This document shows positions 1 to 64,000 of a stretch of DNA of 64,000 nucleotides, in pieces. The DNA is taken from contig SVLV01000001.1 in NCBI GenBank assembly GCA_015067765.1, positions 1 to 64,000 of the forward strand, in the 5' to 3' direction. A program made the translations under genes and the position numbers. The notes under the pieces were generated by a model. The model had not been told where the DNA came from and did not search any database. It saw only the letters and a program-made list of their open reading frames with translations. Numbering within the stretch: the first letter of the stretch is position 1; every line of letters begins with the position of its first letter. The stretch is from Oscillospiraceae bacterium (GTDB lineage Bacteria > Bacillota > Clostridia > Oscillospirales > Oscillospiraceae).

Positions 1-552
1 GAAGATGACCAGGGCATCGAAACATACGCCACACCCACCCAGCTGGCAAAGGCGATGACCGCTGACCTCTCCGTGGAACTTGCGGAGGCAACGCTGTACG
101 CAGATGACGGCGCTGCCGAAATCGTGAAGGAATTTAAGTCCGGCACCCTGTCCCTTGGTGTGGATGACCTGGGCGGTAGCGTGGCTTCTGACCTTACCGG
201 CTCCACCATCGACAATAACGGTGTTGTTATTTCCGCTGCGGAAGACGGCGGCACTCCCGTTGCAGTCGGTTTCCGGGCAAAGAAGTCCAATGGCAAGTAC
301 CGCTACTTCTGGCTGTACCGTGTCAAATTTGGCATCCCTGCCACCGCCCTGGCGACCAAGGGCGACAGCATTACCTTCTCCACACCTACCATCGAAGGCA
401 CCATCCTTCGCCGGAACAAGCCGGATGCCAAGGGTACGCACCCCTGGAAGGCAGAGGTCACCGAAGGCGATGCCACCGTCAAGGCAGAAACCATCACCAA
501 CTGGTACAAGGAAGTGTACGAGCCTTCCTTCACTACCACCACTACCGAATAA
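1..552 (+). CDS. Phage major tail protein (phi13-type), 5' truncated by window
   Basis: The reading frame is already open at base 1, so the N-terminus lies outside the window; at least 183 residues are present and end in TAA at 550-552. The acidic, Gly-rich protein with the segment YRYFWLYRVKFGIPA and a Thr-rich end resembles the phi13-family major tail tube protein of siphoviruses (family knowledge, recognised by eye). In such phages the next gene on the same strand is the gpG tail assembly chaperone. Here the next tail genes are on the opposite strand because the DNA after base 554 is inverted. The bases just after the stop (AAGGA at 551-555) would serve as ribosome site for the chaperone if the inversion were undone. 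Confidence 0.8.
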   Translation, partial: EDDQGIETYATPTQLAKAMTADLSVELAEATLYADDGAAEIVKEFKSGTLSLGVDDLGGSVASDLTGSTIDNNGVVISAAEDGGTPVAVGFRAKKSNGKYRYFWLYRVKFGIPATALATKGDSITFSTPTIEGTILRRNKPDAKGTHPWKAEVTEGDATVKAETITNWYKEVYEPSFTTTTTE

Positions 553-3023
553 GGACTGGTGATGCCCAGATTTGTACGTGCCGCTGCCGCCGTGGTTGCA
601 CCCGTACCGCCATAGGACAACGCCAGCGCGGTTTCCAGAGTGATTTCCTCAAAATCCTGTCTGTCATATGCCAGCTTCACCGCATAGGCATTTGCCGCCA
701 CCGTGGTACTGGTAGAGGTCACGCTGGAGGACAGCTTGGTCAGACCGTAATAAGTGGTGGTGGCGGTGGACTTACTGATCAGTTCCCAATAGGAGCCGTT
801 ATAGACGAAGAGAACAACCTCGCCGCTCCTCCACATATAGGTACTTGCCGCCGTGGACCCATACTGCTTGATGGCAATGGCTCCCGTACCGTTTACATTC
901 AGCGTGGGGGATGCACCCGAATTGTAATAGGTGAACTTGACAGCGATGGTAGCACCAGTCTCCAACACAAAGCCGGAGCAAGTTACTACCTTGGCCACCG
1001 TTGCCGCCGCCGTTGCACAAGTTCCATAGTAGAACGGAGGGTTGCCAAAATCATAATCGATTTGGTCCGGGGTCAGCGTACCTTCAATCCTCACATCACC
1101 CACGATATGACCGTCACCCACAACATGGAGCGCGGCATCCGGTGTAGGGGTGTTGATACCCACCATCTTCTTTCGCAACGCCACCAGGGGCGTACCCTGC
1201 GGGACGGTGAAATAAAGGCTGAGTGCCGACAGCGAACTCAGCTGATCCCGAATGTACAGGTGGAAATCGTAGGACGAATTGGCATCCAGACTACACAATT
1301 CCAGGTTGGAGAACGAGAAGCTGGTGCCATTTTGCGTAACAGACGATGTGATGTTTGTATACGCACCATCCAGAATGAAGTTGATGATACTGAGGATGAT
1401 TTCCGGCAATGCCGCAATCAGCACCGGGATGGCGGCAAGCAGACCGTCAGCCAGGCCGGTAATCAGCTGGAGAGCGGCATCCAAAATCATAGGCAGGCTG
1501 TTGATGAGGCTCTGCACGATGGTGATGATTGCCTGGATCGCCGCCGGGATGAGGGTCGGCAGAGCCGAGGCAATGCCCTGTACCAGGGACATTACAATCT
1601 GAATGGCGGCTTCTACCAACAGGGGCAGATTTTCAATCACAGTATTGACGATGGTGAGGACTGCCTCAATGACCACGGGAATCAGCTGCGGCAACAGAGT
1701 CAGCAGCGTGTTCAGCACCTGGGAGAACAGGTCCACAACGGTCTCCAGGAGTGTCGGCAGTAGTTCTACCACCGTCTCAAGCAGAGCATTCAGCGCTGTT
1801 GGGAGCGCCGATATGATGTTCTCTATCACCGGGGTAATATTGGTCAGCACATCCTGGAAGGCATCGACCACATTGTTGCAGAGTTGCTCGATGTCGGCAT
1901 CGGCATTACCGAAACCAACCACCAGGTTGCTCACCGCCGCCTTCATGGCATTCATGGAGCCTTCGATGGTATGCTCGGCTTCTGCCGCCGTGGCTCCGGC
2001 AACACCCATACTCTCCTGGATGACGTGGATAGCGGAAACCACATCGGCATAGGAACTGATATCGTACTCAATGCCGGAAATCGCCTGGGCATCTGCAAGC
2101 AGACGCTCCATTTCCGTCTTGGTACCGCCGTAACCCAGTTTGAGGTTATCCAACATGGTGTAGTTCTGCTTGGCAAAGCCCTGGTATGCGTTTTGGATGA
2201 GACCAATGTCGGTGCCCATCTTATTGGCATTATCCGCCATGTCGGTGATTGCCATATCCGCATATTTGACCGCCGCCTCCGTATCGCCGCCCAAAGAGGA
2301 AATCAGCGATGCGGAGAAGGATGTGACCGTGGACATATAGTCATTGGCGGACATACCGGCCGTTTTATAGGCGTTGTTGGCGTATTCCTGCATAGCCGCA
2401 GAGGAGTCTTTGAACAGGGTGTCGATACCGCCGACCAACTGCTCATACTCTCCGTATGCCTCGACTACTGCTTTGCCCAGGGAAACAGCTGCGGCAGCGG
2501 CGGCGGTGACCACCGCGCCCATCGCCACACCCACACCCTTCAGAACAGATCCCAGTTTGGAGAACTTTCCTTCGGAATCCTCTGCGGCATCGGCGGCATC
2601 GTCCAGGTCATCTGCCATCTCATCGGCAGAATCGCCTGTATCGTCCATTTCCTTGCCCAGCTTGTCCATGGCCTCTTCGTTATCGGCCAGTTCACGCTCC
2701 ATGCCGTTCAGGGCGGCTTGGGCGTTATTCAGCTGAATCTGCCACGCCTGGGTCCGGCGGTCATTTTCGCCAAAGGTCTCGGCGGCATTCTGCATGGCTT
2801 GGCGGAGCATCTCCACCTTTTTCTTCTGTGCCTCGACCTGTTCAGCCAAGACCTTATGTCTGGCGGCCAGGGCTTCGGCAGAATCGTCGCTCTTGGAGAA
2901 TTGGGACTCCACCAGCTTCATTTCCGAGCCGAGGACTTTGAAAGACTGGTTGATATCAGCCAGGGCCTTCTTAAATTCCTTCTCGCCCTCAAGACCGATT
3001 TTTAAGCCAAAAGTATCTGCCAT
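303..3023 (-). CDS. Tape measure protein fused to tail fibre, inverted and running antisense into the tail gene
   Basis: The 906-codon frame starts at ATG 3021-3023. Residues 1 to about 552 are a tape measure protein: a charged coiled-coil N-terminus (KEFKKALADINQSFK), an Ala-rich helix, then long hydrophobic Leu/Ile/Pro repeats. At about base 1366 the sequence changes abruptly to tail-fibre sequence (VGINTPTPDAALHVVG, SYGGTGATTAAAARTNLGI) that runs to about base 559. The last 85 or so codons (558-303) are only the antisense of the major tail gene. The C-terminal part of the tape measure and the distal-tail and tail-lysin genes expected between tape measure and fibre are missing, which suggests a large in-frame deletion. 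This copy is very unlikely to build a functional tail. Confidence 0.75.
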   Translation of the reverse strand: MADTFGLKIGLEGEKEFKKALADINQSFKVLGSEMKLVESQFSKSDDSAEALAARHKVLAEQVEAQKKKVEMLRQAMQNAAETFGENDRRTQAWQIQLNNAQAALNGMERELADNEEAMDKLGKEMDDTGDSADEMADDLDDAADAAEDSEGKFSKLGSVLKGVGVAMGAVVTAAAAAAVSLGKAVVEAYGEYEQLVGGIDTLFKDSSAAMQEYANNAYKTAGMSANDYMSTVTSFSASLISSLGGDTEAAVKYADMAITDMADNANKMGTDIGLIQNAYQGFAKQNYTMLDNLKLGYGGTKTEMERLLADAQAISGIEYDISSYADVVSAIHVIQESMGVAGATAAEAEHTIEGSMNAMKAAVSNLVVGFGNADADIEQLCNNVVDAFQDVLTNITPVIENIISALPTALNALLETVVELLPTLLETVVDLFSQVLNTLLTLLPQLIPVVIEAVLTIVNTVIENLPLLVEAAIQIVMSLVQGIASALPTLIPAAIQAIITIVQSLINSLPMILDAALQLITGLADGLLAAIPVLIAALPEIILSIINFILDGAYTNITSSVTQNGTSFSFSNLELCSLDANSSYDFHLYIRDQLSSLSALSLYFTVPQGTPLVALRKKMVGINTPTPDAALHVVGDGHIVGDVRIEGTLTPDQIDYDFGNPPFYYGTCATAAATVAKVVTCSGFVLETGATIAVKFTYYNSGASPTLNVNGTGAIAIKQYGSTAASTYMWRSGEVVLFVYNGSYWELISKSTATTTYYGLTKLSSSVTSTSTTVAANAYAVKLAYDRQDFEEITLETALALSYGGTGATTAAAARTNLGITSPYSVVVVVKEGSYTSLYQLVMVSALTVASPSVTSAFQGCVPLASGLFRRRMVPSMVGVEKVMLSPLVARAVAGMPNLTRYSQK

Positions 3024-3624
3024 TTAACCACCGCCTTTCATCAGATTCCCTCCGGGATGATGTCATCAATGAATCGTTCCCGCTTGGGTTTGGAAATGCC
3101 AGAATACTGTTTGTGACACTCCCAAAGGTCCAGGAGTAGGCCAAATGGCATAAGCCACACCTCATCCTGTGTCAGATGGAGGTGGGCCAAGCCATAATAA
3201 AGCAGCCGGGTAAACAGTTCTTCGTCTGTTACTCGGCTGCTACTGCGTTTTTTGTGTCTGCCTCACTCTCAATGTTGCGCTTGGTGCCTGCAAGCAGAGC
3301 TTCCATAATGGCAGATTTGTAAGTTGCCAGGTCTGCGGGGACGGTCAGAAGTTCCACCATCTCCTCGGTGAGCAGTTCCTTGGGGGCATCCTTATGCTTG
3401 AGGTTGTGGATAAGGATGGACTGATTGGCCAGAAGGGTGATGAGCCAAACGACCTCACCGATAGCCATCTCGAAATTCTCGGATTTCATAAGGCTATCGC
3501 CCAGGTTCTCCAGACCGCCGTAACGGCCGGCGACCTCCTTGGTAGCCTTGGTGGTCAGCAGAAGGGTGTATTCCTCACCGCCGACGGTGATAACAGATGC
3601 GCGATCTTTCATCATAGGTCAGTC
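554..3624. repeat. Inverted 3.07-kb tail-gene segment bounded by 5-bp inverted repeats
   Basis: The tail genes at 559-3615 lie on the minus strand while their neighbours at 1-552 and 3618-5852 lie on the plus strand. The segment is bounded by GACTG at 554-558 and its reverse complement CAGTC at 3620-3624. Flipping it in silico joins the fibre codons for NLGITS (minus strand) directly in frame to RTSLYSGTL (from 3624 on the plus strand). It also places AAGGACTGACCT before the chaperone ATG, giving it the ribosome site it now lacks. I see no longer inverted repeat typical of a site-specific invertase at the ends. The event could be a genuine microhomology-mediated inversion or an assembly error. 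Confidence 0.75.
3041..3615 (-). CDS. Tail assembly chaperone gpG / gpGT with -1 frameshift site
   Basis: The zero-frame product (3615-3229, 128 aa, starts MMKDRASVITVGGE) has the size and position of the siphovirus tail chaperone G, directly before the tape measure. Near its end the sense strand reads A AAA AAC at 3253-3247 with the codon phasing (ACA AAA AAC) of a canonical -1 slippery heptamer. Shifting -1 there opens a frame of about 65 codons (TDEELFTRLLYYGLAHLHL ... DDIIPEGI) that stops at 3041, 18 bases before the tape measure ATG. This is the classic gpG/gpGT arrangement. The gene lacks a ribosome site in its present orientation; the inversion separated it from AAGGA at 551-555. Confidence 0.75.
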
Positions 3625-3899
3625 GTACCTCACTATACAGCGGAACGCTGAGTAGTGGTAGCATCACCTTCAACTATGGCAATTACAACTTCTATGTGAT
3701 TACCGGCCGTGTTACATCCTCCGGTTCTTTGCTGTGTTCGGTTATTCCCAAAACCTTACTTACCACTTCGGATGTCACATACCAGTTTGCCGATGAATCC
3801 TACTACCGGGCATTCAAGCTGAAATACTCCGGCTCAACCGTTACGCTGACGGTTGGTGGCGGCTATGGATCTATTACAAGTGTCTGCGGCATCACTTAA
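3618..3899 (+). pseudogene. C-terminal fragment of tail fibre protein, severed by the inversion
   Basis: The frame is open from just after a TAG at 3615-3617 to the TAA at 3897-3899 and has no credible start codon with a ribosome site. Its sequence (LYSGTLSSGSITFNYGNYNF, then TVTLTVGGGYGSI) is beta-rich and Ser/Thr/Gly-rich, like the tip of a phage tail fibre. It continues exactly in phase with the fibre part on the minus strand at 559-1365 when the segment 554-3624 is flipped. It is therefore the 3' end of that gene, not an independent gene. Confidence 0.7.
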
Positions 3900-3910
3900 G
3901 GAGGTCAAAA

Positions 3911-4279
3911 ATGCAAGTAATTACAGACGAACAGGGCTTTGTCCTCAGTTTTGCCTTTATTGGCAATATGGTCGGTGCGACCGAAATACCGGAGCCGGAA
4001 GATTTGGAACTGTTCCTGCACCAGTTCTATGCCTTTCAGCTGTCGGACGGCAAGCTGATTTACAACAGCGCCGCCTACGAATCTCATGTGTTGGAGGAAA
4101 CGAAGGTTGAATACCGTCGGCGCCGGGAAACGGAATGTTTCTCTATTATCAACCGGGGGCAGCTTTGGTATGAGGGCATTACGCTTACCCAGCTGATAGA
4201 ACTCCGGCAATGGTACAAAGCGTGGCTGAATGTCACCGAGACAATGGTCATCCCAGAAAAGCCGGAGTGGCTGGAATAA
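3911..4279 (+). CDS. Phage protein of unknown function downstream of tail fibre
   Basis: This gene of 122 codons starts at ATG 3911 after a good AAGGAGG site. The protein is acidic in the first half (EIPEPEDLELFLHQF) and has a central KVEYRRRRETE segment; it shows no signal peptide or membrane span. Genes of this kind sit between the fibre and lysis genes in many clostridial siphophages, where they are annotated as hypothetical or fibre-associated. I do not recognise a family and infer only a role in host recognition or baseplate assembly from position. Confidence 0.6.
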   Translation: MQVITDEQGFVLSFAFIGNMVGATEIPEPEDLELFLHQFYAFQLSDGKLIYNSAAYESHVLEETKVEYRRRRETECFSIINRGQLWYEGITLTQLIELRQWYKAWLNVTETMVIPEKPEWLE

Positions 4280-4347
4280 GGAATTGCGGCACTCCGAGAG
4301 GGGTGCCAATTTTCATATAAAAATATGATTTTGAGGAGGAAACGCAC

Positions 4348-4602
4348 ATGGAACTGACCACCCTTGCGGCAACGATTACTGCTCTCGGCGTCGTTTTCGG
4401 CGCAATCTTTGCCGTGTACAAATGGTTCTTGAAGCAGGAAAAGCAGGACAAGGATATCAAGGCCATCAAAGAAGAGCAGACCGTTCTGACCCAGGGCATT
4501 CTTGCTTGCCTCCAGGGTCTGCACGAACAAGGCTGTAACGGTCCTGTGACCGCAGCCATTGAACGCATCGAAACCCATTTGAACAAACAGGCTCACAAAT
4601 AA
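4348..4602 (+). CDS. Small phage membrane protein with coiled coil, lysis-module (XhlA-like)
   Basis: The 84-residue protein has one N-terminal membrane span (TLAATITALGVVFGAIFAVY) followed by a charged helical tail (KQEKQDKDIKAIKEEQ) likely to form a coiled coil. This layout matches XhlA/holin-accessory proteins found just before holin and amidase genes. GAGGAGG lies 8 bases before the ATG. It probably assists the holin at 4617-4901 in host lysis; this is inferred from topology and context, not from a recognised signature. Confidence 0.6.
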   Translation: MELTTLAATITALGVVFGAIFAVYKWFLKQEKQDKDIKAIKEEQTVLTQGILACLQGLHEQGCNGPVTAAIERIETHLNKQAHK

Positions 4603-4616
4603 GGAGGATTACTATC

Positions 4617-4901
4617 ATGACTGACATCACTACCATTCCCGCTCTGGCGGCAATCGTGTACACCATCATCGACATCGTCAAGACCGCTATGGGCGGCGAC
4701 GAGAAGTTCCGGCGCTTCATTCCGCTGATCGCCTGCGTTCTGGGCGCAGTCTGCGGCGTGGTCGCTTTTTACTGCGTCCCCGGCACTATGGGCACCGAGA
4801 ATCTGCTCGTTGCCATCGTCCTTGGTGCGGCAAGCGGTCTGTCTGCTACCGGCACCAACCAGGCGGTCAAGCAGTTGGCTCCCACCAAGAAGGAGGAATA
4901 A
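4617..4901 (+). CDS. Phage holin
   Basis: This 94-residue protein has two hydrophobic stretches (about 5-24 weak, 37-54 FIPLIACVLGAVCGVVAF) and a third Gly/Ala-rich one (residues 60-80), a charged loop GGDEKFRR and a lysine/glutamate-rich C-terminus. Size, topology and position between a coiled-coil membrane protein and an amidase fit a clostridial holin of the Phage_holin_5_2 type. The holin permeabilises the membrane so that the endolysin reaches the wall. It is spaced tightly with both neighbours. Confidence 0.7.
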   Translation: MTDITTIPALAAIVYTIIDIVKTAMGGDEKFRRFIPLIACVLGAVCGVVAFYCVPGTMGTENLLVAIVLGAASGLSATGTNQAVKQLAPTKKEE

Positions 4902-4904
4902 CCA

Positions 4905-5852
4905 ATGAATCTGCATACCCTGATTTTCACGGAGAATGCCTGCTATAAGGCCGGCCGGAAGATAACGGTCAAAGGCATTATGGTCCATTCCACCGGAGCG
5001 AATAACCCCTGGCTGAAACGCTATGTGGGTCCGGACGATGGTTTGCTGGGTAAAAACCAGTATAACAACCATTGGAACACCTACCATCCCGGCGGCAGAG
5101 AGGTCTGTGTCCATGGCTTCATTGGTAAGTTGGCAGACGGCACCATCGCCACCTATCAGACCCTGCCCTGGGATCATCGTGGTTGGCACGCTGGCGGTAG
5201 CGCAAACAACACCCATATCGGTTTTGAAATCTGTGAGGACGGTCTCGCTGATGGCACCTACTTCAAAAAGGTGTATCAGGAGGCCGTCGAACTTTGTGCC
5301 TATCTGTGCAAGCAGTATGGTCTCACCGAGAAGGATATCATCTGCCACTCCGAGGGCTATAAGCGCGGTGTCGCTTCCAACCATGGCGACGTCATGCATT
5401 GGTTCCCCAAGCACGGCAAAAGCATGGACACCTTCCGTGCCGCCGTCAAGGAACTGCTGACCGCCGGGGAGGACACTCCCACCCAGGAGGAAGAGAAGCC
5501 TACCACCTCGGAATATCCCGAAAAGCTGACCTCCGGCTATTACCGGGTCCGCAAGACCTGGAAAGACAGCAAGTCCCAGGTGGGTGCCTACCGCATCCTT
5601 GCCAACGCAAAGGCAGCTGCGGACAAGAACCCCGGCACCTTCGTTTTCACCAATGACGGTGTTGCTATCTATCCTGCGGAAAAGCCTGCCGAGGAGACCT
5701 ACCGGGTCCATACGGTGGTCAAGGGCGATACCCTTTGGGACATCGCCAAGAAGTACCTGGGCGACGGCTCTCGCTACCCGGAAATCAAGACCCTCAACAA
5801 TCTCGACTCCAATGTCATCTACAGCGGCTGGAAGCTGAAGATCCCCAACTAA
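4905..5852 (+). CDS. Endolysin: N-acetylmuramoyl-L-alanine amidase with LysM domain
   Basis: The 315-residue protein starts at ATG 4905 after AAGGAGG. The N-terminal half is an Amidase_2/PGRP-type zinc amidase: GIMVHSTGANNP carries the first zinc His, NTHIGFEICEDG is the fold core, and IICHSEGYKRG with a later Asp-containing segment supplies the remaining ligands. A Pro/Glu/Thr linker (about 185-205) leads to a region SGYYRVRKTWKDSKSQVGAY resembling the wall-binding repeats of clostridial lysins. A C-terminal LysM follows (YRVHTVVKGDTLWDIAKKYL). It cleaves the bond between muramic acid and the stem peptide. It is the last gene of the tail/lysis transcript; a strong terminator follows. Confidence 0.9.
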   Translation: MNLHTLIFTENACYKAGRKITVKGIMVHSTGANNPWLKRYVGPDDGLLGKNQYNNHWNTYHPGGREVCVHGFIGKLADGTIATYQTLPWDHRGWHAGGSANNTHIGFEICEDGLADGTYFKKVYQEAVELCAYLCKQYGLTEKDIICHSEGYKRGVASNHGDVMHWFPKHGKSMDTFRAAVKELLTAGEDTPTQEEEKPTTSEYPEKLTSGYYRVRKTWKDSKSQVGAYRILANAKAAADKNPGTFVFTNDGVAIYPAEKPAEETYRVHTVVKGDTLWDIAKKYLGDGSRYPEIKTLNNLDSNVIYSGWKLKIPN

Positions 5853-5857
5853 CACGG

Positions 5858-5901
5858 CCCCCCAATCACTACTCGCTAGTGGTTGGGGGGCTTTCTTTTT
5901 T
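5858..5901 (+). terminator. Rho-independent terminator after endolysin
   Basis: A 13-bp stem (5858-5870 with 5878-5890, one G-T pair, C6/G6 base) and a short loop are followed by a T-rich tail. It closes the lysis operon and separates it from the recombinase module. Confidence 0.85.
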
Positions 5902-5993
5902 GCCCCGAAAAAAACATTTTTTGCCCAGGGGGTTAAATTTGGCCTTTTCCGTGGCGGTACTGCGAGAAACCCATCTGAAGGAGGTTGTTCGGG

Positions 5994-6392
5994 GTGACGA
6001 CACAGGAAATTGAAAGAATAAAGGATTTGCAGAATAAAGGATACGGCTATCGCAAAATCGCCACCGAGACCGGAATCTCTATCAACACGGTCAAATCGTA
6101 TATCAAACGGCATCCGGTAAATATTGTGGTGGAACCCACCGTTGTAAAGCATTGTCAGCATTGTGGCAAGCCGCTGATTGTCCGTTTCTCCAATAAGGAA
6201 AAGCGCTTCTGCGATTCCAAGTGCCGGATGGCTTGGTGGAACAATCATCGGTCAGAGGTACAGCAAAAGACCTTCCATAAGAAAATCTGCCCCACCTGCG
6301 GTGTTGCGTTTGCCGTGTACGGAAAGAAGGATCAGCGATTCTGCTCCAAGGCCTGTTATGGCATCAGCCGCCGGAAGGTGGTGGAAGAATGA
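5994..6392 (+). CDS. HTH plus double zinc-finger protein of serine recombinase module
   Basis: I place the start at GTG 5994, nine bases after AAGGAGG (5978-5984); TTG 5985 abuts the Shine-Dalgarno and is less likely. Of about 132 residues, the N-terminus is a helix-turn-helix (GYGYRKIATETGISINTVKSYI) like sigma-70 region 4 or Hin-type domains. It is followed by two treble-clef-like cysteine motifs (CQHCGKPLI...FCDSKCRMAWW and CPTCGVAF...FCSKACYG). Proteins of this form precede large serine recombinases in Clostridia and are often labelled sigma-like. The stop overlaps the next ATG (ATGA), so the two genes are coupled. Confidence 0.7.
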   Translation: MTTQEIERIKDLQNKGYGYRKIATETGISINTVKSYIKRHPVNIVVEPTVVKHCQHCGKPLIVRFSNKEKRFCDSKCRMAWWNNHRSEVQQKTFHKKICPTCGVAFAVYGKKDQRFCSKACYGISRRKVVEE

Positions 6393-6613
6393 ATGATGCG
6401 ATTATTTCCTTCCGTGCTGCCATGGCGGTGGCTTGGGGAATGCTCCAGGAGGGCATCATCAGCGAAGAAGAGTATTGTCAAATAGAGGCTATTATTGCCA
6501 GTAAAAAGGGTGTAGATTTGTCAACTTTATGTTGCAGAAATCCCTTGATATTCCGGGGGTTTAGAGCGAATATGTCACTACCAAACAGCAAAGGAGGTGG
6601 CATAAATGCCTAG
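6389..6613 (+). CDS. Small SHOCT-like protein before recombinase
   Basis: This 74-residue protein starts within the stop of the preceding gene and overlaps the recombinase start by 8 bases. The segment LQEGIISEEEYCQIEAIIASK resembles a SHOCT (short C-terminal) motif, a small amphipathic interaction helix pair. Small proteins with this motif commonly sit directly upstream of clostridial serine recombinases; their function is not known to me. The C-terminal tail after residue 45 looks unstructured. Confidence 0.55.
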   Translation: MNDAIISFRAAMAVAWGMLQEGIISEEEYCQIEAIIASKKGVDLSTLCCRNPLIFRGFRANMSLPNSKGGGINA

Positions 6614-8330
6614 AATTATTCGGAAAGTGGATGCTATCGCGCCCATCGCGCCCTCGCTAAAGAAGGTCGCTGCCTACGCCAGAGTTTCCTCCGGCAAGGA
6701 TGCAATGCTCCACTCATTATCCGCCCAGGTCAGTTACTACAATGACTACATCCAACAGCAGCCCGGCTGGGTGTTCGCCGGAGTGTACGCAGACGAGGCG
6801 CTAACCGGCACCAAGGAAACACGCGCCGACTTTCAGCGGCTCATTGGCGACTGCCGCCAGGGCAAGGTCCATGAGCAGTTTACCAGCTATGAGGCACAGG
6901 TGGATTATTACACCCAGTACATTTTGAGAAATCCCCAGTTTGAATTTGTGAAGGTATACACCGACGAGGGTATTTCCGGTACCAATACAAGAAAGCGAGA
7001 CGGCTTTAATGAGATGATCAGCGATGCCCTGGCCGGCAAAATCGACATCATTATTACCAAGTCCGTGAGCCGCTTCGCACGAAATACGGTGGACAGCCTG
7101 GTGACCATCCGACAGCTGAAAGAAAAAGGTGTAGAGGTTTTCTTTGAAAAGGAGAACATTTACACCTTTGACAGCAAAGGCGAGCTGCTACTGACAATTA
7201 TGTCCAGCCTTGCCCAGGAAGAGAGCCGGAGCATTTCCGAAAATGTCACCTGGGGCCGGAGAAAGCAGTTTGCAGACGGCAAGGTATGCTTGCCCTACGG
7301 ACGGTTCCTCGGCTACGAAAAAGGGCCGGACGGCTTGCCTCGGATTGTACCGGAACAGGCAAAGACTGTCGTGCTGATTTTCGATTTGTTTATGGCAGGG
7401 CTGACACCCGGCGCCATTGCCAAGCGGCTGACCGCAGACGGCATCCCTACACCTTCCGGCGGCACGAATTGGCAGGCATCCACAATTAAGAGCATTCTTT
7501 CCAACGAGAAGTACAAGGGCGACGCCCTCCTGCAGAAGGAGTTTACTGTGGATTTCCTGCAAAAAAAGAAGAAAACCAACGAGGGCGAGGTCCCCCAATA
7601 CTATGTTGAGGGCAGCCACCCAGCAATCATCGCACCGTCCCTGTTCGACCGGGTCCAGAGGGAAATTCAGCGAAGGAAGGCCCTGGGGCATCATTACAAC
7701 AGCAAGAGCGTTCTGGCATCACGGATTGTATGCGGCGACTGCGGCAGCTTCTACGGCTCCAAGGTCTGGAATTCCAACAGCAAGTACCGCCGGGTTATTT
7801 GGCAATGCAACAGCAAATTCCAGGGCGATAAATGCTCGACACCCCACTTGGACGAGCAGGACATCTATGGGCGCTTTTTGACCGCTTACAACGCCCTCCT
7901 TGGGGACAGGGACGCCCTTTGCGAGGACTGCCGCATCATGCAAGCAATGCTGACGGACACCTCGGCTGTTGATGCCGACTTGGAGGCGCTGCGTAGCGAA
8001 CTGGAGGTTGTGGTTGGGTTGACCAGGAAGTGCATTTCCGAAAATACTGTGGCGGCGCAGGATCAGACCGAATACGAAGCCAAGTACAACGCCCTGGCTG
8101 CACGGTACAATGACATCATTGCCCAAATCCAAGCTGCGGAACAACGCCGGGAAGAACGGCTGGATAAGGCAAAGCGAATCGAAACCTACATGGAGCAGAT
8201 TCGGAGTCAGTCCGGTGAACTGACGGTCTTTGATCCCCGGCTTTGGCTTGAGGTGATTGATGTTGCCACTGTCTACCATGACGGACGGATTGTATTCCGG
8301 TTCCTGGACGGCAGGGAGATTGAAGCATAA
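6606..8330 (+). CDS. Large serine recombinase, apparent fusion of two recombinase genes
   Basis: The 574-residue protein starts at ATG 6606 after AAGGAGG. Residues 1 to about 87 are the start of a resolvase domain with catalytic Ser28 (AYARVSS) up to DEALTGTKETRADFQRLIGDCRQGK. At about base 6870 it switches to another recombinase at EQFTSYEAQVDYYTQYI and repeats the same structural part (YTDEGISGTNTRKRDGF, then the SRFARN arginine motif). A Recombinase domain, a zinc ribbon (CGDCGSFYGSK ... CNSKFQGDKC) and a coiled coil follow. The second half lacks its own RVS catalytic serine. I infer that an in-frame deletion fused two tandem genes; the normal catalytic fold may be disturbed. Large serine recombinases integrate or excise mobile DNA. 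Confidence 0.85.
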   Translation: MPRIIRKVDAIAPIAPSLKKVAAYARVSSGKDAMLHSLSAQVSYYNDYIQQQPGWVFAGVYADEALTGTKETRADFQRLIGDCRQGKVHEQFTSYEAQVDYYTQYILRNPQFEFVKVYTDEGISGTNTRKRDGFNEMISDALAGKIDIIITKSVSRFARNTVDSLVTIRQLKEKGVEVFFEKENIYTFDSKGELLLTIMSSLAQEESRSISENVTWGRRKQFADGKVCLPYGRFLGYEKGPDGLPRIVPEQAKTVVLIFDLFMAGLTPGAIAKRLTADGIPTPSGGTNWQASTIKSILSNEKYKGDALLQKEFTVDFLQKKKKTNEGEVPQYYVEGSHPAIIAPSLFDRVQREIQRRKALGHHYNSKSVLASRIVCGDCGSFYGSKVWNSNSKYRRVIWQCNSKFQGDKCSTPHLDEQDIYGRFLTAYNALLGDRDALCEDCRIMQAMLTDTSAVDADLEALRSELEVVVGLTRKCISENTVAAQDQTEYEAKYNALAARYNDIIAQIQAAEQRREERLDKAKRIETYMEQIRSQSGELTVFDPRLWLEVIDVATVYHDGRIVFRFLDGREIEA

Positions 8331-8366
8331 TAAAACGCCCATAGGCATTCCTATGAGCGTCGCAAC

Positions 8367-8405
8367 AATAAGTGTGCCAAACTGATATAGGTCGGCACAC
8401 TTATT
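8367..8405. terminator. Shared hairpin between converging recombinase and HTH genes
   Basis: A 12-bp perfect stem AATAAGTGTGCC / GGCACACTTATT with a 15-base loop lies between the ends of the recombinase (8330) and the minus-strand HTH gene (8454). A smaller hairpin CATAGG-N4-CCTATG lies just before it (8341-8356). It probably terminates both convergent transcripts. Confidence 0.6.
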
Positions 8406-8453
8406 CTTTCTTGTATTTTTTGAAATCGACAATGATGAGATTGCCCTGCCGCT

Positions 8454-8777
8454 TTACGCCAGGTTCTCTTTTTTCCTTTCGACCCTATGTGACCGCAACA
8501 TGGACAGCGCATCCTCACGGGCCCTGTCATCTGCCTCTCTTGCGGCTTGGACAAGAGCCAGTTCATAACTGCTGAGGCCGGAATCGGTGGGGGCATCATA
8601 GCCGACCAATTCATCCAAGGACACACCAAGGAATCTTGCAATCTGAGTCAATATTTCAACAGAGGGCTCCCGCACTCCGGTTTCATACCGGGAATAAACA
8701 GAGGGAATGCAGCCGATGGCTTCTGCCACCTGTTTTTGGGTAAGACCTTTATGAATTCGGATTTCTTGTATTTTCAT
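8454..8777 (-). CDS. XRE/Cro-CI family repressor
   Basis: I place the start at ATG 8777 (MKIQEIRIH) because GGAGG lies 8 bases upstream; the ATG at 8792 contains that ribosome site. About 107 residues: an N-terminal HTH_3 (GLTQKQVAEAIGCIPSVYSRYETG, SVEILTQIARFLGVSLDEL) and an acidic/basic C-terminal helix (EADDRAREDALSMLRSHRVERKK). It is divergent from a second HTH gene at 8916, and the 138-bp gap between them contains three palindromic operators. The pair looks like a CI/Cro-type switch that controls the recombinase genes. Confidence 0.8.
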   Translation of the reverse strand: MKIQEIRIHKGLTQKQVAEAIGCIPSVYSRYETGVREPSVEILTQIARFLGVSLDELVGYDAPTDSGLSSYELALVQAAREADDRAREDALSMLRSHRVERKKENLA

Positions 8778-8832
8778 AATGATATCCTCCATTCCTACAC
8801 TTATTGTAATGCCATTCCGGCAAAAAGTATAT

Positions 8833-8898
8833 TACCGTTTCGGTACTTTTCTAGTTGACAACTTACCGAGTTGGCATTATACTAGTACCGAATCGGTA
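8833..8898. promoter_or_regulatory. Divergent control region with three TACCG-N3-CGGTA operators and a consensus promoter
   Basis: Three sites occur: TACCGTTTCGGTA (8833-8845, perfect), TACCGAGTTGGCA (8864-8876, imperfect) and TACCGAATCGGTA (8886-8898, perfect). A consensus promoter for the rightward genes, TTGACA (8855-8860), 17-bp spacer, TATACT (8878-8883), has the second operator inside its spacer and the third just after its -10 box. Binding there should block transcription of the HTH gene at 8916 and the recombinase at 9231. The first operator is closer to the leftward repressor gene and may serve autoregulation. Confidence 0.75.
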
Positions 8899-8915
8899 AT
8901 CAGGAGGTGGTTCAA

Positions 8916-9146
8916 TTGAATAGGTTACGAGTCGCCAGGGAGAGCCGGGGCCTTTCTCAAAAGGAACTGGGCGAGGCGACGGGATTAACCGCTACAACAA
9001 TCAGCAGGTACGAAACGGGAAAAAGAAAACTGACCGTGGAGATGGCACAGCAACTGGCAACCGTCCTGGATATGGACTGGGTTTGCTTGTTTGAGCCGCC
9101 GGACGCAAGAGTACCGCTCGATTCAAGCGAAGGAGGTAAACTGTGA
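8916..9146 (+). CDS. XRE-family regulator (Cro-like partner)
   Basis: The best start is TTG 8916, eight bases after AGGAGG (8902-8907); the GTG at 8907 overlaps that site. The protein of about 76 residues is almost only an HTH domain (LRVARESRGLSQKELGEATGLTATTISRYETGKRKL) plus a short acidic tail. It is transcribed from the TTGACA/TATACT promoter towards the second recombinase. Size and position suggest the Cro counterpart of the repressor at 8454-8777. Confidence 0.75.
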   Translation: MNRLRVARESRGLSQKELGEATGLTATTISRYETGKRKLTVEMAQQLATVLDMDWVCLFEPPDARVPLDSSEGGKL

Positions 9147-9230
9147 AACATGAAAAGATGGGGATGTCGAGTGCTGGCTGTATTTTGAAGATGCGGCTGC
9201 ACCTGCGAAGACAGATGAGGAGGTGTCTAT

Positions 9231-11039
9231 ATGATAAGTAACGGAAATGGCACCTCCACGCCGAATCGAACATTCATCCCGGCAAAGCCGAAGATTGACA
9301 TTTATGGGGCCGAGCGTGTTTTTCGTGTTTGTGCTTACTGCCGTGTGTCGACGGATAACGATGCACAGTTATCTTCCTTTGAGTTGCAGCAGGCTCACTA
9401 CCAACAGCTGATGGGAACGCACCCCAACTGGGATCTGCGGATGATTTACGCAGACGAAGGTATATCCGGCACCTCGCTAAAGAAGCGCGATGATTTTAAC
9501 CGGATGATTGCCGCCTGTGAGCGCGGTGAATACGATTTGATTGTCACGAAAAGTGTGTCCCGTTTTGCGAGAAACCTGGTCGACTGCGTTTCCCTGGTCC
9601 GCAAGCTGAAACGGCAAACGCCTCCGGTGGGTGTTTTCTTTGAAACGGACAACCTAAACACGCTGTCAGAGGACTCCGAATTGATGCTTTCCTTCCTGGC
9701 GACATTCGCCCAGGAGGAATCGGTGAAAAAGAGTGAGAGCATGGTTTGGTCCCTCCGAGAGCGGTTCAAAAACGGCAAGCTGCTCACCCCGGCACTACTG
9801 GGATATGAGCGCCCCAGGGATGCGGTTGGCAACTACATCAAATACGCACCCCTGCAAATCGTAGAATCGGAAGCGGTCATTGTCCGGTTCATTTTTGATG
9901 CCTTTCTGGCGGGTAAATCCACGAGAGAAATCGCTGAATTCCTCACCGACATAGAATGCCCCACCAAGACCGGAGGCGTTGAATGGAACGAAGGCTCCAT
10001 CAACTACATCCTGCGGAACGAGCGATACTGCGGAAGCGTGCTGACCTGGAAGACCTTTACTGCGGATTTGTACGAACATAAGCATAAGCGCAATCGGCAG
10101 GATCGTGACCAATACCTCTACACCGACCAACACGAGGCAATCGTGTCGGTAGAGACCTTTGAAGCCGCTCAAGTGCTTCTGGATAACCGGAAACATCATG
10201 TCAGAGGGCGACTTCCTACTATGCAGGTCATTGGCGACGGCATCTTCCGGGGCTATGTCCCTATCAATCACCATTGGATCAACGATGACCCCAACGCCTA
10301 CTACCAGGCATCCAACAGCGTGGACAACGGCGGTCAAGTTCGGAGGGTACGGCGTAGCCTTTTCAGCGCATTCGATTTGGAAGGCTACCAGGTGGTGCGA
10401 GGACAGTTTATGACCGCTCGGTCGGAAAGTCCCACCATCGCAGTTACCAACAACAAGATTTCCTTCAATGTGGTCTGCGCCCGGAGATTTATCGATGTGC
10501 CTTACATCCAGCTTCTGCTCCATCCTTCGGAGCGGAAGATTGCCATTCGGCCATGCAAGGAAAATGCACCCCACAGTATTCGGTGGCGACCGGACCCCGG
10601 CAAGCCCGTAATCCAAAAGACAATATCCTGCCAGCATTTCGGAAACGCCCTGTTTCAGATTATGGAGTGGAATCCGGACTACTTATATCGCATTCGTGGC
10701 ACCTGGGTGGCACGAGGCTCGGATCAGATTATTGTTTTCAATCTGTCCAATGCGGTGCCGGCTGCGTTCCTTGAGGCAGAAGCTGACGATAGTGATGCCG
10801 CCAAGAAACGGCGTGTGGATCTTTGCCCGGAGGAGTGGAACGACACCTTCGGCGAAGAGTTCTATGAATACAGCCTGCAGAACAGTTTTTATTTCCTTGC
10901 TCCAAGAACGGACTGGAAGGCACAGGCATCCAGCATAGCAGTACCTGGATTAGACCAGGTCCCCGTCCTCACGGATGCGGAACTGGAAGAAAGTATGATA
11001 AATCTACGAAAGAGAGTTGGTTCAAGACATGGAGAATAA
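9231..11039 (+). CDS. Large serine recombinase with unusual C-terminal domain
   Basis: The 602-residue protein starts at ATG 9231 after GAGGAGG. Residues about 35-185 form the resolvase domain, with YCRVSTDND carrying the catalytic Ser, DEGISGTSLKKRDDF and KSVSRFARN. The Recombinase domain (about 200-290, ending near ILRNERYCGS) is typical. Instead of the usual zinc ribbon and coiled coil, residues about 376-513 form a domain (LEGYQVVRGQF, KISFNVVCARRF, YIQLLLHP, KIAIRPC, IMEWNPDYLYRIRG) that recurs in the next three genes. A further tail (CPEEWNDTFGEEFYEY) is shared with the first of them. No zinc-ligand pairs are visible. I infer that the module replaces the DNA-recognition or control part of the enzyme. 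Confidence 0.8.
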   Translation: MISNGNGTSTPNRTFIPAKPKIDIYGAERVFRVCAYCRVSTDNDAQLSSFELQQAHYQQLMGTHPNWDLRMIYADEGISGTSLKKRDDFNRMIAACERGEYDLIVTKSVSRFARNLVDCVSLVRKLKRQTPPVGVFFETDNLNTLSEDSELMLSFLATFAQEESVKKSESMVWSLRERFKNGKLLTPALLGYERPRDAVGNYIKYAPLQIVESEAVIVRFIFDAFLAGKSTREIAEFLTDIECPTKTGGVEWNEGSINYILRNERYCGSVLTWKTFTADLYEHKHKRNRQDRDQYLYTDQHEAIVSVETFEAAQVLLDNRKHHVRGRLPTMQVIGDGIFRGYVPINHHWINDDPNAYYQASNSVDNGGQVRRVRRSLFSAFDLEGYQVVRGQFMTARSESPTIAVTNNKISFNVVCARRFIDVPYIQLLLHPSERKIAIRPCKENAPHSIRWRPDPGKPVIQKTISCQHFGNALFQIMEWNPDYLYRIRGTWVARGSDQIIVFNLSNAVPAAFLEAEADDSDAAKKRRVDLCPEEWNDTFGEEFYEYSLQNSFYFLAPRTDWKAQASSIAVPGLDQVPVLTDAELEESMINLRKRVGSRHGE

Positions 11040-11631
11040 TCAGTTAGATTTCCTGTTCAACAACAGCGTTCCCGTTACCGGAGCGCCGGAGGAAGAGCAG
11101 GAGGTCGTTGACCTGGCGGGCTACCAGGTCACCAAGGCAGAGCTTTTTTCGCATACAAAGGAGCCCGCAATCACCGTATGGCAGACACGCATTAAGTTCA
11201 ATATGGCCTGTCTGCGGAAGTTCCCCGGCGTGAAGTACATTCAGATTTTGATTCACCCTGATCAGCGGAGGCTGATTATCCGCCCCTGTGACCCGGACAC
11301 ACCGGACTCGCTGCGGTGGGCGAATGGTGGCGGCGAAAAGGAACTGAAAAACAGAGACCTTCTGTGTAAGGTGTTCGCTGCCAAGATTTTCGACCTTATG
11401 GGTTGGAATGAAGAATACCGCTACAAGGTGCTGGGCAAGCCTGTCACCTGCGACGGTGAGGTGCTGTTCCTTTTCCAGCTGTCCGATTTTGAACTGTTCG
11501 TATCCGGCAAGGGTCGGAAATCCTATCTGCCTTCCGACTGGAGAGACTACTTTGGCACTCCGGTGGAAAAGCATGATGAGGCATACAAAATCGACCTGGC
11601 GGATGGTTACATCACCACTAATAATGTGTAA
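11029..11631 (+). CDS. Paralogue 1 of the recombinase C-terminal domain
   Basis: The start at ATG 11029 overlaps the recombinase end by 11 bases, so the genes are translationally coupled. About 200 residues. After an acidic leader the body aligns along its whole length with the C-terminus of the preceding recombinase: LAGYQVTKAELF, RIKFNMACLRKF, YIQILIHPDQRRLIIRPC, LMGWNEEYRYKVLGKPV, then LPSDWRDYFG matching CPEEWNDTFG. No catalytic motif is obvious. I do not recognise the family; an accessory DNA-binding or partner subunit is inferred from paralogy and position only. Confidence 0.7.
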   Translation: MENNQLDFLFNNSVPVTGAPEEEQEVVDLAGYQVTKAELFSHTKEPAITVWQTRIKFNMACLRKFPGVKYIQILIHPDQRRLIIRPCDPDTPDSLRWANGGGEKELKNRDLLCKVFAAKIFDLMGWNEEYRYKVLGKPVTCDGEVLFLFQLSDFELFVSGKGRKSYLPSDWRDYFGTPVEKHDEAYKIDLADGYITTNNV

Positions 11632-11643
11632 GGAGGAAGCGCA

Positions 11644-12096
11644 ATGTCACTCTATGACGGCGGAGCAAGCGAAATCAGCTTGAATGGCTTTCAGATTGTC
11701 CGTGGGCAGATGTTCAACCGACAATCTGAGCCTGCCATGACGATGTGGTATAGTTCGGCATCGTTCAATACTGCGTGTTACAGCGCCCTTAATGACTGCA
11801 CCTGTATTCAGATGCTGGTCAACAGCGAAGAAAAGAAAATCATCATCCGTCCTTGCCCCTCCAAGGACAAGGATGCGGTGACCTGGCTGACAGCAGGAGA
11901 TAAGGTCAAGTACAAGAAAATCGAATGCTCCCGGCTGACCCATCAGCTGTTCGACCTTTGGGGGCTGAAAAAGGACCTCCGGTATCGTGCCAGCGGAAAG
12001 CTGGTCATTTCCGATCAGAAGGTCATGCTGATGTTCGATTTCGCAAACTGTGAAATATGGCGGGGACAGAAAATGGTGAATAGCATTGAAATATGA
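11644..12096 (+). CDS. Paralogue 2 of the recombinase C-terminal domain
   Basis: This 150-residue protein starts at ATG 11644, 12 bases after the previous stop, with AAGGAGG. It keeps the conserved blocks: LNGFQIVRGQMF (compare LEGYQVVRGQF), SFNTACYSAL, CIQMLVNSEEKKIIIRPC, LFDLWGLKKDLRYRASGKLV and VMLMFDFANCEIW. It lacks the extra C-terminal tail seen in paralogue 1. The function is unknown. Its end overlaps the start of paralogue 3 by 11 bases. Confidence 0.7.
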   Translation: MSLYDGGASEISLNGFQIVRGQMFNRQSEPAMTMWYSSASFNTACYSALNDCTCIQMLVNSEEKKIIIRPCPSKDKDAVTWLTAGDKVKYKKIECSRLTHQLFDLWGLKKDLRYRASGKLVISDQKVMLMFDFANCEIWRGQKMVNSIEI

Positions 12097-12454
12097 TACT
12101 ACTATATCCTTCAATTTGAGGGATGGAAAATTGCATATCAACATGGATGCAATTCGCGCTTTGGATCAGCCAAATTTTCTGCGATTTCTGTTAAATGCTG
12201 ATGGGTCCTCCATGATAATGGAGCCCTATCACAAATTGGAGTTCCAGTCAATCCGTGTCCCCAAGGATATCGACCGGAACTTACGCAGGTGCCGGTTCCG
12301 GTGTGCCAAGCTGTGCAGGCTCTTTACCTATGCCCTTAACTGGGACCCACAGATGACATACCGCATCCCCGGAAAAATCATCCCTGCACAGAAAATCGTG
12401 GTGTTTGACATGACCCAGGCAAAAATAATATACGGCTCGGATTCTATGAATTGA
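12086..12454 (+). CDS. Paralogue 3, shortened copy of the same domain
   Basis: This gene of 122 codons starts within the end of the preceding gene. It is more diverged but keeps ISFNLRDGKLHINMDAIRAL, LRFLLNADGSSMIMEPY, FTYALNWDPQMTYRIPGKII and IVVFDMTQAKII in the same order and spacing as paralogues 1 and 2. The N-terminal GYQVVRGQ strand is missing. It is probably the third product of tandem duplication in the same operon; function unknown. Confidence 0.65.
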   Translation: MKYDTTISFNLRDGKLHINMDAIRALDQPNFLRFLLNADGSSMIMEPYHKLEFQSIRVPKDIDRNLRRCRFRCAKLCRLFTYALNWDPQMTYRIPGKIIPAQKIVVFDMTQAKIIYGSDSMN

Positions 12455-12466
12455 GGTGTTATTTTT

Positions 12467-13228
12467 ATGATTTATATAACTGGCGATACGCACGGCGATT
12501 TCTCCCGATTTAGTGTGGAGGCATTTCCAGAGCAGAAGAACATGACCAAGGATGATTATGTTATCATCTGCGGTGATTTCGGCGGTGTTTGGAGCGATGA
12601 TGAGCGTGATGAGGAAACCCTGGATTCCCTTGCCCAGCTGCCCTTTACTATCCTGTTTGTCGCCGGAAACCACGAAAACTACGATGCCTTGGTCAGCTAT
12701 CCGGTGGATGTATGGAATGGTGGCAAGGTACAGTTCATTCGGCCCAATGTAATCCACCTTATGCGTGGCCAAGTTTATAACATCGCAGGCAAGACCTTCT
12801 TTGCCATGGGCGGCGCAGCGAGTCATGATATCAGCGACGGCATTTTAGAGCCGGACGATCCTGACTTTGAGGTGAAATACTGGATGCTCCGCCGATCCCG
12901 TGCAATGTTCCGTGTCAACCATTTTTCCTGGTGGAAAGAGGAGATGCCTTCCGACCTGGAATATGAAGAGGCCCGGCAGACCCTGGATGCATACAACTGG
13001 AAGGTCAACTACATCATTACTCATTGCGGACCCAACAGCGTAATCGACATTTTGAGCAGGGGTTTTTATGACCATGACCGTCTGACTGACTTCCTGGAAA
13101 CCGTCCTGCAGAAAACCGAATACGACCAATGGTTCTTTGGGCATTACCATGACAACCGTCAGATTGGACAGCACATTCTTCTGTATGAGCAGATTATCCC
13201 TTTGGAATGGGGTGAGGCAAATGCGTAA
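12467..13228 (+). CDS. Calcineurin-like metallophosphoesterase
   Basis: The 253-residue protein carries the family motifs in order: GDTHGDF (first metal ligands), GDFGGVW, GNHENYD, ITHCGPNS and GHYHDNR. These are the dinuclear metal ligands of PPP/MPE enzymes, which hydrolyse phosphomono- or diesters. It is soluble, with no signal peptide. It follows paralogue 3 by 12 bases and overlaps the next gene, so it belongs to the recombinase operon. Members of this group occur in phages and integrative elements as phosphatases of unknown substrate; nucleic acid or protein substrates are both possible. Confidence 0.85.
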   Translation: MIYITGDTHGDFSRFSVEAFPEQKNMTKDDYVIICGDFGGVWSDDERDEETLDSLAQLPFTILFVAGNHENYDALVSYPVDVWNGGKVQFIRPNVIHLMRGQVYNIAGKTFFAMGGAASHDISDGILEPDDPDFEVKYWMLRRSRAMFRVNHFSWWKEEMPSDLEYEEARQTLDAYNWKVNYIITHCGPNSVIDILSRGFYDHDRLTDFLETVLQKTEYDQWFFGHYHDNRQIGQHILLYEQIIPLEWGEANA

Positions 13229-13910
13229 CAGATTTAGAAACAAGCTGTACACCGAAGAAGATATCAAAATGGTGGATGGGCATCTGCGGTATGTCAGAAA
13301 CGAAGATGGCACCCTGTTTTCCGGTAGGTACAAAACAAAAATTAAGCCGGAGGATCTGCCAGAGTGGTATTTGCACGGTCGGTATTATAAGCGGTGGGGC
13401 TATCTTTCGGCGAAGGGCATCACGGATATGGTCTACATCCCCAATCTTGTGTTTAACCATTTTCTGAAGGATGACTGCCTTCTGATTGCCTACGGTGGCA
13501 AGATCATCGAGGACAAGTCGGAGGAGCGTTACCGCCTGGACAGATACTCCGGCTATGATGAGCGTGTTTGGGGCAACGAGATTATTACCATCCTTTGCGG
13601 CGCTCGGAAGTATTCTGGCATCGACATCAAACCGTTTATTGAAGAAGTGCGGAAGAAAAAAGAGTGGCTGCAAGAGGCGCACCCCAGGGAATTCGGCGTG
13701 GATGTTTGGGATTGTGATGTGGATCTTCTTTTTGTGGAACGCCTTGATTGCCCGGAGTGCAAGCGGTCGCAACAGATTATGAGAACGACGGACACCGATG
13801 ACGGCGGCATCGATGTTGTTGGTCATTGCCCCTGGTGCTTACGGGACTGGGAGTGGCATTGCGATAGCCAGGGTTGGCCATCTGACATGAGACGGTATTT
13901 CCATGGGTAA
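13221..13910 (+). CDS. Unknown protein with cysteine pairs, in phosphoesterase operon
   Basis: The start at ATG 13221 overlaps the phosphoesterase end by 8 bases. About 229 residues, soluble and rich in aromatic and basic residues (WYLHGRYYKRWGYLSAKG). The C-terminus has a putative zinc site, LDCPECKRS ... GHCPWCLRDWEWHCDSQGW, with two CxxC pairs. No catalytic family is recognised. Coupling to the phosphoesterase suggests a joint role; the zinc ribbon could bind nucleic acid, which is inference. Confidence 0.6.
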   Translation: MRNRFRNKLYTEEDIKMVDGHLRYVRNEDGTLFSGRYKTKIKPEDLPEWYLHGRYYKRWGYLSAKGITDMVYIPNLVFNHFLKDDCLLIAYGGKIIEDKSEERYRLDRYSGYDERVWGNEIITILCGARKYSGIDIKPFIEEVRKKKEWLQEAHPREFGVDVWDCDVDLLFVERLDCPECKRSQQIMRTTDTDDGGIDVVGHCPWCLRDWEWHCDSQGWPSDMRRYFHG

Positions 13911-14115
13911 GAAAGTGTGCTATAAGCGGCTGTGGAAGCTGCTGATTGACCGGGATTTGAAGAAGGGTGACCTGGTTGCCATCGCCGGAATCAGCCCTGC
14001 CTCCGTTACGAAGATGGGCAAGAACGGGCATATGTCGACGGCCATCCTCGAAAAGATATGCATTGCGCTTGATTGCAAGCTGGACGATATCATGGAGATT
14101 GTAGCGGAAGAATAA
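13903..14115 (+). CDS. Small Cro/CI-type HTH protein (YozG-like)
   Basis: The 70-residue protein consists of one HTH (LKKGDLVAIAGISPASVTKMGKNGHMSTAILEKICIALDCKLDDIMEI). The pattern is that of the small YozG/phage Cro-like regulators that often close recombinase operons. It overlaps the preceding gene by 8 bases and is followed by a strong terminator, so it is the last gene of the recombinase operon. Confidence 0.75.
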   Translation: MGKKVCYKRLWKLLIDRDLKKGDLVAIAGISPASVTKMGKNGHMSTAILEKICIALDCKLDDIMEIVAEE

Positions 14116-14120
14116 TAGTA

Positions 14121-14150
14121 GGTCGCATCAGAAATTATGATGCGACCTCT
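14121..14150 (+). terminator. Terminator closing the recombinase operon
   Basis: The perfect 10-bp stem GGTCGCATCA / TGATGCGACC with a 7-base loop is followed by TCTGTTCTTGTT. Confidence 0.8.
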
Positions 14151-14205
14151 GTTCTTGTTATGGGCGATTGCTACAGCAAAAGTTGTGCTAAAAGCATATT
14201 CCTTA

Positions 14206-14234
14206 TTGATTTTCGCACCATTCGTTGCTACAAT
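14206..14234 (+). promoter_or_regulatory. Promoter of HTH/407-aa gene pair
   Basis: TTGATT (14206-14211), 17-bp spacer, TACAAT (14229-14234). It gives the pair at 14253-15908 its own transcript, independent of the recombinase operon. Confidence 0.65.
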
Positions 14235-14252
14235 AAGTACGAGGTGATTCAA

Positions 14253-14636
14253 GTGGCTAATAGTACTGAAACTGCAAGTAGAACTGCACTTGCACAAAAT
14301 CTACGGATACATATTGAAAAAACAGGAAAGAATCGAAGGACCATTAGCCAGGAACTTGGTATCAGCTATTCTACTTTTACCGATTGGTGTGTTGGCAGAA
14401 AATATCCACGCATAGAAAAGCTGGAGGCACTTGCGAACTATTTTGGAACCACAGTTCCGGACCTTGTCGGCGAAAGCAAAAATGAGGTGGCAATCACACC
14501 AAAGGATGAAACGCTTGAGATTATCCTGCGTATGCATAAGGACCCGGAGTTCTTTGCCTTTGTTAAGAAAGTGAGTCAATTGGATAAAACGCAACTTTCA
14601 AGCGTAAAGCAGTTTTTTGATACCTTCGTTAAATGA
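14253..14636 (+). CDS. XRE-family regulator
   Basis: I choose GTG 14253 (VANSTETAS), six bases after GAGGTG. An upstream extension in the same frame would run through the promoter and terminator. About 127 residues: HTH_3 at roughly 15-70 (RRTISQELGISYSTFTDWCVGRKYPRIEKLEALANYF) and a helical acidic C-terminus (EIILRMHKDPEFFAFVKKVSQL) as in clostridial prophage-type repressors. It is the first gene of a two-gene unit with the unknown protein at 14685. Confidence 0.75.
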   Translation: MANSTETASRTALAQNLRIHIEKTGKNRRTISQELGISYSTFTDWCVGRKYPRIEKLEALANYFGTTVPDLVGESKNEVAITPKDETLEIILRMHKDPEFFAFVKKVSQLDKTQLSSVKQFFDTFVK

Positions 14637-14684
14637 GGGTAGTTTCGCGAGAAAAACACGCCCTGTGATAGGGAGGTATTTATT

Positions 14685-15908
14685 ATGGCCAATATTATTA
14701 ATCTTCATCCTGAAGCAGATAACCATACCGATCTTCAACCCTGCCACGAAGCAGAGCTGGTTGAGATTGCGGACGGTATTTTGCTGGACACCCGTGCAAG
14801 CCTGGAAAACAAGACTGCAATGACGATGCCTATCGCCCAGCTGGCAACACTTGGTGCCGGCGTAGCATCTCTGTTGCCTGCCTTTAGAACGGTAACACAA
14901 ACAACGACCGTTGCAGCCGATGGGCTATACCGCCTTGCAAACGCAGGTGTGGGAGATGCCCTCAAGGTAGCGAAGAACGGCAATTTTTGGGGTGCATTCA
15001 AAACAGCTGACGGTGCCTCTAAGTTTGCACAGCTTCAAGCCGCAGGGACAACGACGGCAACATCGTCGGCAGTTATGCCTATTGACCCAGCCACATTAAT
15101 GATGGCGGTTGCCCTGTTTTCAATTGAGCAGAAACTTGGCAGTATCGCAGAAATGCAGAAACAGATTTTCTCCTTCCTTGCCATTGAGCAGGAGGCAGAA
15201 ATTGAAGCGGACATCGAAACATTGTCTGCGATGATGACCAAGTATAAATACAACTGGGATAACGAGCATTTCATTGCCAGCAATCACAAGTTGGTATTGG
15301 ATATTCAGCGTACCGCCAGGAAGCATCTGAATGCATATCAAAAGCAGGTTACCGAAGCCATAAGCGGCAAGAAACTGTTTGTTTCCCAGTCCAAGGTGAA
15401 CGAAGCACTAACGGACCTGCTCCGAAAGTTCAAGTATTATCGTTTGACCATGTATACTTTCTCCATGGCCTCGTTTATCGAAATCATGCTTAGTGGTGAT
15501 TTCAAAGAGGAAAACATCCGCTTGGTCAAGGAGGAACTTGAAAAGCTGTCTGCCAACTACAGAGATCTTTTCGGAGAATGTTCTGTCTATTTGGAGCGGC
15601 TTAGTGATTCCTCTGTTGAGACCAATGTTCTGAAGGGGCTCGGCGCAGCCAGTAAGGCAGTAGGCAGATTTATCGATGGCATTCCCAAAATCAGAGAGGG
15701 CCAGGTTGATGAATTCCTGTTAGAGAGCGGAACCAAGATGCAGAGTAACGCCGACCGTATCGAGAGAAAGGTTATCGAAGCATTCGCAGAGATAAGCAAT
15801 CCCGGAGTATGGGTATTTGTTGAAAAGCTAAACGACATGATTCAAATCTATGGCCGGACAACCGAGATTTGTTTCGATGATAAGCAAATTTATCTTATTG
15901 CCGGATAA
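14685..15908 (+). CDS. Unknown 407-aa protein paired with HTH regulator
   Basis: The start ATG 14685 follows GGGAGG. The N-terminal third has Ala/Gly/Thr-rich, membrane-active-looking helices (IAQLATLGAGVASLLPAF at about 50-67; ATLMMAVALFSI near 135). The rest is charged helical sequence (EQEAEIEADIETLSAMM; KEENIRLVKEELEKLSAN), likely coiled coil, ending in a short beta-like tail (TEICFDDKQIYLIAG). No enzyme motif is seen. A regulator-plus-large-helical-protein pair in accessory DNA could be a lysogenic-conversion or defence unit, but that is only inference. Confidence 0.6.
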   Translation: MANIINLHPEADNHTDLQPCHEAELVEIADGILLDTRASLENKTAMTMPIAQLATLGAGVASLLPAFRTVTQTTTVAADGLYRLANAGVGDALKVAKNGNFWGAFKTADGASKFAQLQAAGTTTATSSAVMPIDPATLMMAVALFSIEQKLGSIAEMQKQIFSFLAIEQEAEIEADIETLSAMMTKYKYNWDNEHFIASNHKLVLDIQRTARKHLNAYQKQVTEAISGKKLFVSQSKVNEALTDLLRKFKYYRLTMYTFSMASFIEIMLSGDFKEENIRLVKEELEKLSANYRDLFGECSVYLERLSDSSVETNVLKGLGAASKAVGRFIDGIPKIREGQVDEFLLESGTKMQSNADRIERKVIEAFAEISNPGVWVFVEKLNDMIQIYGRTTEICFDDKQIYLIAG

Positions 15909-15925
15909 TAGATCGGCCGAGTGGC

Positions 15926-15996
15926 GGGGTGCAAAGTCATAAAGGGATGCACCCCAGGATGATGCCAATGCACCCCATTTGCACCCCCTGGGGTGC
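15926..15996. repeat. Cluster of GCACCCC motifs in both orientations
   Basis: GCACCCC occurs at 15949-15955, 15970-15976 and 15981-15987, and its complement GGGGTGC at 15926-15932 and 15990-15996. The outer pair extends to GGGGTGCAAA (15926-15935) and TTTGCACCCC (15978-15987). The last two copies form the near-palindrome GCACCCCCTGGGGTGC. The same heptamer makes the stem of the terminator at 16031. The cluster lies at the junction of accessory and core DNA; it may be a protein-binding array or an attachment-site remnant. Confidence 0.6.
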
Positions 15997-16030
15997 GTTC
16001 TATCAAAGTTGAGCATTATTCCCAAAAAAG

Positions 16031-16059
16031 CAGCACCCCACAGGGGGTGCTGTTTTTTT
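16031..16059 (+). terminator. Terminator before pyk
   Basis: The 9-bp stem CAGCACCCC / GGGGTGCTG with loop ACAG is followed by TTTTTTT. It ends the transcript of the 407-aa gene. Confidence 0.8.
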
Positions 16060-16193
16060 GGTGAAAAGGAACGGTTTTCCGAATATTTATACATGAGAAC
16101 GGCCGGTCGATTGTCGTGAAAGAGAGTGATTTGATATCTTGACAGGGCGTTCATTTTTTCGTCGGCATGTGAGATAATACTGATGGTGTGCAT

Positions 16194-16222
16194 TTGACTT
16201 TGCCGGGGAGTGATGCTATAAT
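16194..16222 (+). promoter_or_regulatory. pyk promoter
   Basis: TTGACT (16194-16199), 17-bp spacer, TATAAT (16217-16222), 24 bases before the pyk ATG, so the leader is short. Confidence 0.8.
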
Positions 16223-16246
16223 CCCTATCCAATGGAGGATGATACT

Positions 16247-17659
16247 ATGCGAAAGACGAAAATTATTTGTACCATCGGACCTGCCTGTGCCAACGAAGAG
16301 GTGCTGACCCGGATGTGCCTTGCCGGCATGAATGTGGCGCGGCTGAATTTCTCTCACGGGACTCATGAAGAACATCAGGAGAAGATGGACCTGATCAAGA
16401 GGGTGCGGGAAAAACTGGAGCTTCCGATCCCCATCATGCTGGACACCAAGGGGCCGGAATATCGCATCAAGACCTTTCGGGATGGAAAGGTCGTGGTGCA
16501 GGAGGGAGCGGAGTTTATCTTCACCACCGAGGATGTGGAGGGAGATGAGCGCCGGGTTGCCGTAAATTATGCCGGGTTGACCCGGGACCTGAGTGTTGGG
16601 GACCGAATCTTGGTGAACAACGGCATGGTGGTATTTGAAGTCAGGGAACTGACCGATACGGAGGCAGTCTGCACCACGGTGGTGGGCGGTACGCTCAGCA
16701 ACCGCAAGAGTATGTCCTTCCCCAATAAGGTGATGTCCGGCCCCTACCTCTCTCAGCAGGATCAGGCGGATATTCTGTTGGGTATTGAAAACGATGTGGA
16801 TTACGTGGCGGCCTCTTTTGTTTCCACCAAGGAGGATGTGGTGGCTCTGCGCCAGTTTTTGGACAGCCACGGTGGATCCCAGATCGAGATCATTGCAAAA
16901 ATTGAGAATCAGGCAGGCGTGGACAATATTGAGCAGATCTGTGAAGCCTGTGAGGGCATCATGATTGCCCGCGGCGACCTGGGTGTGGAGATCCCCTTTG
17001 TGAAAGTGCCGGCTGTGCAGAAACTGCTGATCAGCAAGTGCCGTATGCTGGGCAAACGGGTGATCACGGCGACGGAGATGCTGGAATCCATGATCCAGAA
17101 CCCGAGGCCCACCCGTGCCGAGATCTCGGATGTGGCCAATGCGGTCTACGATGGAACTTCCGCCGTGATGCTCTCCGGTGAGTCTGCTGCGGGCAAGTAT
17201 CCGGTGGAGGCCGTGCAGAGCATGGCTCAGATCTGCGAATATACGGAGCAGAACATCAATTACAAGAGGCGGTTTAGCAGCGCGGAGTTCCGTATCAAAA
17301 ATCTTCTGGACGCCATTTCCCATGCCACCTGCGCTATGTCCATTGATGTGGACGCCAAGGCCATTGTGGTGTGCTCTGTTTCCGGCACCACAGCCCGCAT
17401 GGTCAGCCGATTCCGCACACCGGTAGATATCGTGGGCATGACCACCGATAAAAAGGTTTGGAGAAAACTGGCCCTCAGCTGGGGTGTCAAACCGATGCTC
17501 TCTGAGAAGTTTACCTCGGTGGATGTGATGCTCTATAAGGCGATGGAGTGCGTGAAGGAGGCTTTGGACCTGCGCAGCGGCGACCATGTTGTGCTGACAG
17601 CGGGTCCCATCAACGGCCAGAGCGGCAACACCAATACCATCAAAGTGGAGCGCGTATAA
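16247..17659 (+). CDS. pyk: Pyruvate kinase
   Basis: The start at ATG 16247 (MRKTKIICTIGPA) has GGAGG 8 bases upstream. About 470 residues, the length of the short form without the extra C-terminal PEP-utiliser domain found in Bacillus. Motifs: ARLNFSHG, LDTKGPEYR, AKIENQAGV with the catalytic Lys, the metal site MIARGDLGVEIP (near residue 240) and ITATEMLESM (near 270). The enzyme makes ATP and pyruvate from PEP and ADP in the last step of glycolysis; the pyruvate may feed the PorABCD complex encoded at 37706-40730. It has its own promoter. Confidence 0.95.
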   Translation: MRKTKIICTIGPACANEEVLTRMCLAGMNVARLNFSHGTHEEHQEKMDLIKRVREKLELPIPIMLDTKGPEYRIKTFRDGKVVVQEGAEFIFTTEDVEGDERRVAVNYAGLTRDLSVGDRILVNNGMVVFEVRELTDTEAVCTTVVGGTLSNRKSMSFPNKVMSGPYLSQQDQADILLGIENDVDYVAASFVSTKEDVVALRQFLDSHGGSQIEIIAKIENQAGVDNIEQICEACEGIMIARGDLGVEIPFVKVPAVQKLLISKCRMLGKRVITATEMLESMIQNPRPTRAEISDVANAVYDGTSAVMLSGESAAGKYPVEAVQSMAQICEYTEQNINYKRRFSSAEFRIKNLLDAISHATCAMSIDVDAKAIVVCSVSGTTARMVSRFRTPVDIVGMTTDKKVWRKLALSWGVKPMLSEKFTSVDVMLYKAMECVKEALDLRSGDHVVLTAGPINGQSGNTNTIKVERV

Positions 17660-17694
17660 GACGCCTCGGTGGTATCCGGAAAAACTGCATACGA

Positions 17695-17735
17695 AATCCC
17701 GGTGTTCCTATGGAGCGCCGGGATTCTTGTCTGAG
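17695..17735 (+). terminator. Weak hairpin after pyk
   Basis: The 8-bp stem AATCCCGG / CCGGGATT (17695-17702, 17718-17725) is followed by CTTGTC, a poor T tract. It is a possible terminator only. Confidence 0.4.
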
Positions 17736-17790
17736 CGGCTGAGACGGCGAAAAAAGCGAAAGAAAAGCTACCAAAACCGGGGAAGATGTG

Positions 17791-17802
17791 GTATGATATA
17801 AT
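17791..17802 (+). promoter_or_regulatory. Extended -10 promoter of lipoprotein gene
   Basis: TGATATAAT (TGN plus TATAAT at 17797-17802) lies 47 bases before the ATG at 17849 and has no good -35 box. Confidence 0.5.
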
Positions 17803-17848
17803 AGAATGAAAATGTGCCTGAATACAACGCACGACAGGAGGGAACCGT

Positions 17849-19195
17849 ATGGGCAGAAGGCTGAAAGAAATCGGATTGCTGATGGTAACGGCAGCGCTCG
17901 TTATGCTGCTGGCCGGCTGCCGTATGGAGGGGTCTGTGGAGGATCTGTTTACTCTTCCGGAGATTCCTCTGGCCTATGAGGGCCTGAGCGAACAGATCAA
18001 TAACCTGATCAGTAAGGGATATGAATATGCGGCCCCTACCGGTGGAGAGTATATACAGACTGTACAGATGGTAGATTTCAACGGAGATGGCGACCGGGAA
18101 GCGGTGACCTTCTTCCGGGAGGCTTCCAGCGAGAAACAACTGAAAGTTGCCGTATTCCAGCAGCATGATGGCGCTTACGAGCAGATGTGTCTGATCGAAA
18201 GCAGCGGTACAGCCATTGACAGTGTGGACTACCGGGACTTTGATGGAGATGGCAGCTTGGAGCTGGTGGTGGGCTGGCGGATCAGCGCGGAGGTGCGGAC
18301 CGTGGCAGTCTACCGGATCAGCCGGGAGCCGGAGACTCTGCTGCAGAGAGGATACACCCGTTTTGCCATCGGTGATATGGATGTGGACAGCAATCCCGAT
18401 TTGATCGTGTTCCGTGCCGGTGAAGAGGACAAGAGCGTGGCAGAACTGTTCATCTGGAAGCCGCAGGAGCAGGTGGCCGGTAAGGTGACCGCACTGACCA
18501 TCACCATGGGAGAACTGAGTCAGGGCAGTATTGTGCTGGGACAGGTACAGGAGAATGTGCCGGCCCTGTTTGTAACAGGAATCAATACCCAGAATCAGGC
18601 GGTGACGGATATTCTCTACTGTCGGTCGGGAAGCCTGGTCAATGCGGTGCTGAATTCTGCCACCGGCATCAGTCGTATGGTGGCACCCTATGCCCAGTTG
18701 GCTCCGCAGGATATCAACGGTGATGGTTTGATCGAGATCCCTGTACCGCAGCAGATTGTGATTCGGCCCGCGGTGGAGGCACAGACGGAGGATGAGGAGG
18801 CACAGCCTGCTGTGATGCAGCTGACAGGACTGATCACCTGGCGTCAGTACGATGCGGCAGGAAAGGGCAGGGATGTGAGCCGGACTTACCATGCAACCAG
18901 CGAGGGTTGGTATCTGATGCTGGAAGAGGGATGGAAGCAGGTATCCACTGTGGTGATTGATGGCGGCAGCTATGAGCGGCAGGTGATCCTGCTGCTGGAC
19001 GGTCAGCCGGTGGTGAATCTCTATACCATCACCGGTGAAAACCGGGAAAGCCGCGCTATGCGTGGTCAGCGCTTCGTGCTTAAACGACAGACGGCCACCA
19101 TCTATGCCGCAGAACTGAACGAGAAAGCAGAGGCTTACGGAATTACGGACGCATTGATTCGCAGTAATTTCCACCTGATGATCACCCACTGGTAA
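17849..19195 (+). CDS. FG-GAP/VCBS-repeat lipoprotein
   Basis: The 448-residue protein begins with a lipoprotein signal (VTAALVMLLAGC, lipobox Cys near residue 29). The exported part holds calcium-binding-like repeats VDFNGDGDREAVTF, RDFDGDGSLELVVG, GDMDVDSNPDLIVF and QDINGDGLIEIPV, as in FG-GAP/VCBS propeller proteins. It is probably anchored on the outer membrane leaflet as a sensor or binding protein. The response regulator/histidine kinase pair follows after 58 bases with no terminator. A linked signalling role is possible but unproven. Confidence 0.75.
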   Translation: MGRRLKEIGLLMVTAALVMLLAGCRMEGSVEDLFTLPEIPLAYEGLSEQINNLISKGYEYAAPTGGEYIQTVQMVDFNGDGDREAVTFFREASSEKQLKVAVFQQHDGAYEQMCLIESSGTAIDSVDYRDFDGDGSLELVVGWRISAEVRTVAVYRISREPETLLQRGYTRFAIGDMDVDSNPDLIVFRAGEEDKSVAELFIWKPQEQVAGKVTALTITMGELSQGSIVLGQVQENVPALFVTGINTQNQAVTDILYCRSGSLVNAVLNSATGISRMVAPYAQLAPQDINGDGLIEIPVPQQIVIRPAVEAQTEDEEAQPAVMQLTGLITWRQYDAAGKGRDVSRTYHATSEGWYLMLEEGWKQVSTVVIDGGSYERQVILLLDGQPVVNLYTITGENRESRAMRGQRFVLKRQTATIYAAELNEKAEAYGITDALIRSNFHLMITHW

Positions 19196-19253
19196 TGAAG
19201 ACAACAGAAGTGTACCTTCAGGCACACAACGGAGATAAAGGAGCAGGAAAGCT

Positions 19254-19937
19254 ATGAAAAAAGTATTGGTGTTGGAAGACGAGGCCAGCATCCGCAGTTT
19301 TATCATCATCAATCTGCGTCGGGCTGGTTACGAGATCGTGGAAGCGGAGACCGGTGAGGAGGCATTGGAGAAACTGCAGCAGCACACCGATGTCCGGGTG
19401 GCACTGCTGGATGTGATGCTGCCGGGAATTGATGGCTTTGAAGTTTGTCGGCGGATCCGGGCCAGCAACTCCCGCATTGGCATTATTATGCTGACGGCCC
19501 GTTCTCAGGAAATGGATAAGGTCACCGGTCTTATGACCGGTGCGGATGACTATGTCACCAAGCCCTTCTCCCCGGCGGAATTGACTGCCCGTGTGGACGC
19601 CCTGATGCGCCGCAGCGGCGGTGGGGAAGAAAACGGCGACCAGATTCAGCAGCCCCCGTTCCTGCTGAATACCCGCAACCGCACACTGGAGAAGAATGGG
19701 GAACGGATCAAGCTGACTCAGGTGGAGTACTCCATCATGCGGATGTTTATGGAAAATCCCGGCAAGGCCCTCTCCCGTGAGGAGATCCTGGACCTGGTTT
19801 GGGGCCGGGATTACTTCGGTGAGCTGAAGATTGTGGATGTCAATATTCGCCGTCTGCGTCTGAAGATCGAGGACAATGCCACCAACCCCACCTATATCAC
19901 TACGGTTTGGGGCTATGGCTACAAGTGGGGCGTCTAA
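19254..19937 (+). CDS. OmpR/PhoB-family response regulator
   Basis: 227 residues: receiver domain 1-118 with EDE acidic pocket, phospho-acceptor Asp53 (LLDVMLPG) and Lys in DYVTKPFSP, then a winged-helix Trans_reg_C domain (TQVEYSIMRMFMENPGKALSREEIL ... VNIRRLRLKIE ... VWGYGYKW). It binds promoter DNA when phosphorylated by the kinase encoded 36 bases downstream. The target genes are not evident; the upstream lipoprotein gene may share the transcript. Confidence 0.92.
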   Translation: MKKVLVLEDEASIRSFIIINLRRAGYEIVEAETGEEALEKLQQHTDVRVALLDVMLPGIDGFEVCRRIRASNSRIGIIMLTARSQEMDKVTGLMTGADDYVTKPFSPAELTARVDALMRRSGGGEENGDQIQQPPFLLNTRNRTLEKNGERIKLTQVEYSIMRMFMENPGKALSREEILDLVWGRDYFGELKIVDVNIRRLRLKIEDNATNPTYITTVWGYGYKWGV

Positions 19938-19973
19938 GCGTCTCGATTTTGAAGAAAAGCGAGGTGAGTGGCG

Positions 19974-21410
19974 GTGAAAAAGAGCCTTCTGGTGCGAGGT
20001 CTGCGGCAACGTTGGATGATCAGCAGCGTGATGCCGGTGATCCTGGTGTTGGCACTGATCGCCATTTTGATGTCTGCCACCATCGGCAGCAATTACTATA
20101 GCAATGCGCAGGACAGCCTGCAGGCCAAGGCAGAGAGCGGCGCGGATTATTTCAATACATATGTGCTCAACAGCTACAGTGAGTACTACCGCAATGCAGT
20201 TACCTATACGGCCAATTTCGATGCGGCCGACCGTATAGAACTCCAGTTTCTGGATGCCAACGGCCGCATTGAGACCACCTCCCGTGGTGCCATTCCCGGT
20301 ACGGATCCGGCGACTCCTGAGATCCGTGAGGTGTTGGAGAGCGGCGAAATGCGCCCCTTTATGGGAGATGATCCCATTACCGGGGAGCAGATTCTGGCGG
20401 TATCCAGCCCGTTGACCTTCAACGGAAGTGTAGTGGGTATCATGCGCTATGTGACCTCTACCCGTCTTATTGAGCGTCAGGTACTCATCAGTACTGTCAT
20501 CATCGTGGGTATTACCGCTTTGGTGGTAGCTCTGATGGTCATATCCAATCTGATATTCATCAACAACGTGGTGGCCCCTGTGGCTGAGGTGACGGAGGCG
20601 GCCAAACGCATTTCCGGCGGCAGTTACGGCATTCAGATTCAGAATCGTTATTCCGACGAGATGGGACAGTTGGTGGACAATATCAATGATATGTCCCTGA
20701 AGATCAGTCAGAGTGACAAGATGCAGGCGGAGTTCATCTCCTCCGTGTCCCACGAGCTGCGCACCCCGCTGACGGCGATCAGCGGCTGGGGAGAGACACT
20801 GCTGGAGGATGGAGGAGAGGATCCGGAGCAGCTGCAGCGTGGCCTGAATATTATTCTTAAGGAGTCCTATCGACTCGGCAACATGGTGGAAGAACTGCTG
20901 GAATTCTCCAAGATCGAGGATGGCCGCTTTACGCTGCAGGTGGAGCCCATGGACCTGCAGGCAGAGTTTGAAGATACCATTTATACCTACCGGGAACTGT
21001 TCCGGCAGGATGGTCTCAGCCTGTCCTATGTGGACGGAGACGAGCTGCACACCGATCCCATCGTGGGTGATCCCCAGCGGATCAAGCAGGTCCTGTGCAA
21101 TGTACTGGACAATGCCGCCAAGCATGGCGGCGCCGGAAAGAAGGTCACAGCCTCCTTCCAACGGGAAGGTTCCAACTATGTGATCCGCATCCGCGATTTC
21201 GGCCCCGGTATTCCCGAGGCGGAGCTGCCCTTTGTGAAGCAGAAGTTCTATAAGGGCTCCTCCAAGGCCCGCGGCAGCGGTATCGGCCTTGCTGTCTGCG
21301 ATGAGATTGTTACCCGACACGGCGGAACCTTTACCATCGGCAATGCCGAAGGCGGCGGTACGGTGGTGACCATCACCCTGCCTATTGAGGGGGCAGAAGA
21401 GGAAAAATAA
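19974..21410 (+). CDS. Sensor histidine kinase (PhoR/WalK type)
   Basis: GTG 19974 is preferred over GTG 19968 because GAGGTG lies eight bases before it. About 478 residues: membrane segment near 20-40, extracytoplasmic sensor (about 45-165), second membrane segment (STVIIVGITALVVALMVISNL), HAMP (VVAPVAEVTEAAKRISGG), HisKA with H-box SHELRTPLTAISGWGE (His near 260), and HATPase_c with NVLDNAAKHG, DFGPGIPEAE and GSGIGLAVCDEIV. It phosphorylates the adjacent response regulator. The sensed signal is unknown; cell-envelope stress is typical for this class. Confidence 0.92.
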   Translation: MKKSLLVRGLRQRWMISSVMPVILVLALIAILMSATIGSNYYSNAQDSLQAKAESGADYFNTYVLNSYSEYYRNAVTYTANFDAADRIELQFLDANGRIETTSRGAIPGTDPATPEIREVLESGEMRPFMGDDPITGEQILAVSSPLTFNGSVVGIMRYVTSTRLIERQVLISTVIIVGITALVVALMVISNLIFINNVVAPVAEVTEAAKRISGGSYGIQIQNRYSDEMGQLVDNINDMSLKISQSDKMQAEFISSVSHELRTPLTAISGWGETLLEDGGEDPEQLQRGLNIILKESYRLGNMVEELLEFSKIEDGRFTLQVEPMDLQAEFEDTIYTYRELFRQDGLSLSYVDGDELHTDPIVGDPQRIKQVLCNVLDNAAKHGGAGKKVTASFQREGSNYVIRIRDFGPGIPEAELPFVKQKFYKGSSKARGSGIGLAVCDEIVTRHGGTFTIGNAEGGGTVVTITLPIEGAEEEK

Positions 21411-21435
21411 ATCGTTCCAAAAAGTAGAACAGCTG

Positions 21436-21464
21436 TTGCATTGCGAGGAACGATGTGGTATGAT
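21436..21464 (+). promoter_or_regulatory. Promoter of DUF1385 gene
   Basis: TTGCAT (21436-21441), 17-bp spacer ending in TGTGG, TATGAT (21459-21464). Confidence 0.65.
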
Positions 21465-21514
21465 AGGTCAAGAGAGGGAAAGTCCTGTTTTGACCATAGA
21501 AAGGAAATTCCTAC

Positions 21515-22456
21515 ATGAAAAAGCAATCCTGTCAGTTCCGCACCTCCATTGGTGGTCAGGCACTGATTGAAGGTATTTTAATGAGAGGCCCGCAGAAGCA
21601 GGCAATTGTGGTTCGTTCCCCCGAAGGTCTTGTGACCAAAGTGGAGGAACTGCAGCTGGTGCGGGATAAGCATCCTCTGCTGGGCCTGCCGGTGATCCGC
21701 GGTGCGGTGACTTTTGTGGACTCCATGGCCAAAGGTGTCAAGGCGCTGATGTTTTCGGCGGACTATTTTCCCGAGGAGGAAGAACCCACTGCATTTGACC
21801 GTTGGTTGGAGAAGCATGTTCCGGCAGAAAAGCTGCAGGGTGCACTAACTTGGGTGACGCTGGTACTGAGTCTGGGCATGGCGCTGGGTCTGTTCCTGCT
21901 GCTGCCCACCTTCCTGGCCGGGCTGTTTCAGCTGCAGAACGCCGCATTGCACAATCTGGTGGAGGGCGTAGTCAAAATTCTGATTTTTTTGGTGTACCTG
22001 ATCCTGTGCTCCCGGCAGAAGGATATGCGCCGCGTCTTTTCCTACCATGGGGCAGAGCACAAGACGATCTTCTGCTATGAGGCCGGTTTGCCTCTGACGG
22101 TGGAGAATGTCCGTAAGCAGCCCAAACACCATCCCCGCTGCGGCACCAGTTTTCTGTTTGTGGTGATCGTTGTATCCATCCTCATGAGCAGCTTGGTATT
22201 TCCGCTGATCAATTGGCAGAATCTTTGGATTCGCATTGGGGTGAAGCTGCTGCTTCTGGTGCCGATGGTGGGTGTCACCTATGAGTTCAACCGATTCGTG
22301 GGCCGCCATGATAACTGGCTGACCCGCCTGTTGTCCGCCCCCGGCATGTGGCTGCAGAATTTCACCACCAACGAGCCTGATGACAGCATGATCGAGGTGG
22401 CGATTGAGGCGATGACCCTGGTTCTGCCGGAGAAGGAAGGTCAGGACAACTGGTAA
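21515..22456 (+). CDS. DUF1385 family membrane protein (YqhQ-like)
   Basis: The 313-residue protein begins TSIGGQALIEGILMRGP, the signature of DUF1385/YqhQ proteins, and continues with LPVIRGAVTFVDSM and the conserved FSYHGAEHKTIFCYE block. Four or so membrane spans are visible (about 108-135, 145-165, 215-240, 245-265). The function is not firmly established. In many Clostridia the gene precedes prmC and prfA, as it precedes prmC here. It has its own promoter. Confidence 0.85.
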   Translation: MKKQSCQFRTSIGGQALIEGILMRGPQKQAIVVRSPEGLVTKVEELQLVRDKHPLLGLPVIRGAVTFVDSMAKGVKALMFSADYFPEEEEPTAFDRWLEKHVPAEKLQGALTWVTLVLSLGMALGLFLLLPTFLAGLFQLQNAALHNLVEGVVKILIFLVYLILCSRQKDMRRVFSYHGAEHKTIFCYEAGLPLTVENVRKQPKHHPRCGTSFLFVVIVVSILMSSLVFPLINWQNLWIRIGVKLLLLVPMVGVTYEFNRFVGRHDNWLTRLLSAPGMWLQNFTTNEPDDSMIEVAIEAMTLVLPEKEGQDNW

Positions 22457-22487
22457 TATTCTACAGAAAGTGACAACATAGCGAATT

Positions 22488-23363
22488 ATGGCGATTACAT
22501 ATAACGATCTGTATATGGATATTCGACAGATTCTGCGCAAGGCCGGTATTCAGGCCGCTACGCTGGAGGCACGGGAACTGGTCTGCTTTGGCGCCGGAAA
22601 AACCCGTGAGCAGCTGCTGCGGGATGGTCGCCTCTATGTGCCGCAGAATGTGGAGGAGGAGATCCAGTCACTGGTGCAGCGCCATCTGGCCGGTGAACCG
22701 GTTGCCTATCTGATCGGTGAATGGGAGTTCTATGGTTTGCCGCTGGATATTTCCGAGCAGGTGCTGATCCCCCGTTCGGATACGGAGGTATTGGCAGAAC
22801 TGGCCATCGGTCAGCTGCAGGAGCAGGAGGATTGTCGGGTGCTGGATCTGTGCGCCGGCTCCGGTTGTGTAGGTCTGGCCATCGCCAGTCAGGTGCCCGG
22901 TGCCCGTGTGGTGCTGGGAGAACTGTCGGAGGGTGCACTGCGGATCTGTCGGCAAAATATTCGCCGCAACGGTCTGAGCGGCCGTGTGGTGCCCTATCAG
23001 ATGGATGTGTTGGCAGGTCCCCCTGCCCACTTGGGTGAATTTGATTGCCTGGTGTGCAATCCCCCCTATATTCCTACCGGTGATTTGGCGGGACTGGACA
23101 ATTCGGTCCGGGATTATGAGCCTCACATGGCACTGGATGGTGGGGAGGATGGGCTGGATTTCTACCGTGCCGTCTGCGAAAAGTGGCTGGATGTGCTGCA
23201 TCCCGGCAGCATCCTGTGCTTTGAGGTGGGGATTGGGCAGGCAGACAGTGTGCTGCGGTTGATGCGCACCAAAGGCTTTGGCGACCTTGAGATCCTGCCG
23301 GATCCCGCCGGAATTCCCCGGGTGGTATGGGGCCGCCTGTATGAAACGGTATATCAGTCCTGA
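22488..23363 (+). CDS. prmC: Release factor glutamine methyltransferase
   Basis: 291 residues. The N-terminal helical domain is followed by a Rossmann methyltransferase with VLIPRSDTEVLAE, LDLCAGSGCVGLAIA (SAM site) and the catalytic CNPPYIPTGDL (Asn-Pro-Pro-Tyr near residue 190). PrmC methylates the glutamine of the GGQ motif in RF1 and RF2. It lies 31 bases after the DUF1385 gene. The usual partner prfA is not next to it here; recA follows. Confidence 0.92.
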   Translation: MAITYNDLYMDIRQILRKAGIQAATLEARELVCFGAGKTREQLLRDGRLYVPQNVEEEIQSLVQRHLAGEPVAYLIGEWEFYGLPLDISEQVLIPRSDTEVLAELAIGQLQEQEDCRVLDLCAGSGCVGLAIASQVPGARVVLGELSEGALRICRQNIRRNGLSGRVVPYQMDVLAGPPAHLGEFDCLVCNPPYIPTGDLAGLDNSVRDYEPHMALDGGEDGLDFYRAVCEKWLDVLHPGSILCFEVGIGQADSVLRLMRTKGFGDLEILPDPAGIPRVVWGRLYETVYQS

Positions 23364-23421
23364 ATTTGGGACAATTCTTGTGTTACGATAGAGTAAAATA
23401 AGGAAGCGGAGGAATTGGAAT

Positions 23422-24525
23422 ATGGCAGTGAAGAAGGAATCTGTAGCAGCTCCCGTGATGTCTGATAAGAAAAAAGCGCTGGAGACCGCCATGCAGCAGA
23501 TCGAGAGAATGTATGGCAAGGGATCCATCATGCGTTATGGCGACAATGCTGAAATGACGGTGGAGGCCATTCCCACCGGCTCTCTGGCGCTGGATCTGGC
23601 GCTGGGTATTGGCGGTGTGCCCAAGGGCCGTATCATTGAGATCTACGGGCCGGAATCTTCCGGTAAGACCACGCTGGCACTGCACATTCTGGCACAGGCG
23701 CAGAAGCAGGGCGGCGAAGTGGCCTTTGTGGATGCTGAGCATGCGCTGGATCCCTCCTATGCCCGTGTGCTGGGTGTGCGGATCGAGGATATGCTGATCT
23801 CTCAGCCGGATACCGGTGAGCAGGCCCTGGAGATTACGGAAGCATTGGTCCGCTCCGGTGCCATTGATGTGGTGGTAGTGGACTCTGTGGCCGCATTGGT
23901 GCCCCGCGCTGAGATCGAGGGTGAGATGGGCGACAGTTTTGTGGGCCTCCATGCCCGTCTGATGAGCCAGGCCCTGCGCAAGCTGACCGGTATCATCGCC
24001 AAGACCAACTGCATTGTCATCTTCATCAACCAACTGCGCGAGAAGGTGGGCGTTATGTACGGCAATCCCGAGGTCACTACCGGTGGCCGCGCACTGAAGT
24101 TCTATGCCTCCGTCCGTATTGATGTGCGCCGTGTTGAGACGCTGAAGTCCGGCGGCGAGATGATCGGCAACCGTACCCGTGCCAAGGTGGTCAAGAACAA
24201 GGTGGCACCTCCCTTCCGTGAGGCGGAGTTTGATATTATGTACGGGGAAGGCATTTCCCTGCTGGGCGAGATGATCGACCTGGGCGTCAAGCTGGATTTG
24301 ATTCAGAAGAGCGGTTCCTGGTTCAACATGGGTGAGATCCGTCTGGGTCAGGGGCGTGATGCAGCCAAGCAGTACTTTAAGGATCATCCGGAGGAGGCGG
24401 ACAAGATGGAGGCCGCCATTCGCCGTGATTTCCATAAGCTGATGGGCAATCAGTCCAAGGCCGCCGCCCGTGCAGCCGGTCGGGCCGTAGATATTACCGC
24501 TGACGATTTTGACGATGCGGATTGA
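23422..24525 (+). CDS. recA: RecA recombinase
   Basis: 367 residues: Walker [10 protein letters not shown] (76-84), [27 protein letters not shown] and a C-terminal acidic tail ([11 protein letters not shown]). It forms the filament for homologous recombination and promotes LexA cleavage. I see no clear Firmicute LexA box (CGAAC-N4-GTTCG) in the 58 bases upstream, although a weak TTGGGA/TAGAGT promoter is possible. The 3' end overlaps recX by 11 bases. Confidence 0.97.
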
Positions 24526-25129
24526 GAAAATCGAAAAGTCCAAACATAAGCAGGAGCGCGTGCTGGTGTTTCTGGAGGGGGGCGACCTCCTCCGGGTCAC
24601 CGGGCAGGAGCTCCTGCGCTTTGGCTTGCAGACAGGTATGGACTTATCCCCCGAACTTGTGGTACAATTACAAGATGAGGGTCGTCGATCCGAAACAAAA
24701 GCGGCTGCTGCCCGCATGGCGGGAAGCAGAATGCTGTCCAAAAAGCAGGTGATGGAGAAGTTGCTGCGCCGCGGCAGTGAGCCGGAGGAGGCGCAGGAAC
24801 TGGCCGACTGGCTGGAGGATCTGGGTGCCGTGGATGATGCAGCCTATGCTGCGGTTCTGGTGCGCCACTATGCGGCGATGGGCTATGGCGCAGGCCGGAT
24901 CCGGCAGGAATTTATCCACCGCGGTGTGCCGCGTCAGGTGTGGGATGAAGCGCTGGAGCAGTTGCCGGACCCATCGGAAGCGATTGAGACCTACATACAA
25001 AAGAAGGCCCACGGAACGGACCGAAAAGAGATGAAACGACTGGCAGATGCGCTGCTGCGCCGCGGTTTCTCCTGGCAGGAGATCCGTCCGGTGTTGAGTC
25101 GTTGGACAGACGATTTGGACGAAGAATGA
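24515..25129 (+). CDS. recX: RecX, RecA modulator
   Basis: I place the start at ATG 24515 inside the recA end; TTG 24509 is an alternative in frame. About 204 residues made of three-helix RecX repeats: [41 protein letters not shown] and [19 protein letters not shown]. RecX binds along the RecA filament groove and limits its activity. Coupling to recA is the usual arrangement. Confidence 0.88.
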
Positions 25130-25142
25130 GAGGAGTACCACT

Positions 25143-26468
25143 GTGACCGTTTCTTTTATCTCTCTTGGCTGTGCCAAGAATATGGTAAATACTGAGCAAA
25201 TGATGGCCCTGTGCCGTGATGCCGGCATCACGCTGCAGGAGGAGCAGGCTGGTGCCGATGTGGTGGTGATCAACACCTGCGGCTTTATTGACAGCGCCAA
25301 GTCCGAGGCCATCGATACAGTGTTGGCCATGGCAGAACTGAAAGAGGCGGGCAGTATTCAGAAGATTCTGGTGACCGGCTGCCTGTCCCAGCGCTATCAG
25401 CAGGAGGTGCTGACGGAACTGCCTGAGGTGGATGGTGTTTTGGGTACCGGCAGCTACAGTGATATTGTTCCGGCGCTGCAGGGTGTGCTGGCCGGCGAGC
25501 AGGTTTGCCGTTTTGGAAATATCCATGCCCCCATTGAGGAACTGGATCGTGTGCGGCTGACGCCGGACTATTATGGTTACCTCCGTATCGCAGAAGGCTG
25601 CGACAATCACTGTGCCTATTGTGTGATCCCATCCCTGCGGGGCAAGTATCGCAGCAGAAAGATGGAGGATGTACTGACTGAGGCGGAGAAGCTGGCCAAG
25701 GAAGGCGTCCGGGAACTGATCATCATCGCGCAGGACATCACCCGCTACGGCATCGACCTGTACGGTGAGCGTAAGCTGGCCGAACTGCTGCCGGCCCTGT
25801 GCCGGATGGATTTCCACTGGGTGCGCCTGCATTACCTGTATCCCGATGAGATCACGCCGGAGCTGATCGAGGTGATCGCCCGGGAGGAGAAGATCCTCAA
25901 ATATATCGACCTGCCTATCCAGCACTGCAACGATCAGGTGCTGCGGGCTATGAACCGCCGCTCCAACAAGGAGGAGCTGATCGAACTGTTTGGCCAGCTG
26001 CGGGACCGGATTCCCGGATTGGTGCTGCGAACCAGCCTTATTACGGGTCTGCCCTATGAGGATGAGGCGGCGTTTGAGGAGCTGTGCCAGTTCCTGCAGG
26101 ATGTGCGGATCGAGCGGGCGGGTGTATTCCCCTACTCGCCGGAGGAGGGTACGGCGGCCGCTAAGATGCTCAACCGGGTGGATACGGCTGAGGCAGAGCG
26201 GCGGGCTGAACTGGTGGTAGATGTTCAGTCCCGTATTATGGATGATTTCAATGAGTCCCGTTTGGGGACGGTGGTAGAGGTCCTGTGTGAGGGCTGGGAT
26301 GCCCAGTCTATGGGATATGTGGGCCGCAGCTATGCGGAGAGTCCTGATATCGATGGCCGAATTTATTTCAGCGCAGAGCGGGAAGTCGCTGCCGGCGAAT
26401 TTGTTCCGGTTCGTATCACCGATACCATGGATGGTGAAGTGACAGGCCAGCTTTGGGAGGAAAACTGA
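25143..26468 (+). CDS. rimO: Ribosomal protein S12 methylthiotransferase
   Basis: The start is GTG 25143 after GAGGAG. 441 residues: UPF0004 domain (SFISLGCAKNMVNTEQM with further Cys at NTCGFID and TGCLSQR), radical SAM CxxxCxxC in EGCDNHCAYCVIPSLRGKYRSR and a C-terminal TRAM domain. Two iron-sulfur clusters are expected. It adds a methylthio group to Asp of ribosomal protein S12. The start is 14 bases after recX, and pgsA follows after one base. Confidence 0.94.
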   Translation: MTVSFISLGCAKNMVNTEQMMALCRDAGITLQEEQAGADVVVINTCGFIDSAKSEAIDTVLAMAELKEAGSIQKILVTGCLSQRYQQEVLTELPEVDGVLGTGSYSDIVPALQGVLAGEQVCRFGNIHAPIEELDRVRLTPDYYGYLRIAEGCDNHCAYCVIPSLRGKYRSRKMEDVLTEAEKLAKEGVRELIIIAQDITRYGIDLYGERKLAELLPALCRMDFHWVRLHYLYPDEITPELIEVIAREEKILKYIDLPIQHCNDQVLRAMNRRSNKEELIELFGQLRDRIPGLVLRTSLITGLPYEDEAAFEELCQFLQDVRIERAGVFPYSPEEGTAAAKMLNRVDTAEAERRAELVVDVQSRIMDDFNESRLGTVVEVLCEGWDAQSMGYVGRSYAESPDIDGRIYFSAEREVAAGEFVPVRITDTMDGEVTGQLWEEN

Positions 26469-26469
26469 T

Positions 26470-26997
26470 ATGTTAAATACTGCGAATAGGCTAACGGTGG
26501 TTCGGGTGGTCATGATCCCGCTGTTTTTGGTGGTGGTATACGAGGACTTTCCCGGCAACAACTATGCGGCGCTGGCCATCTATGCCATGGCCTGCATCAC
26601 CGACTGGCTGGATGGCTATATCGCTCGCCGCTATCATCAGGTGACCGATTTTGGCAAATTCATGGATCCCCTGGCAGACAAGTGCTTGGTGGTGGCAGCT
26701 CTGTGCTGGTTTGTGCACAGTGGAGATATGGAGGCGTGGATTCTGGTTGCAGTTCTGGTGCGTGAGTTTGCGGTGTCCGGTATGCGGATGATCGCTGTGG
26801 AGAAGGGTCGTGTGATCGCTGCCGGTTGGTCCGGAAAGGTGAAGACCGCCAGCACCATGGTCTGTATCTGCCTGATGCTGTGGGGGATTCCCGGCTGGCT
26901 GAATCTGGTGTGTCAGGGAATCATTCTGGTGACTACTGTGTACTCCGGTGTGGAGTATTTCGTGAAGAACCGGGATGTGTTTAAGGAATCAAAGTAA
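26470..26997 (+). CDS. pgsA: CDP-diacylglycerol-glycerol-3-phosphate 3-phosphatidyltransferase
   Basis: 175 residues with the CDP-alcohol phosphotransferase motif DGYIAR ... GKFMDPLADK (D-G-x2-A-R-x8-G-x3-D-x3-D) near 50-75 and four to five membrane spans. It makes phosphatidylglycerol phosphate from CDP-diacylglycerol and glycerol-3-phosphate. The rimO-pgsA order is common in Clostridia. A strong terminator closes the recA-recX-rimO-pgsA run. Confidence 0.92.
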   Translation: MLNTANRLTVVRVVMIPLFLVVVYEDFPGNNYAALAIYAMACITDWLDGYIARRYHQVTDFGKFMDPLADKCLVVAALCWFVHSGDMEAWILVAVLVREFAVSGMRMIAVEKGRVIAAGWSGKVKTASTMVCICLMLWGIPGWLNLVCQGIILVTTVYSGVEYFVKNRDVFKESK

Positions 26998-27009
26998 ACA
27001 GGAAAGCAC

Positions 27010-27040
27010 AAAACCGGAGGGCTAAGCCCTCCGGTTTTAT
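27010..27040. terminator. Bidirectional terminator after pgsA
   Basis: The stem AAAACCGGAGGGC / GCCCTCCGGTTTT with a 2-4 base loop is flanked by A and T tracts. It serves pgsA and the minus-strand gene ending at 27037. Confidence 0.85.
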
Positions 27041-27213
27041 TGATCTGCAGATGTTTCGATATAGATCTCTTCGCAGCGACACTGTGCATCGGTCAGAAGT
27101 TGAATTGCCCTTTCCGGTGCGATCAAATCGCAGCCGGATGCGTGCTCCAACACCTCCAGAGCCCGTTCGCTGGCATCCAGCAGAGTTAGATACATTGCTC
27201 GATAATCCGTCAC
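27037..27213 (-). CDS. Small protein divergent from HTH regulator
   Basis: I choose GTG 27213 because AAGGAGGG lies six bases upstream. The 58-residue product (VTDYRAMYLTLLDASERALEVLEHAS ... AQCRCEEIYIETSAD) is helical and acidic. It resembles small proteins of unknown function found beside XRE regulators in Clostridia. A promoter TTGTAT (27263-27258), 17 bp, TATAAT (27240-27235) on the minus strand lies in the operator region shared with the HTH gene. Confidence 0.6.
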   Translation of the reverse strand: MTDYRAMYLTLLDASERALEVLEHASGCDLIAPERAIQLLTDAQCRCEEIYIETSADQ

Positions 27214-27234
27214 AACATCCCTCCTTATGAACAC

Positions 27235-27288
27235 ATTATAAAACATTTTGTTTTGCGATACAAGAAAACAAAATGTTTTGCGTATACT
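27235..27288. promoter_or_regulatory. Twin palindromic operators in divergent promoter region
   Basis: AAAACATTTTGTTTT (27240-27254) and AAAACAAAATGTTTT (27265-27279) are 15-bp inverted copies separated by 10 bp. Each is itself a palindrome AAAACA-N3-TGTTTT. The first covers the spacer of the leftward promoter; the second lies just before a TATACT -10 box (27283-27288) for the rightward HTH gene. The likely ligand is the HTH protein at 27325, giving autoregulation. Confidence 0.75.
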
Positions 27289-27324
27289 GAACTCATCTCC
27301 AAAATTGGGAAGCGAGGTGAGAGC

Positions 27325-27540
27325 ATGTATCAACGCATTCGGGATCTGCGGGAGGATGCTGATTTGAAGCAGAAAGATGTGGCGGAGTATCTGCATTGCT
27401 CTCAGGTCAGCTACTCCTATTATGAAATCGGCCGCCGTGCGATTCCTGTAGAGGTGTTGATTCAACTGGCGGATTTCTATGGCGTTACTTTGGACTATCT
27501 GGTGGGACGAAGTGAGGAAGGCGGTCCGGGAAAGCCTTGA
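27325..27540 (+). CDS. XRE-family regulator
   Basis: The start is ATG 27325 after GAGGTG. 71 residues with a standard HTH_3 (LKQKDVAEYLHCSQVSYSYYEIGRRAIPVEVLIQLADFYGVTLDYLVGR). It probably represses itself and the divergent 58-aa gene through the twin operators. It could be a host regulator rather than a phage one, since its neighbours are core genes. Confidence 0.8.
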   Translation: MYQRIRDLREDADLKQKDVAEYLHCSQVSYSYYEIGRRAIPVEVLIQLADFYGVTLDYLVGRSEEGGPGKP

Positions 27541-27565
27541 CAGGGGGAGAGTTCCCTGTTAAAAT
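27537..27565 (+). promoter_or_regulatory. Promoter of the T-box/cysS transcript
   Basis: TTGACA (27537-27542), 17-bp spacer, TAAAAT (27560-27565). It overlaps the stop of the HTH gene. Confidence 0.75.
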
Positions 27566-27571
27566 GTTCTA

Positions 27572-27812
27572 GAATTCAATAGCGTGTAGAACGGGAAGAG
27601 TATGTCAGTTTACCTGAAAAGAGAGGGGCGGTCACCGGCTGAAAGCCGTCCTGCAGTGTATCGGCAGAAAGTGCGCCCGGGAGCGCGGGGGATGTGGATG
27701 CCCTCCGTCCGGCCAACGATACAGGCCATCTGAGCGATAAACGAGAGTGGAACCGCGGAAAGTATTTTCGCCTCTCATGCCGTCAGCGGCATGGGAGGCT
27801 TTTTGTTTTTTA
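27572..27812 (+). ncRNA. T-box leader controlling cysS
   Basis: About 240 nt of structured leader lie between promoter and cysS. The T-box signature AGAGTGGAACCGCGG (TGGAACCGCGG at 27748-27758) is followed by a terminator, stem GCCTCTCATGCCG / CGGCATGGGAGGC (27770-27799) and TTTTTG. Uncharged tRNA pairing with TGGA should favour the antiterminator. From the downstream gene the ligand is inferred to be tRNA-Cys; I did not fix the specifier triplet. Confidence 0.92.
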
Positions 27813-27845
27813 TAAAATTATGTGACGATAGAAGGAGAAAAAACC

Positions 27846-29297
27846 ATGTATCTGTATAACTCTGCGACCCGCAAGAAGGAAGAATTCAAGACCCATACCC
27901 CCGGCCGTGTGGAGATGTATACCTGCGGTCCTACGGTGTATCACTTTGCCCATATCGGCAACCTGCGCTCCTACCTGATGGAGGACGTGCTGGAGAAGTA
28001 TATGCGCTTTGTGGGCTATGATGTCCACCGCGTCATGAATATCACCGACGTGGGTCATCTGACCTCCGATGCCGATGAGGGCGAGGATAAGATGCTCAAG
28101 GGTGCCAAGCGCGAGAATAAGTCCGTTATGGATATCGCCAAGTTCTATACCGACGCATTCTTTGCCGACTGCGCCAAGCTGAACATCAAGGTTCCCGATG
28201 TGGTGGAGCCTGCAACCAACTGCATTGAGGAGTATATCAACATCGTCAGCACGCTGGTGGAGAAGGATCGCGCCTATGTGGCCGGCGGCAACGTGTATTT
28301 CGACTCCTCCAAGCTGGAGCGCTACTATATTTTTAACGATCACAACGAGGATGATCTGGCCGTCGGCGTCCGTGAGGGCGTGGAGGAGGACACCAACAAG
28401 CGCAACAAGAACGACTTTGTGCTGTGGTTTACTAAGTCCAAGTTTGAGGATCAGGCCCTGAAGTGGGATTCTCCCTGGGGTGTGGGTTACCCCGGCTGGC
28501 ACATTGAGTGCACCGGTATCTCCCTGAAGCACAACGGTGAGTATTTGGATCTGCACTGCGGCGGTGTGGACAATGCCTTCCCTCACCACACCAACGAGAT
28601 CGCCCAGTCCGAGAGCTTCCTGGGCCATGCCTGGTGCCCCCACTGGTTCCATGTGGCCCATCTGAATACCAACAGCGGCAAGATGTCCAAGTCCAAGGGC
28701 GAGTTCCTGACGGTCTCCCTGCTGGAGGAGAAGGGCTATGATCCTCTGGCCTACCGTTTCTTCTGCATGCAGAGCCATTATCGCAAGGGTCTGGTATTCT
28801 CCTGGGAGAATCTGGACAATGCTGTGGTGGCCTACAATAAGCTGCTGTCCCGCGTGGCTGCCCTGAAGGCTGACGGCGAGGTGGATGGTGCCGCTCTGGA
28901 GGAGCTGAAGGGTAAGTTCGTTGCCGCCATGGACAACGATCTGAACACCTCCATGGGCGTGACGGTTCTCTATGATGTGCTGAAGGCCAAGACCAATGAT
29001 GCCACCAAGCTGGCAGCCATCGAGAGCATCGACACCGTTCTGGGTCTGAAACTGGTGGAGAAGGCTGCTGAGCTGCGGGCCAAGCAGGCCAGCGCCGCTG
29101 CAGCACCTGCTGCCGGTTTCACCGTGATCTCCGAGTCCGGTGAGGAGAATGCTGAGATCGAGGCACTGATCCGTCAGCGTGCCGATGCCAAGAAAGCCAA
29201 GAACTTTGCTGAGGCTGACCGCATCCGCGACGAGCTGAAGGCGCAGGGCGTAGAGGTCACCGATGTGGCCGGCGGCGCCAAGTGGAAGCGTATCTGA
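27846..29297 (+). CDS. cysS: Cysteinyl-tRNA synthetase
   Basis: The start is ATG 27846 (MYLYNSATRKKEEF) after AAGGAG. 483 residues, class I: zinc and ATP site TCGPTVYHFAHIGN (HIGN) and GKMSKSKGEF (KMSKS near residue 280). The zinc ligand region HIECTGIS and the PHHTNEIAQSE motif are intact. It charges tRNA-Cys. Expression is controlled by the T-box upstream, and a strong terminator follows. Confidence 0.96.
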   Translation: MYLYNSATRKKEEFKTHTPGRVEMYTCGPTVYHFAHIGNLRSYLMEDVLEKYMRFVGYDVHRVMNITDVGHLTSDADEGEDKMLKGAKRENKSVMDIAKFYTDAFFADCAKLNIKVPDVVEPATNCIEEYINIVSTLVEKDRAYVAGGNVYFDSSKLERYYIFNDHNEDDLAVGVREGVEEDTNKRNKNDFVLWFTKSKFEDQALKWDSPWGVGYPGWHIECTGISLKHNGEYLDLHCGGVDNAFPHHTNEIAQSESFLGHAWCPHWFHVAHLNTNSGKMSKSKGEFLTVSLLEEKGYDPLAYRFFCMQSHYRKGLVFSWENLDNAVVAYNKLLSRVAALKADGEVDGAALEELKGKFVAAMDNDLNTSMGVTVLYDVLKAKTNDATKLAAIESIDTVLGLKLVEKAAELRAKQASAAAAPAAGFTVISESGEENAEIEALIRQRADAKKAKNFAEADRIRDELKAQGVEVTDVAGGAKWKRI

Positions 29298-29306
29298 TGC
29301 ATACCG

Positions 29307-29346
29307 CCCTCACCCGCAGGAACACTGCGGGTGAGGGATTTTTCCT
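29307..29346 (+). terminator. Terminator after cysS
   Basis: The 13-bp perfect stem CCCTCACCCGCAG / CTGCGGGTGAGGG is followed by ATTTTTCC. Confidence 0.9.
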
Positions 29347-29367
29347 ATTGTGAAGGAGGTAATTGCC

Positions 29368-30312
29368 ATGACCCGTACGGAACACTTTCGTTTTCTCTCT
29401 GCAGATGGAAGCACCCAACTCCACGGCGTGATCTGGGCACCGGAGGAACCCCCCGTTGCGGTGCTGCAGGTGGCCCACGGTGTGGCGGAATATATTGACC
29501 GCTACGAACCCTTCGCCCGGTATCTCAATGACCGGGGCATTCTGGTGGCCGGCCATGACCATATCGGCCACGGCAAGTCGCTGGGGGAGGGGAGTGTGTC
29601 TGCCTATTTGGGTGCCGAGCACGGCTGGGACCATGCGCTGGAGGATATCCGCACCCTGCGCAATCGCCTGCAGGAGGATTATCCCGATGTGCCCCACTTT
29701 TTGATGGGCCACAGTATGGGATCCTTCCTGGTGCGCTGCTATCTGGCCCGGTATCCCGGCGGTCTGCGGGGCGCCATTCTTATGGGCACCGGCTGGCAGC
29801 CGGAAGGGATGCTGCAGGGCGGTCGGGCGTTGGCCCATCTGACTGTGAAACTGCGGGGTGCGGCGTATGTAAGTCCGCTGCTCAATCAGTTGGCTTTTGG
29901 CGGCTACAACAAGCCTTTTGCTCCCAACCGCACCAGCTACGACTGGATCGCCGCCGATCCTGCGGCGGTGGACCGCTATTTGGAAGATCCTCTCTGCGGC
30001 ATGGATGTGACATCGGGTTTGTTCCGGGATATGCTGGACGGTATCTTTTGGGGCCGCCACAGTGCGGCGGTTGCCCGGGTGGAAAAAGGACTTCCGCTGC
30101 TGGTGCTCTCCGGCGGGGATGACCCGGTGGGCGATATGGGCAAGGGCGTGGAGCGCACCACCCAGTGCTACCGACAGGCAGGGCATGAGGTGCGGCAGAT
30201 CCTGTATCCCGGCCTGCGCCATGAGATTCTGCAGGAGACGGCACATCGGGATACCGTCTGTGAGGACATTTACCAGTGGATGGCTCAGATCCCTCAACTT
30301 CTGCAAGCATGA
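29368..30312 (+). CDS. Alpha/beta hydrolase, monoacylglycerol lipase/lysophospholipase type
   Basis: The start is ATG 29368 (MTRTEHFRF), nine bases after AAGGAGG. 314 residues with HGVAEYIDRYEPFARYL, GHDHIGHGKS and the nucleophile elbow GHSMGSFLVR (Ser near 118); a distal Asp (SGGDDPVG) and His (LRHEI) complete the triad. It is the Hydrolase_4 group that cleaves acyl esters of glycerides or lysophospholipids. It has no signal peptide, so it is cytosolic. It stands alone between two terminators. Confidence 0.85.
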   Translation: MTRTEHFRFLSADGSTQLHGVIWAPEEPPVAVLQVAHGVAEYIDRYEPFARYLNDRGILVAGHDHIGHGKSLGEGSVSAYLGAEHGWDHALEDIRTLRNRLQEDYPDVPHFLMGHSMGSFLVRCYLARYPGGLRGAILMGTGWQPEGMLQGGRALAHLTVKLRGAAYVSPLLNQLAFGGYNKPFAPNRTSYDWIAADPAAVDRYLEDPLCGMDVTSGLFRDMLDGIFWGRHSAAVARVEKGLPLLVLSGGDDPVGDMGKGVERTTQCYRQAGHEVRQILYPGLRHEILQETAHRDTVCEDIYQWMAQIPQLLQA

Positions 30313-30313
30313 T

Positions 30314-30352
30314 AAAAAGATCCCTCGTGATCCATCACGAGGGATCTTTTTA
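30314..30352. terminator. Bidirectional terminator between converging genes
   Basis: The 17-bp stem AAAAAGATCCCTCGTGA / TCACGAGGGATCTTTTT with loop TCCA serves both the hydrolase and the minus-strand gene. Confidence 0.9.
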
Positions 30353-30895
30353 CGGTGTACTGTGCAGTGCCCGCCACAGATTGGGCAGACCCAGCAGATC
30401 AATGTCGTGAAACCGCAGCAGCAGGCGGACGGTAAAGAAACTGTCCAGCACCACCAGCAGCAGCGTGAACAGTGCTGTCTCTGCCGGGATAGATTCGATC
30501 AGTACCGGAAGATATGGTTGGATATACCGGATTGCCAGCGCCGAAAGCAGACCCCATGCGATGGAAAAGGGATAGCAAATCCGGCGGTGCAGATCCAGGC
30601 GGGTGTCGCTGTAGTCCCAAAACATGACACCCAGCAGCTTTTCGTAAAGGAAGTGGACGACATATTCCACACCTGTGGCGACTGCACCGCCGCAGACGGC
30701 CTGCCACCAGAAATTTTCCGTCCAGCCGAGGGTGATTTCCGCAACAGCCAGCATGGCAAGACCGTACACCGGACAGAGCGGCAGCAGCAGACAGCACTTG
30801 CGGACCCGGTGCTGCGCGCGGGTCACATAGGCAAACAGTTTTTCCAGCAGGTAACCGGCAAAACTGTAGAACAGAACCAGCCAAAAGTAATACAA
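30350..30895 (-). CDS. Putative ABC-transporter-type permease (CmpB family)
   Basis: 181 residues with about five membrane spans (YYFWLVLFYSFAGYLLEKL, VYGLAMLAVAEITL, ICYPFSIAWGLLSALAIRY and others) and the GVEYVVHFLYEKLLGVMFWDYSD segment typical of PF06541 (ABC_trans_CmpB). Despite the name no ATPase partner is adjacent, and the function is not known. It is divergent from the uracil-DNA glycosylase gene. Confidence 0.75.
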   Translation of the reverse strand: MYYFWLVLFYSFAGYLLEKLFAYVTRAQHRVRKCCLLLPLCPVYGLAMLAVAEITLGWTENFWWQAVCGGAVATGVEYVVHFLYEKLLGVMFWDYSDTRLDLHRRICYPFSIAWGLLSALAIRYIQPYLPVLIESIPAETALFTLLLVVLDSFFTVRLLLRFHDIDLLGLPNLWRALHSTP

Positions 30896-30943
30896 TGTCC
30901 ATCCCTCCCGTTTTCATTATCTCCCGATAGGAATGGTTTATCC

Positions 30944-30972
30944 TTGTCAAGGGACGCATTTTTTGCTACACT
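30944..30972 (+). promoter_or_regulatory. Promoter of uracil-DNA glycosylase gene
   Basis: TTGTCA (30944-30949), 17-bp spacer, TACACT (30967-30972). Confidence 0.6.
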
Positions 30973-31008
30973 GGAGACAATACAGAATGTACAAAGGAGG
31001 CGCTTGCG

Positions 31009-31587
31009 ATGCAGAAGCAATGGGAAGCCCTGCAGCAGGAATGTCTGAGTTGTCAGCTGTGTCCGCTGGCACAGACGAGAACACAGGTGGTGTTCGGTGC
31101 GGGAGATCCTCAGGCAGAGGTGCTGATCATCGGAGAGGCGCCGGGTGCCCGGGAGGATGAACTGGGCGAGCCCTTCGTGGGCCGTGCCGGTAAATTGCTG
31201 GATGACATGCTGGCCATGATTGGCCTGAACCGGAAGAATATCTATATCAGCAACAGTGTCAAATGCCGCCCGCCCCAGAACCGGGATCCGCTGCCTGCGG
31301 AGAAGGCGGCCTGCAGCGGCTACCTGCAGCGGCAGATGGCGCTGATGCAGCCGAAGATCATTGTGTGTCTGGGCAGGATCTCTGCCATGGAGCTGATCCG
31401 CCCGGATTTCAAGATCACGCAGGAACACGGCCAGTTTTACGAGAAGGATGGCGTTCAGATGATGGCCCTGTACCATCCGGCAGCCCTGCTGCGGGATCCC
31501 CACAAGAAGCCGGAAACCTTTGAGGACCTGAAAAAGCTGCAGGCCAAGATTCGGGAGATCTGCACCCATACCAAACTGGAATTCTGA
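31009..31587 (+). CDS. Uracil-DNA glycosylase, family 4
   Basis: 192 residues. N-terminal CLSCQLCPLA supplies two cysteines of the 4Fe-4S cluster, with further Cys in SVKCRPPQNRDP and AACSGYL. GEAPGAREDELGEPFVGRAGKLLD is the uracil-binding/catalytic loop of family 4, and YHPAALLR is the closing motif. It removes uracil from DNA as the first step of base excision repair. It is monocistronic, with its own promoter and terminator. Confidence 0.92.
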   Translation: MQKQWEALQQECLSCQLCPLAQTRTQVVFGAGDPQAEVLIIGEAPGAREDELGEPFVGRAGKLLDDMLAMIGLNRKNIYISNSVKCRPPQNRDPLPAEKAACSGYLQRQMALMQPKIIVCLGRISAMELIRPDFKITQEHGQFYEKDGVQMMALYHPAALLRDPHKKPETFEDLKKLQAKIREICTHTKLEF

Positions 31588-31592
31588 TACGG

Positions 31593-31622
31593 GAAGGAGC
31601 CGTCAGGCTCCTTCTGCTCTTT
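31593..31622 (+). terminator. Terminator after glycosylase gene
   Basis: The 9-bp stem GAAGGAGCC / GGCTCCTTC with loop GTCA is followed by TGCTCTTTTG. Confidence 0.75.
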
Positions 31623-31636
31623 TGCGGAATCTTTCC

Positions 31637-31665
31637 TTGCAATCTGCCTGTCGGCTTGCTATAAT
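31637..31665 (+). promoter_or_regulatory. Promoter of leader/TM1266/ABC transporter operon
   Basis: TTGCAA (31637-31642), 17-bp spacer, TATAAT (31660-31665). Confidence 0.75.
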
Positions 31666-31671
31666 ACATCC

Positions 31672-31866
31672 GGGCTCCCACCCCAAAGGAATACCTGCGG
31701 GGGAGGAAACCATAACAATCTGTCAGAATTGCCCTGCCTGCTCCGGGATCTGTCCGGGAGAGAAAGGTCGTCTGGAAATATTCGGTTATGCCTGCCGGGG
31801 GATGTTGTCTTCCGGTCTGCTTGTGATGAATGTTCCGCGCCCTTTCCGGGGTGCGGATTTTTTCTT
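31672..31866 (+). promoter_or_regulatory. Structured leader with terminator, putative riboswitch or attenuator
   Basis: Between the promoter and the ATG at 31882 lie about 200 bases with no credible gene. They contain complementary blocks CTCCCACCCC / GGGGGAG and CTCCGG / CCGGGAG. Just before the ribosome site comes an intrinsic terminator, CCGCGCCC / GGGGTGCGG (31835-31856) followed by ATTTTTTCTT. A terminator placed between a promoter and the first gene implies conditional read-through. I could not match it to TPP, FMN, cobalamin, SAM or T-box consensus cores. Confidence 0.6.
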
Positions 31867-31881
31867 GGAAAGGAGGATACG

Positions 31882-32127
31882 ATGGAGTACAGGATTTCCA
31901 CCATCAGTATCATCGTGGAGGACCGGGAATCTGCCCGGGCCATCAATGAGCTGCTGCACCAGTATGCGGACTATATCATCGGCCGCATGGGCCTGCCCTG
32001 CCGGGAGAAGGGGTTGTCCGTCATCTGCGTGATTTTGGAGGCGCCGGCAGATGTGACCAGCGCCCTGTCGGGTCGTCTTGGTCAGCTGCATGGTGTATCC
32101 AGCAAGACCATGACCGCAAAGAAGTAA
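31882..32127 (+). CDS. TM1266-family iron-only hydrogenase system regulator
   Basis: The start is ATG 31882 after AAGGAGG. The 81-residue protein (TISIIVEDRESARAINELLH ... LSVICVILEAPADVTSALSGRLGQLHGVSSKTM) has the ferredoxin-like ACT/NikR-C-type fold pattern of TM1266 proteins, named from their place in [FeFe]-hydrogenase maturation operons. It probably acts as a small ligand-binding regulator. It is here separated from hydrogenase genes and placed 34 bases before an ABC transporter operon. Confidence 0.8.
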   Translation: MEYRISTISIIVEDRESARAINELLHQYADYIIGRMGLPCREKGLSVICVILEAPADVTSALSGRLGQLHGVSSKTMTAKK

Positions 32128-32161
32128 TTTCCCCTCAGGGAACGATAAGGAGAATCAGAAC

Positions 32162-33142
32162 ATGAAAAGAGTATTTGCATTGCTGCTGGCACTGGCTATG
32201 GTGCTGGCACTGGCTGCCTGCGGCAGCAAGGATCCTGCCGATGACGCAAAGCCCATGGCCATCCGTGTGGCCGGCATGAAGGGGCCCACCTCTATGGGTA
32301 TGGTAAAGCTGATGGAGGACGATGAGAAGGGTGAAAGCTTCCATGACTATGCCTTCACCATTGCCACCTCTGCCGATGAGATCACCCCCAAGCTGAAGCA
32401 GGGCGAGTATGACATTGCCGCCGTACCGGCCAATTTGGCCTCCATCCTCTACAACAACATGGAGGGGCAGGTAAAACTGCTTGCCATCAACACGTTGGGT
32501 GTGGTGTATATCGTGGAGAAGGGCAATACCGTCCAGTCTCTGGCTGACCTGAGGGGGAAAACCATCTATGCCACCGGCAAGGGAACTACCCCTGAGTATG
32601 CCCTCAACTATCTGCTCTCCGAAAGTGGCCTGGATATGGAGAAGGATGTGACCATGGAGTGGAAGAGTGAGCCCACTGAGGTGGTACAGATCCTGAAGAA
32701 GGCTGAGAGCGGTGTGGCGATGCTGCCCCAGCCCTTTGTGACGGTGGCGCAGGGCAATGTGGAGGGCTTGCGCGTGGCGGCTGACCTGAATCAGATCTGG
32801 AAGGATCTGGACAACGGCAGTATGTTCCTCACCGGCACACTGGTGGTGCGCACGGAGTTTGCCGAGAAGAATCCTGAGGCACTGGCAGCCTTCCTGAAGG
32901 AGTATGCCGCCTCCACCAAGTGGGTCAATGAGAATCCCGGTGAGGCCGCCAAGCTGGTGGAAAAGGCCGGCATCGTGAAGGCAGATGTGGCACAAAAGGC
33001 CATCCCCTACTGCAACATCACCTGCATCACCGGCAAGGAGATGCAGGCGGCCATGAACGGCTATCTGAAGGTGCTGCTGGATTGCAACGAGAAATCTGTG
33101 GGCGGTAAGCTGCCCGATGAGGCCTTCTACTATGTGGGCTAA
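32162..33142 (+). CDS. ABC transporter substrate-binding lipoprotein (NMT1/THI5-like)
   Basis: 326 residues. The signal peptide ends in the lipobox LALAACGS (Cys20), so the protein is lipid-anchored outside. The mature part follows the NMT1/THI5-SsuA pattern: VAGMKGPTSMGMVKLM, LKQGEYDIAAVPANLAS, DLRGKTIYATGKGTTPEY. Ligands of this group include thiamine pyrimidine precursors, sulfonates and nitrate; the substrate here is not decided by sequence. The permease gene begins inside its 3' end. Confidence 0.85.
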   Translation: MKRVFALLLALAMVLALAACGSKDPADDAKPMAIRVAGMKGPTSMGMVKLMEDDEKGESFHDYAFTIATSADEITPKLKQGEYDIAAVPANLASILYNNMEGQVKLLAINTLGVVYIVEKGNTVQSLADLRGKTIYATGKGTTPEYALNYLLSESGLDMEKDVTMEWKSEPTEVVQILKKAESGVAMLPQPFVTVAQGNVEGLRVAADLNQIWKDLDNGSMFLTGTLVVRTEFAEKNPEALAAFLKEYAASTKWVNENPGEAAKLVEKAGIVKADVAQKAIPYCNITCITGKEMQAAMNGYLKVLLDCNEKSVGGKLPDEAFYYVG

Positions 33143-33908
33143 GTCGGGTCTGCTGCAACGGTTGCTTGCCATTGCACTGGCGTTGCTGCTGTGGCAGGTG
33201 GGGGCAATGGCGCTGGACAGTCAGCTGCTGCTGGCAACCCCGTGGCAGGTATTGCTGCGGCTGCTGGAATTGCTGCAGGAACCCGCCTTCTACGGTGCGG
33301 TAGGGTTTTCCCTGGTGCGGATTTTGGCAGGGTTTCTGCTGGGCCTATTGCTGGGAACGCTGCTGGCTGTGCTGGCGGCCCGCTGGCCGCTGGCAGAGAC
33401 GCTGCTGTGGCCCTATATCACCGTTATCAAGACCACCCCGGTGGCGTCCTTCATCATTCTGTGCCTGATTTGGCTGGATTCCGGAAATCTGCCTATTTTC
33501 ATCTCCCTGCTGATGGTGCTTCCGGTGGTGTACAGCAATATGCTCTCCGGGATCCGTCAGACGGACCGGAAACTGTTGGAGATGGCCCATGTCTTCCGTG
33601 TAGGAACGCTGCGCCGTCTGCGGTATCTGTATCTGCCCCAGCTGCAGCCCTACCTCACCAGTGCCTGCTCTGTGGCTTTGGGTATGTCCTGGAAGGCGGG
33701 GATTGCGGCTGAGGTCATCGGGATTCCTGAGGGCTCTATCGGCGAAATGCTCTACGAGGCCAAGATCTACCTCAGCGCACCGGATCTGTTTGCCTGGACT
33801 GTGGTGATCATTGCGGTCAGTGTGGCCTTTGAACGCCTGTTTTTGTGGCTTCTGCGGCGAGGCTATGGCCTGCTGGGCAGCCGCAGGAGAGGGGAGGTGC
33901 GGCCATGA
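33132..33908 (+). CDS. ABC transporter permease (NitT/TauT family)
   Basis: I choose ATG 33132 (MWAKSGLLQ), which overlaps the binding-protein gene by 11 bases. About 258 residues with six membrane spans and the cytoplasmic EAA-like loop ALGMSWKAGIAAEVIGIPEGSIGEML that docks on the ATPase. It belongs to the BPD_transp_1 group of SsuC/TauC/ThiX permeases and forms one importer with the genes on both sides. Confidence 0.88.
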   Translation: MWAKSGLLQRLLAIALALLLWQVGAMALDSQLLLATPWQVLLRLLELLQEPAFYGAVGFSLVRILAGFLLGLLLGTLLAVLAARWPLAETLLWPYITVIKTTPVASFIILCLIWLDSGNLPIFISLLMVLPVVYSNMLSGIRQTDRKLLEMAHVFRVGTLRRLRYLYLPQLQPYLTSACSVALGMSWKAGIAAEVIGIPEGSIGEMLYEAKIYLSAPDLFAWTVVIIAVSVAFERLFLWLLRRGYGLLGSRRRGEVRP

Positions 33909-34474
33909 CCGATGTGATCCTGCGGGGGATTACCCACCGTTTTGGGGATCTGACGGTGCTGGATCAGTTCAGCGCCTGTTTCCCGGCTGGGACGACCACC
34001 TGTATCATGGGCCCCTCCGGTCGCGGCAAGACCACGCTGCTGCATATTCTTATGGGCTTGCTGACGGCCGACGAGGGAGAGATCACAGGCCGTCCGGAGC
34101 GCATCCGTGCGGTTTTTCAGGAGGATCGCCTGCTGGAGGAGTTCTCTGTGGCGGACAACCTGCGCTTTGTCTGCCCGAAGCTGACCGGCGAGACCATGTC
34201 TGCCCATTTGGCGGAAGTGGGCCTGGCGGACAGTATCGATCAGCCTGTGGCAGAACTGTCCGGTGGTATGAAGCGGCGGGTGGCCATTGTGCGGGCGGTA
34301 TTGGCAGAGGGGGATCTCCTGCTGCTGGATGAGCCCTTCCGTGGCCTGGATCGGAAGACCCGGGAACTGGTAGTAGCTTACCTGCGCCGCCATACGGAAG
34401 GAGTTACCACCATTTTGGTGACCCACGATCCCGAGGAAGTGGATCTGATGGGCGGCACATTGTTGACCTTATGA
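33905..34474 (+). CDS. ABC transporter ATP-binding protein (SsuB/TauB type)
   Basis: The start ATG 33905 overlaps the permease stop (ATGA) and follows GGGAGG. 189 residues, slightly shorter than typical (about 240): Walker A GPSGRGKTT, Q-loop FQEDRLL, signature LSGGMKRR, Walker B LLLLDEPF, D-loop GLDRKT and switch His THDPEE. All catalytic parts are present; only the C-terminal extension is short. It powers the importer encoded by the two preceding genes. Confidence 0.9.
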   Translation: MTDVILRGITHRFGDLTVLDQFSACFPAGTTTCIMGPSGRGKTTLLHILMGLLTADEGEITGRPERIRAVFQEDRLLEEFSVADNLRFVCPKLTGETMSAHLAEVGLADSIDQPVAELSGGMKRRVAIVRAVLAEGDLLLLDEPFRGLDRKTRELVVAYLRRHTEGVTTILVTHDPEEVDLMGGTLLTL

Positions 34475-34481
34475 GAAACCA

Positions 34482-34516
34482 ACCGGGCGGAGGAACAGAC
34501 TCCGTCCGGTTTTGTG
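34482..34516 (+). terminator. Terminator after ABC transporter operon
   Basis: The stem ACCGGGCGGAG / CTCCGTCCGGT with a 7-base loop is followed by TTTGTGTTG. Confidence 0.75.
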
Positions 34517-34543
34517 TTGCAAGGGATTATTTGGGCTGTCCCC

Positions 34544-34573
34544 TTGCCTCCGGCAACAGGGGAGTGGTACAAT
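34544..34573 (+). promoter_or_regulatory. Promoter of membrane-anchored hydrolase gene
   Basis: TTGCCT (34544-34549), 18-bp spacer with the upstream GTGG, TACAAT (34568-34573). Confidence 0.6.
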
Positions 34574-34600
34574 GCAGGCATCGATGATTGAGAAGAGGCG

Positions 34601-35590
34601 ATGGTTATTCTGTGGATATTGTTGGCTGGTGTAGCCGCCGCCGGTTTGGCGGTGCTGCTGATTGCCTATGGGTGCTACCGGGTGGCATTTTTTGCCCCCG
34701 GTAGGAAAGCGCCCTCCGGAGATGTGATCGAAACCCCGCAGGGTGAGATCTATGAAGCATATCGGGATCGCATGGTGGAGTGGATCAAGGAGGCCCGTGC
34801 CATGCCCCATGAGGAGGTGTGGATCACTTCCTTTGATGGACTGAAGTTGTATGGAAGATTTTACGAATATGCGCCCGGTGCCCCGGTTGAGCTGATGTTT
34901 CACGGGTATCGCGGCACGGGAGAGCGGGACCTGTGCGGCGGCGCCCAGCGGTGCTTCCTGCTGGGCAGAAGCGCATTGATCGTGGACCAGCGCTGCAGCG
35001 GGAAGAGTGAGGGACATACCATTACCTTCGGCATCCGGGAGCATCGGGATTGCCTCTCCTGGGTGGAGTTCTTGAGAAAGCGGATTGGTCCGGAAGTGAA
35101 GATCATCCTCACAGGCATCTCCATGGGGGCCTCCACGGTGCTGATGGCCGGCGGATCAGCCCTGCCGGAGAATGTTATCGGGATTTTAGCCGATTGCGGA
35201 TATTCCTCTCCCCGGGACATCATCAAGAAAGTCATCCGCCAGCTGGGGCTGCCTGCGGAACTGGGCTATCCCTTTGTGAAGCTGGGCGCCAGACTCTATG
35301 GGCACTTTGATCTGGAGGAATGTTCTCCCGAGGAGATGGTAAAGCATTGTACCGTGCCGGTACTGTTCTTCCACGGGGAAAGTGATGATTATGTACCCTG
35401 CCACATGAGCCGCATCAATTATGAGGCCTGCCCTGCCAAAAAGCTGCTGGTGACCATTCCCGGTGCAGGACATGGACTCAGCTATCTGATGGGTCGGGAG
35501 GCGTATCTGAAGGCGGCCCGGGAGTTTTTCGGGCCCAATGCCTCTGCAAAATCGGTGGAGCAGCAGGCGTGGATCGACGGAAGGATTTAA
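34601..35590 (+). CDS. Membrane-anchored alpha/beta hydrolase
   Basis: 329 residues. An N-terminal hydrophobic helix (ILWILLAGVAAAGLAVLLIAYGCY) anchors the enzyme. The hydrolase domain shows HGYRGTGERDLCGG, DQRCSGKSEG and nucleophile elbow TGISMGASTVLMAG, with HGESDDYVP (Asp) and GAGHGLS (His). It resembles the YqkD/BAAT-like esterase or peptidase hydrolases of Firmicutes; the substrate is unknown. It has its own promoter and terminator and borders the tRNA-Leu element. Confidence 0.82.
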   Translation: MVILWILLAGVAAAGLAVLLIAYGCYRVAFFAPGRKAPSGDVIETPQGEIYEAYRDRMVEWIKEARAMPHEEVWITSFDGLKLYGRFYEYAPGAPVELMFHGYRGTGERDLCGGAQRCFLLGRSALIVDQRCSGKSEGHTITFGIREHRDCLSWVEFLRKRIGPEVKIILTGISMGASTVLMAGGSALPENVIGILADCGYSSPRDIIKKVIRQLGLPAELGYPFVKLGARLYGHFDLEECSPEEMVKHCTVPVLFFHGESDDYVPCHMSRINYEACPAKKLLVTIPGAGHGLSYLMGREAYLKAAREFFGPNASAKSVEQQAWIDGRI

Positions 35591-35610
35591 CAGGACGCTA
35601 CAAAGCAAAA

Positions 35611-35644
35611 AAGAAACGGTACTCTTATGAGTACCGTTTCTTTT
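35611..35644. terminator. Terminator after hydrolase
   Basis: The 14-bp perfect stem AAGAAACGGTACTC / GAGTACCGTTTCTT with loop TTAT is followed by TT and runs directly into the left tRNA fragment. Confidence 0.85.
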
Positions 35645-35707
35645 GGTGCGCGAGGCGGGACTTGAACCCGCACGCCCGTAATGAGCACTAGAACCTGAAT
35701 CTAGCGA
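35644..35707 (-). pseudogene. tRNA-Leu(CAG) 3' fragment (attachment-site copy)
   Basis: This is the 3' part of the gene at 37303-37390, including CCA (35644-35646), T arm, variable arm and the anticodon loop with CAG. The identity ends after CTAGCGA, before the D arm, so it cannot form a tRNA. Confidence 0.85.
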
Positions 35708-35864
35708 AACATAGGGATTCCTAGGCATGCCCTTTCGGGCAGGGGTCACAAGAATGTGCGCAGGAATTCCAGTACATTTACAAGTTTCTTGGCAATATAT
35801 GTTGATATTCATCCATTCACGCAATACAATATATGATAGATTCCAGTAAAAAAGGAGGGATAAT

Positions 35865-36083
35865 GTGGAAAAGTACAAGCGAACAGGGCAAGCGGCCTGG
35901 GATAAACGGAACCTAAAAACAATCTCTACCAAAATGACAAAGGGTGAATATGAAAGGTTCCTGGACAAATGCTACCTTGCCAGGATTAAGCCATACACCC
36001 TGGTAAAACAGTTAGTACGGGATTGGATGGAGGGCAAGCGGCAACCCGAATTACCGAAAGTGACGGTGTTTTGGGACCTGTAG
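35865..36083 (+). CDS. Small ribbon-helix-helix-like protein
   Basis: The start is GTG 35865 after AAGGAGGG; the overlapping ATG at 35863 gives a frame that soon stops. 72 residues, basic N-terminus, then LKTISTKMTKGEYERFLDKCYLARIKPYTLVKQLVRDWM, a strand followed by two helices as in CopG/Arc-type DNA-binding proteins of plasmids and integrative elements. It may regulate the element or act as an excision factor; this is inferred. Confidence 0.55.
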   Translation: MEKYKRTGQAAWDKRNLKTISTKMTKGEYERFLDKCYLARIKPYTLVKQLVRDWMEGKRQPELPKVTVFWDL

Positions 36084-36115
36084 GGGATTCCGCCTTGCGC
36101 ACTTTCCATTGTATC

Positions 36116-36163
36116 ATGCGGTCAAGGGCTTCGTGAACGGCTGCGCCGCCCTTGACTTCGCAT
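36116..36163. repeat. Long imperfect hairpin between element genes
   Basis: ATGCG plus GTCAAGGGC (36116-36129) pairs with GCCCTTGAC, TT, CGCAT (36148-36163), leaving an 18-base loop. There is no T tract. It may be a regulatory RNA structure or a recombination or replication site of the element. Confidence 0.5.
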
Positions 36164-36206
36164 GAGCCGCCATGTGCGCCGAACAGGCGGAAAGGAGGTT
36201 GGCAAC

Positions 36207-36548
36207 ATGACGGCCAACATCAGCAAAGAATTGCGGAAACAGATATACAAGCGGGATGGGTACCGCTGCGCCCTGTGTGATAGCACAGACGGACTGCAGA
36301 TTCACCACTACATTCCCAGGGGGAAAGGTGGCTGCAATCATCCCATGAACCTTATCACCCTCTGTTGGAGGTGTCACGGGGCGGCGCATGGCAGCATCTG
36401 CCATGACTTCTACCTCATGGACATTACGGCGGAAAATATCCAGGCAGCACACGAAGAATGCATGCAGCAAATGGAGTATGAGTGCGCCCGGTACCTGGGG
36501 GACTATTACGCAGAAAGAGAGGAGGTGTGGTATCCCTGGGAGGGATAG
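36207..36548 (+). CDS. HNH endonuclease domain protein
   Basis: The start is ATG 36207 after AAAGGAGG. 113 residues with KRDGYRCALCDS (first CxxC), LQIHHYIPRGKGG (catalytic HH), NLITLCWRCHGAAH (second CxxC, zinc and H). This compact HNH form is typical of phage HNH proteins next to terminase genes. No terminase is found here. It cuts DNA with a single metal ion; the role in this element is unknown. Confidence 0.8.
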   Translation: MTANISKELRKQIYKRDGYRCALCDSTDGLQIHHYIPRGKGGCNHPMNLITLCWRCHGAAHGSICHDFYLMDITAENIQAAHEECMQQMEYECARYLGDYYAEREEVWYPWEG

Positions 36549-37268
36549 GAGGGCTGCGGCCCTCTTTTTTTGCTGCGGCCGCAACCAATGGGAGCCAATG
36601 GAATCGAACGGGTGTTTTATATTCTCGCCCGCGCCGCCACCAAAAACCGAACCATCGATGGTGCTTACATGGGTGGCCCTCCGCAGAGGGGGGCGATGCC
36701 CCCCCGTTGTCGGGCCATTGCCTGGTACTCGCTGCGCTGCGCCCAGGCTTCAAAGGTATGCAAGCCTGGCCGGGCGTCCTCGCCCTTGCTGCCTTGCCCC
36801 TTCGCTCCCGCGGGGGCTGCGGCTTGGCTGCGGGCTGCGGTCGGGCCCTGTGGGCCCTGCCCGTCCTTTATCCGCACACGAAATGGCCCCGCCCAAAAGG
36901 CGGCGGTTCCATTTCGGGCGGGGCTTGCCCGCTCCCGCGCGCGGCGGCTCTGCGCCCGTCGCGGTTCGCTGCGGGCTCTCGCCCTTGCTCACGGCTTGCA
37001 GGGCGTTGGCGCGGGCTGCGCTTTGGTCGGGCTGCGGGCCCTCGCCCTCTCCCCGCTGCGCCCTTGCCGCCGCCCGTGGCCCCTCGCTCCGCTCGGTGCG
37101 GCCCCGCTCCTCCTCCCGCCGCCGTTTTTCGCGCTCCCGCTCCTGCCGCCGGGCTCCCGCGCGGCATCGTGGGGCCGATGGCCCCCTCGCCGTGCGGTTT
37201 GCCGCTTTGCGGCGGCTTGCGTTCTCTTTCGGTGCGGTGGTGGGGCTGCGGCCCCGGGAAAGTAAATG
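36549..37268. other. GC-rich non-coding stretch in the tRNA-Leu element
   Basis: About 700 bases are markedly richer in G and C than the neighbours. Many frames are open on both strands, but none has a ribosome site, a recognisable protein or codon use like the surrounding genes, so I call no gene. It contains hairpins such as GGGGGGCGATGCCCCCC (36688-36705) and CCAGGCTT / AAGCCTGG (about 36747-36773). The strong composition bias suggests foreign origin or a replication or packaging region. Confidence 0.6.
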
Positions 37269-37292
37269 CCCCCGGCGGAAAACCGCCGGGGG
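37269..37292. terminator. Perfect GC hairpin beside tRNA-Leu
   Basis: CCCCCGGCGG / CCGCCGGGGG with loop AAAA, 11 bases from the encoded CCA of tRNA-Leu(CAG). It may end the tRNA transcript, although the T tract is poor on both strands. Confidence 0.5.
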
Positions 37293-37302
37293 CTTGTGGT
37301 GT

Positions 37303-37390
37303 TGGTGCGCGAGGCGGGACTTGAACCCGCACGCCCGTAATGAGCACTAGAACCTGAATCTAGCGAGTCTGCCAATTCCACCACTCGCGC
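37303..37390 (-). tRNA. tRNA-Leu (CAG)
   Basis: Acceptor stem GCGCGAG / CTCGCGC, discriminator A, CCA encoded at 37303-37305. The anticodon loop TTCAGGT gives CAG. A long variable arm (TGCTCATTACGGGCG) marks class II. Its 3' end is the integration site of the element to the left. Confidence 0.92.
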
Positions 37391-37413
37391 GCATCGATTC
37401 TGTTGTGAGGAAG

Positions 37414-37500
37414 TGGTGCGAGTGATGGGACTTGAACCCACACGTCCATTCGAACACAAGCACCTCAAGCTTGCCTGTCTGCCGATTCCAGCACACTCGC
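37414..37500 (-). tRNA. tRNA-Leu (GAG)
   Basis: The acceptor stem GCGAGTG / CACTCGC, encoded CCA (37414-37416), anticodon loop CTTGAGG (GAG) and long variable arm mark a class II tRNA. It is 23 bases upstream of tRNA-Leu(CAG) on the same strand, so both are likely one transcript. Confidence 0.92.
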
Positions 37501-37643
37501 AAAGGAAGCTTCCTCCGTACAAAGTACCTTATTAATATACCGCAAGAAGATGTGGTTTGTCAAGCCTGAATTTTTGAGGCTTTCTGTTTTTAGCTTGTGG
37601 ACCGGGATGACAGCTGGGGAATCGGAAACAATTCCTTTCGCCG

Positions 37644-37672
37644 TTGACACCTGCGAATTTTGGTGGGATAAT
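37644..37672 (+). promoter_or_regulatory. por operon promoter
   Basis: TTGACA (37644-37649), 17-bp spacer, GATAAT (37667-37672), 33 bases before the first ATG. Confidence 0.75.
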
Positions 37673-37705
37673 TCAGGTAATTCATCGAGAGGAGGGGGTT
37701 CCCCT

Positions 37706-38284
37706 ATGAAAGATATGGTAGAAATCCGTTGGCATGGCCGAGGTGGTCAGGGTGCCAAGACGGCATCCCTGCTGCTGGCCGATGCGGCGTTCAACACAGG
37801 AAAGTATGTGCAGGGTTTCCCTGAATACGGCCCGGAGCGCATGGGCGCACCCATTACCGCTTATAACCGCATCAGCACCCAACGCTGCACGGTCCATTCC
37901 AACATTTATTTCCCGGACTATGTGGTGGTCGTGGATGAGACATTGCTGAGCGCCGTGGATGTTACTGCCGGCCTGAAGGAAGATGGAGCGATTGTGATCA
38001 ATAGTCCCAAGACCCCGGATCAGCTGCGGCCTTTGCTGAAGGGATATACCGGAAAAGTGTGCTCCATTGATGCAGGAAAGATCAGTGTGGAAGAGTTGGG
38101 AAAGAACTTCCCCAATACCCCTATGCTGGCCGCTATCGTAAAGGTGTCCGGTGTGGTGGATGCCGAGGAGTTTGTGAAGGATATGGAGGCATCCTTCCAC
38201 CACAAGTTCGCCTCCAAGCCCCAGGTGATCGAGGGCAATATGCGTTGCCTGAAACGTTCTATGCAGGAGGTGCAGGTAGGATGA
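37706..38284 (+). CDS. porC: Pyruvate:ferredoxin oxidoreductase gamma subunit
   Basis: The start is ATG 37706 after GAGGAGGGG. 192 residues; RWHGRGGQGAKTASLLLADAAF and FPEYGPERMGAPITAYNRIS are hallmarks of the 2-oxoacid:acceptor oxidoreductase gamma subunit. Together with delta, alpha and beta encoded downstream it oxidises pyruvate and CoA to acetyl-CoA and CO2, reducing ferredoxin. The substrate could also be another 2-oxoacid (Vor/Kor type); pyruvate is the most likely from the four-gene layout. Confidence 0.88.
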   Translation: MKDMVEIRWHGRGGQGAKTASLLLADAAFNTGKYVQGFPEYGPERMGAPITAYNRISTQRCTVHSNIYFPDYVVVVDETLLSAVDVTAGLKEDGAIVINSPKTPDQLRPLLKGYTGKVCSIDAGKISVEELGKNFPNTPMLAAIVKVSGVVDAEEFVKDMEASFHHKFASKPQVIEGNMRCLKRSMQEVQVG

Positions 38285-38589
38285 GTTGGAAAGCAAGTGA
38301 GATGACTCCCGATGTCAAGTGGCAGGATCTGACTCCCGGCTGCGCCATTTTTGAGGGTGGTACTTCTGCCGCGGTCCAGACCGGCGACTGGCGCACCATG
38401 AAGCCGGTGCTCCACGCAGATAAGTGCAAACAGTGTCTGCTGTGCGTGCCGGTATGTCCGGACCTGTCTATTCCTATGCAGGCGGACGGGAAACGTGGCG
38501 ATTTTGACTATTTCTTCTGCAAGGGCTGCGGTATCTGTGCCAATGTGTGCCCCTTTGGGGCCATTGAGATGGTCAAGGACGAGAAATAA
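38281..38589 (+). CDS. porD: 2-oxoacid:ferredoxin oxidoreductase delta subunit
   Basis: The start ATG 38281 overlaps the gamma stop (ATGA). 102 residues with two 4Fe-4S motifs, CKQCLLCVPVCPD and CKGCGICANVCPFGAI. It carries electrons from the TPP site of the alpha/beta subunits to external ferredoxin. It is shorter than a full ferredoxin-like protein only in lacking extra domains, which is normal for PorD. Confidence 0.9.
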   Translation: MSWKASEMTPDVKWQDLTPGCAIFEGGTSAAVQTGDWRTMKPVLHADKCKQCLLCVPVCPDLSIPMQADGKRGDFDYFFCKGCGICANVCPFGAIEMVKDEK

Positions 38590-38606
38590 GGAGGGGAGGA
38601 ATAACT

Positions 38607-39785
38607 ATGTCTATCCGAGAAAGACTTTCCGGTAATGAAGCGATTGCCGTTGCTATGAAGCAGATCAACCCCGATGTCATGGGTGCCTTCCCCATCACTC
38701 CCTCCACGGAGATCCCGCAGTACTTCTCTGCCTATGTGGATAACGGTGAGGTGGATACGGAATTCATTGCCGTAGAAAGTGAGCACAGCGCCATGTCCAC
38801 CTGCATCGGTGCACAGGCTGCCGGTGCCCGCGCCATCAGTGCCACATCCTCCTGCGGCCTGATCTACATGGCCGAGATGCTGTACGTGGCCGCCAGTGAC
38901 CGTCTACCCATTACGTTGGCGGTATCCTGCCGCGCCCTGTCCGGCCCCATCAATATCAACAATGACCACTCCGATGCCATGAGTGTCCGGGATTCCGGTT
39001 GGCTGATGCTGTTTGCCGAGACCAATCAGGAGGCTTATGACAACTATCTGCAGGCTATGCGGATCGGTGAGGCGGTGAGTCTGCCCATCATGATCTGCCA
39101 GGATGGCTTCATCACCTCCCATGCTATCGAAAACATCGAGCTTGTGGAGGATGACAAGGTGAAGGCCTTCGTGGGCGAATATCAGCCCCAGCACTATCTG
39201 CTGAAAAAGGACAGTGCCATGGCGGTAGGTGCCTACGCTACCCCCGTATACTACATGGAATCCAAGCGCCAGCAGGCGCAGGCCATGCTGGATGCCAAGG
39301 ATGTGATCCGTCAGGTGGCCAAAGAGTTTGCGGAAATGACCGGGCGCGAGTACGGCCTGATCGAGAAGTATCGGATGGAGGATGCTGAGGAGGCTATTGT
39401 GATCATCGGATCCTCTGCCGGTACGGCCAAGGCTGCCATTGAGCAGCTGCGCGCACAGGGACGCAAGGTGGGCTTGGTGAAGATCCGTTCCTTCCGCCCG
39501 TTCCCCGCAGAGGATCTGGCAGAGGCTTTGAAGGATGTCAAGTCCTTTGCTGTGATGGATAAGTCCGATAGCTTTAATGCCCACTGCGGTCCGCTGTTTG
39601 CGGAGACGGCTGCTGCGCTCTATGCTGCCGGAGTCACCGGTCCCAAGGGCATCAGCTACATCTATGGTCTGGGTGGCCGTGATGTGCGTGTAGAGAGTAT
39701 CTGCAAGGTCTTTGATGATCTGCTGGAAATCAGCCGTACGGGAGATGTGGGGGACACTTACCGCTATCTGGATGTGCGGGAATAA
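38607..39785 (+). CDS. porA: Pyruvate:ferredoxin oxidoreductase alpha subunit
   Basis: 392 residues: pyrimidine-binding domain start LSGNEAIAVAMKQINPDVMGAFPITPSTEI, ATSSCGLIYMAEMLYVA, and the C-terminal transketolase-like domain (VIIGSSAGTAKAAIEQLRAQGRKVGLVKIRSFRPFP). It is expressed between delta and beta with ribosome sites AGGAGG. With PorB it forms the catalytic core. Confidence 0.92.
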   Translation: MSIRERLSGNEAIAVAMKQINPDVMGAFPITPSTEIPQYFSAYVDNGEVDTEFIAVESEHSAMSTCIGAQAAGARAISATSSCGLIYMAEMLYVAASDRLPITLAVSCRALSGPININNDHSDAMSVRDSGWLMLFAETNQEAYDNYLQAMRIGEAVSLPIMICQDGFITSHAIENIELVEDDKVKAFVGEYQPQHYLLKKDSAMAVGAYATPVYYMESKRQQAQAMLDAKDVIRQVAKEFAEMTGREYGLIEKYRMEDAEEAIVIIGSSAGTAKAAIEQLRAQGRKVGLVKIRSFRPFPAEDLAEALKDVKSFAVMDKSDSFNAHCGPLFAETAAALYAAGVTGPKGISYIYGLGGRDVRVESICKVFDDLLEISRTGDVGDTYRYLDVRE

Positions 39786-39797
39786 GGAGGGAGAACC

Positions 39798-40730
39798 ATG
39801 GCATATAATTTGAAAGAAATCCTGATGAAGGAAGAGCGCCTGTCCGGAGGACACCGGATGTGTGCCGGCTGCGGCTCCCCCATTGCCATCCGTGCGGTGC
39901 TGCGGGCTCTGGAGCCCGGTGACCGTGCGGTGATCACCGGTGCCACCAGCTGCATGGAGGTCTCCACCTTCATGTATCCCTATACTGCATGGAAGGACAG
40001 CTTCATCCATAACGCCTTTGAAAATGCAGCTGCTACCTGCTCCGGTGTGGAGACGGCTTACCGCGCCCTGAAGAAACGGGGCAAGATTGATGAGACCTAT
40101 AAGTTTATCACCTTCGGTGGTGACGGCGGCACCTACGATATCGGCTTTCAGAGTTTGTCCGGCGCTATGGAGCGGGGCCATGATATGGTCTATGTCTGCT
40201 ATGACAATGAGGCCTATATGAATACCGGCATCCAGCGCTCCAGTTCCACACCTCACTTTGCCGATACTACCACCACACCTCAGGGCAGTGTGATTCCCGG
40301 CAAGCTGCAGCAGAAGAAGAATCTCACCAAAATCATGGTGGCTCATGGGATTCCCTATGTGGGACAGACTACCTTTATCGGCAATTTCAAGGATGTGACG
40401 GAGAAAGCACACCGCGCCATCTATACCCCCGGTGCAGCATTCCTGAATGTAATGGCACCTTGCCCCCGTGGCTGGCGTTATCCCAGCGAGGAATTGATGG
40501 AAATCACCAAGCTGGCGGTGGAAACCTGTGTATGGCCCTTGTATGAGGTCATTGAGGGGAAGTACATCCTCAGCTATCGTCCCAAGAACAAGCTGCCTGT
40601 GGAGGAATATCTGAAGAGACAGGGCCGTTTTGCCCATATGTTCAAGCCCGGCAATGAGTGGATGATCCAGCAGGTCCAGCAGGAAGTGGATCGCGCCTGG
40701 GAGGAGCTTCTGACCCTTTGCGGCGAATAA
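39798..40730 (+). CDS. porB: Pyruvate:ferredoxin oxidoreductase beta subunit
   Basis: 310 residues: cluster and TPP-binding domain with MCAGCGSPIAIRAVLRAL, ATSCMEVS, FGGDGGTYDIGFQSLSGA (GDG motif) and CYDNEAYMNTG (Asn for Mg-TPP), plus TPCPRGW-like APCPRGWRYP. This is the last gene of the porCDAB operon; a terminator follows. The complex links glycolytic pyruvate to ferredoxin and hydrogen or butyrate metabolism, as expected of a strict anaerobe. Confidence 0.92.
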   Translation: MAYNLKEILMKEERLSGGHRMCAGCGSPIAIRAVLRALEPGDRAVITGATSCMEVSTFMYPYTAWKDSFIHNAFENAAATCSGVETAYRALKKRGKIDETYKFITFGGDGGTYDIGFQSLSGAMERGHDMVYVCYDNEAYMNTGIQRSSSTPHFADTTTTPQGSVIPGKLQQKKNLTKIMVAHGIPYVGQTTFIGNFKDVTEKAHRAIYTPGAAFLNVMAPCPRGWRYPSEELMEITKLAVETCVWPLYEVIEGKYILSYRPKNKLPVEEYLKRQGRFAHMFKPGNEWMIQQVQQEVDRAWEELLTLCGE

Positions 40731-40737
40731 GTTTACA

Positions 40738-40773
40738 CAAAATAACCGGCGGATCTCCGCCGGTTATTTTATT
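40738..40773 (+). terminator. Terminator after por operon
   Basis: The stem AAAATAACCGGCGGA / TCCGCCGGTTATTTT with a 2-base loop is followed by ATT. Confidence 0.85.
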
Positions 40774-40803
40774 GTCGATCGGGATACCATTTGTGCCATC
40801 TAT

Positions 40804-40813
40804 GTGGTACAAT
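40804..40813 (+). promoter_or_regulatory. Extended -10 element before glpK
   Basis: GTGGTACAAT (TACAAT at 40808-40813 preceded by TGG) lies 30 bases before the ATG; no clear -35 box is present. Confidence 0.45.
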
Positions 40814-40842
40814 GAAAAAAAGTTCCGGAAGGGGGATAAGCA

Positions 40843-42336
40843 ATGGGTAGATATATTCTGGCGCTGGATCAGGGAACCACCAGTTCCCGCGCTATTCTGT
40901 TTGACCATACCGGCTCCATTCATTCCATGGGGCAGCATGATTTTCCTCAATACTACCCGCAGGCTGGCTGGGTGGAGCATGATCCCATGGAGATCTGGGA
41001 CAGCCAGCGCCGTGCGGTGATGGATGCTATCGCCAATGCCATGCCCGGGGATATCGCCGGCATCGGCGTGACCAATCAGCGGGAAACCACCATCCTCTGG
41101 AACCGCCATACCGGTCAGCCGGTGTACAGGGCTATTGTGTGGCAGTGCAGGAGGACAGCGGAACTGTGTGAGGAGCTGAAACGAAAGGGACTCAGTGAAC
41201 GAATCCAATCCACCACAGGTCTGCTGATCGATGCCTATTTTTCCGCCACCAAGATTCGCTGGATCCTGGACCATGTGCCGGGTGTGCGGCAGCAGGCAGA
41301 AGAAGGGAATTTGCTGTTTGGAACGGTGGAGACCTGGCTCATTTGGCTGTTGACCGGCAGGCATGTGACCGACTATTCCAATGCTTCCCGCACCATGCTC
41401 TTTGATATCCACAAGCTGTGTTGGGACGAGGAACTGTGTGCTCTGTTGAACATCCCCGTGTCCCTGTTGCCCCAGCCGGTAGGAAACAGTCAGGTTTATG
41501 GCTATGTGCAGTCCGGCATCCCCGGATTGGAGAAATTGGCGGGCGTGCCGGTGTGCGGTGCGGCCGGTGACCAGCAGGCGGCCCTCTTTGGGCAAACCTG
41601 CTTCACACCCGGCGAGGCAAAAAACACCTATGGAACCGGTTGTTTTACCCTGATGAATGTGGGCGCGCGGCCCGTCCGCAGCCGGGCGGGACTGGTGTCC
41701 TCTGTGGCCTGGCAGGTAAATGGAGAGACTACCTATGCGCTGGAGGGCAGTGTGTTCAATGGCGGCAGCACCATCCAGTGGCTGCGGGATGAGTTGCAGA
41801 TCATCGACAGTGCCCCGGCCATCAACGATCTGGCTGCCACCGTGCCGGATACCGGCGGAGTGGTGATCGTGCCGGCCTTTACAGGTCTGGGCGCACCCTA
41901 TTGGGATATGTATGCCCGGGGTGCCATTTTGGGCATCACCCGGGGCACCAACCGGGGCCATCTGGCCCGGGCGGTGCTGGAGTGCATCGCCTTTCAGGTG
42001 ACCGACCTGATGCTGGCCATGCGGCAGGATGCCGGCTGTGATATCACGACGCTGCGGGCCGATGGCGGAGCCAGCGTCAGTGATCTTTTGATGCAGATGC
42101 AGGCCGATCTCCTGCAGATTCCGGTGGATCGTCCGGTGATGGTGGAGACCACCGCCTTTGGTGCGGCGGCACTGGCAGGCCTGGCTTGCGGCATGTGGCA
42201 GGATCTGGAGCAGCTGCGCAGCTTGCGCCGCAGCCAGTGTGCCTTCCTGCCCCAGCGGGTGCAGGCGGATTGCGACAGAGATTACCGGCTTTGGAAACGG
42301 GCGGTAGGCCGGGCCGCCGACTGGATCGAACATTAA
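40843..42336 (+). CDS. glpK: Glycerol kinase
   Basis: 497 residues, full length for GlpK: ATP-binding LDQGTTSSRAILFDHTG, IGVTNQRETTILWNRHTGQP, IVWQCRRTAE, CGAAGDQQAALFGQ, YGTGCFTLMNVG and PAFTGLGAPYWDMYARG. It phosphorylates glycerol to sn-glycerol-3-phosphate, which feeds glycolysis and lipid synthesis (PgsA at 26470 uses glycerol-3-phosphate). No glpF or glpD gene is adjacent. Confidence 0.96.
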   Translation: MGRYILALDQGTTSSRAILFDHTGSIHSMGQHDFPQYYPQAGWVEHDPMEIWDSQRRAVMDAIANAMPGDIAGIGVTNQRETTILWNRHTGQPVYRAIVWQCRRTAELCEELKRKGLSERIQSTTGLLIDAYFSATKIRWILDHVPGVRQQAEEGNLLFGTVETWLIWLLTGRHVTDYSNASRTMLFDIHKLCWDEELCALLNIPVSLLPQPVGNSQVYGYVQSGIPGLEKLAGVPVCGAAGDQQAALFGQTCFTPGEAKNTYGTGCFTLMNVGARPVRSRAGLVSSVAWQVNGETTYALEGSVFNGGSTIQWLRDELQIIDSAPAINDLAATVPDTGGVVIVPAFTGLGAPYWDMYARGAILGITRGTNRGHLARAVLECIAFQVTDLMLAMRQDAGCDITTLRADGGASVSDLLMQMQADLLQIPVDRPVMVETTAFGAAALAGLACGMWQDLEQLRSLRRSQCAFLPQRVQADCDRDYRLWKRAVGRAADWIEH

Positions 42337-42339
42337 AAC

Positions 42340-42368
42340 TTGCATAGACGGTGGATTTGGGTTATAAT
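42340..42368 (+). promoter_or_regulatory. Promoter of zinc-ribbon/ridA transcript
   Basis: TTGCAT (42340-42345), 17-bp spacer, TATAAT (42363-42368). Confidence 0.75.
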
Positions 42369-42419
42369 AACTAACAATCCAAAGGATTTAAAGTCCTGAA
42401 TGTTGAAAGGAGTATCGAT

Positions 42420-42836
42420 ATGGCATTTTTTGAAGAACTGAGCAAGAAGGCCCAGCTGTATGCTGAGGTTGCCGTGGAGAAGACCAAGGATCTGGCTGAG
42501 ACGGTCGGCGATAAGGCTAAGGCTGCCGCCGATACCGCCAAGACCAATATGGCAATCATGGCCGAGCAGCACGAACTGGAAAAGTGCTACAAGGCCATCG
42601 GCGAGTGGTTCGCAGCTGAGTATACCGAGGAGATCCCCGATGCCCTGAAGGATGTGATGGCTGCAGTGGCCGCCTCCAAGGAGCGCATTGCCGAGCTGGA
42701 GGCCTCCCGTGCCGCAGCCAGCCAGTGTGAGGAAGAGGAGCCTGTTGTGGAGGCCACTTTGAAGGTGTGCCCCGCCTGCGGTCTGGCCGCTTCCGGCAAC
42801 TATTGCTCTGAGTGCGGCGCCAAGCTGGGCGAATAA
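42420..42836 (+). CDS. Coiled-coil protein with C-terminal zinc ribbon
   Basis: 138 residues. Most of it is Ala/Lys/Glu-rich helix (AEVAVEKTKDLAETVGDKAKAAADT; AAVAASKERIAELEASRAAA), ending in a zinc ribbon CPACGLAASGNYCSECGAKLG. Such zinc-ribbon helical proteins are common in Clostridia and their function is unknown. ridA follows after 10 bases, so they are probably cotranscribed. Confidence 0.7.
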   Translation: MAFFEELSKKAQLYAEVAVEKTKDLAETVGDKAKAAADTAKTNMAIMAEQHELEKCYKAIGEWFAAEYTEEIPDALKDVMAAVAASKERIAELEASRAAASQCEEEEPVVEATLKVCPACGLAASGNYCSECGAKLGE

Positions 42837-42846
42837 AGGAGATATC

Positions 42847-43224
42847 ATGAAGACGATCATTACTTCCCCCAAGGCCCCGGCCGCCATCGGCCCCTATTCT
42901 CAGGCGATTGATTGCGGCGCTTTTGTGGTCACCAGCGGTCAGACCGGTGCAGATCCTGTCACCGGTGAGATCAAGGGCGATGTGGTTGCTCAGACCCGTC
43001 AGGTGCTGACCAATATCAAGAATGTGCTGGAAGCTGCCGGTCTCACCATGGACAACGTGGTGAAGACCACCGTGTTCCTGCAGAATATGTCCGACTTTGC
43101 GGCCATGAATGCCGTGTATGCCGAATTCTTTACCGAGGGCCAGTACCCCTGCCGCTCCGCAGTGGAAGTGGCTGCTCTGCCCAAGGGCGCTCTGGTGGAG
43201 ATCGAGACCATCTGCGTCAAGTAA
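42847..43224 (+). CDS. ridA: RidA family enamine/imine deaminase
   Basis: 125 residues with GPYSQAIDCGAFVVTSGQTGADPVTGEI, QTRQVLTNIKNVLEAAG and the C-terminal signature YPCRSAVEVAALPKGALVEIE, including the conserved Arg that binds the substrate carboxylate. RidA hydrolyses reactive 2-aminoacrylate-type intermediates made by PLP enzymes. It is a trimer by family knowledge. Confidence 0.93.
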   Translation: MKTIITSPKAPAAIGPYSQAIDCGAFVVTSGQTGADPVTGEIKGDVVAQTRQVLTNIKNVLEAAGLTMDNVVKTTVFLQNMSDFAAMNAVYAEFFTEGQYPCRSAVEVAALPKGALVEIETICVK

Positions 43225-43240
43225 AACTGGTTATGTAAAA

Positions 43241-43278
43241 AAGCCCACCGGATCCCGTCGGGATCCGGTGGGTTTTGC
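43241..43278. terminator. Bidirectional terminator between ridA and sulP
   Basis: The 13-bp stem CCCACCGGATCCC / GGGATCCGGTGGG is flanked by AAAAAAG and TTTTGC. Confidence 0.88.
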
Positions 43279-43282
43279 TATG

Positions 43283-44968
43283 TTACTCCTGGGTGGGGTG
43301 CTGATTCACGATCTCCTGTGCGCGGGCCAGTGCGGTGCTGATGTGGTCGCAGAAGTTCTCCGGACCGACCGCCTCATAGAAGCCGGCCTTCTTCATCACG
43401 GAGAGAGGCTGCTCATTGACGTGGGACAGCACCAGTGAAACACCCATGCTCTCACACTTGTGATGCAGATCCTCCAGGGAGTGGAGTGCAGTCACATCCA
43501 GTGCCGGAACGGCCCGCATCCGCAGAACCAGACAGTAAGTGAAGTCCTTCAGACGGATGTCCAGGATCTTGTCGGCAGCGCCAAAGAACAGAGGTCCGCT
43601 GATCTCGTAGACGCGGACATTTTGGGGGACATGTGCCAGATCCAGACGGTCGCGCTCCTCCTCCGTCTCGGCGTAGGTCCAGCCGGTGACAGAGGTCTGA
43701 TCGCTCATGCGCTTCATAAACAGCATGGCGGCCAGCACCATGCCCACCTCGATGGCGATAACCAGATCGAAGATCACCGTCAGCAGGAAGGTGACCAGCA
43801 TGACGGCAATGTCAGACTTGGGGGCAGAGCGCAGCATACCCACAAAGTGGCGCCACTCGCTCATATTATAGGCCACCATAAAGAGGATGGCAGCGATGGT
43901 GGGCATGGGAATGAGGCCTGCATAGGGCATGAAGAACAGCAGCACCAGCAGCAGAACCAATGCATGGACCATGCCGGCGATGGGGCTGCGGCCGCCGTTT
44001 TTGGCGTTGGCTGCCGTACGGGCAATGGCGCCGGTAGCGGGGATGCCGCCAAAGAGGACGGAGGCGATGTTGCCGGCGCCCTGTGCCACCAGTTCCGCAT
44101 TGGGGTTGTGGCGGGAGTTCACCATACTGTCAGCCACCACGCAGGAGAGAAGGCTTTCGATGGCAGCCAGAATGGCAATGGTGAAGGCATCGGGGAGAAC
44201 GGCTGCAATCTTATCGTAGCTCAGCTCCAGACCAGTCAGCGCAAAAGAGGGGAGACCGGCGGGGATGGTGTACAGCTCACCGATGGTGAACACACCTTCA
44301 TCCAAACCGGGAATCAGCTTCACCATAGCGGCGCCCACCACCACAGCGATGAGAGAGGGAGGGACCTTCTTCTCCAGGCGGGGATAGAGGATCAGGATCG
44401 CCAGACTGACAACACCTACCAGCAGCGCCTGAGGACTGAAAGTGCCCATGGCCTCCAGATTGGCATGGATTTTCTCCAGGGTCTCAATGGGACGCACGCC
44501 GTCTGCATACTGCAGGCCCAGGAAATCCTTGATCTGTCCCACCAGAATGGTGACTGCGATGCCGGAGGTAAAGCCGGTGGTGATGGTGCTGGGAATGAAC
44601 TTGATGAGGGCACCAAACTTGAACACACCCATCAGGATCAGGAAGATACCGGCCAGAATGGTAGCGATAATCAGCCCATCCATACCCTGCGTGGCCACGA
44701 TACCGGCCACCACTGTGGCAAAAGCGGCGGTAGGACCGCTGATCTGCACTGTGCTGCCGCCCAACAGGGAGGCCACAAAACCGGCAAAAATCGCCGTATA
44801 GACACCGCAGGCAGGCTCAACACCGGAGGCCAGTGCCAGAGCAATGGACAGCGGCAGCGCAATGATGGCGACGATGATACCGGCGACGATATCGTTGGTC
44901 ACCTGCTTGCCGGACAGAGAGCCCAGCATGGTAAACAGTTTCGGCTGCAAGTAGAAATCCTTTTTCAA
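43283..44968 (-). CDS. SulP family anion transporter with STAS domain
   Basis: I place the start at TTG 44968 (KKDFYLQPK) after GGGGTGG; the frame extends to 44998 but without a ribosome site. About 561 residues: ten or more membrane spans starting DIVAGIIVAIIALPLSIALA, SulP signature region SLLGGSTVQISGPTAAFATVVAGI, and a cytosolic STAS domain at the end (VRVYEISGPLFFGAADKI ... VPALDVTALHSLEDLHHKC). It transports sulfate, bicarbonate or another anion; which one is not evident. Confidence 0.9.
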   Translation of the reverse strand: MKKDFYLQPKLFTMLGSLSGKQVTNDIVAGIIVAIIALPLSIALALASGVEPACGVYTAIFAGFVASLLGGSTVQISGPTAAFATVVAGIVATQGMDGLIIATILAGIFLILMGVFKFGALIKFIPSTITTGFTSGIAVTILVGQIKDFLGLQYADGVRPIETLEKIHANLEAMGTFSPQALLVGVVSLAILILYPRLEKKVPPSLIAVVVGAAMVKLIPGLDEGVFTIGELYTIPAGLPSFALTGLELSYDKIAAVLPDAFTIAILAAIESLLSCVVADSMVNSRHNPNAELVAQGAGNIASVLFGGIPATGAIARTAANAKNGGRSPIAGMVHALVLLLVLLFFMPYAGLIPMPTIAAILFMVAYNMSEWRHFVGMLRSAPKSDIAVMLVTFLLTVIFDLVIAIEVGMVLAAMLFMKRMSDQTSVTGWTYAETEEERDRLDLAHVPQNVRVYEISGPLFFGAADKILDIRLKDFTYCLVLRMRAVPALDVTALHSLEDLHHKCESMGVSLVLSHVNEQPLSVMKKAGFYEAVGPENFCDHISTALARAQEIVNQHPTQE

Positions 44969-45100
44969 AAGTACCACCCCAAATGTGTAAATAATCAAGA
45001 AACCGTTAGATTATACCTCTTTTTCGATGCATTTGTCAATTGTTGGAAGAGGGGCTTTCGCTGCTGCAGCGATAAAGTTCCTTTCGCGAAGTCTCGGTTG

Positions 45101-45129
45101 TTGAAACGATTGGTGGGGTGTGGTAATAT
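45101..45129 (+). promoter_or_regulatory. Promoter of GyrI-like gene
   Basis: TTGAAA (45101-45106), 17-bp spacer ending in TGTGG, TAATAT (45124-45129). Confidence 0.6.
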
Positions 45130-45160
45130 GGGCTACAATAGCATTTGCGGGAGGGGAAAG

Positions 45161-45793
45161 ATGACTTTCGACTTCAAGAAAGAATATAAGGAGCTCTATA
45201 TGCCCAAGAACCGACCGGAGATCGTAACGGTTCCAAAGGCGAATTATATCGCTGTGCGGGGAACGGGTGACCCCAATGAGGAGGGAGGGGCCTATCAGCA
45301 GGCCATCGGTATTTTGTATGCCGTAGCCTATACCCTGAAGATGAGCCATAAGACGGATTACAAAATCAAGGGATTTTTTGAATATGTTGTACCGCCGCTG
45401 GAAGGCTTCTGGTGGCAGGAGCATGTGGATGGTGTGGACTACACCAATAAGTCCGCATTCCACTGGATTTCCGTGATCCGACTGCCGGATTTTGTCTCTG
45501 AAGAAGATGTAGCATGGGCGGTGGAGACGGCGACCAAAAAGAAGAAACTGGACTGCACTCCGGTAGAATTTCTCACGGTGGATGAGGGGCTGTGCGTTCA
45601 GATCCTGCACACAGGGTCCTTCGATGATGAGCCTGCAACCGTTGCTTGGATGGATGACTACTTGCAGAAGAACGGCTATGTAAATGATTTCAGCCAAAGC
45701 AGGTTGCACCACGAAATTTATCTGTCCGATGTAAGAAAGGTTGCTCCCGATCGCTGGAAAACGGTAATCAGACATCCCATTAAAATGGGATAG
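45161..45793 (+). CDS. GyrI-like small-molecule-binding domain protein
   Basis: The start is ATG 45161 after GAGGGG; the frame continues open upstream but without start support. 210 residues: KANYIAVRGTGDPNEEGGAYQQAIGILYAVAYTLKM is typical of the stand-alone GyrI-like (SHS2/AraC effector-binding) proteins, which bind or hydrolyse small molecules. No DNA-binding domain is attached. It is followed after 32 bases by a lipoprotein gene. Confidence 0.8.
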   Translation: MTFDFKKEYKELYMPKNRPEIVTVPKANYIAVRGTGDPNEEGGAYQQAIGILYAVAYTLKMSHKTDYKIKGFFEYVVPPLEGFWWQEHVDGVDYTNKSAFHWISVIRLPDFVSEEDVAWAVETATKKKKLDCTPVEFLTVDEGLCVQILHTGSFDDEPATVAWMDDYLQKNGYVNDFSQSRLHHEIYLSDVRKVAPDRWKTVIRHPIKMG

Positions 45794-45825
45794 GATTTCA
45801 TGGAGCAGAGAAAGGCGGGTTTCTT

Positions 45826-46398
45826 ATGAAAAGATGTGCGGCGTGGCTGCTGGCTATCATTTTTGCATTGGGGATCACTGGCTGCAGCAGGGAAGGAAAA
45901 TCACCGGATGGTATACTGGGAAAGAATGAGTATACTGCCGTGGTGGCCTATGCCGGCTGGGCGGACCCTGATACATTCTGTTTGGGGGGGCTGAATGCGC
46001 AGAAAATGTATATCAGCAGTGTGCAGCATCTGCCGATTTATCGGTTTGATACCATGGCACAATTTACACAGTTCCGGAGTTCCTGTGATCCGGCAGCTAT
46101 AGCGCAGGGGTATGATGAGATGCCCTCCCTTCAGGCTGTGGCGGCCTCTTTCGATGAAACTTTTTTTGAAGAGAACACTTTGCTGATGGTCTATGTGGGT
46201 TCGGGCAGCGGCACATATCGCTTCGGAGTGAACAGTGTGTTCTGTGATGGAAAGGCCCTCTGCATCCATGTGGAGCAGACCAATCATCCGCAGGTGGCGA
46301 CAGATGATATGGCCGGCTGGCTGATCATGGTTGCGGTTCCGGATCGAGTGGCCGAAGATTGCGTGGAATTTGATGCAGATCTGAACCATTTCAGCTGA
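45826..46398 (+). CDS. Lipoprotein with PrcB_C-like domain
   Basis: 190 residues. Signal peptide with lipobox LGITGCSR (Cys20). The C-terminal half (SFDETFFEENTLLMVYVGSGSGTYRFGV ... MAGWLIMVAVPDRV) matches the pattern of PrcB_C domains of protease-complex proteins. It has no adjacent partner protease. It sits on the outer face of the membrane; the role is unknown. Confidence 0.65.
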   Translation: MKRCAAWLLAIIFALGITGCSREGKSPDGILGKNEYTAVVAYAGWADPDTFCLGGLNAQKMYISSVQHLPIYRFDTMAQFTQFRSSCDPAAIAQGYDEMPSLQAVAASFDETFFEENTLLMVYVGSGSGTYRFGVNSVFCDGKALCIHVEQTNHPQVATDDMAGWLIMVAVPDRVAEDCVEFDADLNHFS

Positions 46399-46410
46399 CT
46401 GAAAACAAGA

Positions 46411-46447
46411 AAACAACTCCCATCCCCGTGGATGGGAGTTGTTTTTG
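46411..46447. terminator. Terminator between lipoprotein and MATE genes
   Basis: The 14-bp stem AACAACTCCCATCC / GGATGGGAGTTGTT with loop CCGT is followed by TTTG; it is bidirectional. Confidence 0.88.
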
Positions 46448-46472
46448 TGTGCCAGTGAACAGAGAAGTCCGT

Positions 46473-47834
46473 CTATTGTTCATGGATAGGACCGGTTTTC
46501 CATTTGCCGGTCTTGTAGTAGATGGCTGCAATAACAAAGGGGGTAAAGCCGGCGATGACATCGCCCCAGAGGAAACCCGACCAGTCCCTGACCAGAACAA
46601 GGCCGAACAACAGGGAAAAGCCGATCCGGTTGACAATGCCGTCCAGAAAAGCGGAACAGAAATTCAATTTGTAATTTCCGCTGCCGTCGATGAGACTGTT
46701 GCTGGGGGCGCGGCAGGCGCCGCCGAAGAACAGGGCGCACAACATCGGAATTAATGCCATAGAGGCCTGCATAACATCCGGATCGGAGGTGAAGAGCCCG
46801 AAAACCAGCCGGGGGGCGGTCAGTACCAACAGGGACAGTGTGGCGGCAACCGTCAGGGTGATTCCCGCGGCAGTACGCAGGATTTTGGGGACACGGCCAT
46901 ATGTTCCGGCACCGATATTTTGGCCGATCATGGTGCTGGCAGCCATGTTGACTGCATTGGCAAACATGTTGCTGACCACATTGATCTTGCTGTATATGCC
47001 TGCGGCGCTGGAGGCTACCACACCGTAGAGGTTGATCCAGGAGTTGACAAACAGCTTGGAGAACATAACTGCCGTATTTTTGATGGCCATGGGGCAGCCC
47101 AACTTCAGCAGTGCCTGCAGTGTATTGGAGTCTATATGCAGGCAGCTCTTGTCTAAAGCGATCCCAAGCTTCTGTTGGTTGCGCAGGAGAAAGACCAGAC
47201 CAAACAGAAAACTGATCCCCTGTCCGATCACGGTTGCCACAGCCGCACCAAAAGCACCCATGTCGTATCCAGCAATCAGGATCAGGTCCAGCACCAGGTT
47301 AATTACTGTGGAGATGGCGATAAAGAGCAGCGGATGCCGGGAATCACCCATGCCCCGAAGAACGGCACTGACTACGTTGTATCCATAAACAAACAGCAGT
47401 CCCAGTGCACAGACCGTCACATAGGCATAGGCCTGCTGCTGCGCCTCCGGAGGTGTGTTCATCCAATCCAGAATATGGGAACGAATGGCGATGGTGACCG
47501 CGCTGACCAGTACGGCGCAGCCGAACAGAAATACTGCCAGGTTGCCGATGATCTTACCGATCTGCTCCCGCTTTCCGGCTCCCATGTGTTGGGCAATGAT
47601 GACCTGCCCGGCTGTGGCGAAGCCCACGCCGAGGAAGGTGAGAAAGTTCAGCACATCACCGCCAACAGATACGGCGGAAAGGCCGGCCTTGCCCACATAC
47701 TGTCCCACAATGATCATGTCCACCATGTTATATACGGCCTGCAGCAGATTGGAGACAAACAGGGGGAAGGCAAACACGGCCATCTGCCTGGAGATGCTCC
47801 CTTTTGTGAAATCTGCGATGTATTTTTCTGACAT
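46473..47834 (-). CDS. MATE family efflux transporter
   Basis: 453 residues with twelve predicted membrane spans. It starts SRQMAVFAFPLFVSNLLQAVYNMVDMIIVGQYVG and has the internal repeat PMAIKNTAVMFSKLFVNSWINLYG, as in MatE proteins of the NorM/DinF class. It exports drugs or metabolites against a cation gradient. It stands alone and is unrelated in position to the second MATE gene at 58479. Confidence 0.92.
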   Translation of the reverse strand: MSEKYIADFTKGSISRQMAVFAFPLFVSNLLQAVYNMVDMIIVGQYVGKAGLSAVSVGGDVLNFLTFLGVGFATAGQVIIAQHMGAGKREQIGKIIGNLAVFLFGCAVLVSAVTIAIRSHILDWMNTPPEAQQQAYAYVTVCALGLLFVYGYNVVSAVLRGMGDSRHPLLFIAISTVINLVLDLILIAGYDMGAFGAAVATVIGQGISFLFGLVFLLRNQQKLGIALDKSCLHIDSNTLQALLKLGCPMAIKNTAVMFSKLFVNSWINLYGVVASSAAGIYSKINVVSNMFANAVNMAASTMIGQNIGAGTYGRVPKILRTAAGITLTVAATLSLLVLTAPRLVFGLFTSDPDVMQASMALIPMLCALFFGGACRAPSNSLIDGSGNYKLNFCSAFLDGIVNRIGFSLLFGLVLVRDWSGFLWGDVIAGFTPFVIAAIYYKTGKWKTGPIHEQ

Positions 47835-47949
47835 GGGGCATCCTCCTATGCACCTGAATTTCTTTGAATGCTCTGCGCTTGAGCGGGGGATACATTTACT
47901 GTAGCATAAAATTCGGCAGGATGTAAGGATTTTCTAAATCTGACGCCAA

Positions 47950-48000
47950 AAGCCCCTCTTCTGCTGACAGCTTGTGCTGCAGGCGAAGAGGGGCCTGTTT
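47950..48000. terminator. Hairpin between MATE and HD-domain genes
   Basis: The stem GCCCCTCTTC / GAAGAGGGGC (47952-47961, 47985-47994) is followed by CTGTTT and, on the other strand, TTTTGG. The remaining bases of the 200-bp gap hold nothing recognisable. Confidence 0.6.
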
Positions 48001-48035
48001 CGGTATTTACCTGTTGACTCCGCAGTCGAGCTCCC

Positions 48036-48695
48036 TTACAGAAGCTGCTGATGGTTGATGGTAAGCCGGAACTGCAGGCCCAGCCGCTCTGCGGCCTTAC
48101 GGCACATCAGCATGCGGCCCATGAAAATTTCAAAATAGTCCATGATGGAGCCATACTGAGTGTCAATAGTCAGTTCCAGCAGTAACTGGGTGTGGTCCTC
48201 GGATACGGTCAGCTTTGATTCCCGTACAGAGTAATTGACCCGGTCGTGGATATCAAAGGTGCTCGCCTCCCGGTTGCGGACACGGCTGCGGCGCACATCG
48301 GACTTGTCCGCCAGGATCAAAGCGGCCGCCATGGCGCTGACCGGTTTGCCGGTGCCCTCGTCATGGTTGCCGATGGCCGTGATGATCTCGGAGATCTCCA
48401 GCGGATCCATTCCCATGCGATCCAGCAGACGGAAGGCCATCATAGCGCCGGATTGGGAGTGATCCACTCGGTTGATCAGGTTGCCGATGTCGTGAAGATA
48501 CCCCGCAATTTGTACCAGCTCCAGCTCCCGCTGCGGATAATCCAGTTTCTGCAGAATGTCCCGGGCGCGGGCGGCGACCAGCCCCACATGGGCGAAGCTG
48601 TGTTCGGTAAAACCCAGCGCCTGCAGAGATTCATTCGCCTTGCGGATATAGGTTTGAATGGTTTGGTCGTTGCGGATCTGCTCAAAAGTAATCAT
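48036..48695 (-). CDS. HD-domain phosphohydrolase
   Basis: 219 residues with AHVGLVAARARDILQKL, QIAGYLHDIGNLINRVDHSQSGA (HD motif) and ITAIGNHDEGTGKP, the metal ligands of HD-type phosphohydrolases. It is the last gene of a three-gene minus-strand operon with a response regulator and histidine kinase. It may act on a nucleotide second messenger, which is inferred. Confidence 0.8.
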   Translation of the reverse strand: MITFEQIRNDQTIQTYIRKANESLQALGFTEHSFAHVGLVAARARDILQKLDYPQRELELVQIAGYLHDIGNLINRVDHSQSGAMMAFRLLDRMGMDPLEISEIITAIGNHDEGTGKPVSAMAAALILADKSDVRRSRVRNREASTFDIHDRVNYSVRESKLTVSEDHTQLLLELTIDTQYGSIMDYFEIFMGRMLMCRKAAERLGLQFRLTINHQQLL

Positions 48696-48704
48696 AGGAA
48701 CTCC

Positions 48705-50330
48705 TTAAAAAATGACCGTGATGGTGGTGCCCACTTCCGGCTGACTCTCCAGCTGGAGCTGGGCATTATGGAACTGAGCGGCGTGCTTGACAATGGACAG
48801 GCCCAGACCGGTTCCGCCAACGGCGCGGCTATGACTCTTATCCACCCGGTAGAACCGCTCAAACACGCGGGATTGATGGGCATAGGGAATGCCGATGCCG
48901 GTATCGGAGACCTCCAGAATGGTGCGGCCCTTCCGCTGCCCTACCCACAGGCGGACATGACCGCCGGGGCGGTTATATTTGATGGCGTTATCACACAGGT
49001 TATAGACCATCTCGTGGAGAATCTGCGCTGCACCGGAAATGGTCTGCACATCGCCCTCCAGCTGCAGCTGCACCTGGCTGCGCTGCGCCACGGGCTGCAG
49101 GCTCTCCAGCACTTGCTGGCAAAGCTGGTGAAGATCCACAGGCTCCATTTCGAATCCGGTGCCCCCTTCATCCAGATGGGACAGATCGATGATATCCTCT
49201 ACCAGATCCACCAATCGCTGGCTCTCCCGATAAATATCTCCGGCAAATTCCTGCACCTTGTCCTGCGGCACAAGACCTTCCCGGATCAGCTCGGCAAAAC
49301 CGGAAATGGCGGTCAGGGGAGTTTTCAACTCATGGGATACATTGGCGGAGAATTCCCGGCGCAGAGCCTCCCGCTGTTGCTGCTCGGTCACATCCATGGC
49401 CAGCACAACGGCACCGGCCACCTGTCCGCTGGCCAGGACGGGATTGGCAATGAACTGCAGAGTCCGATCCGGCAGGGTCTGCAGGTGCTCGCCGCGGCGG
49501 CCCGCCAAAGCCTGTTCGGCGGCCTCAATCAGACCTGGGATTTGATCAAAGCTACGCAGATGGGTAGCGTTTTCACAGTTGAGCAGTTGGCGGATGCCGG
49601 TGTTCACGGAGAGGATATTGCCCTTGCTGTCCAACAGGAGCAATCCTTCTCCCATATTTTCTGTGATGGCATCAAATTCCCGGATTCGCTGCCGCAGCTG
49701 ATCCATTTGACGGCGGATGATCTCATTTTGCTGCTGAAGGCGCTGGACGAGAGGCTGCAGCTCCGGATAGATATCATGGGGCTCGGACAGCGAGATGCTG
49801 TTGATTTTTCCGGTGATCTGTCTTGCCAGCCGAAGGGAGAGCCAGGCAGCCAAAGCCAGCAGAACGGCCAGCGTCAGGGTGAAAGGCCAGAGCATATCCA
49901 AAAGCATTCTACCCAGACTGGGCTGGCTGCGGGTCAAATGCAGGAGACTTCCGTCCGGCAGCTGCAGGGCAAAATGCAGTTCCCGCTGCCCCGGATTCTC
50001 GGCATGCCGGGCAAAGTGCCCGCTGCCGTTGGCCCGGGCCTGTGCAATCTCAGGATGAGCGGTCTCCAAGCTGGTTGCCCACTCCGTTGTGCCGGTACTG
50101 TCGTAAAGAATGGTTCCGTCATTGCCGATGTGGGTGACCCGATCGGGAGAGCGCAGCTGAGACAGGTCGGCATAGGCCATAGATTGCATCAGCTGCTGTG
50201 CCTCCACAGACAGACTGTCAAAGGATCTTCGCTCATATTCGTGGTACAGCATCGTGCAAAACAGTGTCCCACTGACCAGCAGAGTCAGCAGACTCAGCAG
50301 GAAACTGTTGCGGAAAATCTTTCCTCTCAT
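48705..50330 (-). CDS. PhoR-type sensor histidine kinase with PAS domain
   Basis: 541 residues: membrane span near 10-30, extracytoplasmic part to about 160, second span (LLDMLWPFTLTLAVLLALAAWLSLRL), HAMP-like linker, PAS (FDAITENMGEGLLLLDSKGNILSVN), HisKA with NVSHELKTPLTAISGFAEL (His near 333) and HATPase_c with NLCDNAIKYN, EVSDTGIGIPYAHQ and GTGLGLSIVKH. The start overlaps the response regulator stop (ATGA). The layout is that of PhoR/WalK; a phosphate or envelope signal is possible. Confidence 0.92.
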   Translation of the reverse strand: MRGKIFRNSFLLSLLTLLVSGTLFCTMLYHEYERRSFDSLSVEAQQLMQSMAYADLSQLRSPDRVTHIGNDGTILYDSTGTTEWATSLETAHPEIAQARANGSGHFARHAENPGQRELHFALQLPDGSLLHLTRSQPSLGRMLLDMLWPFTLTLAVLLALAAWLSLRLARQITGKINSISLSEPHDIYPELQPLVQRLQQQNEIIRRQMDQLRQRIREFDAITENMGEGLLLLDSKGNILSVNTGIRQLLNCENATHLRSFDQIPGLIEAAEQALAGRRGEHLQTLPDRTLQFIANPVLASGQVAGAVVLAMDVTEQQQREALRREFSANVSHELKTPLTAISGFAELIREGLVPQDKVQEFAGDIYRESQRLVDLVEDIIDLSHLDEGGTGFEMEPVDLHQLCQQVLESLQPVAQRSQVQLQLEGDVQTISGAAQILHEMVYNLCDNAIKYNRPGGHVRLWVGQRKGRTILEVSDTGIGIPYAHQSRVFERFYRVDKSHSRAVGGTGLGLSIVKHAAQFHNAQLQLESQPEVGTTITVIF

Positions 50331-50995
50331 GCATGTGCCCCCATCTTATATCCGATGCCGCGCACGGTCTCAATAAGGCTGCCGGCCTCACCAAGCTTTA
50401 CTCGCAGCGTCCGGATATGGACATCCAGCGTGCGGTTTTCCCGGTCTGCTTCGATGCCCCAGACCCGGTCCATCAGCTGATCGCGGGTCAGTACCCGGCC
50501 CTGCTGCTCGGCAAGACAGAGCAGCAGGTCAAACTCCTTGTGGGTCAGCAGAATATCCTGTCCATTCACCTGTGCCTGCCGCTGGGCGGGGATGACACGC
50601 AGCGGGCCAACACAGTATTCCGGCGTTTTCTTTTCCGGTGTGGTACGGCGCAGTACAGCCCGGATGCGGGCCAGCAGTTCCATCATGCCAAAAGGTTTGG
50701 AGATGAAGTCGTCTGCGCCCTGATCCAGACCGAGGACCCGGTCATATTCCGTGTTCTTGGCGGTCAGCAGGATGACGGGCATGGTATGGCCGCTGCCGCG
50801 CAGTTTCTTTAGAACGGTCAGACCGTCTTCCTCCGGCAGCATCACATCCAGCAGAATCAGCTGGGGCAGCTGCGTGCGCATAGCCTGCCAGAAGGCCGAC
50901 GGGGCAGAAAACCCTTCGGCCTGATAGCCCTGACTTTCCAGCGTATACAGTACCAGCTTGCGGATGCTGTCATCATCCTCCAGCAAATAAATCAT
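50327..50995 (-). CDS. PhoB-family response regulator
   Basis: I choose ATG 50995 (MIYLLEDDDS), after GGAGGAGT; the frame continues further but that part is not protein-like. 222 residues: receiver with Asp50 (LILLDVMLPEEDG) and Lys in DDFISKPFGM, then a winged helix (LLTHKEFDLLLCLAEQQGRVLTRDQLMDRVWG ... VHIRTLRVKLGE). It pairs with the kinase encoded directly after it. Confidence 0.92.
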   Translation of the reverse strand: MIYLLEDDDSIRKLVLYTLESQGYQAEGFSAPSAFWQAMRTQLPQLILLDVMLPEEDGLTVLKKLRGSGHTMPVILLTAKNTEYDRVLGLDQGADDFISKPFGMMELLARIRAVLRRTTPEKKTPEYCVGPLRVIPAQRQAQVNGQDILLTHKEFDLLLCLAEQQGRVLTRDQLMDRVWGIEADRENRTLDVHIRTLRVKLGEAGSLIETVRGIGYKMGAHA

Positions 50996-51126
50996 GAGGG
51001 GACTCCTCCTGTTTCGTGATATCCTGTTTTTAAATATAATATACTTTCGGGAAATTGGGAAGATACTTCCTGAGAAATTCCCGGGAAAAAGAAAAGATGG
51101 TACGTCCGAAAAAGGAAGTACCATCT

Positions 51127-51711
51127 TTATTCTGCCTGACAAACCGCCAGCACATAATTGGAATCTACCGGGGGGAGACTGCAGGAAAAGCCCGGTTGGA
51201 AGCAAAGGACGTTCCCTTCCTCCAAACGGAAGGAGACCTGCCGGACGGCACCGAGAGAGTGACCGCTGCATTTGATCCATGCCTCCCGCAAGGCCCAAAG
51301 CTGGGTGAAGGCACGGGGGCGGTGCTCCGGCGGCAGGGAAGCGAGATCTGCCTGCTCGGTGGGGGAGAGGATCTTCAGCAGCCGGGGGCTCGGCTCCAGG
51401 ATCTGCTGCACATCAATGCCGATGGGGGAATCCGCGGTGGCGCAGACCACCAGATCCCCACTGTGGCTTAGAGACAGAAAACGCTGCGGACAGAGGGGAG
51501 CACCGGAGGGGCTGCGGGACAGGGAGACCTGCTCCGGTGGAATGGACAGTTCCTCAGCCAGTTTCTGGCGGGCCAGACCCCAGGCACAGACCCGCTGGCG
51601 GAGGCGGAGTTCATCCATGGAATCCGGCCGCTCCGATAAGGGCAGCCACTGCTGCCAAAGTGCCCATTGGGCGGGAGAGATCTGTTTCATATGAAGGCTA
51701 TACAGCTGCAT
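51127..51711 (-). CDS. 4'-phosphopantetheinyl transferase (Sfp type)
   Basis: The start is ATG 51711 (MQLYSLHMK) after GGAGGTGAC. 194 residues with the family signature IGIDVQQI (metal Asp100) and WALREAWIKCSG (catalytic Glu, usually in WxxKEA), plus FLSLSHSGDLVV. It transfers phosphopantetheine from CoA to carrier proteins. It is smaller than Sfp (about 224). A role in secondary metabolism is possible, but no NRPS/PKS genes lie in this window. Confidence 0.88.
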   Translation of the reverse strand: MQLYSLHMKQISPAQWALWQQWLPLSERPDSMDELRLRQRVCAWGLARQKLAEELSIPPEQVSLSRSPSGAPLCPQRFLSLSHSGDLVVCATADSPIGIDVQQILEPSPRLLKILSPTEQADLASLPPEHRPRAFTQLWALREAWIKCSGHSLGAVRQVSFRLEEGNVLCFQPGFSCSLPPVDSNYVLAVCQAE

Positions 51712-51733
51712 GGATGTCACCTCCTGAACGATG

Positions 51734-51769
51734 AAGAAAAAAGCAGGACATTCCTCAGAACGTCCTGCC
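51734..51769 (-). terminator. Terminator after tRNA-Pro (minus strand)
   Basis: The stem GCAGGAC / GTCCTGC (51743-51749, 51762-51768) is followed on the minus strand by TTTTTTCTTC. Confidence 0.8.
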
Positions 51770-51770
51770 T

Positions 51771-51847
51771 TGGTCCGAGTGTCGAGATTCGAACTCGAGG
51801 CCTCTTGAACCCCATTCAAGCGCGATACCAAACTTCGCCACACCCGG
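51771..51847 (-). tRNA. tRNA-Pro (GGG)
   Basis: Acceptor stem CCGGGTG / CACTCGG, discriminator A, encoded CCA (51771-51773). The anticodon loop ATGGGGT closed by CTTGA/TCAAG gives GGG. T loop TTCGAAT is present. Confidence 0.92.
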
Positions 51848-51951
51848 ATATTTGATTTGCTGCACAAGTCAGCTTTAATAAGATACCATACTTCTTTTCT
51901 TTTTGCAAGCCCTATTTTCACTTTTTTTCAAATTTTCGCATTTTCTTTTTG

Positions 51952-51980
51952 TTGACAAAGGCCTCTTCTCATGGTATCAT
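51952..51980 (+). promoter_or_regulatory. tRNA-Ser promoter
   Basis: TTGACA (51952-51957), 17-bp spacer, TATCAT (51975-51980) preceded by an extended TGG. Confidence 0.75.
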
Positions 51981-52018
51981 AATTCATGCGCCTGGGAAAA
52001 GGGATGCTTTGCCGGTAC

Positions 52019-52106
52019 GGAGAGATGGCTGAGTGGTTGAAAGCACCGGTCTTGAAAACCGGCGATGTGCGAGCATCCGTGGGTTCGAATCCCACTCTCT
52101 CCGCCA
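52019..52106 (+). tRNA. tRNA-Ser (TGA)
   Basis: Acceptor stem GGAGAGA / TCTCTCC, discriminator G, encoded CCA. The anticodon loop CTTGAAA gives TGA. A long variable arm marks class II. Confidence 0.94.
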
Positions 52107-52121
52107 AATTTTATATTATCT

Positions 52122-52213
52122 GCAGAAGTACCCAAGTGGCCGAAGGGGCTCCCCTGCTAAGGGAGTAGGCGCCTAAACCGCGCGCGAGGGTTCAAATCCC
52201 TCCTTCTGCGCCA
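52122..52213 (+). tRNA. tRNA-Ser (GCT)
   Basis: Acceptor stem GCAGAAG / CTTCTGC, discriminator G, encoded CCA (52211-52213). The anticodon in CTCCCCTGCTAAGGGAG is GCT. A 21-base copy of its 3' end recurs at 52342-52362. Confidence 0.94.
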
Positions 52214-52250
52214 ACAAAAGCAGTACCCTTATGGGTGCTGCTTTTGTTTC
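52213..52250 (+). terminator. Terminator after the tRNA-Ser pair
   Basis: The 16-bp stem AACAAAAGCAGTACCC / GGGTGCTGCTTTTGTT (one G-T pair) with loop TTAT is followed by TC; it ends the two-tRNA transcript. Confidence 0.8.
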
Positions 52251-52266
52251 TGTGTGGAATATGTGA

Positions 52267-52362
52267 GGAGGGATTTGAAAGGCGGCTCTTGGCAACATGC
52301 CGGTGGCATGTTGCAACCGCCGTGGCTTTTCCGCAGAAAAGAAATCCCTCCTTCTGCGCCAA
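52267..52362. repeat. Palindromic 96-bp structure carrying a copy of the tRNA-Ser(GCT) 3' end
   Basis: The outer arms GGAGGGATTT (52267-52276) and AAATCCCTCC (52342-52351) pair. Inside lie GGCGG (52281-52285) with CCGCC (52317-52321) and a perfect 10-bp hairpin GCAACATGCC / GGCATGTTGC (52292-52301, 52305-52314). The right arm plus the next 11 bases equal the last 18 bases of tRNA-Ser(GCT), including CCA, with two flanking A on the 5' side and one on the 3' side. It could be an attachment-site scar, a miniature inverted-repeat element or a structured RNA. Confidence 0.6.
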
Positions 52363-52396
52363 AGACACCCGCGATCCACGTGATCGCGGGTGTTTG
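52363..52396. terminator. Bidirectional terminator
   Basis: The 12-bp stem ACACCCGCGATC / GATCGCGGGTGT with loop CACGT is followed by TTGC. It serves the minus-strand gene ending at 52398. Confidence 0.8.
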
Positions 52397-52397
52397 C

Positions 52398-53222
52398 TTA
52401 TTCTTCGCCGGAATCCTTTTTCAGGCGGGCCTTGGCGTCTTCCACCGTTTCCCCCTCCCGGGTGAGATAGGTTTCCACAAATTTGTCCTCGATTTTCTGG
52501 TAGGTGCTTACCGCCCCATGCTCCACCTGCTTGTAGGCGTTTACAACACCCTGCTCCACCTGCTGATAGCCGCTTGCCACGGTAGATGCGATTTTTTCAT
52601 TTGCCTTTGCAATTTTAGACTTTGCCATAGTTACGTGTTTTCCTCCAATCAAATAAATGCCCAGCAGCAGCACGATCAGCCAGACGGCTGTGCCGGTTAA
52701 GATGTTGAACAGTTGAATATCCGCTTCTCTCATGCCGGGAAAGGAAACCAGCATGGACCGCTGCAGAGCATATACGGATACAAATGCATCTGCCAGTGTG
52801 ATGCTGCGCAATGTTTTGGTTACCGCGGAGTCGCTGCGCCGGTCGCCGATCAGGTGAATGAAGGCTAGAACGATTCGGATAAAGGTGCACAGAGCAATGG
52901 TGATCATAAGGATCTCATGAAACTTTTGTCCCCGCTGCTCCACGGCGGAGAGTGTGATAATGCCCGTCAGGCAGAAGGAGAGGATCACCAGCAGAATTCC
53001 TGCGATCCGGCTGGCAAACAACTCCAGCTGCAGGTCGCCGCAGGCTCTGCGCCGGACCTGCAGCACCGAAAAGCGGGCAATGGCCAACACAGCATAGTAG
53101 GCGCCCATAGTCACAAACCACCAGGAATAGGAGAGAAAACCCGCGGCACAATTGCCGATGGCATAAGTGATATGGGTGGCAAGGCTGGGGATTCCGGTGG
53201 CCCAAACCTTGCGGATGCTCAT
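52398..53222 (-). CDS. Membrane protein with cytosolic helical tail
   Basis: I choose ATG 53222 (MSIRKVWATGIP). 274 residues with six or so membrane spans (including GILLVILSFCLTGIITLSAVE and AVWLIVLLLGIYLIGG), then a charged tail of repeated helices (GYQQVEQGVVNAYKQVEHGAVSTYQKIEDKFVETY). I recognise this architecture from Clostridia next to TetR regulators, but it has no assigned function. The start overlaps the preceding gene (ATGA). It is divergent from the TetR gene. Confidence 0.65.
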   Translation of the reverse strand: MSIRKVWATGIPSLATHITYAIGNCAAGFLSYSWWFVTMGAYYAVLAIARFSVLQVRRRACGDLQLELFASRIAGILLVILSFCLTGIITLSAVEQRGQKFHEILMITIALCTFIRIVLAFIHLIGDRRSDSAVTKTLRSITLADAFVSVYALQRSMLVSFPGMREADIQLFNILTGTAVWLIVLLLGIYLIGGKHVTMAKSKIAKANEKIASTVASGYQQVEQGVVNAYKQVEHGAVSTYQKIEDKFVETYLTREGETVEDAKARLKKDSGEE

Positions 53223-53587
53223 TGGATGCCCTTGACCATGGGAATCAGCAGGATCAGCAGAACGATTCCCAACAGGCCGACCAGCGTGCCCCAGATGATC
53301 TGATTCCAGACGAGGCACAGGCACATGCCGCCCCCCAGTACCAGCACGGCGAAAATACCATACAGCACCTTCAAAAAGTTTTTTCCGTTCATTTTGGGCA
53401 GCTGCTTGTGTTCCATCTTAACCCAGACCGACAAGGTCACAATTCCCAGAAGAATTCCCACAGAACCGAAAACAATTCCCTCCGTAAATGCATCCCACTC
53501 CGGGAGCAGTGCCATGCACATACCCAAAGCAAACAAAACGCCGCTGACAGTACCCAGCAGCAGCGCAATGAAACTACTCTTCTTCAT
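53219..53587 (-). CDS. Small membrane protein, TetR-linked
   Basis: The start is ATG 53587 (MKKSSFIALL) after AAGGAGG. 122 residues with four membrane spans (IALLLGTVSGVLFALGMCMALL, GIVFGSVGILLGIVTLSVWV, VLYGIFAVLVLGGGMCLCLV, GTLVGLLGIVLLILLIPMV). It forms an operon with the larger membrane protein and is likely repressed by the divergent TetR-type regulator. Function unknown. Confidence 0.7.
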   Translation of the reverse strand: MKKSSFIALLLGTVSGVLFALGMCMALLPEWDAFTEGIVFGSVGILLGIVTLSVWVKMEHKQLPKMNGKNFLKVLYGIFAVLVLGGGMCLCLVWNQIIWGTLVGLLGIVLLILLIPMVKGIQ

Positions 53588-53609
53588 AAAATACCTCCTT
53601 ATTAATCCG

Positions 53610-53634
53610 ACACTTGTGTTGTTATTGCAAGTGT
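53610..53634. promoter_or_regulatory. Putative TetR operator
   Basis: The inverted repeat ACACTTG-N11-CAAGTGT lies between the divergent membrane-protein operon (start 53587) and the TetR gene (start 53707). The half-site size and spacing fit TetR-family operators. Confidence 0.5.
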
Positions 53635-53706
53635 AGTATGCTGCGAGAGGGAAGAGAAAAACAATCATCAATTAGACAACGAGTGTTGGAATAATGAGGA
53701 GAGAAG

Positions 53707-54222
53707 ATGAATACCAAGAATAATAAGCGGCGCAGAGAGTCGGTGGAGCGGATCGAAAAAACATTTATCACCTTGCTGCAGGAAAAAGAACTGCAGGAGA
53801 TTACAGTGGCCGATCTGTGCAAAAACGCAGAATTGAATCGCAGTACCTTTTATGCCAATTATCTGGATCTCTACGATTTGGCGGAAAAGCTGAAAGAGAA
53901 ACTGGAGAAAGATTTTTCCAATCTCTTTTTGGGGTATGACCACAGTATGCACACCGGTGCCCTGACCATGTTCGAGCACATCAAGGAAAATCAGCTGTTT
54001 TATAAGACCTACTTTAAGCTCTGCTACAACAGTGAGCAGAGGGTGCTGATCTATGACACGGAGCGGGCCAGACAGGATTTTGACAACAAACATATTGCCT
54101 ATCACATTGAATTTTTCCGCAGTGGGCTCAATGCCATCATTAAAATGTGGCTGGACGGCGGCTGCCGGGAGACTCCGGAGGAAATGGCGGAGATCATCAA
54201 GCTGGAGTACAGAGGAAGATAA
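53707..54222 (+). CDS. TetR/AcrR family regulator
   Basis: 171 residues. The N-terminal TetR helix-turn-helix is seen in SVERIEKTFITLLQEKELQEITVADLCKNAELNRSTFYANYLDLYDLAEK. The C-terminal ligand domain is of the TetR_C_8/DhaS type (FYKTYFKLCYNSEQ; EFFRSGLNAIIKMWLDGGCRETPEEMAEII). It probably controls the divergent membrane-protein operon. Confidence 0.88.
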   Translation: MNTKNNKRRRESVERIEKTFITLLQEKELQEITVADLCKNAELNRSTFYANYLDLYDLAEKLKEKLEKDFSNLFLGYDHSMHTGALTMFEHIKENQLFYKTYFKLCYNSEQRVLIYDTERARQDFDNKHIAYHIEFFRSGLNAIIKMWLDGGCRETPEEMAEIIKLEYRGR

Positions 54223-54240
54223 ACTGTACGGAAAGAAAAA

Positions 54241-54277
54241 AGAAGCAACCCTACCTTCAGGGTTGCTTCTTTTTTGA
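54241..54277. terminator. Bidirectional terminator
   Basis: The 12-bp stem AGAAGCAACCCT / AGGGTTGCTTCT with loop ACCTTC is followed by TTTTTT. Confidence 0.88.
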
Positions 54278-54284
54278 AAGTGAC

Positions 54285-54881
54285 TTATTGCGCGCAGCTG
54301 CAGTGCTGCATGGTGCTCTCCGTAAGGACTGTGGCTACCGGAAGATCATGGGCCTCGCAGACTACCTCATCCAGCCGCTGGGCCTCAAAGGCGATCATAA
54401 TATGGGTGGCATGGAGGGCCTTCTGCAGGTAACGGTCATAATATCCGCCGCCGTGGCCAAGGCGGCGGCAGTCGTCATCGAAGCCCACACAGGGGACGAG
54501 GATCAAATCGACCTCCTGAGGAGTCAGCATGGTGGCGCGGGCGGCGACGGGAGTCATAATGCCGTATTTGCCGGACTCCCAACCGTCCACCTCTGCCGGA
54601 ACAGAGGCCACCATGCGGCCATTCTCCAGACAGATGGGGAAGGCCAGCCGTTTCCCCTGGGCCTTTGCCCAATCGTGAAACAGGGCCAGATCCACCTCGC
54701 TGCCGAAGGCCATATAGGAGAAGATGGTTTGTGCCTGCTGCACCTGGGCAAGGGAAATCAACTTTTCACAGATCTGCGCGCTGTATGCGCTGCGCTGCGC
54801 TGCGGTGAGCGCGGAGCGGGAGGCAAAACACAGTTTACGCTGCTGTTTTTTGGCGGCGATCAGAGCTTCCGTTTCCATCAT
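54285..54881 (-). CDS. 5-formyltetrahydrofolate cyclo-ligase
   Basis: 198 residues: ATP-site AAKKQQRKLCFASRSALTAAQR at the start, LILVPCVGFDDDCRRLGHGGGYYDRYL as the signature, and a His/Cys-rich end. It converts 5-formyl-THF and ATP to 5,10-methenyl-THF. It is monocistronic and converges with the TetR gene. Confidence 0.92.
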   Translation of the reverse strand: MMETEALIAAKKQQRKLCFASRSALTAAQRSAYSAQICEKLISLAQVQQAQTIFSYMAFGSEVDLALFHDWAKAQGKRLAFPICLENGRMVASVPAEVDGWESGKYGIMTPVAARATMLTPQEVDLILVPCVGFDDDCRRLGHGGGYYDRYLQKALHATHIMIAFEAQRLDEVVCEAHDLPVATVLTESTMQHCSCAQ

Positions 54882-54962
54882 GAATGCACCTGCTTTCTGT
54901 AATATAAGGAAACAGGAAAGAACCGAAGCTCCTCAACAGAGAGGATCTCCGGTTCTTCTCCG

Positions 54963-55039
54963 TGGCACCCCAGAGAGGATTCTAACCTCCGACCTACCGC
55001 TTAGGAGGCGGTTGCTCTATACAGCTGAGCTACTGGGGC
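54963..55039 (-). tRNA. tRNA-Arg (CCT)
   Basis: Acceptor stem GCCCCAG / CTGGGGT, discriminator G, encoded CCA (54963-54965). Anticodon CCT lies in CCGCCTCCTAAGCGG. It has the standard class I shape with T loop TTAGAAT. Confidence 0.92.
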
Positions 55040-55115
55040 AAATGTGCGCTATTATCTTACCTCACGAGAGGGCGCTTTGTCAACGGAAAAGGGATGGGAA
55101 ATCTGCCGAAACCCC

Positions 55116-55144
55116 TTGCAAAGGGAGAAAAGAGTGCATATAAT
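55116..55144 (+). promoter_or_regulatory. typA promoter
   Basis: TTGCAA (55116-55121), 17-bp spacer with TG extension, TATAAT (55139-55144). Confidence 0.78.
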
Positions 55145-55202
55145 ATTAAGGTTGATGAAAGTGCTTTTTTGAAATCTTTTACCCAAGAAAGGGGTTTTTC
55201 CT

Positions 55203-57035
55203 TTGCAGAACAATAACCTGAGAAATATCGCCATCATTGCCCACGTTGACCACGGCAAGACCACTTTGGTGGACGAGCTGCTGAAGCAGGGCGGCGCCTA
55301 CCGCGAGAATCAGGAGACGGTGGACCGCGTGATGGACTCCAACGATCTGGAGCGGGAGCGCGGCATCACCATTCTGGCCAAGAACACCGCCATCCAGTAC
55401 GGCGACACCAAGATTAATGTGGTGGATACCCCCGGCCACGCCGACTTTGGCGGCGAAGTGGAGCGCATCCTGAAGATGGTCAACGGTGTTATCCTGCTGG
55501 TGGATGCAGCTGAGGGCCCCATGCCCCAGACCCGCTTCGTTCTCAGCCGCGCGCTGGAACTGGGTCACCGTGTGATCGTGGTGGTCAATAAGATCGACCG
55601 TCCGGATCAGCGTATCCACGAGGTGGTGGATGAGGTGTTGGAACTGCTGCTGGATCTGGATGCCACCCCCGAGCAGCTGGATAGCCCCATGCTGTTCTGC
55701 TCTGCCCGTCAGGGCATCGCCTCCTACTCCCCCGATGTGGTGGGTGAGAACCTGCAGCCCCTGTTTGAGACCATTCTGGATTATATCCCCGCTCCCGAGG
55801 CCAATGTGGAGGAGCCCTTCCAGATGCTGGTGTCCGCCATTGACTACAATGAGTTTGTGGGCCGCATCGCCATCGGCCGTGTGGAACGCGGTCAGCTGAA
55901 GCAGAATCAGGAGATCGCCGTGTGCAACTATCATGCTCCGGATGCTGCACCCAAGAAGGCCAAGGCCGTCTCCATGTATGAGTTTGAGGGCCTGGGCAAG
56001 AAGCCCATCACGCTGGCCACGGCCGGCAATATCATTGCCATGAGCGGTATTGGCGATATCACCATCGGTGATACCATCTGTGAGACCGGCTGCGTGGAGC
56101 CCCTGCCCTTCGTGCAGATCTCTGCCCCCACCATGGAGATGACCTTCTCCATCAACGACAGTCCCTTTGCCGGTCGTGAGGGTAAGTTCGTGACCTCCCG
56201 CCAGCTGCGTGACCGTCTCTTCCGTGAGACCCTGAAGGATGTCTCTCTGCGGGTCAGTGAGATCGAGGGTTCTATGGATGCCTTCAATGTGGCAGGCCGC
56301 GGCGAGATGAGCCTGTCCATCCTCATTGAGACCATGCGCCGTGAGGGCTATGAGTTCCAGGTGTCTCCTCCCCGCGTGCTGTATCAGACCATCGACGGCA
56401 AGCTCTGTGAGCCTATGGAACGCCTGGTGGTGGACGTGCCCAGCGAGAGTGTGGGTGCGGTCATTGAGAAGCTGGGCAGCCGCAAGGGCGACCTGCTGGA
56501 GATGACTCCGGTGGGCAACCGCATGAAGGTGGAGTTTTTGATCCCCTCCCGCGGCCTGTTTGGCTATCGCAACGAGTTTTTGACCGATACCCGCGGCGAG
56601 GGCATTATGGCCAGCGTGTTTGACAGTTACGCCCCCTTCAAGGGTGAGCTGAACCGCCGCAACACGGGTTCGCTGATTTCCTTTGAGACCGGTGAATCTG
56701 TCAGCTATGGTCTGTTCAATGCACAGGAGCGCGGCAGCCTCTTCATTGGGCCCGGTGTAAAGGTCTATGCCGGTATGCTGGTGGGTGTCTCCCCCAAGCA
56801 GGAGGATGTGACGGTCAATGTCTGTAAGCGCAAGCAGCAGACTAATATGCGTGCCTCCGGTTCTGATGAGGCCCTGCGTCTGGTACCGCCCCGCAAACTG
56901 AGTCTGGAGCAGTGCCTGGAATTCCTGGCAGACGATGAGCTGCTGGAGGTCACTCCGGAGAGCCTGCGTATGCGCAAGACCATTCTCAACCATGAAAAGC
57001 GCATGAAAGCCACCCACGGCGGCAAGAAGAAATAA
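55203..57035 (+). CDS. typA: GTPase TypA/BipA
   Basis: The start codon is TTG at 55203 ([18 protein letters not shown]), with AAAGGGG upstream; no ATG is available before the GTPase core. 610 residues, full length: G1 AHVDHGKTT (residues 13-21), [31 protein letters not shown]; then EF-G-like domains III-V and the unique C-terminal domain ([24 protein letters not shown]). It binds the 70S ribosome and aids 50S assembly under stress. Confidence 0.95.
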
Positions 57036-57042
57036 GTCAAGG

Positions 57043-57080
57043 AAAAACCCCTTCCGCATGTTCCTGCGGAAGGGGTTTGT
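57043..57080. terminator. Bidirectional terminator after typA
   Basis: The 14-bp stem AAACCCCTTCCGCA / TGCGGAAGGGGTTT with loop TGTTCC is followed by GTTGTT. Confidence 0.88.
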
Positions 57081-57082
57081 TG

Positions 57083-57661
57083 TTATGATTGGAGCAGTGT
57101 CCGGGCGAACTCCTCAGCCCGGTGCTGCTTTTCCTCGTCCATAAAGGGGAGATCATAGCTCAGGTGACGGGCAGACAGCATACCCAGCCAGGTCAATTGG
57201 GAGTGCTTGCAGAAGCGGCGCAGCGCCTCCTCCCAAAGGTCGGTACCCCGCTCCGGCCGGTAACCGCAGCTGGTGATGGCGGCCACTTTTTTTCCGGCCC
57301 AGAGAGCCGGACCCCGCTGCGGACCGTAGAACTTGTTCATGGCATAGACCAGTCGGTCCAGCGCCGCCTTCATGGGGGCAGGGCAGGACCATACATAGAC
57401 GGGAGCTGCCAGCAGGATCAGATCACTCTGCAGAATGCTCTCGAAGATAGGGACCATATCATCCTCCACAACGCAGGAGGGGCGGCTGTGATCCGCCTGA
57501 CAGCCGCGGCAGGCCCGGCAGGGACGGATGTCCATGTCATAGAGGGAGAACTCCCGCACCACATGGCCTGCCTGTTGCAGTGTCCCGATCACCGGTGTCA
57601 GCAGGGCTCTTGTATTGCTGGCCTCCCCGCGGGGAGAGGCAAAAAGAACGGTACAGATCAT
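57083..57661 (-). CDS. Flavodoxin-like NAD(P)H-dependent FMN reductase
   Basis: 192 residues: LFASPRGEASNTRALLTPVI (FMN phosphate loop), CRACRGCQADHSRPSCVVEDDM (cysteine-rich segment as in iron-sulfur flavoproteins), and LAAPVYVWSCPAPMKAALDRLV. Iron-sulfur flavoproteins of this group handle oxygen species in anaerobes; whether a cluster binds here is not certain. The start overlaps the preceding methyltransferase (ATGA). Confidence 0.82.
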   Translation of the reverse strand: MICTVLFASPRGEASNTRALLTPVIGTLQQAGHVVREFSLYDMDIRPCRACRGCQADHSRPSCVVEDDMVPIFESILQSDLILLAAPVYVWSCPAPMKAALDRLVYAMNKFYGPQRGPALWAGKKVAAITSCGYRPERGTDLWEEALRRFCKHSQLTWLGMLSARHLSYDLPFMDEEKQHRAEEFARTLLQS

Positions 57662-58482
57662 ACGTCCCTCCGGAACACGTGGATATCGAATGCGATGTCC
57701 GTAGTAAGAGTGGTCAGCTGTGCCAGACGTTCCCGCCCGGCCTTGGGGGTTTTCCAGTAATAGGGAGTCATTTGGAAGAGGGACTGAATATCCTCCGGAC
57801 AGGTGAGGGTAATGGTATCGCGTACCGGGTGAATCAGCTCATACTGAAAACCCTCGTAGGGGGTCTGCCTGACCTCGTTGGGATAGGGCTGCTCATAGAG
57901 CACCTGCTTCAGCCCCCACAGATGCTCTGCAGAGGGCACCACATAGAGAAATACACCGCCCGGCTTCAAGACCCGGTAAAATTCCTCAATGGCCAAAGGA
58001 GAGAAACAGTTCAGAAGCAGATCCACGGACCGGTCGGCTGCCGGCAGACGGTAGGAGGAGGCCACGGCAAAATCTACCCTTTTTTCCCGTCGGGCCGCCA
58101 GACGGAGGATATCCTTGGAGATATCAATGCCGGCCATGTCCACCTGCTTGCCGGCATCCGTCAGGGCCTGATAGACGGCAGAGGTGTAGTAGCCCTCCCC
58201 ACAGCCACTATCCAGCACGGCGGGCTGTTTCCCGGTGAACCGGCAGCAGAGCTCGCACAGAGCATCCTTCAACGGGGCGTAATAGCCCTTGGACAGGAAA
58301 GCAGCCCGGGCGGCCGCCATGCCCTTGTCATCTCCGGGGGCGGCAGAGTGCTTGCGGTTGGCGGGCAGCAGATGGGTGTGACCCTCCTTGGCAATATCGT
58401 AGCTGTGACCGGCAGGACACAGCCAGCGGCGGCCATCTTTTTTCAGCATGGCGTCGCAGATGGGGCAGCACAGAAAGCTCAT
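57658..58482 (-). CDS. 23S rRNA (guanine-N1) methyltransferase, RlmA type
   Basis: The start is ATG 58482 (MSFLCCPICDAML). 274 residues: N-terminal zinc finger CPICDAML ... WLCPAGHSYDIAKEGH, then a Rossmann methyltransferase with VLDSGCGEGYYTSAVY, MAGIDISKDIL and FYRVLKPGG. This combination defines the RlmA(I)/RlmA(II) enzymes that methylate G745 or G748 of 23S rRNA. In several Gram-positives this affects tylosin sensitivity. The stop and start overlap both neighbours in one minus-strand operon. Confidence 0.85.
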   Translation of the reverse strand: MSFLCCPICDAMLKKDGRRWLCPAGHSYDIAKEGHTHLLPANRKHSAAPGDDKGMAAARAAFLSKGYYAPLKDALCELCCRFTGKQPAVLDSGCGEGYYTSAVYQALTDAGKQVDMAGIDISKDILRLAARREKRVDFAVASSYRLPAADRSVDLLLNCFSPLAIEEFYRVLKPGGVFLYVVPSAEHLWGLKQVLYEQPYPNEVRQTPYEGFQYELIHPVRDTITLTCPEDIQSLFQMTPYYWKTPKAGRERLAQLTTLTTDIAFDIHVFRRDV

Positions 58483-59879
58483 GACGGATCCTTCTTTCCG
58501 ATGGAGACCGTCACATCGTGGATCCATTTCTCCGAGCGGATCCGCAGCATGGCGAGAGGCATCTTCAGGAGATTTTCCGTCTGGATAGCGATGGTGATCC
58601 ACCAGTAATTCCATTGCAGGACCAGTGCCACCAGGGCCGTCAGGGGAATGGCCAAAGCCCACAGGGGGAGCAGATCCAGAAGGGTGGAGCGGTGCACATC
58701 GCCGCCGCCACGCAGCACACCGGTAATGGAGGTGATGGCATAAGCGTGGGTGGGGATGGACAGGAATGTGGTGACAGCCATGGCGGTGGCGATGGCGGCC
58801 GACTCATCAAAGAGTTTGAACAGAGGGAACAGGATGGGCTGGAACACGGTGGGCAGCAGGATCATGGAGATGGCGGTAAGGGCCAGGGCCACCAACATGG
58901 TAAATTGCAGCAGGGCGTGGCTCAGGCTCATGATCTCCTTGTGGGTTCTTCCTTCGCCGACGGCTTTTCCCACCATTACCGAGGTGGCGGCGCCCAGACC
59001 GAAGAAGACCACCATGAAGAGATTGCGGATATTGCCCATCACGGAGTTGGCGGCCAGCATCTGCACGGAGCTGGCGGTATAACCCAAAATAACGGTAAAC
59101 AGACTGGCACCCAGTCCCCAAATGGTCTCATCTGCGATGACAGGCGTAGAGTATTTCAGGAAACGCTTGCACATTTCCAAACCGGGATGGAGAAATGCTT
59201 TCACATCCAGCGGCAGCTTCTTGCTGCGCAGTGCACAGATCACGCAGACCACAAATTCCAGCATACGGGCGATCATCGTGGCAACAGCAGCGCCCATAAC
59301 GCCCCACTCCGGGAAGCCGAACTTGCCATAGATCAGCAGATAGTTCAGGCAGGTGTTCACCACCGTGGATACACCAAACAGCTTCATGCCGAAGGAGGGG
59401 TTCTCCACACTGCGGTGGGCACTGACATAGATGGAGGCGATCATATTAAACAGGTACGCAATGCCCACAAAGCGCAGGTATGGGGCGCCCAGAAGCGACA
59501 GTTCGTGACTGTTGGAGAGCAGGTCCATCACCTGAATGGGCCAGAAGAAAAACACGGCGGCAAAAATAGCGGAAACCCCGGTGCCCACATAGACGGCCAC
59601 GCCCAGTGCACGGCTGATGTTGTGCTTGTCCTGCTTGCCCCAGTATTGGCTGATGAGAATGCCGACACCGCTCTGCAGGCCGTAGATAATGGCCTGAATG
59701 ACGAAACTGGGGACATTGGCGGCCGTGACAGCGGCCATCTCCTCATTGCCCAACTGGCTGACCATGAAGGTGTCGATGAGACCCAGAGAGTAGGCGATGA
59801 GATTCTGCATCGCCACAGGGATCACAAGGCGCAGCAGATAGCGGTAGAATTCCGGTCCGCGGCGAAGATCTTTGAACAT
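58479..59879 (-). CDS. MATE family efflux transporter
   Basis: 466 residues with twelve membrane spans; it starts RYLLRLVIPVAMQNLIAYSLGLIDTFMVSQLGNEEMAAV and has the second MatE half (TPVIADETIWGLGASLFTVILG). It exports cations or drugs using a Na+ or H+ gradient. It is the middle of the minus-strand run cysteine desulfurase - MATE - RlmA - flavoprotein; a common theme is not apparent. Confidence 0.92.
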   Translation of the reverse strand: MFKDLRRGPEFYRYLLRLVIPVAMQNLIAYSLGLIDTFMVSQLGNEEMAAVTAANVPSFVIQAIIYGLQSGVGILISQYWGKQDKHNISRALGVAVYVGTGVSAIFAAVFFFWPIQVMDLLSNSHELSLLGAPYLRFVGIAYLFNMIASIYVSAHRSVENPSFGMKLFGVSTVVNTCLNYLLIYGKFGFPEWGVMGAAVATMIARMLEFVVCVICALRSKKLPLDVKAFLHPGLEMCKRFLKYSTPVIADETIWGLGASLFTVILGYTASSVQMLAANSVMGNIRNLFMVVFFGLGAATSVMVGKAVGEGRTHKEIMSLSHALLQFTMLVALALTAISMILLPTVFQPILFPLFKLFDESAAIATAMAVTTFLSIPTHAYAITSITGVLRGGGDVHRSTLLDLLPLWALAIPLTALVALVLQWNYWWITIAIQTENLLKMPLAMLRIRSEKWIHDVTVSIGKKDPS

Positions 59880-59890
59880 AACAGGTTACC

Positions 59891-61027
59891 TCACAGCATG
59901 GGAAAACGGTTGGTCTTGTGGTGGAGCAGTGCCTCATACAGGGCATCGATATCCTGCTCTGTGGTTTCCGGACCGAAGCTGATGCGGATCACTCCAGCGG
60001 CAGTCTTCTTGTCCAGACCGAGGGCGGAAACCACGTGGCTGGCTTTTCCCTGATGGCAGGCGGACCCGGCGGAGATGCAGATGCCCTGCTGGCCCAGTTC
60101 GGTTACGATGTTGCTGCTGGGATAGCCCGGCAGGGACATGGCCAGAATATGGGGAGCCTGTCCGCGCCCGATCTCCACCATGGAGGGAATGCGCAGCAGC
60201 TTCTCCCGGCAATAGTCCTTGATCTGCCCCATGCGGGCCATTTTTTCAGCCCAGTTTTCTGCCCGCAGCGCAGCTGCCTTTGCAAAGCCGGCGATTTGTG
60301 CGGTAGCCTCTGTGCCGGAGCGCAGACCCTTCTCCTGTCCACCGCCGGCCAGCAGCGGACGGAGATTTTTCAGCAGGTGGGGCGCCACATACAGCGCGCC
60401 AATGCCCTTGGGACCACCAATTTTATGGGCGGAAAAGCTCATCAGATCCACACCCCAACCGGCGGGATCACAGGGCACCTTCAAAAAGCCCTGCACGGCA
60501 TCGGAATGAAGCAGCGCCCGGGAGCCGGAGGCCTTCAGAAGGCGGGCAGTTTCCTCCACAGGGAAGATGCAGCCGGTCTCATTGTTGACCAGCATCATGC
60601 TGATCAGAACCGTATCCTCCCGCAGGGCATCCATCACTTGCTGGGCCGTTATATGGCCGGTGCGGTCGGGCTTGAGATAGGTCACCTCATAACCCTGCTG
60701 CTCCAGCAGCTTCAGGGGCTGCAGAATGGCACTGTGCTCCACGGAGGTGGTGATGATATGGCGCCCGCGATGCCGGCCCTGCCACAGGGCAGCAGAGATG
60801 GCCCAGTTGTCACTCTCTGTGCCACAGGAGGTGAAAAACAGACACTCCGGATCCATATCCAGCGCCTGGCCCAGGGTCTTGCGGCAGTCCTCCACCATAG
60901 CATGTGCCTGTCGGCCATAGGGATATTGGGCAGAGGGATTGCCGAACTGCTGGGTCAGCACCTCGTACATAGCATCTGCTACCGGACGGGGGATCGGGGT
61001 GGTGGCGGCGTTATCCAGATAAATCAT
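59891..61027 (-). CDS. Cysteine desulfurase (NifS/IscS family)
   Basis: 378 residues: IYLDNAATTPIPRPVADAM, FTSCGTESDNWAI, PLP lysine in MSFSAHKIGGPKGIGALYV (Lys near 197) and mobile Cys in CISAGSACHQGKASHVVSALG (near 323). It makes alanine and a persulfide from cysteine for iron-sulfur cluster or thio-tRNA synthesis. It is divergent from mtaB, an iron-sulfur methylthiotransferase, which could use the sulfur; this link is inferred. Confidence 0.92.
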   Translation of the reverse strand: MIYLDNAATTPIPRPVADAMYEVLTQQFGNPSAQYPYGRQAHAMVEDCRKTLGQALDMDPECLFFTSCGTESDNWAISAALWQGRHRGRHIITTSVEHSAILQPLKLLEQQGYEVTYLKPDRTGHITAQQVMDALREDTVLISMMLVNNETGCIFPVEETARLLKASGSRALLHSDAVQGFLKVPCDPAGWGVDLMSFSAHKIGGPKGIGALYVAPHLLKNLRPLLAGGGQEKGLRSGTEATAQIAGFAKAAALRAENWAEKMARMGQIKDYCREKLLRIPSMVEIGRGQAPHILAMSLPGYPSSNIVTELGQQGICISAGSACHQGKASHVVSALGLDKKTAAGVIRISFGPETTEQDIDALYEALLHHKTNRFPML

Positions 61028-61073
61028 AGGAAATACCTCCTGATCGGGACACTTTTTTCAGCGAAACAAGTTC

Positions 61074-61102
61074 TTGCCACGGGGGGCACGATACCGTATA
61101 AT
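61074..61102 (+). promoter_or_regulatory. mtaB promoter
   Basis: TTGCCA (61074-61079), 17-bp spacer, TATAAT (61097-61102). Confidence 0.75.
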
Positions 61103-61161
61103 ACAACTAATATAACAGATATATTATAAGCGACACTGCGATAAAGTGCAAGGAGAAACCC

Positions 61162-62451
61162 ATGCGAGTTGCCATCTACACCCTGGGGTGTAAAGTGAAT
61201 CAATATGAGACCCAGGCCATGGAGCAGGAACTGCTGGGCCGGGGGCATACGCTGGTGGAGTTTGAGGAGCAGGCAGATGCCTATATCATCAACACCTGTT
61301 CGGTGACGGCTGTCAGCGACAAAAAATCCCGGCAGATGATCCGCCGGGCAAAAAAGAGCAATCCTGCAGCGGTGGTGGCCGCCTGCGGCTGCTATGTGCA
61401 GACCCATCCCACGGAGGCGACCGGTCTGGAAGAGCCGGACCTGCTGGGTGGAACGGGGGACCGAATGGCGTTCCTGGATGCCCTGGAGCGGGCTGCAGCA
61501 GAGCGGCAGCGGCTGGTGCTGCTGGATGATGCACTGCGGCGGCGCACCTTCGAGGTGCTGCCTGCCGGAGGACAGGCCGGCCGTACCCGCGCCATGCTGA
61601 AGGTGGAGGATGGCTGCACCAATTTCTGCAGCTACTGCATCATCCCCTACGCCCGCGGACCGGTGCGCTCCCTGCCGCTGGAGGTGGCTCTGGAACAGAC
61701 CCGTCAGCTGCGGCAGGAGGGATACCGGGAGATCGTGGTGACCGGTATAGAGATCTCCTCCTGGGGGCGGGACCTGCCGGGTAAGCCGGAACTGATCGAC
61801 CTGCTGGAGGCCATCAGCCGGGAGGCGGGTCAGCTGCGTTTGCGGCTGGGGAGTCTGGAGCCCCGCACCATCACGGAGGATTTCTGCCGGCGCGCCGCCC
61901 GACTGGAGAATCTCTGTCCGCATTTCCACCTGTCTTTGCAGTCCGGCTGCGATGAGACCCTGCAGCGCATGAATCGCAAGTATGATACCGCCCGGTATCT
62001 GGAATCTGTCCAGCTGTTGTGGCAGTATTTTGAAAATCCTGCCATTACCACGGATCTGATCACCGGCTTCCCCGGTGAGACGGAGGAGGAATTTCAGCGG
62101 ACACTGTCCTTCATCGGCCTGTGCGGCTTTGCCCAAATGCATATTTTCCCCTATTCCATCCGCCCCGGCACCAAAGCGGCGGATATGCCGCAGGTGCCCG
62201 GTCCTGTCAAGGAGCAGCGGGCAGCCCGTGCGGCGGAGTTGGCCGGCCAGATGCATGAGGCATACCTGCAGGAGTGCGTGGGGGAGACCTTCCCCGTGCT
62301 CTTTGAACAGACCCGGGAGAGCCTTTGGATAGGCCATGCCCCCAACTACATGGAAGTAGGCGTGGGTGCGGAGGAAGATCTGCACAATCAGGTGCGGCAG
62401 GTAACCGTCACCGGTGTGAAAGACGGAATACTGACAGGAGAGTTGAACTGA
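61162..62451 (+). CDS. mtaB: tRNA (t6A37) methylthiotransferase MtaB
   Basis: 429 residues: TLGCKVNQYETQAMEQELL and NTCSVTAVSDKKSRQMIRRA (UPF0004 Cys ligands), then radical SAM KVEDGCTNFCSYCIIPYARGPVRS and a TRAM-type end. The KVNQYE form distinguishes MtaB from RimO and MiaB. It converts t6A to ms2t6A at position 37 of tRNA for ANN codons. It is followed by yfbR after one base. Confidence 0.93.
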   Translation: MRVAIYTLGCKVNQYETQAMEQELLGRGHTLVEFEEQADAYIINTCSVTAVSDKKSRQMIRRAKKSNPAAVVAACGCYVQTHPTEATGLEEPDLLGGTGDRMAFLDALERAAAERQRLVLLDDALRRRTFEVLPAGGQAGRTRAMLKVEDGCTNFCSYCIIPYARGPVRSLPLEVALEQTRQLRQEGYREIVVTGIEISSWGRDLPGKPELIDLLEAISREAGQLRLRLGSLEPRTITEDFCRRAARLENLCPHFHLSLQSGCDETLQRMNRKYDTARYLESVQLLWQYFENPAITTDLITGFPGETEEEFQRTLSFIGLCGFAQMHIFPYSIRPGTKAADMPQVPGPVKEQRAARAAELAGQMHEAYLQECVGETFPVLFEQTRESLWIGHAPNYMEVGVGAEEDLHNQVRQVTVTGVKDGILTGELN

Positions 62452-62452
62452 T

Positions 62453-63025
62453 ATGAGTCACTTTTTTGCTTATATTGCCCGGATGCGCTTTATCTCCCGC
62501 TGGGCGCTGATGCGCAACAGTTATACGGAAAATATTCAGGAGCACAGCCATCAGGTGGCCGTGCTGGCCCACGGGCTGGCGGTGATCCGCAACACCTATT
62601 TCGGTGGAAAGGTGGATCCCGGTACGGTAGCCGTAGCGGCCCTGTATCATGATGCCAGTGAGATCCTCACCGGTGATCTGCCCACCCCCATCAAATATTA
62701 CAATCCTCAGATCCGGGATGCGTATAAGCAGGTGGAGGCGGTGGCCTGTGAGAAGCTGACGGCCATGCTGCCGGAGAAGCTGCAGCCGGTGTATGCCGAT
62801 ATTCTGCGCTGTCCCGATCCGGAAGTGGAGGAACTGGTGAAGGCGGCGGATAAGCTGTCTGCCCACATCAAGTGCCTGGAGGAGCTAAAGGCCGGTAACA
62901 TGGAGTTCCGTGCCGCGGCCCGTCAGACGGAGAAGGCCCTGGACGAGATGGAGGTTCCGGAGCTGAAGTGGTTCCGGGAGAACTGTCTGGACAGTTTCCA
63001 ACTGACGCTGGACGAGATGGAATAA
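62453..63025 (+). CDS. 5'-deoxynucleotidase YfbR-like HD protein
   Basis: 190 residues: FFAYIARMRFISRWALMRNSYTENIQEHSHQVAVLAH (substrate Arg, Glu, His), AALYHDASEILTGDLPTPIKYY (HD) and KAADKLSAHIKCLEEL (Asp). This is the HD_3/YfbR pattern of dNMP phosphatases active in pyrimidine salvage. It is cotranscribed with mtaB. Confidence 0.9.
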   Translation: MSHFFAYIARMRFISRWALMRNSYTENIQEHSHQVAVLAHGLAVIRNTYFGGKVDPGTVAVAALYHDASEILTGDLPTPIKYYNPQIRDAYKQVEAVACEKLTAMLPEKLQPVYADILRCPDPEVEELVKAADKLSAHIKCLEELKAGNMEFRAAARQTEKALDEMEVPELKWFRENCLDSFQLTLDEME

Positions 63026-63039
63026 CCTATTATCAAAAA

Positions 63040-63077
63040 CAGGTGAGAAATCCAACGGATTTCTCACCTGTTTTTTC
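63040..63077. terminator. Bidirectional terminator
   Basis: The 14-bp stem CAGGTGAGAAATCC / GGATTTCTCACCTG with loop AAC is followed by TTTTTTC. It separates yfbR from the minus-strand homoserine dehydrogenase. Confidence 0.9.
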
Positions 63078-63082
63078 TTACT

Positions 63083-64000
63083 TTACTGTTCCTCCAGCAC
63101 CCGCAGCAGATCGCCGAAGACACCGTAGGCAGTCTGTTCAATGAGGGGATCGTGCTCCAGAATGGAGAGCTTGCCCATCAGATCCGTGGTGATAGAGACC
63201 AGGGAGGAGGTGCTGTCCACCGCGGCCAGCAGATCGCCGCGGTCCACCTCCACAGGACGGACGGAGGCGTGCACCCTTCCATCCTCCCGCCAACCGCGGC
63301 AAAGCAGCTTGATGACCTTGCCCCGTGCGGCGGCGTCCTGAATATCTGCCTCGGTGATGTGCTCGATGCCGGTGCGGTCCACCTGATCGGGGGTGATGTG
63401 GGCCTGCATCAGCACATTCAGAAGTGCGGTGATCTTGGCGGCTGCATCGTAGCCCTCAATGTCCATAGCGGCATCGGCCTCGATGAAGCCCAGCTTGCGT
63501 CCGGCGGCGATGATGTCATCGTAGGCCTTCCCGGCAGCCAGTTCCTCCAGAATATAGTTGGTGGTGGTGTTCAGGATGCCGGAGACTTCGGTGACCTTTG
63601 CCAGCTTCAGTGTATGCTCCGTCAGGTTGAAAACGGGGGTGCCGTCCATCACCGTGGTCTCGTAGTAGAAACCGCACCCCTGCTGCCGGGCCAGGTCCTG
63701 CAGCTGGTCGTAGGCCCATGCAATGGGGCCCTTGTTGGCGGTGATCACATGTTTGCGCCGCAGAAGTGCACCGCGGATATGGTCAATGGCCGGCTGGCCG
63801 GTGTGGATGTTCAGGGGAGTCATCTCCACCAGCACATCGTAGTCACCATTGATGACAATGTCCATGGTGGAGCAGGGGGTAGGATCGGTAAACTTGCCGT
63901 TCTGCTCCAACTGATTCAGTGCATCCTGCAGCTGGATCTGTCCCGTAAGATTGCCGCGGGAACCAGTGGCAATGGCGGTGACAACGATGCGGGTATTCCA
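63083..64000 (-). CDS. hom: Homoserine dehydrogenase, 5' part outside window
   Basis: The minus-strand frame is open from the window edge to the stop at 63083, about 305 residues. VLVEMTPLNIHTGQPAIDHIRGAL, HVITANKGPIAWAYDQL, GILNTTTNYILEELAAGKAYDDIIAAG and GFIEADAAMDIEGYDAAAKITALL are homoserine dehydrogenase signatures with catalytic Lys and Asp. It reduces aspartate semialdehyde to homoserine for threonine and methionine. The part seen here shows no ACT domain at its C-terminus. Confidence 0.9.
   Translation of the reverse strand, partial: WNTRIVVTAIATGSRGNLTGQIQLQDALNQLEQNGKFTDPTPCSTMDIVINGDYDVLVEMTPLNIHTGQPAIDHIRGALLRRKHVITANKGPIAWAYDQLQDLARQQGCGFYYETTVMDGTPVFNLTEHTLKLAKVTEVSGILNTTTNYILEELAAGKAYDDIIAAGRKLGFIEADAAMDIEGYDAAAKITALLNVLMQAHITPDQVDRTGIEHITEADIQDAAARGKVIKLLCRGWREDGRVHASVRPVEVDRGDLLAAVDSTSSLVSITTDLMGKLSILEHDPLIEQTAYGVFGDLLRVLEEQ

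Follow-up and report, generated by a model that had tools for sequence, protein, structure and literature searches.

An unnamed domain replaces the zinc ribbon of a large serine recombinase and recurs in stand-alone genes of a putative prophage integration/excision module

A large serine recombinase (LSR) was found to carry an unnamed C-terminal domain and no zinc ribbon, and the same domain recurs in three stand-alone genes that follow it on the same strand. Here, the recombinase is called LSR*, its copy of the domain R, and the stand-alone genes A, B, and C; the window is the whole stretch of 64,000 nucleotides that was analyzed. In the reading that we favor, to which we assign a probability of about 50%, the operon serves a Ca. 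Heliusvirales-like prophage for integration and excision, and A, B, and C would be subunits of a heteromeric serine integrase.

Homology of the domain copies

LSR* comprises 602 amino acids (aa) (positions 9231 to 11039, + strand), and the domain HMM matched it at positions 10371 to 10757 (R, + strand; iE, 4e-47), a span that had earlier been given as residues 376 to 513. The stand-alone proteins are A (200 aa; 11029 to 11631, + strand; iE, 4.4e-48), B (150 aa; 11644 to 12096, + strand; iE, 2.9e-43), which is found in the Oscillospiraceae branch, and the shorter, divergent C (122 aa, TTG start; 12086 to 12454, + strand). Chance likeness of the copies, or an artefact, was ruled out by Smith-Waterman alignment: for none of the six pairs did any of 1,000 residue shuffles reach the observed score (observed score versus best shuffle: R-A, 263 versus 53; R-B, 174 versus 50; A-B, 224 versus 57; R-C, 70 versus 48; A-C, 62 versus 48; B-C, 56 versus 51). 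As the sole query against its own genome, A recovered LSR* (E value of 9e-28) and B (E value of 1e-23); C was not recovered in that genome by this single-sequence query. Comparison of A with C by hhalign gave a probability of 98.7 and an E value of 4e-16 over 114 columns, and the domain HMM, the seeds of which included C itself, matched C with an E value of 2e-28 (iE, 2.5e-28). Alignments and profiles together confirmed that the recombinase C-terminal domain recurs in three stand-alone genes.

The preliminary description held that all four copies share the same ordered blocks. This was true in full for LSR*, A, and B but not for C, in which the G(Y/F)Q(V/I)xRG block is absent and INMDA and EPY stand in place of FNxxC and RPC. 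One block, W(N/G)xxxxYRxxGK, was not found as written in LSR*, which reads YRIRGT rather than YRxxGK. A tail of the form P-x-(E/D)W-x3-FG is common to A and LSR*.

The four copies in the window had no accepted match in Pfam, NCBIfam, or PHROG; profile searches with phage and solo relatives of the domain likewise gave no accepted family match, and profiles of A, C, and one solo protein had none among PDB sequences. Hits to partial_CstF (0.01), DUF6128 (0.17), HYLS1_C (0.013), SLS1 KH (0.057), and CusF (0.13) were below cutoffs or not significant and were rejected. The earlier statement that no named family is known for this domain thus withstood searches of all four collections, and the profile search that had been put forward as a check tied the copies together by HMM without an accepted match to a characterized family of unrelated role. 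Searches of the open-access PMC literature listed no paper on the domain.

Domain composition of LSR*

LSR* matched PF00239 (resolvase catalytic domain; 1.1e-25) followed by PF07508 (Recombinase, RD; 5.4e-24) and contains the catalytic motifs YCRVS, DEGISGT, and SRFAR. By these two domains it is a large serine recombinase, but it is not one of the zinc-ribbon type. The zinc ribbon PF13408 was not found in LSR* by Pfam search and was found in the neighboring recombinase; any CxxC after the linker was present in only 2 of 142 LSR* ORFs. These results support the proposal that the new domain replaces the zinc ribbon. Phage-borne serine integrases of the LI/A118, phiC31, and Bxb1 type resemble LSR* in having a Resolvase domain with its motifs and then a Recombinase domain; LSR* differs from them in its unnamed domain, present instead of the zinc ribbon, and in the two or three stand-alone relatives in its operon. 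In the usual description, a serine integrase works as a single polypeptide, helped by an unrelated recombination directionality factor (RDF).

Operon layout and distribution

An overlap of 11 bp joins LSR* to A, and another of the same length joins B to C; A and B are separated by 12 bp, with GGAGG before B; the genes do, as first described, overlap or nearly touch. An XRE/Cro-like regulator (8907 to 9146, + strand; Pfam HTH_3, 5e-16) lies ahead of LSR*, and a divergent ORF was recognized by eye as an XRE-like repressor gene (8454 to 8792, − strand). Between the two regulators, a promoter-like site, TTGACA-17-TATACT (8855 to 8883, + strand; 11 of 12 matches), was predicted, near which TACCG...CGGTA palindromes may represent operators; the region has 10 promoter-like sites versus 5.0 (standard deviation, 2.4) in shuffles. 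In two of the relatives examined, a gene annotated "transcriptional repressor" occurs near LSR*. The operon is followed by a metallophosphoesterase gene (12467 to 13228, + strand; Pfam Metallophos, 6e-13; PHROG 1649, 4e-43), and at some loci, relatives of this gene are found close to the module.

Prophages that resemble Ca. Heliusvirales and other Clostridia elements contain the same set, LSR*-A-C, to which B is added in one branch; relatives of A were found in 23 phage records as well as in viral contigs and genome contigs. A search with R as the query gave 80 loci, 76 of which had at least 500 bp and 71 at least 1,300 bp of downstream sequence. A stand-alone copy lies downstream of LSR* in 76/76 of the former (51 clusters when their R domains are grouped at 90% identity), and two or more copies are present in 69 of the latter 71; L298 and L305 have one each. 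Among 161 loci, including the window, the gene order was RAC in 75, RABC in 46, and under other labels in 40. C is missing in L060, L062, L067, and L083, as well as in an island of the genome G652 (see below). One candidate operon from the class sample (G188) matched weakly, proved to have no domain ORF when inspected, and was left out of the counts.

In the tree, the B line (support of 0.993) and the C line (0.90) were well supported, and the A line was weak (0.49). R did not form one line but fell into two supported branches (0.916 and 0.983) and a weak pair (0.351); R of the window's branch grouped with A and B (0.854). Local gene amplification was rejected, since many elements that are far from one another have this set and since B and C each make up a separate line. 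The copies that had been called amplified are therefore real, but they belong to a set common to many Clostridia elements rather than to a local event.

These data bear on the alternative that A, B, and/or C are RDFs only, such that LSR* would need no partner for integration and the stand-alone domains would bind R to bring about excision. All copies share their domain with the LSR C terminus, and the operon is preceded by two divergent regulator genes, an arrangement that a switch gene could have; zinc-type LSRs are stated in PMC3783163 to require a separate RDF for attL × attR, and a count in PMC5311408 puts the published RDFs at seven as of 2017. However, a stand-alone copy follows LSR* at every locus with room for it, and one job would need three different copies. 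Moreover, since A overlaps LSR*, every round of integrase production would yield A as well, a poor design for an excision-only factor. Restriction of these proteins to an RDF role is considered unlikely.

Split and solo forms

LSR and domain are separate genes in five contigs. NatCom_991 encodes a 404-aa LSR and a separate 155-aa domain protein, three viral contigs have the same split layout, and G064 has a 354-aa LSR with a separate domain ORF; in the split contig L223/L227, the LSR lies in two frames. Solo copies of the domain occur in Bacillota chromosomes, and no recombinase was seen by eye among the ORFs near two of them (L325 and L327). Such copies, and the protein P5, which is ParB-like by PHROG and follows the module in the second branch, would fit A, B, and C as transcription regulators or copy-control proteins sharing a DNA-binding domain with LSR*, but the split LSR with its separate domain gene and the constant pairing of LSR* with the domain tie the latter to recombination, and this possibility appears very unlikely. 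Given the fused and split arrangements and the constant linkage, LSR* and the stand-alone domains likely function in a shared complex.

The window prophage and its zinc-ribbon recombinase

The window contig begins inside the prophage, and tail genes at 1367 to 3624 have 80 to 81% DNA identity to the phage records NatCom_9287, NatCom_21982, and NatCom_11393. Five sister phage records are labeled Ca. Heliusvirales, a published family for which nine conserved genes are given in PMC9226167. By its tail genes and the module common to it and such phages, the window prophage may belong among them. Similarity to the viral contig L089 returns at 15922 to 16026, where L089 ends, marking a possible right prophage end; the next gene, at 16232, is chromosomal and by eye encodes pyruvate kinase. 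No empty site was found upstream of pyk, as other matching genomes align only from about the pyk start.

The window also encodes a zinc-ribbon LSR (6606 to 8330, + strand) that contains PF13408 and two Resolvase stretches. Relatives have two zinc-ribbon LSRs in tandem, and the window gene appears to be these two fused in frame. At the point corresponding to window position 6871, L089 is longer by 1,128 bases and has two genes, and the fused ORF with its missing bases may be an assembly artefact. The Ca. Heliusvirales pair shares catalytic and Recombinase domains with LSR* and occurs in the same phages as a neighboring gene pair but, unlike LSR*, keeps PF13408. In the records examined, it is annotated as "integrase," "DNA invertase," or hypothetical.

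This pair could be the integrase in Heliusvirales-like phages, because zinc-ribbon LSRs are also present in full-size prophages of this kind and the ends of one prophage (G061) lie away from LSR*. LSR*-A-B-C would then serve regulation, inversion, or excision of a nested element. The pair lies near the operon in many loci, and five comEC prophages (L051, L057, L061, L069, and L070) carry both recombinase sets; in G061, the only comEC prophage with both ends seen, the ends are several genes from LSR*. On the other hand, the pair in the window is fused and lacks bases, four contigs with cpaF elements have no zinc-ribbon LSR, and tblastn detected none in the G652 island (both described below). 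A zinc-ribbon pair acting as the true integrase here is judged unlikely.

Islands and insertion sites in relatives

Some relatives have the operon at the border of an inserted element. In G652, it lies in a defense island of ∼20.7 kb beside ftsH (C78, ∼38.2 to 58.9 kb), where tblastn, queried with four LSRs and three proteins of the Tn554 type, detected no recombinase other than LSR*; a recombinase domain was not found in 10 of the 11 other island ORFs of at least 100 aa. The genes flanking the island are ∼150 bp apart in G724, and the sequence common to the two genomes begins at the P5 stop codon. Of three relatives examined at ftsH, G724 is the one with a near-empty site, while G692 and G700 hold a gene of ∼500 aa in the gap. 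At the ftsH site of G652, the operon thus contains the only recombinase found in an element that has a near-empty counterpart.

Four other elements have a cpaF-like gene within ∼0.5 kb of P5 (distance measured in G066 and G069), with no zinc-ribbon LSR found on the contig. Because three of the four contain a Tn554-like recombinase trio, these elements were no longer taken to prove that LSR* acts as the only integrase. For the Roseburia-like L073, a search for an empty site in a sample of 38 returned, besides its own genome, only short matches.

Discussion

In the heteromeric integrase that we propose, LSR* would provide the catalytic and core-DNA-binding parts, with R standing where other serine integrases have the coiled coil and zinc ribbon, and the remaining members of the domain family, A, B, and C, would be subunits in their own right. 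Most likely, a heteromeric complex of LSR* and A, joined by B and C, would assemble on the attachment site, and the stand-alone domains would recognize the outer site, mediate synapsis, and determine whether integration or excision takes place. We infer that A, B, and C may make physical contact, bind DNA, act in these subunit roles, and control direction. More tentatively, and with some doubt, outer DNA recognition and synapsis, which a single polypeptide performs in other serine integrases, may be spread over LSR* and two or three dedicated subunits (A, B, and C), so that site choice and direction would depend on which subunits are present.

Two known systems offer comparisons. In XisF-XisH-XisI of cyanobacterial elements, an LSR needs small partner proteins for DNA rearrangement; LSR* scores far under the XisF cutoff (61.5 versus 375). 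In CcrAB of SCCmec, LSR-type recombination needs more than one gene, and CcrA and CcrB are both full recombinases, whereas the partners here consist of the C-terminal domain only; LSR* is also far under the Ccr cutoffs (94.2 versus 900 for CcrB).

If the proposal is correct, the operon would be a natural system for dissecting att-site recognition and directionality subunit by subunit. The module represents a widespread LSR branch in which an unnamed domain replaces the zinc ribbon and stand-alone copies are present wherever there was room to look. Its occurrence suggests a function for several "hypothetical" genes common to human-gut phages, and the same module is found at the edge of a defense island.

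A recombinase operon with four copies of one domain

The large serine recombinase gene LSR* (9231-11039), which carries one copy of the domain (R) at its C-terminus, overlaps by 11 bp at its 3' end the first of three stand-alone genes, A (11029-11631). A ends 12 bp before B (11644-12096), with a GGAGG site in the gap, and the last 11 bp of B lie within C (12086-12454), which has a TTG start. The ORF positions agree with the four coding regions of the preliminary description, and the measured distances bear out its statement that the genes overlap or nearly touch. All six pairings of the R, A, B, and C domain copies gave alignment scores above all 1000 shuffles run for each pair. With A as the query, LSR* (E 9e-28) and B (E 1e-23) were recovered from the same genome and C was not retrieved; C was joined to the family by profiles (hhalign E 4e-16; domain HMM E 2e-28, a value for which C itself was among the HMM seeds). 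Ordered blocks had been described as shared by all four products. The homology holds for every copy, but in C the first motif block is missing, as are FNxxC and RPC.

No accepted match for the domain was found for R, A, B, or C in Pfam, NCBIfam, or PHROGs, for its phage relatives in Pfam and PHROGs, or for its solo relatives in Pfam and NCBIfam, and profiles of A, C, and one solo protein had no significant sequence relative in PDB. The earlier remark that no named family is known for the domain thus survived these searches. In LSR*, Pfam identified a resolvase domain (PF00239) and a Recombinase domain (PF07508); the protein also carries the YCRVS, DEGISGT, and SRFAR motifs, and the linker is conserved (consensus VIxDGxLKGFVxINPRW; 18 sequences). 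The recombinase zinc ribbon (PF13408), present in the neighboring recombinase (6606-8330), was not found in LSR* by Pfam, and any CxxC downstream of the linker occurs in just 2 of 142 LSR* ORFs, as expected if the domain stands in place of the zinc ribbon.

LSR* is linked to stand-alone copies of the domain

So that the bias of a search with A would not enter, loci were collected with the R domain instead: of 158 matching stretches, 96 were confirmed, and the best 80 of these were retained. Four of the 80 had no room downstream and were left out of the linkage count. Among these best 80 of 96 confirmed loci, a stand-alone copy lay downstream of LSR* in 76 of the 76 with at least 500 bp downstream, and at least two copies in 69 of the 71 with at least 1300 bp. 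Clustered at 90% identity of the R domain, the 76 loci fall into 51 groups and therefore do not represent 76 independent events.

The domain can also be split from the recombinase. In the phage record NatCom_991, the LSR (404 aa) ends just past the linker and the domain is made by a separate gene (155 aa), a layout repeated in three viral contigs; in one of these three (L223/L227), the LSR lies in two frames. A more distant split pair (354-aa LSR plus domain ORF) was found in genome G064, and 456 bp separate a solo copy in G376 from an ORF that by eye is LSR-like (256 aa). Such a pattern, fused in some genomes and separate in others, commonly marks proteins with a joint action, and suggests that LSR* and the domain may work together.

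Distribution and descent

A-like genes were found in 23 phage records and one Subdoligranulum plasmid record; all five phage records inspected (four A-like matches plus PV036443) bear the label Ca. Heliusvirales. Upstream of LSR* in the plasmid record, a resolvase-N-like protein (L221:6384-7031) lacks, by eye, the usual active-site motif and is possibly a catalytically dead partner.

Two layouts predominate among the loci of the genome scan (best 80 of 151) and the viral scan (69). The first, that of the window's branch, is LSR*-A-B-C, in many cases preceded by zinc-ribbon LSRs; the second is LSR*-A-C followed by the genes P4 and P5, often with convergent zinc-ribbon LSRs. Some operons that are otherwise complete, that of the G652 island (see below) among them, have no C. 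Pfam assigns P5 to DUF6551, and PHROG marks it as ParB-like. P4 (unnamed; weak HTH match) and P5 (L004:7439-9318) are conserved operon genes, neither of which was seen in the window's branch.

In a class sample of 291 genomes, the R profile matched 7; six matches were a long ORF (573 to 731 aa) with at least one further domain copy, and that in G188 was weak and unconfirmed. Five of 299 genomes matched in a phylum sample: the window's own, G072 (operon), and three with a solo ORF. The G404 solo protein had matches in 13 of the 299 genomes, G404 included, and a small search with the domain HMM picked up the solo proteins of five other genomes (E 1e-9 to 2e-4). This solo family of Bacillota chromosomes (about 102 to 111 aa; L327:5852-6187; L328-L333) is unnamed and related to the domain; in L327 the gene adjoins recD2.

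The domain HMM gave 507 copies in 161 loci, the window included. Under the labeling rule, order was RAC or RABC in 121 loci and other in 40, apparently fragments, split forms, contig ends, and mislabeled copies. In a FastTree tree of 167 representatives of the domain copies, C separated (70 plus one copy rule-labeled B; support 0.90), as did B (27 representatives; 0.993), and A was weak (0.49 for 11 representatives, with the Subdoligranulum copy in addition). R was not a single line: 37 representatives (0.916) and 18 (0.983) formed supported branches, and two more a weak pair (0.351). The branch of 18, which is the window's, grouped with A and B (0.854). Six ORFs rule-labeled A fell with R and were relabeled by hand. 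From these placements, A- and C-type genes are common to both layouts and B is confined to the window's branch; the tree does not settle the descent of R.

Prophage and island ends

Window positions 1367-3624 are 80 to 81% identical in DNA sequence to tail genes in three records of gut phages, and a viral contig (L089) is 98% identical to the window over A. The L089 alignment runs to 14128 and resumes over 15922-16026, at which point L089 stops; a pyruvate kinase gene, named by eye, starts at 16232. Only a possible right end of the prophage is in view because the window contig begins inside the prophage. Relative to L089, the window is 1,128 bases shorter at 6871, and 6606-8330 is a single ORF where L089 has two tandem zinc-ribbon LSRs. 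It looks like an in-frame fusion, which could be either a real deletion or an assembly collapse.

An island of about 20.7 kb in G652 (L351-L352; G652:C78, about 38.2 to 58.9 kb) lies between a conserved gene and ftsH (by eye). The two flanking genes are about 150 bp apart in G724, and the sequence common to both genomes starts at the P5 stop codon. G724 was the one near-empty site among three relatives fetched; G692 and G700 hold a gene of about 500 aa in the gap, and the place is therefore variable. A tblastn search of the island with seven recombinase queries (four LSRs, three Tn554-type) gave nothing beyond LSR* and A, and a domain scan of 10 of the 11 other ORFs of at least 100 aa (all but one of 101 aa) found no recombinase domain. 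The cargo comprises Abi_2, a reverse transcriptase with CN_hydrolase, helicases (PLD-helicase), and a Phd-type antitoxin; this defense-island cargo lies upstream of ftsH and beside the LSR* module.

The module runs from P5 into a cpaF-like gene (by eye; about 0.5 kb away in G066 and G069) in four elements, from Coprococcus, Blautia, Bilifractor, and Faecalicatena. No zinc-ribbon LSR match was found on the contigs of these elements; a Tn554-like trio (named by eye) is present in three, and the remaining element yielded no second half of cpaF. This pilus ATPase gene holds islands of about 20 kb (L197-L199, L200-L204, L205-L209, and L210-L212), with both ends seen in three. Their two ends make up an inverted repeat around GC, and the two islands read contain a restriction-like gene (by eye).

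A comEC-like competence gene repeatedly holds Heliusvirales-like prophages (L184, L186 [G061], L049, L051, L061, L069, and L070), and its downstream half begins at the same residue in five loci; the lysogens therefore probably lack ComEC. Full-size comEC prophages (L051, L057, L061, L069, and L070; comEC by eye) contain both LSR* and zinc-ribbon LSRs. Both ends were seen for the G061 prophage, where the LSR* module stops short of the terminus. In Anaerocolumna, 283 bp separate the P5 end from comEC, at a different point, and the zinc-ribbon pair sits about 3.3 kb away from the opposite end. Which enzyme integrates these prophages therefore cannot be read from position alone.

A candidate heteromeric integrase

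In a zinc-type integrase (PMC3783163), the RD and zinc domains bind a 25-bp half-site, the coiled coil serves synapsis, and excision needs an RDF. LSR*, by comparison, retains the RD and lacks the zinc domain. The G652 island favors an integration role for the operon; the comEC prophages with both kinds of LSR, the Tn554-like trio in three of the four cpaF elements, and the operons that have no C count against this reading. Based mainly on the linkage and the splitting, the most probable interpretation has R, A, B, and C jointly standing in for the zinc domain and forming a heteromeric integrase with LSR*. Its subunits would contact one another, bind DNA, and divide the labor among LSR*, A, B, and C, and the subunit makeup would set the site and direction of recombination.
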